From assembly GCA_030041095.1 (NCBI GenBank), contig JASHON010000030.1, positions 1-33,763 on the forward strand: a DNA stretch of 33,763 bases. Reading direction: 5' to 3'. The stretch is from Terriglobia bacterium. GTDB taxonomy: Bacteria; Acidobacteriota; Terriglobia; UBA7540. Below, piece after piece: positions 1 to 33,763 of the stretch. Positions within the stretch are counted from its first letter, which is position 1; each line of letters begins with the position of its first letter. Position numbers and translations under genes: made by a program. A model generated the notes under the pieces. The model was given only the letters and a program-made list of their open reading frames with translations, did no database searches and was not told the origin of the DNA.

Positions 1-769
1 CGCTCATAGAATAAACCGTAGTGACCTTACCGAAACGATCTTCTCCGAGGAGCGCCTGAACAGTCAAGTAAAATCTTCTTAACATGCAAGTGTCCCGGCC
101 GAGCAGATACGCAACTTGAAATGTCCTATAACGAGATAAGGGCGCGTTATCAAGCCAGACAAGGAGCGGTGAAATAGGAGTTCGGGTGGTTAGCCAAGAA
201 TCTGCGTTTCCTTTGGACTGGCTAGTAGAGAGGGTTCGTGGCTGGGCCCTAGAACAGATCGTCGGTCGCACCTAGGTCGCAGGAGTTGGGACCTTGTTCA
301 CCGCCTGAGCAAGCATCGCGCGGTCGACTCGGAGTATTTGCGACGCTGGAGTTCCTCCAGCATTTTTTGCGAAGTTGGGTCACAGAGACCTCCTTTCTCT
401 GTGACCACAAACCACACTACTTCACAATGCCCCACGGCCCGGTTAGCGCACACGCGTAGTGTCCACTGCGCCAGCGGTTTCGTTCAATAGCCCTTATCGC
501 AAGTCTTTTGAACCAATCTGTGTAACTGTTGGCTCTGAGAGGCAAATGAACCAGCAACTTTAGAGACCGTCGGCTTACAGCCGACTCACCAGGACGAGTT
601 CTCGCGGCTGTCTGCCACTGATCTAGCGAATCAGTGTCCATGCCCAGAACGGGGCCTAATTCGGGATTTATAGACTGACTGACGGTCAGCCGAAAGGGGT
701 AGAGTCTCGGCTCAAACTCGAAGCCGGCGAAGGTGAGGTATGCAGGCGCTGAGTCTCTAAGGTGTTTGC
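1..769. other. Left-end stretch of the mobile element with no convincing gene
   Basis: No reading frame here has recognisable protein features; the longest (417-641, minus strand) is 74 codons with no motif. The one clear structure is a perfect 11-bp hairpin at 378-406. I looked for a second copy of the tRNA-Asp 3' end, which would mark the far end of the element, and did not find one, so the element probably extends left of base 1. Confidence 0.6.
378..406. repeat. Perfect 11-bp inverted repeat with 7-nt loop
   Basis: The arm GGTCACAGAGA (378-388) is followed by a 7-nt loop and the exact reverse complement TCTCTGTGACC (396-406). Read on the minus strand, the loop is AAGGAGG, a Shine-Dalgarno-like sequence. 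It lies about 360 bases past the 3' end of the relaxase gene. There is no adjoining T-run, so it is not a classical intrinsic terminator. Possible roles are part of an oriT, a replication or processing hairpin, or a structured RNA. Confidence 0.7.
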
Positions 770-3520
770 CTATAAGCTCAGGCCGAAATCGTGTGATTGC
801 TGATGGGTGGGTTGTTTGCGCTGGGTCTGGACCTGTTCTTGGTCATGCTCGATGGCGGCGCGCTTGGAGACTTCGCGACTCAATTCCACGCCTATGGCCT
901 GCGCGTCGTTTGTGTAAACCTTGACCTCGTATCGCGCGCGGGAGATGGAGACATACGCGAAGCGGCTGTTTAAAAGCTTTTCGTGGGCTTGGTGCGTATC
1001 GACGTTAACCAGGACCCGGTCTGCCGTCACACCCTGGCTGCTGTGGCTTGTCACCGCGTAGCCGTAGTCGAGGTGCGGATGCTTATGCATTGAGAATTCT
1101 ACCGTTCGGCCCGAATCGAGTTGGATCGAGAGCATTCCGTTGGATCGAAGCTCCTTGATTGTGCCGAGCTCTCGATTGGCGATCCGTTTATCCCGGTATG
1201 GGGCCGTGAACTGGATGCGGTCGCCCACAGAAAAACTTCGTTCGACCTCGTGATAAACTGTCACGCCTTGTAGCCGGCGCGGATCGTAGCTCACCATCTT
1301 GCCATCGGCTCTCTTGACGGTCACGAGGTTCGCGCCGGGATCGGAGTCGGTCACGCGGACGTATTCGCCGACCTTAAGCTTCAGGGCTTGGCTGCCCTTT
1401 GTGAAACGCACGACGTGGCCGGGGTCGTACCGCCCCGCCCATTCGCGATCCGCGCCGGTGAGGTAGTTATCGGGTAACAGGACCTTGATTTGGTGCTCCT
1501 TCCGGCTCACCGCGCCCTTCGCCTGCAGCTCATGGTGAATCCGCTCGTTTATGGCCATACGGGAACGATTATCGGGTGAAACTACAAGAGCGCCATCCGG
1601 CTGCCTCGCGTAATCCTGCGCAATTGCATTGAGCCTCGCCTCCTGATCCTGTATTTCCTGAATCCGCTCCGTTTGCGCTAGTCCATTGATGGCTTCACGA
1701 ACTTGGCCATCTGCAAGCTGCTCGACAACCCGCTTCAGTTCGGGATCGCGCTGCCGGATGATATGGTCCAACCGTGCCGTCTGCATCCCAACATTCTGCA
1801 ACTGCTCGAAGGGCTGCCCGGCTTCTACGCCTTGGTGCTGCCGGGTATCGCCCACGAAGACCACGCGGTCAAAATCGTGCAGGCGGCGCAGAAATTCGTT
1901 CACTTGCTTACTGCTTGCCAGACTCGATTCGTCAACGAAGTAGAGTCGCCTGATGCCGCCGTCAAGCTGCTCGCCCTGTGCCAGAAACTTCTGAAGTGTT
2001 TTCGAACGAATTCCGGCTGTTTCGAGCTGCTGCGCCGCTCGTGACGTGGGCGCGAATCCCTCAACCTCGTAGCCCTGGCGCTCCGCCGCTTTTCGAATTG
2101 CCGCGAGCGCCGTTGTCTTCCCGGCTCCGGCGGTCCCTTGCAGGCCAACAATCTGATCATGGCTGGCCAGAATTTCTCCGACGGCCCTCCGCTGATCATC
2201 GCTCAAGTGCCTCAACCGGTCTTCTATTTGCTCTCGCACGTGCTCCCGCGCCAGCGGGTCGCGAAACCGCCCCTGACCATCGCGCATAAAGGTAATGTTC
2301 GCCCGCTCCATTTCAAGCATATGCCGAGTTGTATAACTCCACCCTGCGCCGCTCGGCCCGCGGTCGACAAATTCTCCGGCAGCCAGCCGGGCTTCGAAGT
2401 TCTGACGGATCTCCTTCAGTGTGGCGCCGCCTGCCGCACGCCGGAGCGCGTCATTCAGAAAGTCACGTTCATTGAAAACCGCCTCACGCTCGATTTGCCG
2501 ATCACGGGCATAAGTCACGGCTTGTTGGGCATAGTTCTTGGCCTCCTCGCCGGTAACCAACTCCTGACCCAAACGCCGATCGCGCGCCTCTACCACAACC
2601 TGCTCTGCCTGATTACCGAAACGCGCTGCGAGTTGGCGATGGCGGGCGAGCATCTCCTCAGCCGTGAGCTTCTGTTTTGCTTCCCGCGTTCGATGGGCGG
2701 CGATTTCGGCGGGGCCTGCGCCGGCAAGCCCTTGCTCCTTCAGATGGGCTTCGATCTGCTGTCGGCGAGGACTCGATGCTTCAAGATACTCTTTTGAGTA
2801 TCCCTTTATCTCAGGCGCGCCATTTTTGCCCAGCGCAAGCTCGTACCCAAGATGTCTCAAACGGCTCGCCAATTCGGATTGGTAAATGGCCGTCGCGTAC
2901 CGCTGGCTCCGGTAAAGTTCCTGTGGCTGTAACGCCCGTGTTTCACCGCCGGCGATCTCCGTTACGTTGAAAAACACGCAGTGCGTATGAAGCTGTGGCG
3001 CTGCATAACCGTTCACCGGCCGGGCGCTATCGTGCTCGAATTTAGCCACAATCCATTTGCCGGTCGTCTCCGGAGTATGATTGCCGCCAATGCGCGCTTG
3101 CACGAAGGCTTCAAGCTCATTGAGGGCTACCCGCACACTCTCCCGGTGGGCCTCCCGTACCCGCTCGTCTGCTCCCACCAGCGCGGTGAGCGATACGCTC
3201 TTCGGAGCGCTGAATGTGGCATCCCATCCTGCGCGATGCTCCATCGCCTTCACCACTTCACCGCGTTCGTTCTTGTACGAATATCCTTCGCGCTGCCGAA
3301 CCAACTCCGCGCCTGTTTCTGGATGAAAACCCTGTGCGAGCTTCTCGAATTGCTCAGCGCTTACCTCGCTGGTGAGATTCCACGCTTCGGCCAATTTGCC
3401 TTGCCATTCACCCCGAATCTGGTCGTGCTGTGTGTAGTAGTTTTGCTCAGCGTTGGTGAACTCCGCCGCATGGTAGGTTTGCGCTCGGCTAGCACTGAGC
3501 GGTTTCGAGATGGTTAGCAT
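770..3520 (-). CDS. MobF-family conjugative relaxase-helicase (TrwC/TraI type)
   Basis: This 916-residue protein should nick one strand at oriT, stay bound to its 5' end through a tyrosine, and unwind the DNA during transfer. The N-terminal relaxase domain (about 1-300) has candidate catalytic tyrosines Y16, Y28 and Y29 and the metal-binding histidines H163, H178 and H180, in the motif PQLHTH typical of TrwC. A RecD-like superfamily I helicase follows, with Walker A GTAGAGKTT at 462-470, a VDES Walker B near residue 535 and a VTSHSSQGVTAD motif near the C-terminus. It is about as long as TrwC and lacks the long TraI C-terminal extension. The ATG at 3520 begins MLTISKPL, as expected for the family. 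The gene lies downstream of a MobC-like gene on the same strand. No coupling protein is encoded nearby, so the element is probably mobilized by another plasmid or ICE. Confidence 0.93.
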   Translation of the reverse strand: MLTISKPLSASRAQTYHAAEFTNAEQNYYTQHDQIRGEWQGKLAEAWNLTSEVSAEQFEKLAQGFHPETGAELVRQREGYSYKNERGEVVKAMEHRAGWDATFSAPKSVSLTALVGADERVREAHRESVRVALNELEAFVQARIGGNHTPETTGKWIVAKFEHDSARPVNGYAAPQLHTHCVFFNVTEIAGGETRALQPQELYRSQRYATAIYQSELASRLRHLGYELALGKNGAPEIKGYSKEYLEASSPRRQQIEAHLKEQGLAGAGPAEIAAHRTREAKQKLTAEEMLARHRQLAARFGNQAEQVVVEARDRRLGQELVTGEEAKNYAQQAVTYARDRQIEREAVFNERDFLNDALRRAAGGATLKEIRQNFEARLAAGEFVDRGPSGAGWSYTTRHMLEMERANITFMRDGQGRFRDPLAREHVREQIEDRLRHLSDDQRRAVGEILASHDQIVGLQGTAGAGKTTALAAIRKAAERQGYEVEGFAPTSRAAQQLETAGIRSKTLQKFLAQGEQLDGGIRRLYFVDESSLASSKQVNEFLRRLHDFDRVVFVGDTRQHQGVEAGQPFEQLQNVGMQTARLDHIIRQRDPELKRVVEQLADGQVREAINGLAQTERIQEIQDQEARLNAIAQDYARQPDGALVVSPDNRSRMAINERIHHELQAKGAVSRKEHQIKVLLPDNYLTGADREWAGRYDPGHVVRFTKGSQALKLKVGEYVRVTDSDPGANLVTVKRADGKMVSYDPRRLQGVTVYHEVERSFSVGDRIQFTAPYRDKRIANRELGTIKELRSNGMLSIQLDSGRTVEFSMHKHPHLDYGYAVTSHSSQGVTADRVLVNVDTHQAHEKLLNSRFAYVSISRARYEVKVYTNDAQAIGVELSREVSKRAAIEHDQEQVQTQRKQPTHQQSHDFGLSL

Positions 3521-3668
3521 CGTCGGCTTCTACTGCTTCGTTGCGATCTGGTTACGGCCGCATTCGCTCCGGAATGCTGGTCTGCAACGAATGCGCCTTC
3601 TCAACCTAGGGCGGTACGTTTAGCATACCGAGTCGCTTCAACGAACTGGCAACAACGCGCCGTCGCCT

Positions 3669-4076
3669 TTATCGCTTCTCTCTCATTCCCTGTGGTGGAG
3701 GGGCGCCTTGCTGATCCGCGCTGGCCTGCCGTAAGAGGTTCTGTGCTTTGGTACGCTTAGTTCGTTCTGCTTCCTTCCAGATGTCGGTCATGACATTCGG
3801 TGTGATCCGACAGCCCGAGGCGAAGTTATACGTCGCATTCATCACGATGTCTTTGAGTGCGATCATCTCTCCGGTGATGGCCTGTTGGAAGCAATCTCCC
3901 TCGGGATTTCGAGAGAACATTAGTGAGATCTCGCGACACCATTCGCCGACCTGCATTCCGCGCGCGTGTGCTAACGCATTAAGTCGCTCGTAATCATCCC
4001 GTGTTAGGCGGAACGCAACGATCTTTGTGCGACGTGAAGGTTGATGTTCAAACGTTATTGCGGTCTGAATGGCCAT
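3669..4076 (-). CDS. MobC-like mobilization accessory protein (ribbon-helix-helix)
   Basis: The 135-residue product begins with a basic segment and then a ribbon-helix-helix-like stretch (about residues 14-50, with KIVAFRLTRDDYERLNALA). This is the usual fold of MobC/TraY-type oriT-binding accessory proteins. The C-terminal third is basic and contains WKEAERTKRTKAQNLL. It lies 148 bases upstream of the relaxase on the same strand, the expected arrangement for a protein that loads the relaxase at oriT. The repeats just upstream (4101-4286) are candidate binding sites, which would also allow autoregulation. The assignment rests on fold-like pattern and context, not on a unique motif. Confidence 0.7.
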   Translation of the reverse strand: MAIQTAITFEHQPSRRTKIVAFRLTRDDYERLNALAHARGMQVGEWCREISLMFSRNPEGDCFQQAITGEMIALKDIVMNATYNFASGCRITPNVMTDIWKEAERTKRTKAQNLLRQASADQQGAPPPQGMREKR

Positions 4077-4291
4077 GGACTAAGCGACTCCCGATCAATA
4101 CGTTGACAGGCGTGAACTTCTGAATTTGGCTCACGCGGTTCTCGCGTGTGGGGAGCGCGCGAGAGCGGACCAAGTCCCCGCAGATGAATGCGTTGACACT
4201 CGTAAACACAAAGTTTCCCGTCGGTACCCTGGCAGGGGTGACGTGTCAATCCATTTGCCGGTGCGAAGCACCGCTCTCGCGCTCCCAAGCT
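4077..4291. promoter_or_regulatory. Repeat-rich intergenic region: candidate oriT and mobC promoter
   Basis: This 215-base gap upstream of the MobC-like gene holds two kinds of repeat. A direct repeat CGTTGACA-NN-CGT-N-AAC occurs at 4101-4116 and 4191-4206, exactly 90 bases apart, with a partial inverted relative (TTGACACGT on the minus strand) at 4241-4249. A long inverted repeat pairs 4151-4168 (GGGAGCGCGCGAGAGCGG) with 4271-4286 (CCGCTCTCGCGCTCCC); the arms differ by a 2-base insertion. Repeats of this sort next to mobC and the relaxase are what oriT regions and RHH operators look like. No nic site can be assigned by eye. Confidence 0.5.
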
Positions 4292-5410
4292 TCATGACTC
4301 ACCATACTGAAGCGACAATTCGTCGATCACCGGCTTCAATTCCGGAAGAGCAAAAAAGCGGTCGAACACCTGTCCAAGCCGCCGCCAATCTTCCGTCGTG
4401 AAGCCGAAAATAATGCCGTTCGCTCGATGCCGGAAATAGTACATGGTGACCTCTTTCGGCCGGTGGTAGGCATCGGTGTAAGCGAAGAATTCGTGGCCCG
4501 TCCACTGCTCGCCGGGAATCAGCCGTTTCAGGGTCACCCAGAGGTCCCGCATCTGCGGGTAAGAGTTGAGCGGATACACCGCATTGTAGCTGTTGAAATT
4601 CAGCGCTGCTGCCAAGTCACCGTCGTCCGTCATCAGCGTACAAAGCACGAAGTCACCCAGCTTGACGGTCGGAATGTTCACCGGCACAAATCCGTAGTCC
4701 CGCCTTAGAGGCAGGTGTCGTACCGGCCTATTCTCGGCGATCCAATGGCCACGGGCGGCGAGGCGATACAGGACCGGCAGAAACGGCGTCAAGACTTCGT
4801 TCAGCGCCCCAACGCTCTTGAATTCCTCGTTCATGAGCGCCACATAGAGATTCCGGCTGAATTGGAGCAAGCCGGTGCTCCAGCGCGGATCGCGTAGCCT
4901 CTGCTGCTTGATCTTGATCGCTTCCACGACGCTCGTCGGCGAAGGGGCTCCAGCGGGTATGTCGTACGGATCCAAACTCAGATTCTTGAGGTAATAACCA
5001 TCGCGGACGCTCGGCTTACTCAGCACCGTCATCAGGGCTAGGAAAGCTTCCAGGAGCTGCGCTAACGACTCACCCGAAGGCAGTGCAAGATCGCCGGTTT
5101 GTCGCTCGCACCCCTGCTGGATGTAATAGGCCAGCAGAACCCACTCGGCGCGCGCGAGCATGTGCTTCTGTTCCCATTTGCGGCGAATCGTGACGAGCGA
5201 TTCGGTCGGTTCCTGGAAGAGGTCATGCAGCTCGACCAGCTCCTCGATGCGCTCCGTCTTGCCGCGCTCCAGAAGCCTCTTCGCTACTTCGGAGATGGAG
5301 ACCGTCTCCCCGAGAGCTTTCGAGATTACCTTCTTGGCCTGCTCCAGGTAGGAGCGCAGGTCGTCCGGGACCCGGATGGAGAGGGTTTGTTGTTGAACTT
5401 CTTTGGCCAT
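4292..5410 (-). CDS. Unknown protein with RHH-like N-terminus, carried by the mobile element
   Basis: I do not recognise a named family for this 372-residue protein. Residues 8-50 (LSIRVPDDLRSYLEQAKK, then SISEVAKRLLERG) resemble a ribbon-helix-helix DNA-binding segment. The rest is a long soluble region, partly helical, with an aromatic-rich C-terminal third (WTGHEFFAYTDAYHR, TMYYFRHRANGIIFGF). There are no membrane segments, no P-loop and no obvious catalytic motif. I chose the ATG at 5410; a TTG two codons upstream (5416) is possible, and neither start has a clear Shine-Dalgarno sequence. It is transcribed toward mobC and the relaxase and away from the excisionase and integrase. A regulator, a partition or replication-type protein, or a transfer accessory are all possible; nothing decides. 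Confidence 0.75.
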   Translation of the reverse strand: MAKEVQQQTLSIRVPDDLRSYLEQAKKVISKALGETVSISEVAKRLLERGKTERIEELVELHDLFQEPTESLVTIRRKWEQKHMLARAEWVLLAYYIQQGCERQTGDLALPSGESLAQLLEAFLALMTVLSKPSVRDGYYLKNLSLDPYDIPAGAPSPTSVVEAIKIKQQRLRDPRWSTGLLQFSRNLYVALMNEEFKSVGALNEVLTPFLPVLYRLAARGHWIAENRPVRHLPLRRDYGFVPVNIPTVKLGDFVLCTLMTDDGDLAAALNFNSYNAVYPLNSYPQMRDLWVTLKRLIPGEQWTGHEFFAYTDAYHRPKEVTMYYFRHRANGIIFGFTTEDWRRLGQVFDRFFALPELKPVIDELSLQYGES

Positions 5411-5745
5411 GAGCAATTATTGCACGGTTAATGTATCGACACAATAAAATAGTTGCCGCTAAACACGATCCGTGCCATAACGACCGATGACTACGGTCGG
5501 ACCTTTGGCTTCCTTAAGTCTGAAGCCGGATTTCACACAAAACCTACAGCTCCTGAGCCTCCGCTTGAAGATGAGCTAAACAGGGCTCCTAGAATCGGTC
5601 GCCTTATGTGCAGTCAGTGCCGTCAGGCCCGAAATCACGGGAGATCCCGACGGGCAGTGGCCCAGTCCGATGGCAAAGCAAAGGAACCTGTCACACACAC
5701 GATCTGTTCCGTACTGGACCATGAACTGAACGGGGGATTCTTCGT
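5411..5745. other. Divergent intergenic region between the unknown gene and excisionase
   Basis: This 335-base gap lies between two divergently transcribed genes and must hold both promoters. An AT-rich patch is present at about 5416-5455, and short GC-rich inverted segments lie around 5625-5665. I see no convincing sigma-70 promoter pair or reading frame. Confidence 0.45.
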
Positions 5746-5979
5746 ATGATCGATAGTGAACTCCATACAATCAGCTTAGCTCCCCAGGCCTCAGTTCAAA
5801 CTGAGCGGCTGTTGACCGTGCAAGAAGTTGCAGAACTGTTGCGCGTGCCAGCCTCTTGGGTGTATGAGCGCACGCGCCGGCGAGGAAGCGAACGAATGCC
5901 GCACGTGAAGATGGGCAAATACGTCCGGTTCCGGCCCACCGAGATTGAAGCCTACCTGGAGGGATTGCGTCGTGCGTGA
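5746..5979 (+). CDS. AlpA/excisionase-type helix-turn-helix protein
   Basis: This is a 77-residue small DNA-binding protein. After a variable 20-residue lead comes a MerR-like winged helix: LLTVQEVAELLRVPASWVYE (about 22-41), a basic RTRRRG turn, then HVKMGKYVRFRPTEIEAYL. This is the usual pattern of Xis/AlpA proteins that bend att DNA or control integrase expression. The ATG at 5746 follows a GGGGGA purine run. It lies 70 bases ahead of the integrase start on the same strand, so the two are probably co-transcribed as a recombination-directionality pair. Confidence 0.85.
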   Translation: MIDSELHTISLAPQASVQTERLLTVQEVAELLRVPASWVYERTRRRGSERMPHVKMGKYVRFRPTEIEAYLEGLRRA

Positions 5980-6049
5980 CCCAACGGATACACTCGTAAT
6001 CGACCGAAGAGAAGGCAAGCGAGCCAATGAGAGAAAGGAGATACTTCTC

Positions 6050-7174
6050 ATGGCTCGACGCCATCACCAAACAGGCTGTCTTTTCAAGAAAGGGCAAAAC
6101 TGGGTGTTCCGCTATCGGGAATACCAAATCGGCTCGGATGGGACCGTGAATCCCGTTCACCGCTCCGTTTCGTTCGGGGCGATAACGCGGCTCGAAGCAA
6201 GCCGCGCGCGGGATGCCTTGCAGCGAAGACTTGCGCTTGCGGGTGAACGCCCGAAAGCTGCGATGACGCTCAAGGAATTCTGGACCGGATTCTTTGATCC
6301 GCACATTATCCAGAAGAAGCAACCGAGCACGCAGGAGCTGTATGCTCACCTCTTCCGCAACCACATCGATCCGCATCTCGGGAGTACCGTGCTCTCCGAG
6401 ATCGGGCGATTCCACATCCAAGAATTCATTTCAAAGAAAGAAGCAGAAGGCTATGCTCCGCAGACCGTGGCTCATCTCCGGGACGCCTTGAGCAAGGCGC
6501 TCGGCACCGCCGCGCTGTGGGGCTGGATCAATGACAATCCCACGAAGGGCGTGACCTTGCCGCGCATGCAGCGGCGTCGTGTCCCTCGCGTCCTCACGTT
6601 CCAGGAAATCGCGAAGCTCCGCGAGGCGCTGGCTGAACCCGCCCGCACGATGCTCGTGCTGGGAGTCCTCCTCGGCCTTCGGATCGGGGAGCTCCTCGGG
6701 CTGAAGCTCGAAGACGTGGACTTGCAAAATGGGATGCTCTCCGTGCGGCGGGCGGTTTGCCGTGGCAACGTGGGGCCGACGAAAACGCCTGGTAGCGAGC
6801 GACGGTTCCCACTGCCGGACCAAACCGTTGAGATGCTCGGGGAGTATATCGCGGGGCGGAAGGTCGAATCAGAGTGGTTCTTCCCGACGCTTCGGGGCGG
6901 CTTCCACAACGACCGGACGCTGTTCATCCGGTACGTGAAGCCGGTGATCAAGAAACTTGAGCTACCGCATTTCAGTTGGCATTCGTTCCGTCACACGTTC
7001 CTCACTTACAACGGGAACGACGGCGTAGCGATGCCGATCCTTCAATCACTCGCGGGGCATACGAACGCGCAAACCACGCTCCGCTATATCGACACGTTTG
7101 CGGACCGGAAACGTGCCGTTCTTGAGCAGTGGGCGGAACAATTGTTCCCCACTGTTCCCTCGAAGAAGCGTTGA
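6050..7174 (+). CDS. Tyrosine recombinase / site-specific integrase
   Basis: The 374-residue integrase has an N-terminal arm-type region (MARRHHQTGCLFKKGQNWVF), a SAM-like core-binding domain (about 65-150) and a C-terminal catalytic domain. Catalytic elements visible are the first Arg in LGLRIGELLGL, the HSFRHTF box (HxxR), the LAGH box and the nucleophile in LRYID. The ATG at 6050 is preceded by GAAAGGAG at a normal distance, so I prefer it to in-frame starts upstream that overlap the excisionase. The stop lies 46 bases from the CCA end of tRNA-Asp, indicating integration into the 3' end of that tRNA. An eight-T run (7179-7186) follows the stop, with only a weak stem before it. Confidence 0.95.
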   Translation: MARRHHQTGCLFKKGQNWVFRYREYQIGSDGTVNPVHRSVSFGAITRLEASRARDALQRRLALAGERPKAAMTLKEFWTGFFDPHIIQKKQPSTQELYAHLFRNHIDPHLGSTVLSEIGRFHIQEFISKKEAEGYAPQTVAHLRDALSKALGTAALWGWINDNPTKGVTLPRMQRRRVPRVLTFQEIAKLREALAEPARTMLVLGVLLGLRIGELLGLKLEDVDLQNGMLSVRRAVCRGNVGPTKTPGSERRFPLPDQTVEMLGEYIAGRKVESEWFFPTLRGGFHNDRTLFIRYVKPVIKKLELPHFSWHSFRHTFLTYNGNDGVAMPILQSLAGHTNAQTTLRYIDTFADRKRAVLEQWAEQLFPTVPSKKR

Positions 7175-7219
7175 GGCGTTTTTTTTGAGGAAGAAATGTC
7201 GCTAACGTATTGAAAATGC

Positions 7220-7296
7220 TGGCGGGGACGACGGGGCTCGAACCCGCGACCTCATGCGTGACAGGCATGCGTTCTAACCAACTGAACTACGTCCCC
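7220..7296 (-). tRNA. tRNA-Asp (anticodon GTC), likely attachment site
   Basis: On the minus strand a complete cloverleaf folds: acceptor GGGGACG/CGTCCCC, anticodon stem CATGC/GCATG around loop CTGTCAC (anticodon GTC at 7260-7262), and T loop TTCGAGC. Discriminator G and an encoded CCA (7220-7222) follow. Its 3' end faces the integrase, making it the probable attB of the mobile element. Confidence 0.97.
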
Positions 7297-7399
7297 AATT
7301 GAAACGTCACTGAAATGCCATCTGCAGCAACTAACCACCCCTCAGCGGGCGCCAAACCGAACGACAACCGCGAGGGCGAATCACTCGGCACTGGTCATG

Positions 7400-7476
7400 T
7401 GGTGGGCGGTATCCGGCTCGAACGGATGACCTTCTGCTTGTAAGGCAGACGCTCTGACCAACTGAGCTAACCGCCC
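7400..7476 (-). tRNA. tRNA-Val (anticodon TAC)
   Basis: On the minus strand the acceptor stem GGGCGGT pairs with ACCGCCC. The anticodon stem TCTGC/GCAGA encloses loop CTTACAA (anticodon TAC). The T arm carries TTCGAGC. Discriminator A and an encoded CCA (7400-7402) complete the 77-nt gene. It lies about 100 bases from tRNA-Asp on the same strand, and the pair may be co-transcribed. Confidence 0.97.
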
Positions 7477-7923
7477 CATACTCTTGAATGCTGAACGCAA
7501 GCCCACCGCTTTCCTAGGTAACTTCCGAAGCCATGTCAGACCACTGCGTATACGCTGGCAACGCGGGAGGTCGGAATCTTCATGCTTTGGGTCCGGGAGT
7601 CGCGCCCGGAACTCCAGCATAGCTTTAACCGCATCCTGATTCAAGGTGGTGTGGACAATTGAAGGACATTCGTTGAAAGCATTTTTCAGCATCCTGTGAG
7701 ACGAATGGCGCCGAAGTTGCCAAACTCGGGCCAAACTGAGAGTATGGTTGCTGAAGGGTACCGGAACGAGGAAGTCACCCATTCGCGGCCTGCAGGGAGA
7801 CTAACTTGTCTCCGGCGTGCTGGCCGACGCGTTCCATTTTGCCGGGTGCCCGTCGACGCGCCTTCATAATCTGCACTACAAACGGATTCCCGTCACCCAT
7901 GTCATCCATGGAACGGTCGCACT
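7477..7923. other. Intergenic region with dispersed repeat copy
   Basis: No credible gene lies between tRNA-Val and the permease. Any promoter for the tRNAs (minus strand) would be here. The segment 7661-7700 is near-identical to one at 12891-12930. A minus-strand frame running through this region and the tRNA has no protein features. Confidence 0.6.
7661..7700. repeat. Dispersed repeat, copy A
   Basis: GAAGGACATTCGTTGAAAGC followed by a TTTTTCAGCAT core matches 12891-12930 with only a few substitutions. A shorter copy of the core (AGCATTTTTCAGCA) occurs near 17681-17694. Recurrence in three intergenic gaps suggests a genome-wide repeat family, but its function is unknown. Confidence 0.7.
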
Positions 7924-9027
7924 ATGATCGGTGAGTTGGTCTTCGCAAACATCCTGCACCGGCCGGTGCGCACGACGGTCAGCGTGCTGGCGGTCGGCAT
8001 CGAGATTGTACTGGTGTTGTTGGTGGTGGGCTTGACGACGGGCACGTTGAGGGACAGCGGCAGACGCGTGGAAGGAGTGGGCGCTGACATTATGGTGCGG
8101 CCGCCCGGATCGTCGTTTTTCCTGGGGCTAACGGCCGCGCCGATGCCCGACAAACTCGCCGGCCTGATCGACCAGATTCGTAAGGTGAAGCAAGTTGCGC
8201 CCGTATTGCTGGAGTTTAATCCCGGGAGCAGCGGGCTGAACGTGATCTACGGAATTGACATGAAGACCTTCGACGAAGTCAGCGGAGGGTTCATCTTTCT
8301 AGCCGGCCACCCCCTCCGGGACAAATGGGACGTTCTCGTTGACGACACGTACGCGCGCGCGAAACACATAAAAGTTGGTGAGAGCATTGAACTCTTGAAC
8401 CATGAATTCAAAGTCTGTGGCATTGTGCATCACGGCAAGGGCGGCCGCCTTTTTATGCCCATTTCGACCGTACAGCAGATCATGGGAGCAACGGGTCACG
8501 CCAATCTTTTCTTCGTCAAGTGCACGAAGCGCAGTTACACGCCGGAGGTTTTAGACGCCATTCGCAAGCTTCTGCCGGACTACCACGTGATTTCCGTTCG
8601 CGAGTATATGTCCATGATGACATCGAACAACCTCCCCGCGCTGACCGATTTCGTCCGAGCCATCATCGCCATCGCGCTCTCAGTCGGGTTCCTGGTTATT
8701 TTCCTTTCCATGTATACGGCCACCTCAGAGCGCACGCGCGAAATTGGAATCATGAAGTCGCTGGGCGCTTCCAAGTTGTACCTGATGAGCGCTTATCTGG
8801 AAGAGGCAGCGCTCATGGCAGCAGCGGGCATTGCCGTGGGCTATATTGGCACCTATGTCGTCACGCAGCTCGTTCTTGCCTACTTGCCGACGCTCACGAT
8901 ATACCTGACCGTGGGCTGGGCGGTCCGGGCCGGCATGCTCGCGGCTGCGGGAGCATTGATCGGCGCCTTTTATCCCGCACTGCGCGCCGCGCGCCTCGAC
9001 CCGGTGGACGCGCTCGGATACGAATAA
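7924..9027 (+). CDS. FtsX/MacB-type ABC transporter permease
   Basis: The 367-residue inner-membrane protein has the MacB/LolC layout: an N-terminal membrane helix (about 13-40), a large periplasmic domain (about 50-235), and three C-terminal helices (about 240-263, 290-318, 328-350). The cytoplasmic coupling segment TSERTREIGIMKSLGAS and the closing ALRAARLDPVDALGYE are the hallmark FtsX/MacB sequences. Such permeases use mechanotransmission for lipoprotein, peptide or siderophore export. No ATP-binding partner is adjacent, which is unusual; it would have to be encoded elsewhere. The ATG at 7924 is a plausible start, placing the first helix near the N-terminus. Substrate cannot be inferred. 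Confidence 0.9.
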   Translation: MIGELVFANILHRPVRTTVSVLAVGIEIVLVLLVVGLTTGTLRDSGRRVEGVGADIMVRPPGSSFFLGLTAAPMPDKLAGLIDQIRKVKQVAPVLLEFNPGSSGLNVIYGIDMKTFDEVSGGFIFLAGHPLRDKWDVLVDDTYARAKHIKVGESIELLNHEFKVCGIVHHGKGGRLFMPISTVQQIMGATGHANLFFVKCTKRSYTPEVLDAIRKLLPDYHVISVREYMSMMTSNNLPALTDFVRAIIAIALSVGFLVIFLSMYTATSERTREIGIMKSLGASKLYLMSAYLEEAALMAAAGIAVGYIGTYVVTQLVLAYLPTLTIYLTVGWAVRAGMLAAAGALIGAFYPALRAARLDPVDALGYE

Positions 9028-9059
9028 TGCCGCGGAGGGAATTGGGGAAGCTTTCTATG

Positions 9060-9159
9060 TAAGGCCTCAGTTTTGGGGTCGTAGCGGCGCCGTCCCGGCG
9101 ACAAACGCCGGCAAGATGCCGGCGCCACAGCGAGCGGCGAACCCAAAACTGAGGGCTTA
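9060..9159. repeat. 100-bp imperfect palindrome (dispersed hairpin element)
   Basis: The outer arms CCTCAGTTTTGGG (9065-9077) and CCCAAAACTGAGG (9142-9154) are perfect complements, extended by TAAG/CTTA at the tips. Inside, GGCGCC-rich sequences (around 9086-9126) form a second stem. It lies 33 bases past the permease stop and may double as a transcription barrier. The two-tier hairpin resembles REP/MITE-type intergenic elements; no other full copy occurs in this window. Confidence 0.65.
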
Positions 9160-9228
9160 CCCCTCCATAGCCGGTAGCGTTGTTCGAGTTTGCGCTGCGG
9201 CGTAGAATCCTTCGGGAGGATCGTTTCA

Positions 9229-10362
9229 ATGCCGATGATTCCATTCCGCCGTACTGCCAAGCGCTGGTATCGGACGTACCGCGAGGTGCGAATGGTGGCG
9301 CTGGCGCTGAAGTCACCTCGCCATCCGGTTCTCGCGCATATCGTGGTCACCCGGCGCTGCAATCTTTCCTGCACTTATTGCAGTGAATTCGATGACTTCT
9401 CGAAGCCGGTGCCGACGGCGGAGATGCTTCGCCGCATCGACTTGCTGGCGGCGCTCGGCACGACCGTCATCACATTGACCGGCGGCGAGCCGTTGCTTCA
9501 TCCCGACTTGGAAACGATCGTTCAGCGCGTGCGCCGTCACGGCATCATTGCAGTTGCCGTGACGAACGGCTATTTGCTCACTCCAGAGCGCATCGAACGC
9601 CTGAACCGTGCAGGCCTCGATCACCTTCAGATCAGTGTGGACAACGTCCGGCCCGATGACGTTTCAAAGAAAAGCCTGAAGGTGCTTGATCAAAAACTTC
9701 GCTGGCTGGCGCAGTACGCAGAGTTTCAAGTGAATATCCACACCGTCGTCGGGGCATGCACAGAACATCCGGAGGACGCCGTCACGATCGCCCGGCGCGC
9801 GGTGGAGCTGGGCCTGGTGAGCACGGCCGGCATCGTTCACGACGCGTCGGGGCAGCTCCGGCCGTTGAACGACGAACAACAGAAGGCGCTCGACGAGATT
9901 GAGAGCCTGTCAAAGCCGTTGTTTTCGTTTGCGCGGCACAATCCGTGGCGCAGGAATCTGAGCCGCGGCCTTCCGAACGAGTGGCATTGCTCCGCAGGAG
10001 GCCGTCATCTCTACGTCTGCGAAGACGGCCTCGTGCATTATTGCATGGCTCAACGCGGGTATCCCGCCATTCCGCTTTCGCAATACACGCACGAAGATAT
10101 GGAGCGGGAAGCGAAGGTGAAGAAGACGTGCGCACCGTACTGCACGGTCTTTTGCATTCAGCGCGTCGCTCTGCTCGACAGGCTACGTGAAAATCCACGT
10201 CAGGCCATCGCGCAGTTGTTCCCGGCCCAACGCGCAGAGGCCCGCGGCGCTCGCGTCCCCGTTGCCATCGGGGCGCTGCGCAGTTTGTTCGCGCCTTCAC
10301 GCACGGCGCCTAGCGGCCGGTTCTTCAGGAAAGCAGCTCTGCGCATCCTGCGCATCGAATGA
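9229..10362 (+). CDS. Radical SAM protein with SPASM-like C-terminal cysteines
   Basis: The 377-residue enzyme should cleave S-adenosylmethionine at a [4Fe-4S] cluster held by C44, C48 and C51 (RRCNLSCTYC). The TIM-barrel core has the TLTGGEPLLHPDL motif (about 82-94). C-terminal cysteines C254, C264, C272, C301, C305 and C309 have SPASM-like spacing, suggesting auxiliary clusters, as in enzymes that modify peptides or small molecules. I chose the ATG at 9229, preceded by GGGAGGA at good distance; in-frame codons further upstream lack such a site. The next gene, a YbhN-like membrane protein, starts 54 bases downstream on the same strand and may be co-transcribed. No precursor peptide is visible, so the substrate is unknown. 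Confidence 0.88.
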   Translation: MPMIPFRRTAKRWYRTYREVRMVALALKSPRHPVLAHIVVTRRCNLSCTYCSEFDDFSKPVPTAEMLRRIDLLAALGTTVITLTGGEPLLHPDLETIVQRVRRHGIIAVAVTNGYLLTPERIERLNRAGLDHLQISVDNVRPDDVSKKSLKVLDQKLRWLAQYAEFQVNIHTVVGACTEHPEDAVTIARRAVELGLVSTAGIVHDASGQLRPLNDEQQKALDEIESLSKPLFSFARHNPWRRNLSRGLPNEWHCSAGGRHLYVCEDGLVHYCMAQRGYPAIPLSQYTHEDMEREAKVKKTCAPYCTVFCIQRVALLDRLRENPRQAIAQLFPAQRAEARGARVPVAIGALRSLFAPSRTAPSGRFFRKAALRILRIE

Positions 10363-10416
10363 CCCGCACTGCGCCCGGGTTGTTTTCGAGGTAAAGATTA
10401 TCGTTTCTCGCTCCCT

Positions 10417-11448
10417 ATGGGTCCGTCGTTTAAGCGCCCGAAGTGGCGTTCCGCGCTGACCAGCGTTCTGCTTTATGCGCTCTCGTTGGGCTGCCTGGCG
10501 TGGGTATTCACCGACATCAACTGGCACTTGTTGGGGCAGGAGCTGCTCCGCACAGGAACGAGCTGGCTGATCGCCGCTGCGCTGCTCGAGTTCGTTTCGG
10601 ATACATATCACGCCTGGCGATGGAATCTGCTGCTGCGCCCCGTCTCGCGCCTGCGGCTTTGGCGAACGTTGCGGGCGCTTTATGTGGGTCTGTTTGCAAG
10701 TGAAGTCCTGCCCCTTCGTCCCGGAGAGTTGGCCCGCGCTTATCTTCTTGCGAACTGGAACGGAATCGGCTTCCCGGTGGTCGTCTCTTCGGTTGCGCTC
10801 GAAAGATTGCTGGATGGCTTTTCGTTAGCAGTGACGTTCGCCGCGGTTGCGCTCTTCGTCTCGCTTCCAGCGTATTTGATTGAGGGCGTGCGAGTGCTCG
10901 CGGTCTTTCTTGCCGCCGCCGCCTTTTTATTAGTGCTGCTGGTGTGGAGAATGCGGAGCGGCAAACTGAGGCTGCCGCGGCGGCTGGGAAAGCTTCGCCA
11001 TGCCCTGCAAGGTGTGCGGCAGATGGCGAACGCGCGCACGCTGGCTGTGTGTGCTGGCGCGAGCGTAGTGCAGTTGGCTGCGCAGAGCCTTCCTTATTGG
11101 TTACTGAACAAATCCTGCCGGCTCGATCTCTCCATTTGGGCGGTGATCGCCGTCCTGATCGTCGTGCGAACGGCGACGATCATTCCCAATGCGCCAGGCA
11201 ACGCAGGAGTGCTTCAAATGGCTTGCGTGCTTGCGTTGGGTTTGTTCGGCGTGAATAAAACGCGAGCCGCCTTGTTTGCGGCGCTGCTCTTCCTTGTCAT
11301 CACCGTTCCACTAATCATCGGAGGCGCGATCGTCACGGCATTTTCCGGCGTCAGCCTCCGCCAACTGCGCCGCACCACGGAAGAGCTTGCGGCCACGGAG
11401 TCCCCGTCGCCGCAATCTGAAGAAGCCGGTTTAGAGGCGCCTGAATGA
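10417..11448 (+). CDS. YbhN/UPF0104-like integral membrane protein (LPG synthase TM family)
   Basis: The 343-residue protein has about seven to eight hydrophobic helices. It has the features of the lysylphosphatidylglycerol-synthase membrane-domain family: a WRWNLLLRP segment (about 67-76), LPLRPGELARAYLL (about 96-109) in the conserved reentrant region, and IPNAPGNAGVLQ (about 251-262). Members have been linked to lipid flipping or glycolipid and hopanoid export. The catalytic aminoacyl-transfer domain of MprF is absent. It ends in a short hydrophilic, Glu/Ser-rich tail. It follows the radical SAM gene in the same direction and converges on the flavoprotein gene. Confidence 0.85.
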   Translation: MGPSFKRPKWRSALTSVLLYALSLGCLAWVFTDINWHLLGQELLRTGTSWLIAAALLEFVSDTYHAWRWNLLLRPVSRLRLWRTLRALYVGLFASEVLPLRPGELARAYLLANWNGIGFPVVVSSVALERLLDGFSLAVTFAAVALFVSLPAYLIEGVRVLAVFLAAAAFLLVLLVWRMRSGKLRLPRRLGKLRHALQGVRQMANARTLAVCAGASVVQLAAQSLPYWLLNKSCRLDLSIWAVIAVLIVVRTATIIPNAPGNAGVLQMACVLALGLFGVNKTRAALFAALLFLVITVPLIIGGAIVTAFSGVSLRQLRRTTEELAATESPSPQSEEAGLEAPE

Positions 11449-11597
11449 ATTCAGCCTCAGCGTCTTCCGCCGGGCATACGAAGGCGGCTAAGGAAAGATC
11501 AGGCATGGATTTGAGATTCCGAAGGTAACACCGCAGAAAACCGCCACAGAAACTCCAGGACAATGAAATTTTATGGAAGCGCAGGAAGCAAACTGGC

Positions 11598-12776
11598 CTA
11601 CCACGGCGGCAGGCAGCGCAAAAGGGTTTTGGCAGAAGTCCGCTCACCGAAAAGGAACATGCGCCCGGCAACGCGAGCCACAAATTCCGAGCGAAAGACA
11701 AGATCAATTCGGCTCCTCGTGGAGGATTCCATCTCACCCCCTGGAAGCCGGCGCACGTAAGCACCCAGCTCCGAGCGCCAAGCTTGATTAAACTGTTCCA
11801 GAGTGAGGCCGACTCTTCCGTCTTTTAGCGCCTTATCAATGACGACGGTTGCTACCTCAGCGCTCACCATTCCCGGATAGATTCCTTCTCCGGTTGATCC
11901 TGAAACAAATCCAGCCGCGTCGCCGATGAGCACCACACGCCCGCGAGTCAAACTGGGCAGCCGGTGCACAGCCCCGACCGGATCAACGTCAAAATACACC
12001 TGTTCGAGACAAATCTCTCCTGGCAGGTGTCCGCGTTGCTGAGCGTCGCGGAAGAAATCGGCAATTAACGGGCGAATTTGGCGGTTGTCGGGAAGTAGAG
12101 CGCCAATGCCCACCGAGATGTGGCGTCGCTTGGGGAAAATCCAGCCATAGCCCGGAAGCGCCCGATATTCAATGAAAACGCGCAACGGAGCGCGCTCCCC
12201 GTAAAAACGCCTTACCGTCTCAGGAGCACACGGAATATCTGCATTCGCGCACAAGACGTAATCTGCGCGCCGCCAGCCACGGCGCAGGCCCGCTTCGATG
12301 GCCACGCGGCTTGACGCTCCGTCAGCGCCCACTAAAACGCGTCCCACGAAAACATCCCCGGATGCCGTGATAGCTCTTACGTTGTGGCTGCCTTGCACGA
12401 TGCGGACAACCTGGCGTTCTCCGTGAAATGCAGCGCCCGCGTCCACCGCCAGCCGCCGCAAGCCGTCGTCGAATTTGCTGCGGAGTGAAAGATAGCCGGA
12501 AGGATGACGTTCACGAAAATGCCCTTCCCGGCTCAAGGAACGATCAAAGAAAGTGACACCGTAGAAAGGACTCTCTACGAGAGAGTCGAGATGCGGGACG
12601 AGGTAAGGGAATCGCTCGAAAGCCAGGCGATTGATCCAGCTCGCGCAAGTCTTATGGCGTGGGAAAACGGCGCGATCGAGAAGCGAAACCTTGTAACCGT
12701 TCTCAACCAGCAGCCTGGCAGCCGTCGAGCCGGCCGGGCCGGCGCCAACAACGATGACGTCCGATCGATAAGTCAT
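11598..12776 (-). CDS. FAD-dependent oxidoreductase, geranylgeranyl reductase family
   Basis: The 392-residue flavoprotein starts with a Rossmann FAD-binding motif (DVIVVGAGPAGSTAARLL, about 6-23). A second FAD motif, VVLIGDAAGFVSGSTGEGIYP, is typical of the geranylgeranyl reductase/digeranylglycerophospholipid reductase group, and YGWIFPKRRHISVGIGAL is also a family signature. Likely chemistry is reduction of prenyl double bonds or a related hydroxylation. I take the ATG at 12776 as start because the frame upstream runs into intergenic repeat sequence with no homology to the family. It converges with the YbhN-like gene. Which isoprenoid is reduced (menaquinone side chain or another lipid) cannot be read from sequence. 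Confidence 0.88.
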   Translation of the reverse strand: MTYRSDVIVVGAGPAGSTAARLLVENGYKVSLLDRAVFPRHKTCASWINRLAFERFPYLVPHLDSLVESPFYGVTFFDRSLSREGHFRERHPSGYLSLRSKFDDGLRRLAVDAGAAFHGERQVVRIVQGSHNVRAITASGDVFVGRVLVGADGASSRVAIEAGLRRGWRRADYVLCANADIPCAPETVRRFYGERAPLRVFIEYRALPGYGWIFPKRRHISVGIGALLPDNRQIRPLIADFFRDAQQRGHLPGEICLEQVYFDVDPVGAVHRLPSLTRGRVVLIGDAAGFVSGSTGEGIYPGMVSAEVATVVIDKALKDGRVGLTLEQFNQAWRSELGAYVRRLPGGEMESSTRSRIDLVFRSEFVARVAGRMFLFGERTSAKTLLRCLPPW

Positions 12777-13230
12777 GCGTGAAGTGCGAGCTTTAGCAGA
12801 CTGCGGAAAAAGCCTGGCTGCCTTTCTGAGTAAGGCAAGAGACCTTTGCATCTCTTCAAAAACAGATGCTGGGATTCTTCGCTGCGCCCAGAAGGACATT
12901 CGTTGAAAGCGTTTTTCAGCATTTTGTCAGTCTAACAGGTTGTGCAAAAGGCCAGCGGTCATACTGTTCGGAAAAGCGCGATTGGGATCCCTTCAGAAGC
13001 GCACGCCTCAACGACCTGTGCCTCAGGCGCGAGGCGAGGTGAGCGTGGCATTGTCATTGTTCGGGATGTCGCCGGGCAACGTGCCCAATTGAGATAAGAA
13101 ATCGTTAACCGACCGTCATTCGCCTATGTGGGTTTCGGCTTTAACCCGCTCGATTGCCACGCGTTACTCCGAAGCTGGAGAGTTTTGGCAGCTTGGTTGC
13201 TCGACGAACTGGAAGGAGAAGAGTCACTTC
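12777..13230. other. Intergenic region with dispersed repeat
   Basis: This 454-base gap between divergent genes includes a near-copy of the repeat at 7661. Adjoining sequence (about 12780-12890) looks like repetitive intergenic DNA rather than a gene. No promoter stands out. Confidence 0.55.
12891..12930. repeat. Dispersed repeat, copy B
   Basis: The first 20 bases are identical to 7661-7680; the following TTTTTCAGCAT core is also shared. Orientation is the same as copy A. Confidence 0.7.
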
Positions 13231-13872
13231 ATGTCTTTTCACCACGTGACAGGACCGAACGAGCCAATGATTCTGTCGCCTTTGACTCCTGGAAGCGCAT
13301 CGCCGCTGGCTCGCTCGAAGACTGCTTTCTGGCACGAGCTGATTTCAAGCATGGCTTCGGCGGCCGGAATCAATCCTGACCTTGCGGTCAACGTAGCTGA
13401 GCAGGAATCCGGCCTGGATCCGAACGCCGTAAATCCGAAGAGCGGTGCAATCGGCATGATGCAGCTCATGCCCGGCACGGCCGCCGCGTTGGGAGTGAAT
13501 CCATATGATGCGATGGCTAACATCGCCGGAGGCATTCGCTACCTGCAAGAACAGCTTTCCACGTTTGGCGACGAAGCGAAAGCGCTGGCGGCCTATAATT
13601 GGGGACCAAACCGTGTGGCACAGGCGGTGGAGCAATGGGGAACTGATTGGCTAAGCCACGCACCCGGCGAGACTCAGCGTTATGTCAGCCGAATTCTTTC
13701 ACGCTTGGGCGGAAACTCGACTTTGGGCCTCGGGGCAACCACGGCGCTCACGGGGAACGTGTCTCTTCCCGTAACAACCGGATCAATACCAGCCGGCCCC
13801 ACGCTTGCCGGTGAAATATCCGACCTCAGCTCCGCACTCGATGCCTATCTCCTTACAGAAGTTCTCGGCTAG
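13231..13872 (+). CDS. Lytic transglycosylase, SLT (GH23) domain
   Basis: The 213-residue protein carries a GH23 lytic transglycosylase domain (about 34-160) that cleaves the MurNAc-GlcNAc bond of peptidoglycan. The catalytic glutamate is E59 in AEQESGLDP, followed by the family motifs SGAIGMMQLMPGTA (71-84) and ALAAYNWGP (118-126). The start is the ATG at 13231, set by a strong GGAAGGAGAAG just upstream. No standard signal peptide is visible, and the C-terminal 50 residues are Ser/Thr/Gly-rich without a known fold. It resembles short SLT proteins associated with flagellar or secretion systems, but none is encoded nearby. Confidence 0.9.
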   Translation: MSFHHVTGPNEPMILSPLTPGSASPLARSKTAFWHELISSMASAAGINPDLAVNVAEQESGLDPNAVNPKSGAIGMMQLMPGTAAALGVNPYDAMANIAGGIRYLQEQLSTFGDEAKALAAYNWGPNRVAQAVEQWGTDWLSHAPGETQRYVSRILSRLGGNSTLGLGATTALTGNVSLPVTTGSIPAGPTLAGEISDLSSALDAYLLTEVLG

Positions 13873-14004
13873 CCCAAGAACCCTCACGAACGATGAAAAG
13901 TTCCCGGACCCGGTGCTTGTGAGGCCGCGGCAAGCGGCGCCCGACCATGCGCACGCGAGGGCGTTCTTGCTTCTGGCTTGGCCGCACTTTGCCAGTGAGA
14001 CGGC

Positions 14005-14541
14005 TTACTGATGGAACTTCCCGAGCGACTGCGCGCGGCAGCCGGCGCAAAGTTTTGTGCCCTTAAGGTCAATGAGTTCCACCGTGTGCGAAGCCGCCAT
14101 AGGGCATTCGTAATTCTGGCAATGCGTCAGGCCCAGTGTATGGCCGAGCTCGTGCACGGCCTCTTTAAGCAGACGAAGCTGGAGCAGGTCTTCGTCCGGA
14201 GGCAGTCCGAAAAATTCCTGGCGCAGCCGGTAAGTGGAAACGATGGCGCACGGCCCGTCCAATTGAGCTTCGCCGTAGACAAAGGTCAGGATGGGAATGT
14301 AGAGGTCAAGCGGCGTAATTCCGAGCAGCCGGTAGGAATTGGGCGCGAGGTAGGCTTGCATGCGTGCCAGGATCTCTGTGGAAAGATATTGCTGGCGTTC
14401 GGGATGAAGGGAGAATCGAGGATCAAGCTTAGCGGTGAGAATCTCGCAACGTACGCCAAACTCGGCGGTGAGCGCCGGGGCGAGCGTCCCGAGCCACGAA
14501 GGCTCCGCATCGCCGACGGGCAGGAGCTGAATCAGGCTCAT
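14005..14541 (-). CDS. amzA: Archaemetzincin-family zinc metalloprotease
   Basis: The 178-residue protein has the complete archaemetzincin signature HExxHxxGxxHCx4CxM: H130, E131, H134 and H140 form the zinc site, C141, C146, C165 and C168 a second zinc site, and M148 the Met-turn. The family is common in archaea and patchy in bacteria; it shows aminopeptidase-like activity in mammals, but the bacterial role is not established. Its ATG overlaps the stop of the upstream response regulator as ATGA, so translation is probably coupled. That places it in the same operon as the kinase and regulator. No signal peptide is visible, so it is likely cytoplasmic. Confidence 0.9.
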   Translation of the reverse strand: MSLIQLLPVGDAEPSWLGTLAPALTAEFGVRCEILTAKLDPRFSLHPERQQYLSTEILARMQAYLAPNSYRLLGITPLDLYIPILTFVYGEAQLDGPCAIVSTYRLRQEFFGLPPDEDLLQLRLLKEAVHELGHTLGLTHCQNYECPMAASHTVELIDLKGTKLCAGCRAQSLGKFHQ

Positions 14542-15890
14542 GGGCTTTCAACAGGTGTCCGCTTCCAACCATATTTTTTTAGTTTGTTGTGAAGGGTCAC
14601 GCGGTCGATATCCAGGACCGTGGCAGCCTGGGTTTGATTGCCGCCGCACGCCTCAACGACCCGGAGGATGTGAGCCCGCTCAGCTTCCTCGAGCGTTTGG
14701 TCGGCGCTTTCGGACGAGGCGAGCGTAAGGGAGAAGTCTTTTTCCCCAAGCTCTCCCTCTTGCGCTACCACCATCGCGCGTTCCACTGCGTTTTCCAATT
14801 CCCGCACGTTGCCCGGCCAACCGTAATGTTGCAACTTATCGACAGCCTCGCGGGAAACAGAACCCACCCGCTTATTCATTGACCCAGAGAATTTGCGGAT
14901 GAAGTGTTCAACGAGCAGCGGAACATCCTCCCGCCGGTCGCGCAACGGAGGAAGCTCAATCCGAAACACATTCAGCCGGTAGTAAAGATCGGGGCGAAAG
15001 AGGCCTTCCTCAAGCAGTTTCTCGAGGCTCTTGTTGGTCGCAGCGATGCATCGGAAATCCACGTGGATGGACTGATTCCCACCCACTCGCGTGATCTCAC
15101 GCTCCTGCAGCACGCGCAGCAAGTCCGTCTGAGTCTTAAGGCTGATGTCGCCAATTTCATCCAGAAACACACTTCCGCCGTCCGCGGTCTCAAAGCTTCC
15201 CTTGCGGCGGTATTGGGCGCCGGTAAAGGCACCTTTTTCATGGCCGAACAGCTCGCTCTCAAGCAAAGTCTCCGCAAGCGCTCCGCAGTGGATCACCACC
15301 AAGCGGTTATACTTGCGCGGACTGGCGGCGTGGATGGCCCGCGCGACCAATTCTTTCCCAGTTCCGCTCTCACCCGTAATCAGGGCCGTTGCCTCTGTGG
15401 GGCCTACCGTTACAATCGCCTCAAAGACGCGCTTCATCGCCGTGCTCTGGCCGATCAGCTCCGGCGGCCGGGCAACCTCCGCCACTGCTTCTCGCAAGCG
15501 GACGTTTTCCTGCTCCGCGCGCCGATGAGAGAGGGCATTTTGCACGGTATGCGTGATCTCATCCGGATCGAAGGGCTTGACCACATAATCATAAGCTCCG
15601 TTTTTGAGAGCGGTCACTGCCGTATCCACGGAGGCGTAGCCCGTCATGATGATCACAATCAGGTTGGGTTTGATCTCGCGAAGACGCCGTTGCAGCTCGA
15701 TGCCGTCCGTCCCGGGCATTTTGATGTCCAGCAAGGCCAGGTCCCACGGCTGCTGGGCTACCAGGTTCAGCGCTTCCCGCGCGCTCCCTGCCGTGCCAAC
15801 CTCGTAACCTTCGTCACAAAACCATCTGCCGAGCGAATCGCGAACGATGAGTTCATCGTCCACAATCAGTATGTTTCCCTTACTGCTCAT
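14538..15890 (-). CDS. NtrC-family sigma-54-dependent response regulator
   Basis: The 450-residue protein has a receiver domain (about 5-120) with acidic residues D11/D12 and phosphoacceptor D55 in LLDIKMPG. The AAA+ domain has Walker A GESGTGKE (173-180) and the sigma-54 contact loop GAFTGA (220-225). A Fis-type helix-turn-helix lies at the C-terminus ([21 protein letters not shown]). It should activate sigma-54 promoters by ATP hydrolysis when phosphorylated. The ATG at 15890 is preferred over an upstream TTG; it overlaps the end of the kinase gene by 11 bases, so the pair is co-expressed. Targets are unknown. I found no clean -24/-12 element in the divergent region near 18451-19128. Confidence 0.95.
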
Positions 15891-17529
15891 GTTTTGTGAG
15901 ACCTTCAATCAGAGGGCGTTCGACCGGAGCAAGCGATACGGCCTGCAACGGAAGTGTTACGGTGAACAACGTTCCCTTTCCCGGCCTGGATGCGACTTCG
16001 ATTTGGCCCTGGTGCCGCTCCACGATGATCCGGCTGATGGCCAAGCCCAATCCCAACCCGTGCCCTCGCTCCTTGGTGGTTACAAATGGCTCGAACATTT
16101 CAGGCAGCAGTTCGGCCGGAATGCCCGATCCATCATCCTGTACTTCGATTTGAACGTGGAGAGAATCTGCCGCTTTTCGGCTGCGCACTGTCAAGTTTCC
16201 GCCGCCCCGCATGGCATCGATTGCGTTCATGACCAATGCCAGGATCACTTGCTCGATTTGCGCCGGATCGCACCGAACGGACGGAAGGTGAGGCGCCAGC
16301 TCGAGATGGAGCTGAATGTTAGAGAGCTCGAGCTGATGCTGGACCAGCAGCACGCAGCGGTTCACGACTCCATTCAAATTGGCAAGCTCGTAGTTCATCG
16401 AAGTCGCACGAGCGAACGTCAACAGATTCTTAATGATTTCGCCGCAGCGCCGGCTTTCCGATTCAATCAGGTCCAGGGAGGCCATCGTCTCCGCGTGCTT
16501 CCCGCTGTTTTCTTTTGCGAAGTGTTTCTTCAGGAGTTTCGCGTAGGTAAGAATTCCGGCCAACGGATTGTTGATCTCGTGGGCGACGATCGCCGCCAGT
16601 TTGCCGATGGACGCCATTTTCTCCACGCGAAACATCTGCTCGTGCGCGCGGTCGAGTTCCTGGGTTTTCTGGTTGACGCGCGCCTCCAGGGTTTTCGTCC
16701 AGCCGGTGATTTCGTCACGGGCCTCATGGAGTTGCCGGCTCATCGAGTTGAACGAGCGCGCAAGATCCGCCAGCTCGTCGTGTGAAGGCACGTCAACCTG
16801 GTAACCCAGCTCACCAGAAGCCAAAATCTCTGTGCCCCGTTTCAAGGCTTTCAACGGCCGGTTCACGACGCGCCAGACAAAAGCCACGCTGAGCGAGCAG
16901 ATGACTCCAATGGCCAGGAACAGGTACCAGAGCAGGCGCTCCGTGCCTGCCGCCACGCTCGCGTCCGCGGCGGCGAGAGAAAGATCCGTGCTGAGAACTC
17001 CCAGTACCTTCTCACTGGCCGGATGGACGTGGCAGGACGCGCTCGAGCATTCGGGCGAATTCTCGATGGGATTGACCATCCCGAGCACGCGGTGGCCGCG
17101 GGCTACTCGGTAAATGCGAAAACGCTCCTGTGGCTTCCCGTGGGTGACCCGTTCCCCAGGTTTCTTAATGAACTCTCCGGTTTCCCGCGTGTCCGACGAA
17201 AAGCTGATGCGTCCCTGCTGGTTGATGACGCGGATTCGGACGATGCCCGGCTCGTTTCCCATCTCCGTGATGATGTGGCGGAGGCCGTCGCGCTGGTTAC
17301 GAAGCATGTAGTAATTCGTGCTCCGCTGAATGACGTCATTCATCCGCTCAGCGCTGGTGAGCGTGCTTTTCTCAAGCTCCTCCCTCTGAAGCTCGATGTT
17401 GAGGTAACCGAGCAGGGTGAAACCCACCATCATCAAGGCGATGAGGACAATGGCCAACTTGGCGCTGATGCTTCGCGCCGCACGCGCCCAACGCTTTGAG
17501 ATGGCCGCGGTGGCATCAGACAGGCGCAT
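15880..17529 (-). CDS. Membrane sensor histidine kinase with a CX4CH heme-like motif
   Basis: The 549-residue kinase has two membrane helices (about 23-44 and 199-218) around a periplasmic sensor. A HAMP domain (about 219-272), a coiled coil, and the phosphoacceptor H317 in VAHEINNPLAGI follow. The HATPase domain shows N-box NAIDAM, DDGSGIP and GHGLGLGLA. In the sensor, C161-SSAS-C166-H167 followed by VHP forms CX4CH, a spacing known in some c-type cytochromes, so the protein may carry covalently bound heme and sense redox state, NO, CO or O2. The alternative is a metal- or disulfide-based sensor. It overlaps the NtrC-type regulator, its obvious partner. The multiheme cytochrome operon is transcribed divergently about 1.6 kb away. 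Confidence 0.93.
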   Translation of the reverse strand: MRLSDATAAISKRWARAARSISAKLAIVLIALMMVGFTLLGYLNIELQREELEKSTLTSAERMNDVIQRSTNYYMLRNQRDGLRHIITEMGNEPGIVRIRVINQQGRISFSSDTRETGEFIKKPGERVTHGKPQERFRIYRVARGHRVLGMVNPIENSPECSSASCHVHPASEKVLGVLSTDLSLAAADASVAAGTERLLWYLFLAIGVICSLSVAFVWRVVNRPLKALKRGTEILASGELGYQVDVPSHDELADLARSFNSMSRQLHEARDEITGWTKTLEARVNQKTQELDRAHEQMFRVEKMASIGKLAAIVAHEINNPLAGILTYAKLLKKHFAKENSGKHAETMASLDLIESESRRCGEIIKNLLTFARATSMNYELANLNGVVNRCVLLVQHQLELSNIQLHLELAPHLPSVRCDPAQIEQVILALVMNAIDAMRGGGNLTVRSRKAADSLHVQIEVQDDGSGIPAELLPEMFEPFVTTKERGHGLGLGLAISRIIVERHQGQIEVASRPGKGTLFTVTLPLQAVSLAPVERPLIEGLTKHEQ

Positions 17530-17680
17530 GGATTATCTTGCCCGTCTTACGCCGCTTTGGGAGCCGCGCGACGCTCTTCGCGCCGTGAGAGTTTTGCCAG
17601 CTTTCCGCCTGGTTGCCATGACGATCCTGCACCGTTTCCCCAGTCTTTCCGGAGAACAGAAAATCCCAATATTAACGAGT

Positions 17681-17694
17681 AGCATTTTTCAGCA
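17681..17694. repeat. Short copy of the TTTTTCAGCA core repeat
   Basis: AGCATTTTTCAGCA matches the core of the repeats at 7661 and 12891. It lies in the 255-base gap between the kinase and H-protein-like genes. The rest of that gap holds no recognisable gene. Confidence 0.5.
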
Positions 17695-17784
17695 AAGGGG
17701 CGCTGTGATGGGAATCACCCTGGGAGCATCGCTATCTTCGCAGCGAATTGGAGAGGTCGGGAGCCAGCACAGCCGGGAAGCGGA

Positions 17785-18450
17785 CTAAGTGAGGAAGAAC
17801 TCTCGTAACAGGGTGTGCCAAGCATCGTCCGGAAGTTGCTCTGCTAAGTTATCGACAGCTCGTCCGCCATCCTGCGCCATGGCTCCGGAAAACCGGGACA
17901 TGCGTTTTCGCAGATGCGCGGACGCCTCCTCCATCCAACGGCTCGCCAGATCTCCATTGAGCAGGTTTCGAAAGTTCGTCTTGATGTCGGGAGCTACTAC
18001 CGTGATGAGCCAGCCCTCTCCGTAAGGATCGACGCCCAGCAGGCTGGGATTTGTGGCCAACGATTCGTTGATGCCCGTTACTTCTCCTTCGATGGGCGAA
18101 ACCAGCTCTGCCTTGGTCCCACCCCGCCCGACAGATGCGAACTTTTGGCCTTGGCGGAGCCATTGCCCTCGCTTTGGAAGAACCATCTCGTTCACCGTTC
18201 CAATCAGCCGCGCGGCAAACTCATCCAGCCCCACGCGGACGAAGTTGGGACTTTCAGCGAGCGCCCAGGTGTGGCCGGGATGGTAACGAAGGTTGCTCCT
18301 GACCTCGAATCCGGCCACTATAGCCGGCTTCACTGTGGGAGACTGCTCGGGCTCAATTTGAGCGGTTTGTTGGGGCACGGCCTTCCTGTGCCGGAGGTAA
18401 TTCACCAGCAGGAAAACCGCGAACGTTGCCAAAACCAGTATGACTGTCAT
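17785..18450 (-). CDS. Membrane-anchored GcvH-like protein lacking the lipoyl lysine
   Basis: The 221-residue protein begins with one N-terminal membrane helix (about 2-18), then a linker and a glycine-cleavage H-protein domain (about 50-175). Family landmarks are YHPGHTWA, VRVGLDEFAARLIGTV, SPIEGEVTGIN and NPSLLGVDPYGEGWL. The lysine that carries lipoate in true GcvH (ESVKAA) aligns with G111; the nearest lysine is K113, two residues off. It is therefore probably not lipoylated there and does not serve glycine cleavage. The C-terminal 45 residues are extra. The ATG at 18450 has AAGGAG upstream. It is the first gene of the kinase-regulator cluster and is divergent from the cytochrome operon, so a role in redox signalling or cytochrome function is plausible. 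Confidence 0.85.
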   Translation of the reverse strand: MTVILVLATFAVFLLVNYLRHRKAVPQQTAQIEPEQSPTVKPAIVAGFEVRSNLRYHPGHTWALAESPNFVRVGLDEFAARLIGTVNEMVLPKRGQWLRQGQKFASVGRGGTKAELVSPIEGEVTGINESLATNPSLLGVDPYGEGWLITVVAPDIKTNFRNLLNGDLASRWMEEASAHLRKRMSRFSGAMAQDGGRAVDNLAEQLPDDAWHTLLREFFLT

Positions 18451-19128
18451 TGAGATTCTCCTTTCGTGCCTTCCGCCACCTGCAGTAAGGCAAAAGAGTT
18501 TCCAGGGCGCGTGAGCGCCGGCGCGCCGTCGTTACTTCCGGATATCTTGTTGAAAAGCAGGGGATTAGGAAAGAACGGCGGGCAGCGGCGGTTGGCTATT
18601 TATTGCAATTCTCCACCGTGAGACCGATGAAAAACGCACTGGCCTCCGAGGCGAGAAAGCGCCCGTGGCGTAACCCACCGTGTTTACAACGATTTGCGAG
18701 ACATTGAAGCGTCGATGAATTTCACATCGGGTTTTGCGGGGATCTTCAGCAGGCGCCAGCGTGCTTGCACACTCGCGGGCGACTCCCAGGGAGTTTTTGC
18801 GGCACTTGGCGACGATGCCAGCCACGCGATGACGTGATTTGCGTCACAGACTCGCGAGGAGGTGGGTGGCTACTATTTTATTCGAAGTATCGGGGAAGCC
18901 CCCGAGCACGCACGATTATTGATTCGGAAACTATGATTTGATACTGACTTCATGTATACAGGTATTTATGCTTACATCTTAATTCGGAGTGGGCGCGACG
19001 AGCTCCAAGGCAAAGCCCCGCTTCGGGGAAGTCTGTCAGGGCCAAACCGGGTGTTCCCGTCCTCAAAGTGCAGCTACAGAAAAACGAATGTTTTCCCGGT
19101 CCGTGAGGTTCGAAGAGTGGAGGGCGTG
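18451..19128. promoter_or_regulatory. Divergent control region between signalling and cytochrome operons
   Basis: This 678-base gap separates the H-protein-like gene (minus) from the multiheme cytochrome gene (plus) and must contain both promoters. It contains a CRP/FNR-like palindrome at 18833-18848 and AT-rich stretches near 18870-18880 and 18914-18990. No convincing sigma-54 -24/-12 pair was found by eye. A frame running from 18952 into the cytochrome gene lacks a signal peptide at its beginning and is treated as leader. Confidence 0.6.
18833..18848. promoter_or_regulatory. Candidate CRP/FNR-family operator
   Basis: CGTGA-N6-TCACA matches nine of ten conserved positions of the TGTGA-N6-TCACA consensus and is almost a perfect palindrome. 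It lies about 280 bases upstream of the multiheme cytochrome start and about 380 upstream of the H-protein-like start. FNR/CRP/Dnr-type regulators often control anaerobic or electron-transfer genes. No such regulator is encoded in the window. Confidence 0.4.
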
Positions 19129-20511
19129 ATGAAGCGACTGCTGAGATTTTTCGGATACGCCGGAACGCTGACGCTCGTCTTGGCAGGTGTACCCGGCGCT
19201 TACCTGTACGCTCAAAAACAGCCTGCACCCACTTCTCCACCCTCGGTGGCCTGGAAAGCTCCTTTGAGGGCCAAGCCGAGCGAGTACGTGGGTTCGATGG
19301 AATGCGCCGGCTGCCACCGAGCCGAAGCTCAAGCGTTTTTTAAGACGCCGCATGCGCACCTCGCCCAAGAAGTTCCCGTAGAACCCGCAACCCCGGCCAA
19401 ACCAGAGTCACCTTCCGTGGCTGCCGGAAGGAAGATTTATAACAACATGATGTGCGCGGGCTGTCACCAGATTGGCGGAAAGGGTGGGACCGCAGCACCG
19501 GCTCTGGACGACGTTGGGGCGCGCTGGACCCGTGCGCAGGTGATGCAACGAATGCTCGAGCGGCGTGCCGGCACGGTCATGCCGCCGCTCCCCTCCAACA
19601 TGCCGACCAGTCAAATCGACGATCTGGTGGACTACCTCATGACCTTGAAAGGAAAGCCCTCCGCCGAGGAAGCGCCGAGCACTGCCTTGACAGCCAAGAC
19701 GGTTGCCGGATGCGAAATGTGCCACGGGCCGGGCCGCGCGCACGCGGAGGCCGAGCAGGCTGCGGGCGGGAACGTTGCCAAACAGCTTGCCGCTGAAAAG
19801 CTGATTTTCAGCTTTAACGGGACTCCTCAACAAGACGCAGCTCGCTGTCTTTCCTGCCACATCAGCAGCGCCCACCAGCAGTTTTTCGATGAGTCTGTCC
19901 ATGCGATGCGAGGCGTATCCTGCAACTCCTGCCATGCCATCCACCTTGTTGCGGCGGTGACGAGGCCCAAAGATGTGGGGCTGAGCTTTACACAGGCCGA
20001 GTATTATTCCGTTCCTCAACTACCTGTGGAAAATCAATGGCTGCATGACGGGCTTCTGAAAGAACCGCAGCCGAAGCTCTGCTTCCAGTGCCACACGAAT
20101 GTTGAAGCGCAGTTCGCCATGCCTTTCCACCATCGGGTGCCGGAAGGGCTGATGAAATGCACCTCCTGCCATACGCCCCACGGCACGCTCACGGCTTTTC
20201 ATCAGTTGAATCAACCGGATTTTCAAGCGTGCGTGAAGTGCCACACCGAAGTGGGCGGGCCGTTTATTTACGAACACGCGGCGGTAAAAATCGTAGGCTG
20301 CGTGGGCTGCCACAACCCACACGGAGGTCCGAACCATTTCATGCTGGTCCGGAGAGAGACGCGGTTTATCTGCCTACAATGTCACACGGGATTCCATACT
20401 CAGGCCGTTGTGCCTCATGGGCCCTCGACATCGTTTGAAAATATGGGCGATTGCACGCGCTGTCACATTGCCATTCACGGCTCGAACTTTGATCCCGACT
20501 TCGTACACTGA
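19129..20511 (+). CDS. Undecaheme DmsE/MtrA-type cytochrome c with inserted class I cytochrome domain
   Basis: The 460-residue exported cytochrome has a signal peptide (about 1-28) and eleven CXXCH motifs, beginning at C59, C109, C195, C240, C265, C318, C344, C368, C391, C415 and C442. Ten fit the DmsE/MtrA decaheme pattern (for example CEMCHGPGRAH). The extra one, C109, lies in an insert of about 90 residues (95-178) that looks like a complete class I cytochrome c: GRKIYNNMMCAGCH, then an MPPLP Met ligand near 151. DmsE/MtrA proteins sit inside an outer-membrane barrel and wire periplasm to cell surface; the next gene encodes such a barrel. The ATG at 19129 has GGAGG five bases upstream and puts the signal peptide at the N-terminus. 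Confidence 0.93.
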   Translation: MKRLLRFFGYAGTLTLVLAGVPGAYLYAQKQPAPTSPPSVAWKAPLRAKPSEYVGSMECAGCHRAEAQAFFKTPHAHLAQEVPVEPATPAKPESPSVAAGRKIYNNMMCAGCHQIGGKGGTAAPALDDVGARWTRAQVMQRMLERRAGTVMPPLPSNMPTSQIDDLVDYLMTLKGKPSAEEAPSTALTAKTVAGCEMCHGPGRAHAEAEQAAGGNVAKQLAAEKLIFSFNGTPQQDAARCLSCHISSAHQQFFDESVHAMRGVSCNSCHAIHLVAAVTRPKDVGLSFTQAEYYSVPQLPVENQWLHDGLLKEPQPKLCFQCHTNVEAQFAMPFHHRVPEGLMKCTSCHTPHGTLTAFHQLNQPDFQACVKCHTEVGGPFIYEHAAVKIVGCVGCHNPHGGPNHFMLVRRETRFICLQCHTGFHTQAVVPHGPSTSFENMGDCTRCHIAIHGSNFDPDFVH

Positions 20512-20522
20512 AGGAGTCTCCG

Positions 20523-22583
20523 ATGAAAATACGCGCGCACCGCTCCTTTCTGATCCTGTTAGTCGGCGGTCTCATGGGGTCTGGCGGGCTGCTGGCGCAA
20601 GGGCAAAATGCGCTCGTGTCAGGGAATGCCGATCCACCTCAGGCGTCCGCGTCATCGCCGACACCGACATTCTGGCCGTTCCAGACCCAAGGTTCGGTCT
20701 CGATGGGCTACCGCTTTACCGACGTCACCGGCTACGAGCCGATGTATCTTGAACTGCTGGATCTCCAAAGCGGACCGCGCTTGACCGACTTCAGTATGTT
20801 CGGCGAGTCCACCACGAAAAATCCGTTCATCGATAGTTTTTCCCTGACCATGAGCGGATTGGGCGGCGACCCGTTTCCGACGGCGCAGTTGACGGCATCC
20901 AAGAACAACCTCTATAACCTCACGGCCCAGTGGTCACAAAGTTATTTTGATTACGCCCCCAACCAGAACGTGATTCTGCCGGGCGGCGTGCCCGGTCTCA
21001 CCAGTGAAAAATCGTGGGCTACCGTTCGAAAATTCGGCTCATTGGACTTTCTGCTTCACGCCACAAAGAACCTGCGGTTCTTGTTCGACTATTACCACAC
21101 TACGAACAGCGGGGCGACTTATACTGGGTTGGCGCCAGACTATTTGGGCGCCGGATATACCACGTGGGATTTCTTCGCCGAGGGCAGTCCTTATGTTCTT
21201 TACGCCCCGGAAGATGATGAAGCCAACCGATTCACCGGAGGAATCGATTACACTTTTGGATCCTGGAACTTCCATTACAAACTCGGCTATCAGACTGAAT
21301 CCGCAAACATGACGTTCAACAACACGTCTTCTCCGGAATACAGCTTTGACACCAGCGCCACGTTTACGGCGAACACGCCGCTCAACCTTTTTTCCATGAG
21401 CGAGTACCGGCATCTCACGGCGCCGATCAGCGAATTATCTTATACCGGGAGGCCGCTGCCCAAGCTTGATCTGCGCGGAAGCTACATCTATTACAGTTAC
21501 AGTGGCCCGGCCGATATGAACGAGCTCATCGAAGGTATCGCACCGACGAGCCTGTCTGAGACGAGCTTTGTGCCGTACACTCTTTCGCAAGAGGTCCGGG
21601 CAAATGTGAAAGAGCCTGACAACGTTTTCGATCAAGGGCTCACCTACCACGTCAAGAAGTGGTGGGCGATCGATGCCGACTATCGCTACGATCGATCCAC
21701 CGAGGACGGACTCGGTGTTTTTGCAGGGGTACTGAATGGCGCGTTGCTCGCCTCCAACGGCTCCGCAACAACCATGTGGCGCACCGGGCTGAGCGACCTT
21801 AATTTCGACATGGTTTTCACTCCAGTCCCCTCGTTGCTTCTTAGCCCAGGGGTGAGCTGGGACAACTCGAACGTTGAAGCCCTGGAGAACGGCGTCGTGA
21901 ATCCGGCCGAGACGCTGCGGTGGAATACGGTCGAGCCGGCCCTCAGCGCCTATTGGCAGCCTGCAAAGCGATTCAGCCTTCGTGGGGACATTCACACCTT
22001 TGACGCGGGCGCTTCGTATACGGCCATCACTCCGCATACCGAGACGACCGGCAACGTGGTGGCGCGTATTCTTCTTGCAAAAAAACTGACGCTCAACGAC
22101 ACTATCAATCTCTCCGGCAGCCGGCTGTTGGCGACGGCCTTTCAAAATCGTGTCCGAGGCAATTCCACTCTGCTCAACTACGCACTCAAGGACCGCTTTT
22201 CACTGTTTGGGGGACTTAGCTATGATAGCATCCTTGCGGAGGGTGACATCCAGTTCGCGGACGGTCCACCGGAGTTTTTGCGAGACCAGGAAGTCGACCG
22301 TGTCTGGCAAGGGGGACTTCAGCTCAACCCGGGTTATCACTTCGGCCTTCGCTTCACCGGCAACTATGACCGTTCAACAGGCGTAGGCTATATTACGGAC
22401 AACCGGCCTCCCTCCTATGGCCCTGAGACCTGGCCTTACGCGACGGCAACGGCCTTTTACGACTTCCCGAAGGCGGGCCGGCTCTCGATTGACTTACAAC
22501 GCACGTATTTTCTCGAGCAGATTGTGCCCGGCAATAATTTCGGCGCCGAGGTCCTTATGGTCCGATGGACCCGGAGCTTTTAG
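20523..22583 (+). CDS. MtrB/PioB-family outer-membrane beta-barrel
   Basis: The 686-residue protein has a signal peptide (about 1-26, ending LLAQG). The rest consists of alternating amphipathic strands rich in Tyr, Phe, Gly and Thr, without membrane helices. The C-terminus, LMVRWTRSF, ends in the Phe used for barrel assembly. It follows the DmsE/MtrA-like cytochrome after 11 bases with an AGGAG site. This order matches mtrAB, pioAB and dmsEF, where the barrel sheathes the decaheme cytochrome and lets electrons cross the outer membrane. The length matches MtrB-type barrels. Assignment rests on length, barrel pattern and gene pairing; no heme motif is present, as expected. Confidence 0.85.
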   Translation: MKIRAHRSFLILLVGGLMGSGGLLAQGQNALVSGNADPPQASASSPTPTFWPFQTQGSVSMGYRFTDVTGYEPMYLELLDLQSGPRLTDFSMFGESTTKNPFIDSFSLTMSGLGGDPFPTAQLTASKNNLYNLTAQWSQSYFDYAPNQNVILPGGVPGLTSEKSWATVRKFGSLDFLLHATKNLRFLFDYYHTTNSGATYTGLAPDYLGAGYTTWDFFAEGSPYVLYAPEDDEANRFTGGIDYTFGSWNFHYKLGYQTESANMTFNNTSSPEYSFDTSATFTANTPLNLFSMSEYRHLTAPISELSYTGRPLPKLDLRGSYIYYSYSGPADMNELIEGIAPTSLSETSFVPYTLSQEVRANVKEPDNVFDQGLTYHVKKWWAIDADYRYDRSTEDGLGVFAGVLNGALLASNGSATTMWRTGLSDLNFDMVFTPVPSLLLSPGVSWDNSNVEALENGVVNPAETLRWNTVEPALSAYWQPAKRFSLRGDIHTFDAGASYTAITPHTETTGNVVARILLAKKLTLNDTINLSGSRLLATAFQNRVRGNSTLLNYALKDRFSLFGGLSYDSILAEGDIQFADGPPEFLRDQEVDRVWQGGLQLNPGYHFGLRFTGNYDRSTGVGYITDNRPPSYGPETWPYATATAFYDFPKAGRLSIDLQRTYFLEQIVPGNNFGAEVLMVRWTRSF

Positions 22584-22680
22584 TGATGATGCACCTGGGA
22601 GCCCGGTCATCCTAGCCGCATCTGGTGCGGGCTGGAAGGATGAGCCTCTAAGTTTGTATCGCGCGAAGGAGAAAATAGTG

Positions 22681-23028
22681 ATGGGAAAACTGTTCGGCAC
22701 TGCTGGTTTTGCATTTTTCTCGGTTCTCATGGCGGGCGCGACCCTGCTTTTGTCCGCTTCTCAATTGCACGCGGCCAGCGCTAAGTCCAATTACGATTCG
22801 AAGTGCGCAATGTGCCACGCTGAAAATGGAAGCGGCAAGACGCCCATGGGCAAAAACATGAATGTCCGCGACCTGCGGTCGAAGGCTGTTCAGAGACTGT
22901 CGAATCAACAACTCGAAGAGATCATCGCTAAGGGAAAGGGCGCGATGCCCGGCTACGCCAGCCAATTGAGCAAGGCTGAGATCAACGCCCTCGTCGCGTA
23001 TGTCCGCGAGTTGGCGAAAGAGAAATAG
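22681..23028 (+). CDS. Small monoheme class I cytochrome c, copy 1
   Basis: The 115-residue exported protein has a signal peptide (about 1-32, ending HAASA), heme motif CAMCH at 42-46, and a Met ligand at M89 in GAMPGYASQLS. It ends with the C-terminal helix INALVAYVRELAK typical of class I cytochromes c. It is probably a soluble periplasmic electron shuttle between the inner-membrane cytochromes and the DmsE/MtrA-like conduit. An AAGGAG site precedes the start; a GTG one codon upstream is also possible. It is clearly a paralogue of the next gene, with nearly identical heme and C-terminal regions. Confidence 0.93.
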   Translation: MGKLFGTAGFAFFSVLMAGATLLLSASQLHAASAKSNYDSKCAMCHAENGSGKTPMGKNMNVRDLRSKAVQRLSNQQLEEIIAKGKGAMPGYASQLSKAEINALVAYVRELAKEK

Positions 23029-23294
23029 CCGCAGGGCAGCTTGCCCGAGCCGCTGCCAAGGCGCAGGTCATCGTCGTGCGTCCTCATTGGAGATTTAGCG
23101 AGGCAAACAAGAATTTACGGGCCTGCACTGAAGGTGGCCGCGGTTGCGGTCTGCGGTGCTTCAATACGAAACCACAGGCAAGCCGCGGATGTGGGTGCGT
23201 GGCTGCCTGCCTGTCAGCCAGCAGGCTTTGGCGTCATCTACTGCGGGCGGGAGGCGTGCGCTTCCGCGCCCGTGGCTAACCTAAGGAGGTGAGA
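23029..23294. other. Spacer between paralogous cytochrome genes
   Basis: This 266-base gap contains no credible gene. A short stem (GCCTGCCTG...CAGCAGGC, about 23209-23228) is present without a T-run. The gap is long for an operon and could hold a secondary promoter. Confidence 0.5.
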
Positions 23295-23645
23295 ATGATT
23301 AAGAAACAGTTGTCTGCTGCAGGCTTTATCCTTCTATCGGTTCTCGTGGCGAGTGCCGCGCTGCTGTTATCGGCTGCTCCGTTGCATGCGGCCAGCGCGA
23401 AGTCAGATTACGACTCGAAGTGCGCTATGTGCCACGCAAGCGACGGAAGCGGTTCGACAGCAACAGGGAAGGCTCTTAACGTACCCGACTTGCGCTCGAA
23501 AGCCGTTCAAGCAGAGTCGAACAAGCAGCTCTACGAGATTATTGCCAACGGGAAGAGCCCGATGCCCGGCTACGCCAGCCAATTGAGTAAGGCTCAGATT
23601 AACGCTCTCGTGGCTTACATCCGCGCGCTGGCAAAAAAAAGATAG
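23295..23645 (+). CDS. Small monoheme class I cytochrome c, copy 2
   Basis: The 116-residue paralogue of the preceding cytochrome has a signal peptide (about 1-33), CAMCH at 43-47 and a Met ligand at M90 in SPMPGYASQLS. The mature parts share SAKS-YDSKCAMCHA, DLRSKAVQ and INALVAY, while loop residues differ, as expected of a tandem duplication that has diverged. The ATG at 23295 is preceded by AAGGAGGTGA, an extended Shine-Dalgarno match suggesting strong translation. It is probably a periplasmic shuttle with a redox potential or partner slightly different from copy 1. Confidence 0.93.
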   Translation: MIKKQLSAAGFILLSVLVASAALLLSAAPLHAASAKSDYDSKCAMCHASDGSGSTATGKALNVPDLRSKAVQAESNKQLYEIIANGKSPMPGYASQLSKAQINALVAYIRALAKKR

Positions 23646-23666
23646 CTAACGAGAACATGCTACAGG

Positions 23667-23725
23667 CCCGGGAGCGCGGGCATTCAGCCCGATCATCGTG
23701 CAGCCAACACGGCAGCGCTCCCGGG
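23667..23725. repeat. Inverted repeat between cytochrome genes
   Basis: CCCGGGAGCGC (23667-23677) pairs perfectly with GCGCTCCCGGG (23715-23725) across a 37-base loop. It lies between the second small cytochrome and the CbcL-like gene. There is no T-run, so it may be an RNA processing or attenuation stem, or part of a dispersed hairpin element. Confidence 0.55.
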
Positions 23726-23755
23726 TTCCCGCGGCTCCTCAAAAAGCTTTGAGCT

Positions 23756-25615
23756 ATGAGACTTCGCCGGCCGTGTGCGGCATTGCCGTTTTTCCCACTC
23801 TTGTTGGTCCTGACTCCGTCGGCGAACGGCGCGACTACTCTAGATTGCGCCACGTGCCACGTCCAGGAAGGTCAAGCCCTCAAGACATCGGCGCATGCGG
23901 GCATGAAATGCGCCACGTGCCACGTCGGGATCACCACTTTTCCCCATCCCTCAGGCGTTTCGTTACCCAAGTGTTCCCGCTGCCATCAACTTGAGGCGAC
24001 GGAGTGGGTTCACAGCATCCATGGAGTGGAATTCAACGCCGGAAACAAAGCAGCGCCCAACTGCCAGGTCTGCCACGGCGACGCTCATCATCTTTCGGTG
24101 ACGAAGACGTGGGCGTTTAAGAAATCCATCCCTCAGCTCTGCGGCGCCTGCCACGTCAAGCCGTTCACAAACTATAAAGCCAGCGTTCACGGCCAGGCAG
24201 TCCTGCGTGGAGTCACGCAAGCGCCAACCTGTACTTCCTGCCATACGGCGCATTTGATCCAACCACCTACGGTTCCCACCTCAACGGTTTATCCCACTCA
24301 AATCCCCAACACCTGTGGGAAATGCCATGGCGACGTCATGATGGAGCGTGAGTTCAACATCCCGAGGGGCCGCCTGACGAGTTATCAGGCATCCTTCCAT
24401 GGCTTGGCACTAAGAGAAGGCAATCTCACGGCAGCGAATTGCGCCAGTTGCCACGGGATTCACTTGATCCTGGCGGCGTCGAACCCCCACTCGACAATCA
24501 ACCCAAGAAACTTGCCAAAAACTTGCGGAAAATGCCATTCGGATGCAGGGATACGGTTTGCGATCACCCCCGTTCACGTGTTGCCGGGAATGAACGAGCC
24601 ACTGTCGGTTTCCTGGGTTCGAGGCTTTTACCTTGTGATCATTCCTCTGGTCGTCGGGCTAATGTTCGCGCACAACCTCGGCGACTGGATTCGCAAGCTC
24701 ATCAACCTTCGCATGCAGGAGATCCGGCAGGCAAGCCTTCCTCTCATTGGGCGGCCGCTTGTGCGCCGCCGCGAGGAAGCAGGCGCTACCCGGATGTACC
24801 GGTTTGAGCGTTTACAGCACCATCTTCTCTGGGTTTCCTTTCTCATTCTCGCTTGGACGGGCTTTTGCTTCCATTGGCCGCATGCGTTGTTTGCCGCTCC
24901 TTTTAACAATGCCGTGTGGGGCTGGCGGGTGCGCGGCGATATCCATCGCATTTTCGCCATGATCTTCATGGCAACGGGCGCTATTCACATCATCTCTTTG
25001 ATCCAGAGCCCGAAACTGCGACGTCATTGGAAGCTGCTTTGGCCCGAGAACCACGACGTGCAGGAAGCGATCAGCAATTTGGCCTACAACCTCGGCTTGC
25101 GCCGCGAGCGCCCGCCGCGCTCGATCCACAGTTACGTAGAGAAAGCCGAGTATTGGGCGTTAGTTTGGGGCGCCGTGTTGATGTCTCTGACGGGATTGAT
25201 GCTGTGGGGACGCAATTGGGTGTTACGGTTGCTCCCCATGCTTTCTCTCCAGCTTGCCAGCTCCATTCACTTTTTCGAGGCCGTGTTGGCGACGCTGGCG
25301 ATTCTGATATGGCACTTCTACTCTGTGATCTTCGATCCGGAAGTTTATCCGATGGATCCGGCGTGGCTGACCGGCCGCTCCGTCAAACCGGAACGGTCCG
25401 AGCCGGGAGAAGGACAGGAAGAGGCAGGGCCGGCTCCCCCAGCGAGTCCTGGGGCAATTGCAGAAAGCGGAGAATTGCAGAATCAGGCTCCGGGCGTAGC
25501 ATCGCCAGCGGAAACAACACGACAAGAAGAAGAGAAGGAAGAAGCGAAAGAACGGGGGGCAGACAAAGCTCATCATCCGGCTCCGGGCGACGGTCAGGGG
25601 AGAAAAAATGGCTGA
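23756..25615 (+). CDS. CbcL-like fusion: nine-heme cytochrome c plus b-type membrane domain
   Basis: The 619-residue protein has a signal peptide (about 1-25) and nine CXXCH motifs, starting at C31, C52, C73, C103, C129, C159, C187, C229 and C257. A membrane domain with about five helices (290-308, 355-374, 398-416, 467-485, 507-525) follows. Histidines in or near the helices (H355, H356, H397, H411, H505, H520) are candidate b-heme ligands. This nine-c-heme plus HydB/b561-type architecture matches CbcL of Geobacter, a quinol oxidase feeding extracellular electron transfer at low potential. The final 80 residues are a charged Pro/Glu-rich tail, unusual for the family. The gene overlaps the next by 8 bases. 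Confidence 0.88.
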   Translation: MRLRRPCAALPFFPLLLVLTPSANGATTLDCATCHVQEGQALKTSAHAGMKCATCHVGITTFPHPSGVSLPKCSRCHQLEATEWVHSIHGVEFNAGNKAAPNCQVCHGDAHHLSVTKTWAFKKSIPQLCGACHVKPFTNYKASVHGQAVLRGVTQAPTCTSCHTAHLIQPPTVPTSTVYPTQIPNTCGKCHGDVMMEREFNIPRGRLTSYQASFHGLALREGNLTAANCASCHGIHLILAASNPHSTINPRNLPKTCGKCHSDAGIRFAITPVHVLPGMNEPLSVSWVRGFYLVIIPLVVGLMFAHNLGDWIRKLINLRMQEIRQASLPLIGRPLVRRREEAGATRMYRFERLQHHLLWVSFLILAWTGFCFHWPHALFAAPFNNAVWGWRVRGDIHRIFAMIFMATGAIHIISLIQSPKLRRHWKLLWPENHDVQEAISNLAYNLGLRRERPPRSIHSYVEKAEYWALVWGAVLMSLTGLMLWGRNWVLRLLPMLSLQLASSIHFFEAVLATLAILIWHFYSVIFDPEVYPMDPAWLTGRSVKPERSEPGEGQEEAGPAPPASPGAIAESGELQNQAPGVASPAETTRQEEEKEEAKERGADKAHHPAPGDGQGRKNG

Positions 25616-27056
25616 AAAACGAAATGGCTTGAAAGGGTGGTCCGCTCCGTACGTCTACTTTTCAAGTAACTGGGTGAGTCGAGCCGGGGTGGTGATGGCT
25701 ACGACCGGAGCCATTCTGTGGTTTATCTTGCTCCCGGTCATCTTGCGCGGCTTTACTGGCGCACCCTATGCGGGGATCCTGACGTTCATCGCCTTGCCGA
25801 CGATTTTCTTCGGCGGGCTCATTCTCATCCCTGTGGGTATTCTTCTTCGGAAGCGGCGCGAGCACCAAAGGGGCCTCTACCCTGCGAATTTCCCGCCGCT
25901 GGACTGGAAAAATCCGCAGGTGCGGTATCTTTTGTTTTTTGTAGCTGTCACAACGGTAGCAAATGTGATTATTGGCTCTCAACTCGTCTATTCGGGCGTA
26001 AATTATACGGACAGTGTCACCTTCTGCGGCCAGACTTGCCACACTGTGATGCAGCCGGAATACGTGACGTACCGGCTTTCACCGCATGCCCGGGTTCCTT
26101 GTGTCGAATGCCACATTGGCCCGGGAGCTTCGTGGTTTGTGCGCTATAAGCTATCGGGCCTGTATCAGGTTTATGCGACCGTCTTCAATACGTATCCACG
26201 CCCCATCCCCGTCCCGGTCACCAATCTGCGTCCGGCCCGGCAGACGTGCGAGCAGTGTCACTGGCCGGCGCGGTTTGAAGGAAACCGGCTTGTTGTGATC
26301 CCGGAATACGCCGAGGATGAGCCTAACACGCTCACCAAAACGGTTTTGCTTATGCATGTTGGCGGTGGAGACGGGCGCGGCGGCATTCATGGCGCTCACG
26401 TCGGACCGGGAATCACCATCCGGTACGGATCTGATCCCAGCCGGCAGAAAATCCACTGGGTCCAATATACCGACACCACGACCGGTAAAACGACTCTTTT
26501 TGTGGACCAGACTACAAACCCGAAGTCCGTCAATCCGGCCACCGGGCGAGTGATGGATTGCGTTGACTGTCACAACATGCCGTCTCACATCTTCCACTTG
26601 GCTGGAGACGCCATGAACGATGCCATGGCACGAGGAATCATTCCGCCGTCGCTGCCCTATGTGAAAAAGGAAGGACTCGCCCTTCTAGAAGCCAAATATC
26701 CCAGCCAGCGGCAGGCTGCGCGAGAGATTTCCGCGGGACTTTTGGCCTTTTACCGCCAGAAATATCCAGCAACCTTCGCTCAACAGCGGACACAGATTGC
26801 CCACGCTGCGAAGGGCCTGGTGACGATTTACGACGACAATGTTTTTCCGAAAATGCATGTCACTTGGGGAACGTATCCGAACAACCTGGGCCACACGAAT
26901 TTCCCCGGCTGTTTTCGCTGCCACGGAACGCTGCACGAAGCCTCCAACCCAGCCAATATCGTGCCGATTGATTGCAGCGTTTGCCACGACGTCCTGGCCG
27001 TGGGCGAGGCTAAGCCCAAGATTCTGACAGAACTGGGCCTCGCCGGAAGCCCTTAA
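25608..27056 (+). CDS. NapC/NirT (ImcH-like) membrane multiheme cytochrome c
   Basis: The 482-residue protein has three N-terminal helices (about 27-47, 53-80, 106-127) followed by a periplasmic domain. Six heme motifs are visible: C140-GQT-C143... as CX3CH ending at H145, then CXXCH at C165, C214, C318, C435 and C456. The first motif, FCGQTCHTVMQPEY, is typical of NapC-like quinol dehydrogenases. The three helices and large domain resemble Geobacter ImcH, an inner-membrane cytochrome used with high-potential acceptors, though ImcH is described with seven hemes. Its ATG overlaps the upstream gene by 8 bases, so expression is coupled. Probable role: quinol oxidation at the inner membrane and electron delivery to periplasmic carriers. 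Confidence 0.88.
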   Translation: MAEKRNGLKGWSAPYVYFSSNWVSRAGVVMATTGAILWFILLPVILRGFTGAPYAGILTFIALPTIFFGGLILIPVGILLRKRREHQRGLYPANFPPLDWKNPQVRYLLFFVAVTTVANVIIGSQLVYSGVNYTDSVTFCGQTCHTVMQPEYVTYRLSPHARVPCVECHIGPGASWFVRYKLSGLYQVYATVFNTYPRPIPVPVTNLRPARQTCEQCHWPARFEGNRLVVIPEYAEDEPNTLTKTVLLMHVGGGDGRGGIHGAHVGPGITIRYGSDPSRQKIHWVQYTDTTTGKTTLFVDQTTNPKSVNPATGRVMDCVDCHNMPSHIFHLAGDAMNDAMARGIIPPSLPYVKKEGLALLEAKYPSQRQAAREISAGLLAFYRQKYPATFAQQRTQIAHAAKGLVTIYDDNVFPKMHVTWGTYPNNLGHTNFPGCFRCHGTLHEASNPANIVPIDCSVCHDVLAVGEAKPKILTELGLAGSP

Positions 27057-27248
27057 CGACCGAGGAACTCTTGCTGGACAGGAGCCCTCTTGCTGGCCTG
27101 GTTGCACAGGTTCCCCAACCGCCCGGCAGGCGTTGGGACGTTGGCATGGGTGGACGGCTCGCGCTCCGCGCAAACGGATCTGCGAGGCCGCGAAGCACTG
27201 CGTGGCGCCGAAACGGTTCCCCCACTCCAGCCGCCGGGAATCCCGCAC

Positions 27249-27503
27249 GGCAAGCTAGTGTGGACAATTGATCTGCCGGTTGGAAGCGAGCCAGGGCATT
27301 ATGACGTAGAGCTTCAGCAACCGAGGGGAAACACCGTGACGAGGGCTAGTGGTACGGCCAACCTCGTCAACGGTCTCACACTCCTGAAGATTCGAATCGA
27401 CACACGAGCGGTACAGCCGGGTGCTGCTTCGTTGCGCATTCATCCACCCAGTCGAAGTTGCAGTCGTTACCCCGTCAAGGTGAAGCGAGCTCTTTCCAGC
27501 TAA
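27249..27503 (+). pseudogene. C-terminal remnant of a beta-rich, CHAT-associated-type protein
   Basis: The 84-codon stretch reads as a plausible beta-sandwich tail: WTIDLPVGSEPGHYDVEL, then LTLLKIRIDTRAVQPG and a final YPVKVK. This pattern of alternating strands resembles the C-terminal domain of anti-sigma-like proteins that are encoded beside CHAT proteases in acidobacterial genomes. The in-frame sequence upstream to 27090 is not protein-like, and no start with a ribosome-binding site is evident. I therefore read it as the surviving 3' end of a decayed gene. The family link is an inference. Confidence 0.4.
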
Positions 27504-27693
27504 CAGGCTAACGGAATTCGGCCAGTTCAAGTCCGTTCCAAACACCCATTCCTTGAGGCAGTCTAATCGGCCCGATCTCCCCGGGTACAATTTCCAAAAC
27601 TCTACGAGGCAAGTAACTAGACTGCATTGGCTTATGTTATGTAATGCGACACCAAAGAGAGTCAAATTTTTCCCGTCGCTGCTAGAATTGATG

Positions 27694-27721
27694 CTACAAT
27701 GTTTCTACAAGCTTGCTACAA
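27694..27721 (+). promoter_or_regulatory. Three CTACAA repeats at 11-bp period upstream of the HTH-GTPase gene
   Basis: CTACAA occurs at 27694, 27705 and 27716, each exactly 11 bases apart, about one helical turn. They lie directly before the Shine-Dalgarno site AGGAGG (27729-27734) and the start at 27740. Because the protein itself begins with a helix-turn-helix, these are good candidates for an autoregulatory operator. No standard -35/-10 pair can be assigned with confidence. Confidence 0.5.
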
Positions 27722-27739
27722 TAATCCTAGGAGGAAGCT

Positions 27740-29896
27740 ATGGACAGCGTTGCAGTATTTACTCAGCAGGAACTCGGCAGGCGTCTTGCGCAGCTGCGGG
27801 AGGCCACCGCGACGAAACAGGCAGAATTAGCGGAGAGAATCACCTGGAGTGCGGCAGTCCTTTCACGCGTCGAATCAGGGGAGCGCGAGCTATCCCCAGA
27901 CGAACTAAACACGCTTTTGGAGGCGATAGGAACGCCGGATGCGCGACATCTGGCGACCGTATTGAATCGGAATTGGCAGATACTACGACGCCCCCCTCTC
28001 GATCATCCTGACCAAGATCTCTTATGGGAGGCGGAACAGGTCTGCTGCGCTCTGAACGAGCTTAGAGCGAGACCGGAGATTCGCCAAGCATTTGACCGGA
28101 GGTTAATCGAGTACCTTAGCTCGCTCCAAGAGACCGCGAAACTGATACTGGGAAGAGAGCACAAGGTCGCCTTTATAGGAAGCCTTGGCATCGGGAAGAC
28201 TACGCTGATCTCGAAGCTCACTGGATTGGAGACCACGCCTGTCGACGGAGGGCCTCCGACGACAGTCCTCGAAACTGGTGCGGGAGGAATCACCCTGTGC
28301 GATGTCTATTTGCGGACGGGACCAGTCTACGGCCTATTGGTCGACCCTTGTCCTGACGCGGAGATTCGACTCCATGTGCAGGATTTTGCTGAGCAGATAC
28401 TCGACAAGAGCATCTCCGATTGGGAGGACCCTAATGGTGACAGCGACCCCGCTGAAGGCATCGCGAAAGAGATCGAGCGTGCTGTTCGCAACTTGGCCGG
28501 TCTTAGAATACGCCGCGAGAAGGGACTCGACGGCAAAGCCGTTCGTCACGATGATGCAAAGGAGTTGGCCGCCCAGTTCACGTCACATCGAGAATATGCC
28601 GTGGAAGTCCTGGCGCGAATGAATCTTCACCGCCGGGACCGCCGGGAGGTATGGTACGACGCCAGTGTTGGGGAACCCCCTCTTGTTTGGTTGAAGGAGA
28701 TGTACGAGCAGGTGAACAATGGCAGGCACCCGGAGTTCACGCTGCCCAGCCGCATCGAGATCGTCGTTCCCCGGCAGCTCTTGGGCTCGACGGACTTGAC
28801 GGTCATCCTAATTGACACACGGGGAATCGACCGTACTGCGGCTAGAGCCGATTTGGAAAAGCATCTGGACGAACCGCACACGCTCGCGCTGTTGTGCTCA
28901 GGTTTTAACGACGCTCCTGGAACCGCCCCTCGTGCGCTGCTGGAACGCGCAAAATACGTTGGTGTTCAGGACATAGATCTCCATACCGCCGTTGTTGTTC
29001 TTCCACGTCCCGGTGAAGCCAAGGCCGTGAAGGACGAAGCGGGCACCCACGTGGAGTGTGACGAAGATGGGTACATGCTAAAGGGAGAGCAAGTTGCCAT
29101 GGCTCTCCAGCCTTTAGGTTTGGGCAAGCTAACCGTGAACTTCTTCAATGCCTTTCAAGATGAGCCTGCGAAATTGCAACAGACGATCCTGGCTTGCATC
29201 GAGAGGACTCGCGATAGCTTCCGACAAAACCTTCGTGATACGACTGCCAGTGCACGCGCGCTCAGTCTTAATTACGAGAAGGAACAGGTTCGGGAGGTTC
29301 TCCTTTCCGCCGCCCGTATGATGAAAACGTGGGCCGATCAGCACACTGCGATCCCCGCCTTGAGTGGGCACATTCATGATGACTTGATGAGGCAGCTTCA
29401 AAACGCGTATGCGAGTACCGTACGAGCTTCGGTTCGACGGCAGGGCGAGTGGCCCAACCTCAGCTATCAACACCAGCTGGGCTACGGTGCGCGGAGGCTG
29501 GCTGTAGTAGCGCTGGAGCCCTTGGTCAACGACTTTGTCGTCATTACGCAAACTATGGAAGCGAACCCAGACTACACTGACGCCACGGACCTTATTCAGC
29601 AGGCCCGCGGAGTGCTCAGGGCGGCGTTCGACGATTTCCTGCGCAAAGCCCAGATTATGGGCCAGACAGTGTTCACGAATGCTCTGAAGCTGGACCCCTC
29701 TTTTTGGGTGGAATGCAACCAGCAATGGGGCGGAGGACCGGGTTACAAAGACCGTGTTGCTGACAGGAACCAGGCGTGGTTCAGCGCACAGTCCCAGCGC
29801 GATTTAGAAAACCAGCTCTGGGGTGAAGTGCAGCGAGAATGGGCCGCGGTGCTACAGCGGTTGTCATCGCTGCTCGAAATCGACGCTTCAAGTTGA
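27740..29896 (+). CDS. HTH (XRE-like) fused to a dynamin-like GTPase
   Basis: The 718-residue protein starts with an XRE/Cro-type helix-turn-helix (about 10-66; ELGRRLAQLRE, ITWSAAVLSRVESGERELS). A GTPase domain follows, with P-loop GSLGIGKTT (147-155), a likely switch I threonine in PPTTV (172-176) and G3 motif DTRG (359-362). A classical NKxD is not evident. The G domain is split by a long insertion between P-loop and G3, and a helical region (about 470-718) follows, a layout recalling large dynamin-like GTPases. No membrane helix is present. The gene stands alone with strong AGGAGG and its own repeat-rich leader, between decayed gene fragments. Possible roles are a self-regulated stress or anti-phage GTPase; this is an inference. 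Confidence 0.8.
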   Translation: MDSVAVFTQQELGRRLAQLREATATKQAELAERITWSAAVLSRVESGERELSPDELNTLLEAIGTPDARHLATVLNRNWQILRRPPLDHPDQDLLWEAEQVCCALNELRARPEIRQAFDRRLIEYLSSLQETAKLILGREHKVAFIGSLGIGKTTLISKLTGLETTPVDGGPPTTVLETGAGGITLCDVYLRTGPVYGLLVDPCPDAEIRLHVQDFAEQILDKSISDWEDPNGDSDPAEGIAKEIERAVRNLAGLRIRREKGLDGKAVRHDDAKELAAQFTSHREYAVEVLARMNLHRRDRREVWYDASVGEPPLVWLKEMYEQVNNGRHPEFTLPSRIEIVVPRQLLGSTDLTVILIDTRGIDRTAARADLEKHLDEPHTLALLCSGFNDAPGTAPRALLERAKYVGVQDIDLHTAVVVLPRPGEAKAVKDEAGTHVECDEDGYMLKGEQVAMALQPLGLGKLTVNFFNAFQDEPAKLQQTILACIERTRDSFRQNLRDTTASARALSLNYEKEQVREVLLSAARMMKTWADQHTAIPALSGHIHDDLMRQLQNAYASTVRASVRRQGEWPNLSYQHQLGYGARRLAVVALEPLVNDFVVITQTMEANPDYTDATDLIQQARGVLRAAFDDFLRKAQIMGQTVFTNALKLDPSFWVECNQQWGGGPGYKDRVADRNQAWFSAQSQRDLENQLWGEVQREWAAVLQRLSSLLEIDASS

Positions 29897-30048
29897 AGTA
29901 TTGGCTGGATGTTGAAAGTTGGCGACCGGGAAGACGGTAGGCGACCGAAATACAGCCCGCCCAAGCGTATAGGATAGCCGCAAGTAGCGAGATTCCTTAT
30001 TGGCCGAAGGCCAGACCTGATGAGTTCGTCCGCGCCCCGAAAGGCTAG
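29897..30048. other. Short convergent spacer
   Basis: This 152-base gap between the GTPase gene and the CHAT relic contains a small direct repeat (GGCGACCG at about 29921 and 29940) and no gene or terminator. Confidence 0.4.
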
Positions 30049-30572
30049 CTAATTCTTTCCAGCTTGCATTCGTGTTGACGCATCTCTCACCAGCGTGAAT
30101 CCCGCCCAATAGAACGGCATAGCGTGCGCGCGATATTGCTTCAACAAATCAAGCTTCGCGTCGCGCAACGCGTCACCTTCATTCTGGCCGGCTGCAAGAT
30201 TCCGATAGAAGCTCGCCATCAGGTCCGTCGTATCAACGTCGGAAGCCGTCCACAAGCTTGCGAGCACAGATCGCGCGCCAGCGAACAGGAACGCCCGCTC
30301 GATATTTTCGATCACCTCTTCGCCCTCCAGTTTGCCGGCGCCGGCATCGCACGCTGAGAGCGTCACCAAGTCCACACTCAAATGAAGCTGCTGGATGGCG
30401 GGTATGTGACAACGTGCGTTTCGAGCACGTAATGCGCGCCGCCGGTGAACGTGTCAAAAGCAACAAGATTCAACGGGCCGTCAGGGACCACGATGAGCCT
30501 GCGCTTCAGCACCTGCGCTGGCAGCGGCTCGATCAGATTGGCATATAGCGCATGGGCAGCGGGAATTGCACC
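30049..30572 (-). pseudogene. Broken CHAT-domain protease gene (internal deletion and frameshift)
   Basis: Two pieces of a CHAT (caspase-like, TPR-associated) domain lie in different minus-strand frames. The upstream piece (30572 to stop at 30378) reads LYANLIEPLPAQVL...RLIVVPDGPLNLVAF...VLETHVVTYPPSSS, the start of a CHAT domain. The downstream piece (about 30381 to 30049) reads VDLVTLSACDAGAGK...GARSVLASLW...PFYWAGFTLV, the catalytic-Cys half. The roughly 60-90 residues with the catalytic histidine that normally lie between are missing, and the frames do not match. The N-terminal repeats expected of such proteins are not found upstream. The gene cannot make an active protease. Confidence 0.8.
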
Positions 30573-30978
30573 TGATCGCGTTCGGACTTACCAACCGCTG
30601 CCGCACGGCAGAACATCCGCAACTCGATTCCAATTGACGCGTAACTTCGTGTTTATCCCTAACCCGATGACGGCGCGAAAGCAGGCCGGCGCCAGGTGGT
30701 TACACTCGAGCCAGGCCGGTCGGCCCCGGCCTTCCTGCACTGAGCCGTCGTTGCCATTCACGGCTGCTATTAAAATTCTACGTTTGCATGCGCGTTGACG
30801 TGCCCGGAGGTTGTTCGGCAGACTCTCACAGCTTGGCGCCCATCGGCTTTCACCTGAATACAGTGCGCGACCAGCTTGAAGAAACCGATCGGGGCGTGCA
30901 CAATGAAACGGTGACGGTGGCAAACGGAAGATTGGGGTTCTCCAGCGAAACTCATCCCGTTCCTGCCGGCTTTCAAGT
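30573..30978. other. Intergenic region upstream of tRNA-Arg
   Basis: This 406-base gap lies between the CHAT relic and tRNA-Arg. It should contain the tRNA promoter on the plus strand. A minus-strand frame (30588-30923) has no recognisable features, and its relation to the CHAT relic is unclear. I see no other structure. Confidence 0.45.
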
Positions 30979-31055
30979 GCGCCTGTAGCTCAGTTGGATA
31001 GAGCGGCAGACTTCGAATCTGTAGGTCGGGAGTTCGAGTCTCCCCAGGCGCGCCA
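30979..31055 (+). tRNA. tRNA-Arg (anticodon TCG)
   Basis: A full cloverleaf folds on the plus strand. The acceptor GCGCCTG pairs with CAGGCGC, the D arm has AGTTGGATA, the anticodon stem GCAGA/TCTGT holds loop CTTCGAA (anticodon TCG), and the T arm is GGGAG-TTCGAGT-CTCCC. Discriminator G and encoded CCA end the 77-nt gene. Frames on the opposite strand across it are antisense artefacts. Confidence 0.97.
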
Positions 31056-31534
31056 TTGTTCGAACTGACGGTTTTTGACCCAAGCTTTCGAAGGCTGTAG
31101 TCAATCTCCCATGGCAAAAACGGGTGACGAATCCGGAATTGCAGAGGGTCCTCTCTACTCGTTGCCGGCGAGGGCTCTCTTCGCAGTAGCCTGTGAGACG
31201 GCGGGATGAGATCTCTTCGCACCACCCGCGCACTCCGGCAGCCGCGTTCTGACGGTCTATCGCGGCTCCGACCGAAGCTTTCGATCCGGTAAGTGAACTC
31301 TATCGAGACATTAATTTCCCTGCCCGGGAATGTTCGTGACTTTAGCCACTCGACCCTTATTGCACGGAACGAACGCTACCGGTTCCTCGCATTAAGCGAA
31401 GAGCGATCCGGCGAACGGACGCCGCTGAGGCACTTTACGCTCCCGTTCCGGATTTCAGGATCGTCTCACATATCTCGCGCTGTGATATACTCCGGCTTGT
31501 GCGGAAGACTCCTCACCTGAGGCCGGCGGTATCT
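31056..31534. other. Intergenic region without recognised gene
   Basis: This 479-base stretch between tRNA-Arg and the MarR gene contains no frame with protein features. The last 50 bases hold GTGATATACTCC, a possible -10-like element (TATACT at about 31490) for the MarR-ClC pair; a -35 match is weak. Confidence 0.4.
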
Positions 31535-31936
31535 ATGGTGCAGGGGCTGGCGCGGTTCCGTTACCAGATTCGGAAGTTCCTCCGGTTCAGCGAGCAAGCG
31601 GCTCGGGAGGCCGGCATTACCCCGCAACAACACCAGTTGTTGCTGGGCGTAGCGGGATTTACTGGGCGCGGTTGGGCTACGGTCTCGGAGCTTGCTGAGT
31701 TTCTCCAGGAGCGTCACAACGCGGTTGTGGGACTGGTCGAGCGAGCTCGCACACGCGGACTCGTGCTCAAGCAGTCCATAGAGTGCGACCGCCGCGTCGT
31801 GCGCGTCGAGCTCACTGCCGAAGGACGGCAGGTCCTGGGCAGGCTCTCCGCGACGCATCGTCGCGAGCTGACTCGTCTTCAGCAGGGGGCGGTTCGCTCG
31901 GATCAGGGGACCGTCCAAAGTCTCTTCATTCAATGA
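31535..31936 (+). CDS. MarR-family transcriptional regulator
   Basis: The 133-residue regulator has the winged helix of MarR proteins: QHQLLLGVAGF, ATVSELAEFLQERHNAVVGLVERARTRGLV (recognition helix) and CDRRVVRVELTAEGRQVL (wing), flanked by dimerization helices. These usually repress a neighbouring gene and release DNA on ligand or oxidation. I use the ATG at 31535; a GTG at 31499 would add 12 residues. The stop overlaps the ATG of the ClC gene as ATGA, so the pair is translationally coupled and the regulator probably controls the channel. Ligand unknown. Confidence 0.9.
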   Translation: MVQGLARFRYQIRKFLRFSEQAAREAGITPQQHQLLLGVAGFTGRGWATVSELAEFLQERHNAVVGLVERARTRGLVLKQSIECDRRVVRVELTAEGRQVLGRLSATHRRELTRLQQGAVRSDQGTVQSLFIQ

Positions 31937-33309
31937 TCGACAGCCGATTGAAAAGCAGCTACCAGAAATTCGTGGGCCTAGTGCGCAAAGACCTCGCAAC
32001 GGTCTATTCGCGGGACATGCACAAATGGCTGATTATCGCGCCAATCACTGGCGTCGCCACCGGGCTCGTGATTACTCTGCTCTCGAAGGTCATACTCGTT
32101 TGGATGTGGCCGCGCATTCTCGCCGGATACCTGCGTCATCCTGCCTTCCTCATACCCGGCGTGATCGCAGGTTTCGTTGTCGCCGGCCTGATCATGCAAC
32201 GTCTGACGCCCGATCCGGACGAACATTCCACTGAAGAAATCATCAGGTCCTATCACGAGCGTGAGGGCGACATCCAGATGCGGCCGTACATCCCGAAGCT
32301 TCTAGCTGCGATCGCCACTGTCGGTTTTGGAGGTAGCGCGGCCCTGGAGGGGCCCAGCATTTACGGGGGCGGCGGCCTCGGTTCGTGGCTTTGGGTGAAG
32401 CTCAGACGTTTCAAATTGAGTCCGGGCGACCGGCGGATCATGCTGATCAGCGGCGCCGCGGCGGGAATGTCCGCGGTTTTTCGCGCACCGCTTACAGGCA
32501 TCGTTTTCGCGCTCGAAATGCCTTACAAGGATGACATGGCGCATGAAGCCTTGCTCCCTTCGCTTATTGCGTCCGTCGTCGCCTACGCCACACTTGCGTC
32601 TTTCATGGGCGCACGACCTCTGTTCGGCTTTCTCTCGGGCGGGGGGTTTTCAGGGAAAGACCTCGCGTGGTCGGCGCTGCTCGGCCTGATCTGCGGCACC
32701 ATCACCATGCCATTTACCATAACCTTCCGCCGCTTCCGCTCGTTCATGGTGCGTCTCGCAATTCCGCATTGGGTCAAGATGGCCGCGGGCGGACTTCTCA
32801 CGGGCGTTTGCGGCCTGGTTTTCATTTCAATTTATCACGGCAATCTCATCCCGATCGGACCGAATTATGAAGCCGTGGACCTGATCCTGCGTCGTCCTCA
32901 CGGGCCGGTGGAACTCGTCGTATTTGGAGTTCTCAAGCTGGTTGCCACCCTGTTTTCGCTTGGCGTCGGCGGCGTGAGCGCTGCGTTCGTGCCGTTGTTC
33001 CTTAGCGGCGCCTCGTTCGGCAGGGCTTTTGGTCTTGTCGTTGGCAATGCGGGGGCCGGGAACCTCTTTGGCGCCGTTGGGATGGCCTCGTTTATCGCAA
33101 GCGGATACAAGACGCCGCTTGCTGCCGTTGTCTTCGTAGCTGAAACCACCGGCGGTCACGCCTATATTATTCCTACCCTCATCGGCGCGGCTGTAGCCTA
33201 CGCCATCTCTGGAGAAGCCTCCATCTCCGGTGATCAGCGCCTGCATCAAACTCCCAGGCAGGAAATGTCCATCGAGAGGATCGACACCGAGCGAGAGGTG
33301 TCGTCGTAG
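31933..33309 (+). CDS. ClC-family chloride channel/transporter
   Basis: The 458-residue protein has about ten or more membrane helices and ClC motifs. GGSAALEGPSIYGGG contains the gating glutamate in EGP; SAAFVPLFLSGASFG corresponds to the GxFxP anion-site loop; SGAAAGMSAVFRAPLTGIVFALE and FIASGYKTPLAAVVFVAE are typical helices. The GSGIP helix-D motif is not recognisable; the equivalent region reads TPDPDEHSTEEII, which is acidic. No CBS domain follows. It probably exchanges or conducts Cl-, or another halide or anion, across the inner membrane. The ATG at 31933 overlaps the MarR stop codon. Confidence 0.92.
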   Translation: MIDSRLKSSYQKFVGLVRKDLATVYSRDMHKWLIIAPITGVATGLVITLLSKVILVWMWPRILAGYLRHPAFLIPGVIAGFVVAGLIMQRLTPDPDEHSTEEIIRSYHEREGDIQMRPYIPKLLAAIATVGFGGSAALEGPSIYGGGGLGSWLWVKLRRFKLSPGDRRIMLISGAAAGMSAVFRAPLTGIVFALEMPYKDDMAHEALLPSLIASVVAYATLASFMGARPLFGFLSGGGFSGKDLAWSALLGLICGTITMPFTITFRRFRSFMVRLAIPHWVKMAAGGLLTGVCGLVFISIYHGNLIPIGPNYEAVDLILRRPHGPVELVVFGVLKLVATLFSLGVGGVSAAFVPLFLSGASFGRAFGLVVGNAGAGNLFGAVGMASFIASGYKTPLAAVVFVAETTGGHAYIIPTLIGAAVAYAISGEASISGDQRLHQTPRQEMSIERIDTEREVSS

Positions 33310-33536
33310 TTTTCTCCGCTTTTTCAGAGCTGCGCTTGTTGCCGAAGCCAGCTTGATTCCCCACGGTCTCCGGAATATTGGCCGGATGCTGCTCGGCGAG
33401 CCGCACCACTTGGTCGCAACCGTCCCTCCTCGGGCCTGCAGGCCGAGCACACTGAGCAAAGTTGCCGTGATTGAGTTGCAATATCTTTTGCCGGATGGCT
33501 AGGTTAAGTATGTTTTACAGAAAGCAGATAGGAAAC
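33310..33536. other. Intergenic region before the tRNA fragment
   Basis: There is no credible gene and no clear terminator after the ClC gene. A frame on the plus strand crossing the ClC stop (33230-33502) has no features. Confidence 0.45.
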
Positions 33537-33586
33537 TGGTAGGCCTGGGGAGATTCGAACTCCCGACCCACGGTTTAGGAAACCAT
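33537..33586 (-). pseudogene. 3' half of tRNA-Arg (CCT): probable attachment-site scar
   Basis: On the minus strand this is the 3' half of a tRNA. It has the anticodon stem-loop ATGGT-TTCCTAA-ACCGT (anticodon CCT), variable GGGTC, T arm GGGAG-TTCGAAT-CTCCC, acceptor strand CAGGCCT, discriminator A and CCA. The sequence beyond 33586 has no D arm and no complementary acceptor strand (AGGCCTG), so the gene is cut at about the anticodon stem. Such fragments arise when an element integrates in the anticodon loop. The intact tRNA and the element should then lie to the right. Confidence 0.8.
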
Positions 33587-33763
33587 TTCCGCCCCGTTCC
33601 CCCTGTTCGGAACACCTTGTTTTCAGTAAGTTGTCCTATGCCTCGCTCGGGCAATATCCCCCTATTCGGGCAGGAATATGCACCCCAAAATGCACCCCCG
33701 ACGAGTACCGGTTTTCACGATCGTGTTCCGCTCTTTCTCCGCTCCTCCGATCAGCCTCCTGAG
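33587..33763. other. Right edge, probably inside a second integrated element
   Basis: The sequence contains near-repeats of GCACCCC (33681 and 33694). A minus-strand frame is open from the right edge to a stop at 33662 (33 codons). That is where an integrase 3' end would be expected, but it is too short to identify. Confidence 0.35.

Follow-up and report, generated by a model that had tools for sequence, protein, structure and literature searches.

Here, we describe a DmsE/MtrA-type decaheme cytochrome in which a complete class I cytochrome c domain is inserted between core hemes 1 and 2, encoded in a 33,763-nucleotide stretch of DNA from a Terriglobia bacterium (hereafter the window, which is a whole contig). 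The best reading of the insert, and in our judgement a probable one, is a tethered electron-exchange domain on the periplasmic side of an MtrAB-type conduit, for which we infer the exchange partner, a swinging motion, and any kinetic advantage. Views on how electrons are supplied at the periplasmic end of such conduits, on the partners involved, and on the direction of flow are still being revised; in Sideroxydans, MtoD had been presumed to be the partner of MtoA, but recent work found that PmcA interacts with MtoA and MtoD does not (PMC13390432). The insert-bearing, insert-less, and c6-fused forms described below offer a natural experiment on what tethering does to rate, partner choice, and direction, and suggest that these heme wires exchange modules at their periplasmic end.

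The gene is an open reading frame with an SD-like GGAGGG 4 bases 5' of its ATG and a signal-peptide-like N-terminus, and its parts are as follows.

19129 to 20511, + strand: 11-CXXCH cytochrome of 460 aa, a DmsE/MtrA-type decaheme core (TIGR03508, E 1.2e-54) that carries a class I cytochrome c domain as an insert
19303 to 19317, + strand: CAGCH of core heme 1 (residues 59-63), conserved in insert-less homologues
19360 to 19413, + strand: N-side linker (residues 78-95, about 19 residues), Pro/Ala/Ser/Thr/Glu-rich and unconserved
19417 to 19650, + strand: the insert, a class I cytochrome c domain (residues 97-174; PF00034, E 2e-10; domain model pLDDT 81.6)
19453 to 19467, + strand: CAGCH of the insert (residues 109-113)
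19579 to 19581, + strand: M151 of GTVMPPLP, putative axial Met ligand, invariant in seven inserts and in free homologues
19651 to 19710, + strand: C-side linker (residues 175-194), Pro/Ala/Thr-rich, running up to the core heme 2 motif
19711 to 19725, + strand: CEMCH of core heme 2 (residues 195-199)

The protein has 11 CXXCH motifs (residues 59, 109, 195, 240, 265, 318, 344, 368, 391, 415, and 442), ten of the core and one inserted. C59 and C195, between which the earlier note had placed the domain, are both core hemes, numbers 1 and 2, so the insert's heme belongs to the second CXXCH in sequence order. A 32-row alignment of relatives holds ten near-invariant non-motif His in the core (75, 205, 258, 272, 334, 335, 351, 383, 398, and 450), and ten core CXXCH with exactly ten such His fit the ten bis-His hemes that had been expected of a protein of this kind. 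Against the TIGR03508 (DmsE) profile, the window protein scored 185.6 bits, slightly under the curated cut-off of 192.2, while three insert-bearing relatives (L051, L052, and L053) exceeded it with 212.5, 214.1, and 209.2 bits, and residues 309-454 match the MtrA sequence (phmmer E 5e-22). A similarity to ExtS that spans heme 1 and the insert reaches 39 bits against a cut-off of 100.

Structure prediction pointed the same way. For the full-length, heme-free AlphaFold2 model (pLDDT 60.6, modest confidence), Foldseek ranked MtrA, from the Mtr complex, first (6r2q_A, E 1.2e-5), with c6-type cytochromes making up much of the remaining list. VIA-align placed residues 50-448 of this modest-confidence model on the same MtrA chain (Z 7.7 over 218 residues) and matched class I cytochromes to about residues 90-180. 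We take the core to have the predicted fold of MtrA, though model confidence is modest; because the model is weak and holds no hemes, it gives no distances between the heme of the insert and its neighbours, hemes 1 and 2.

The insert itself had been assigned to 19402-19662, i.e., residues 92-178, with correct residue numbers; the Pfam domain occupies residues 97-174 (19417-19650). Its match to PF00034 (Cytochrom_C) covers profile positions 1-90 of 90 and lies over the gathering score, and the same residues also match a cbb3-subunit-III-type cytochrome c profile (E 2e-9). Modelled alone, the domain gave a pTM of 0.74 with helices at 14-25, 54-63, and 79-90, and aligned to class I structures with Z 8-10.8 (Kustd1711, NorC, SoxX, and the cytochrome c domain of caa3; MtoD 4xxl at 8.6), with best Foldseek E-values of only about 1e-3. 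These models predict a separate class I cytochrome fold, the check that the earlier note had proposed, and together with the TIGR03508 and MtrA matches of the core they bear out its view of a complete class I domain within a DmsE/MtrA-type decaheme.

Sequence bookkeeping also supports the Met ligand proposed for the MPPLP motif. The insert's sole His is H113 of its CAGCH, and every one of the seven inserts, like the free homologues, has the Met of GT[VIL]MP that is M151 here, while M158 varies. With no spare His and an invariant M151, His113/Met151 ligation is the natural reading, well supported at the level of sequence. Both linkers are 16-21 residues long, rich in Pro, Ala, Ser, Thr, and Glu, and unconserved in sequence, and in the full-length model pLDDT falls below 50 at residues 82-90 and 176-189. 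In insert-less relatives, H75 and the GCExCHGPG landmark are kept, and a short loop joins them. The insert would thus look like a tethered domain added to a surface loop, and less like a rebuilding of the heme stack.

The insert is not peculiar to the window. Within its family of Acidobacteriota it is present, in frame, in 7 of 39 genomes (G000, G010, G013, G017, G019, G031, and G037) that span five genera, which answers the earlier question of whether other DmsE homologues share it; the genes of G013 and G019 run off contig ends. Close relatives without the insert include G001, of the same genus. A scan of the genome contigs gave no additional insert-bearing locus, and class-wide and phylum-wide samples (~400 genomes each, in which the best candidates per genome alone were scored, so that absence is no proof) yielded no insert apart from the family relatives and free-standing homologues. 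In the close pair G031/G019, the insert has a dN of 0.017 against a dS of 0.54, which indicates purifying selection. A sequencing or assembly artefact had been a stated worry; an assembly or frameshift error might have fused two neighbouring cytochrome genes, and one genome (G009) does carry the same domain in a separate gene beside its decaheme. However, seven genomes of five genera share the architecture, the frame is open, and the domain is under purifying selection and is internal, after heme 1, rather than terminal; we reject an artefact as having next to no chance of being correct.

Downstream of the decaheme gene lie the porin and cytochrome genes that share its operon.

20523 to 22583, + strand: putative MtrB/PioB-like outer-membrane porin (686 aa), 11 bp downstream of the decaheme gene and its conserved partner gene in relatives
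22681 to 23028, + strand: small c6-type class I monoheme cytochrome 1 (PF13442, E 2e-14), grouping in one clade with the G009 diheme's N domain
23289 to 23645, + strand: small c6-type class I monoheme cytochrome 2 (PF13442, E 1e-13)
23756 to 25615, + strand: nine-CXXCH and cytochrome b561-type membrane protein of CbcL-like architecture, a putative quinone oxidoreductase (PF01292, E 4e-11)
25608 to 27056, + strand: NapC/NrfH-type five-CXXCH membrane cytochrome, overlapping the preceding gene (PF03264, E 2e-7; TIGR03153, E 6e-13)

The order of decaheme, porin, c6-type cytochrome(s), multiheme/cytochrome b, and NrfH-like genes recurs wholly or partly in relatives. Porins of the MtrB/PioB family are 26-stranded. 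Among nine homologues of the porin, one matched PF11854 (MtrB_PioB, E 2.5e-4); profile searches gave no significant family match for the window's own porin, and a sequence search of solved structures returned nothing for it. The protein at 23756-25615 is likened to CbcL by architecture, both having nine c-heme motifs and a b-type membrane domain (PMC9129911), and the CbcL-like and NrfH-like genes together suggest quinol oxidation and outward electron flow. Searches of the genome that holds the window (95.5% complete) gave no MtrC/OmcA-family protein over the TIGR03507 cut-off (best 20 bits against 209.3) and no cbb3 subunit I over its cut-off. The lack of an MtrC-family match over cut-off recalls MtoAB and PioAB. 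Both of these systems take electrons up.

The clearest tie between the insert and the small cytochromes comes from G009. Its decaheme has no insert, and about 45 bases upstream a 217-aa free diheme class I cytochrome is encoded (L050:3134-3784, - strand), so that the domain built into the window decaheme occurs there as part of a free protein. The C domain of this diheme is 54% identical to the window insert (BLAST 1.7e-33, in a small set), and its N domain falls within the operon's c6-type clade (95/89), with 42-44% identity to both c6-type cytochromes of the window. Joined in one polypeptide in G009 and separate elsewhere, the c6-type cytochrome and the insert domain may exchange electrons with each other, as this fusion pattern from one genome suggests. 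The earlier proposal that the insert is a docking module for the downstream small cytochromes gains support from the fusion; c6-type genes accompany insert-less decahemes as well, so the insert is dispensable for pairing with c6-type cytochromes.

On this basis, we propose that the decaheme would be the periplasm-to-surface heme wire of a porin-cytochrome conduit of the MtrAB/MtoAB/PioAB type, in which flexible linkers hold a class I cytochrome c in the loop joining core hemes 1 and 2, at the wire's presumed periplasmic end. The insert would act as a tethered electron-exchange module, its heme trading electrons with the operon's c6-type cytochromes and giving electrons to, or taking them from, the first core hemes, and a covalently held partner would stand in place of diffusive collision with the wire. 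Its presumed periplasmic placement is carried over from the homologue MtrA, which reaches some 30 A out into the periplasm and, in proteoliposomes, takes up electrons from a soluble cytochrome (PMC5971433). In the Mto pathway, it is the monoheme PmcA, and not MtoD, that interacts with MtoA (PMC13390432); by analogy, the insert may best be seen as the built-in equivalent of a monoheme partner like PmcA, beside hemes 1 and 2.

Other roles for the insert were weighed against this tethered exchange. Its heme might be a rigid eleventh stop, stacked between or capping core hemes 1 and 2, given that the insert sits between the two motifs in sequence and that class I domains such as NorC and SoxX, both among its structural matches, dock rigidly in other complexes. 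However, it is flanked on both sides by 16-21 residues of unconserved, Pro/Ala-rich linker that the model places with low confidence, and insert-less relatives keep heme 1, H75, and the heme 2 motif with only a short loop, so core stacking does not require the insert; we consider a rigid stop unlikely. We think it very unlikely that the insert has a structural or assembly role (e.g., in porin insertion or partner anchoring) with its heme incidental: its patchy presence does indicate that the core functions without it, yet CXXCH and Met are kept in every complete insert and free homologue, which argues that heme binding is maintained.

The insert might also be a redox valve or gate, in which a high-potential His/Met heme would favour inward flow (electron uptake, as in Fe(II)-type oxidation) to a high-potential acceptor. 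A typical class I cytochrome has a potential of +200 to +250 mV (PMC11511738), the MtoA hemes range from about +100 to -400 mV (PMC13390432), and the genome resembles MtoAB and PioAB systems in having no MtrC/OmcA-family protein over cut-off. Against this, ligation does not fix potential, and the potential of the insert cannot be assumed: known class I cytochromes span about -140 to +250 mV (PMC13390432, PMC11511738), and within the mto cluster the His/Met-ligated PmcA is at -143 mV, whereas the bis-His MtoD, also of class I, is at +155 mV (PMC13390432). The higher potential that the earlier note had attached to a Met-ligated heme is consequently unsupported, and so is gating. The CbcL-like and NrfH-like membrane cytochromes suggest the opposite direction of flow, and the genome holds no cbb3 subunit I over cut-off; a valve is in our view decidedly unlikely, and we continue with the tethered exchange domain.

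MtrA-family proteins with extra domains are already known, and comparison with them sets out what appears to be new here. The window protein shares ten core hemes, sequence and fold matches, and an adjacent porin gene with MtrA of Shewanella MtrCAB (6r2q chain A) and TIGR03508, and differs in the extra, linker-flanked class I domain, of about 80 residues, that it carries between hemes 1 and 2, and in the absence, over the family cut-off, of an MtrC-type partner in the genome. MtoD of Sideroxydans lithotrophicus has the same class I fold as the insert (4xxl, Z 8.6), but is bis-His, where the insert is His/Met as judged from its sequence; MtoD and PmcA are both free periplasmic monohemes, whereas the insert is covalently part of the decaheme, and separate small cytochromes of broadly their type are encoded in the window operon. 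The mtrA-DOMON proteins of Group 6 mtrCAB clusters, accessory cytochromes next to mtrCAB with nine hemes and a DOMON domain (PMC8805035), likewise join an MtrA-family protein to an extra domain, but a DOMON domain rather than a class I cytochrome between hemes 1 and 2. PioA of Rhodopseudomonas is also an MtrA-type decaheme with added N-terminal sequence, though its extension precedes the hemes and has no heme motif (PMC10654088). In the open-licence literature searched, we found no report of an MtrA with a class I cytochrome between hemes 1 and 2, nor published tethered-cytochrome parallels.

The history of the insert is patchy, and its presence requires at least three changes on well-supported branches of the core tree. 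Neither these changes nor topology tests support one origin of the insert followed by vertical descent with the core gene. Over residues 230-460, the window protein groups with G030 and G001 (100/97, 100/100), and a clade of the window protein with G010 is rejected (p-AU 2.5e-6), whereas the short N-terminus leans to G010, G037, and G031 and speaks weakly against grouping with G001 and G030 (p-AU 0.043). Identities follow the same division: across residues 40-82, the protein is closer to the G010/G029 types (58-62%) than to G001/G030 (46%), and across residues 320-460 it is closer to G001/G030 (76-87%) than to the others (52-67%). The simplest reading, from a short signal that is suggestive only, is that the N-terminal segment, with or without the insert, recombined among relatives. 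The insert-less decaheme of G030 (L058:9888-11021, - strand) joins G006 and G022 by its N-terminus (95/98) and the window protein by its core, again a sign that N-termini have recombined in this family. It is conceivable, though we hold it only tentatively and think it more apt to be wrong than right, that Acidobacteriota lineages swap heme-1 segments, some carrying a tethered class I cytochrome and others not, and thereby have the partner either built in or free; the potential of the insert would then set its periplasmic partners and perhaps the direction of flow.

As to where the domain came from, derivation from the downstream c6-type cytochromes was rejected, as the insert and the c6 clade lie on opposite sides of a 98/94 branch, and the insert shares 24-29% identity with c6-type cytochromes but about 50-55% with the G009 diheme's C domain. 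Outside the family, the C domain of another free diheme cytochrome, in G151 (L061:1495-1794, - strand), is about 43% identical to the insert, and free diheme domains of this type are possibly a wider source pool.

Several neighbouring genes of the window were also annotated. Divergent from the operon are a HAMP histidine kinase and a sigma-54 response regulator (15880-17529 and 14538-15908, both - strand); the sensor region of the kinase holds CSSASCH (CX4CH) and has a weak match to the Mcp40H-20 sensor domain (E 0.0018); this kinase beside the operon is possibly a heme-based sensor. Adjoining the two-component genes is a GcvH-like protein (17785-18450, - strand; E 3e-20, below the NCBIfam GcvH cut-offs) with an N-terminal hydrophobic segment, and just downstream of the cytochrome operon is a 718-aa protein (27740-29896, + strand) whose N-terminus holds a helix-turn-helix and which weakly matches dynamin-type GTPases. 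Near one contig end, a TrwC-type relaxase with an AAA helicase domain (770-3520, - strand) suggests a conjugative or integrative element.
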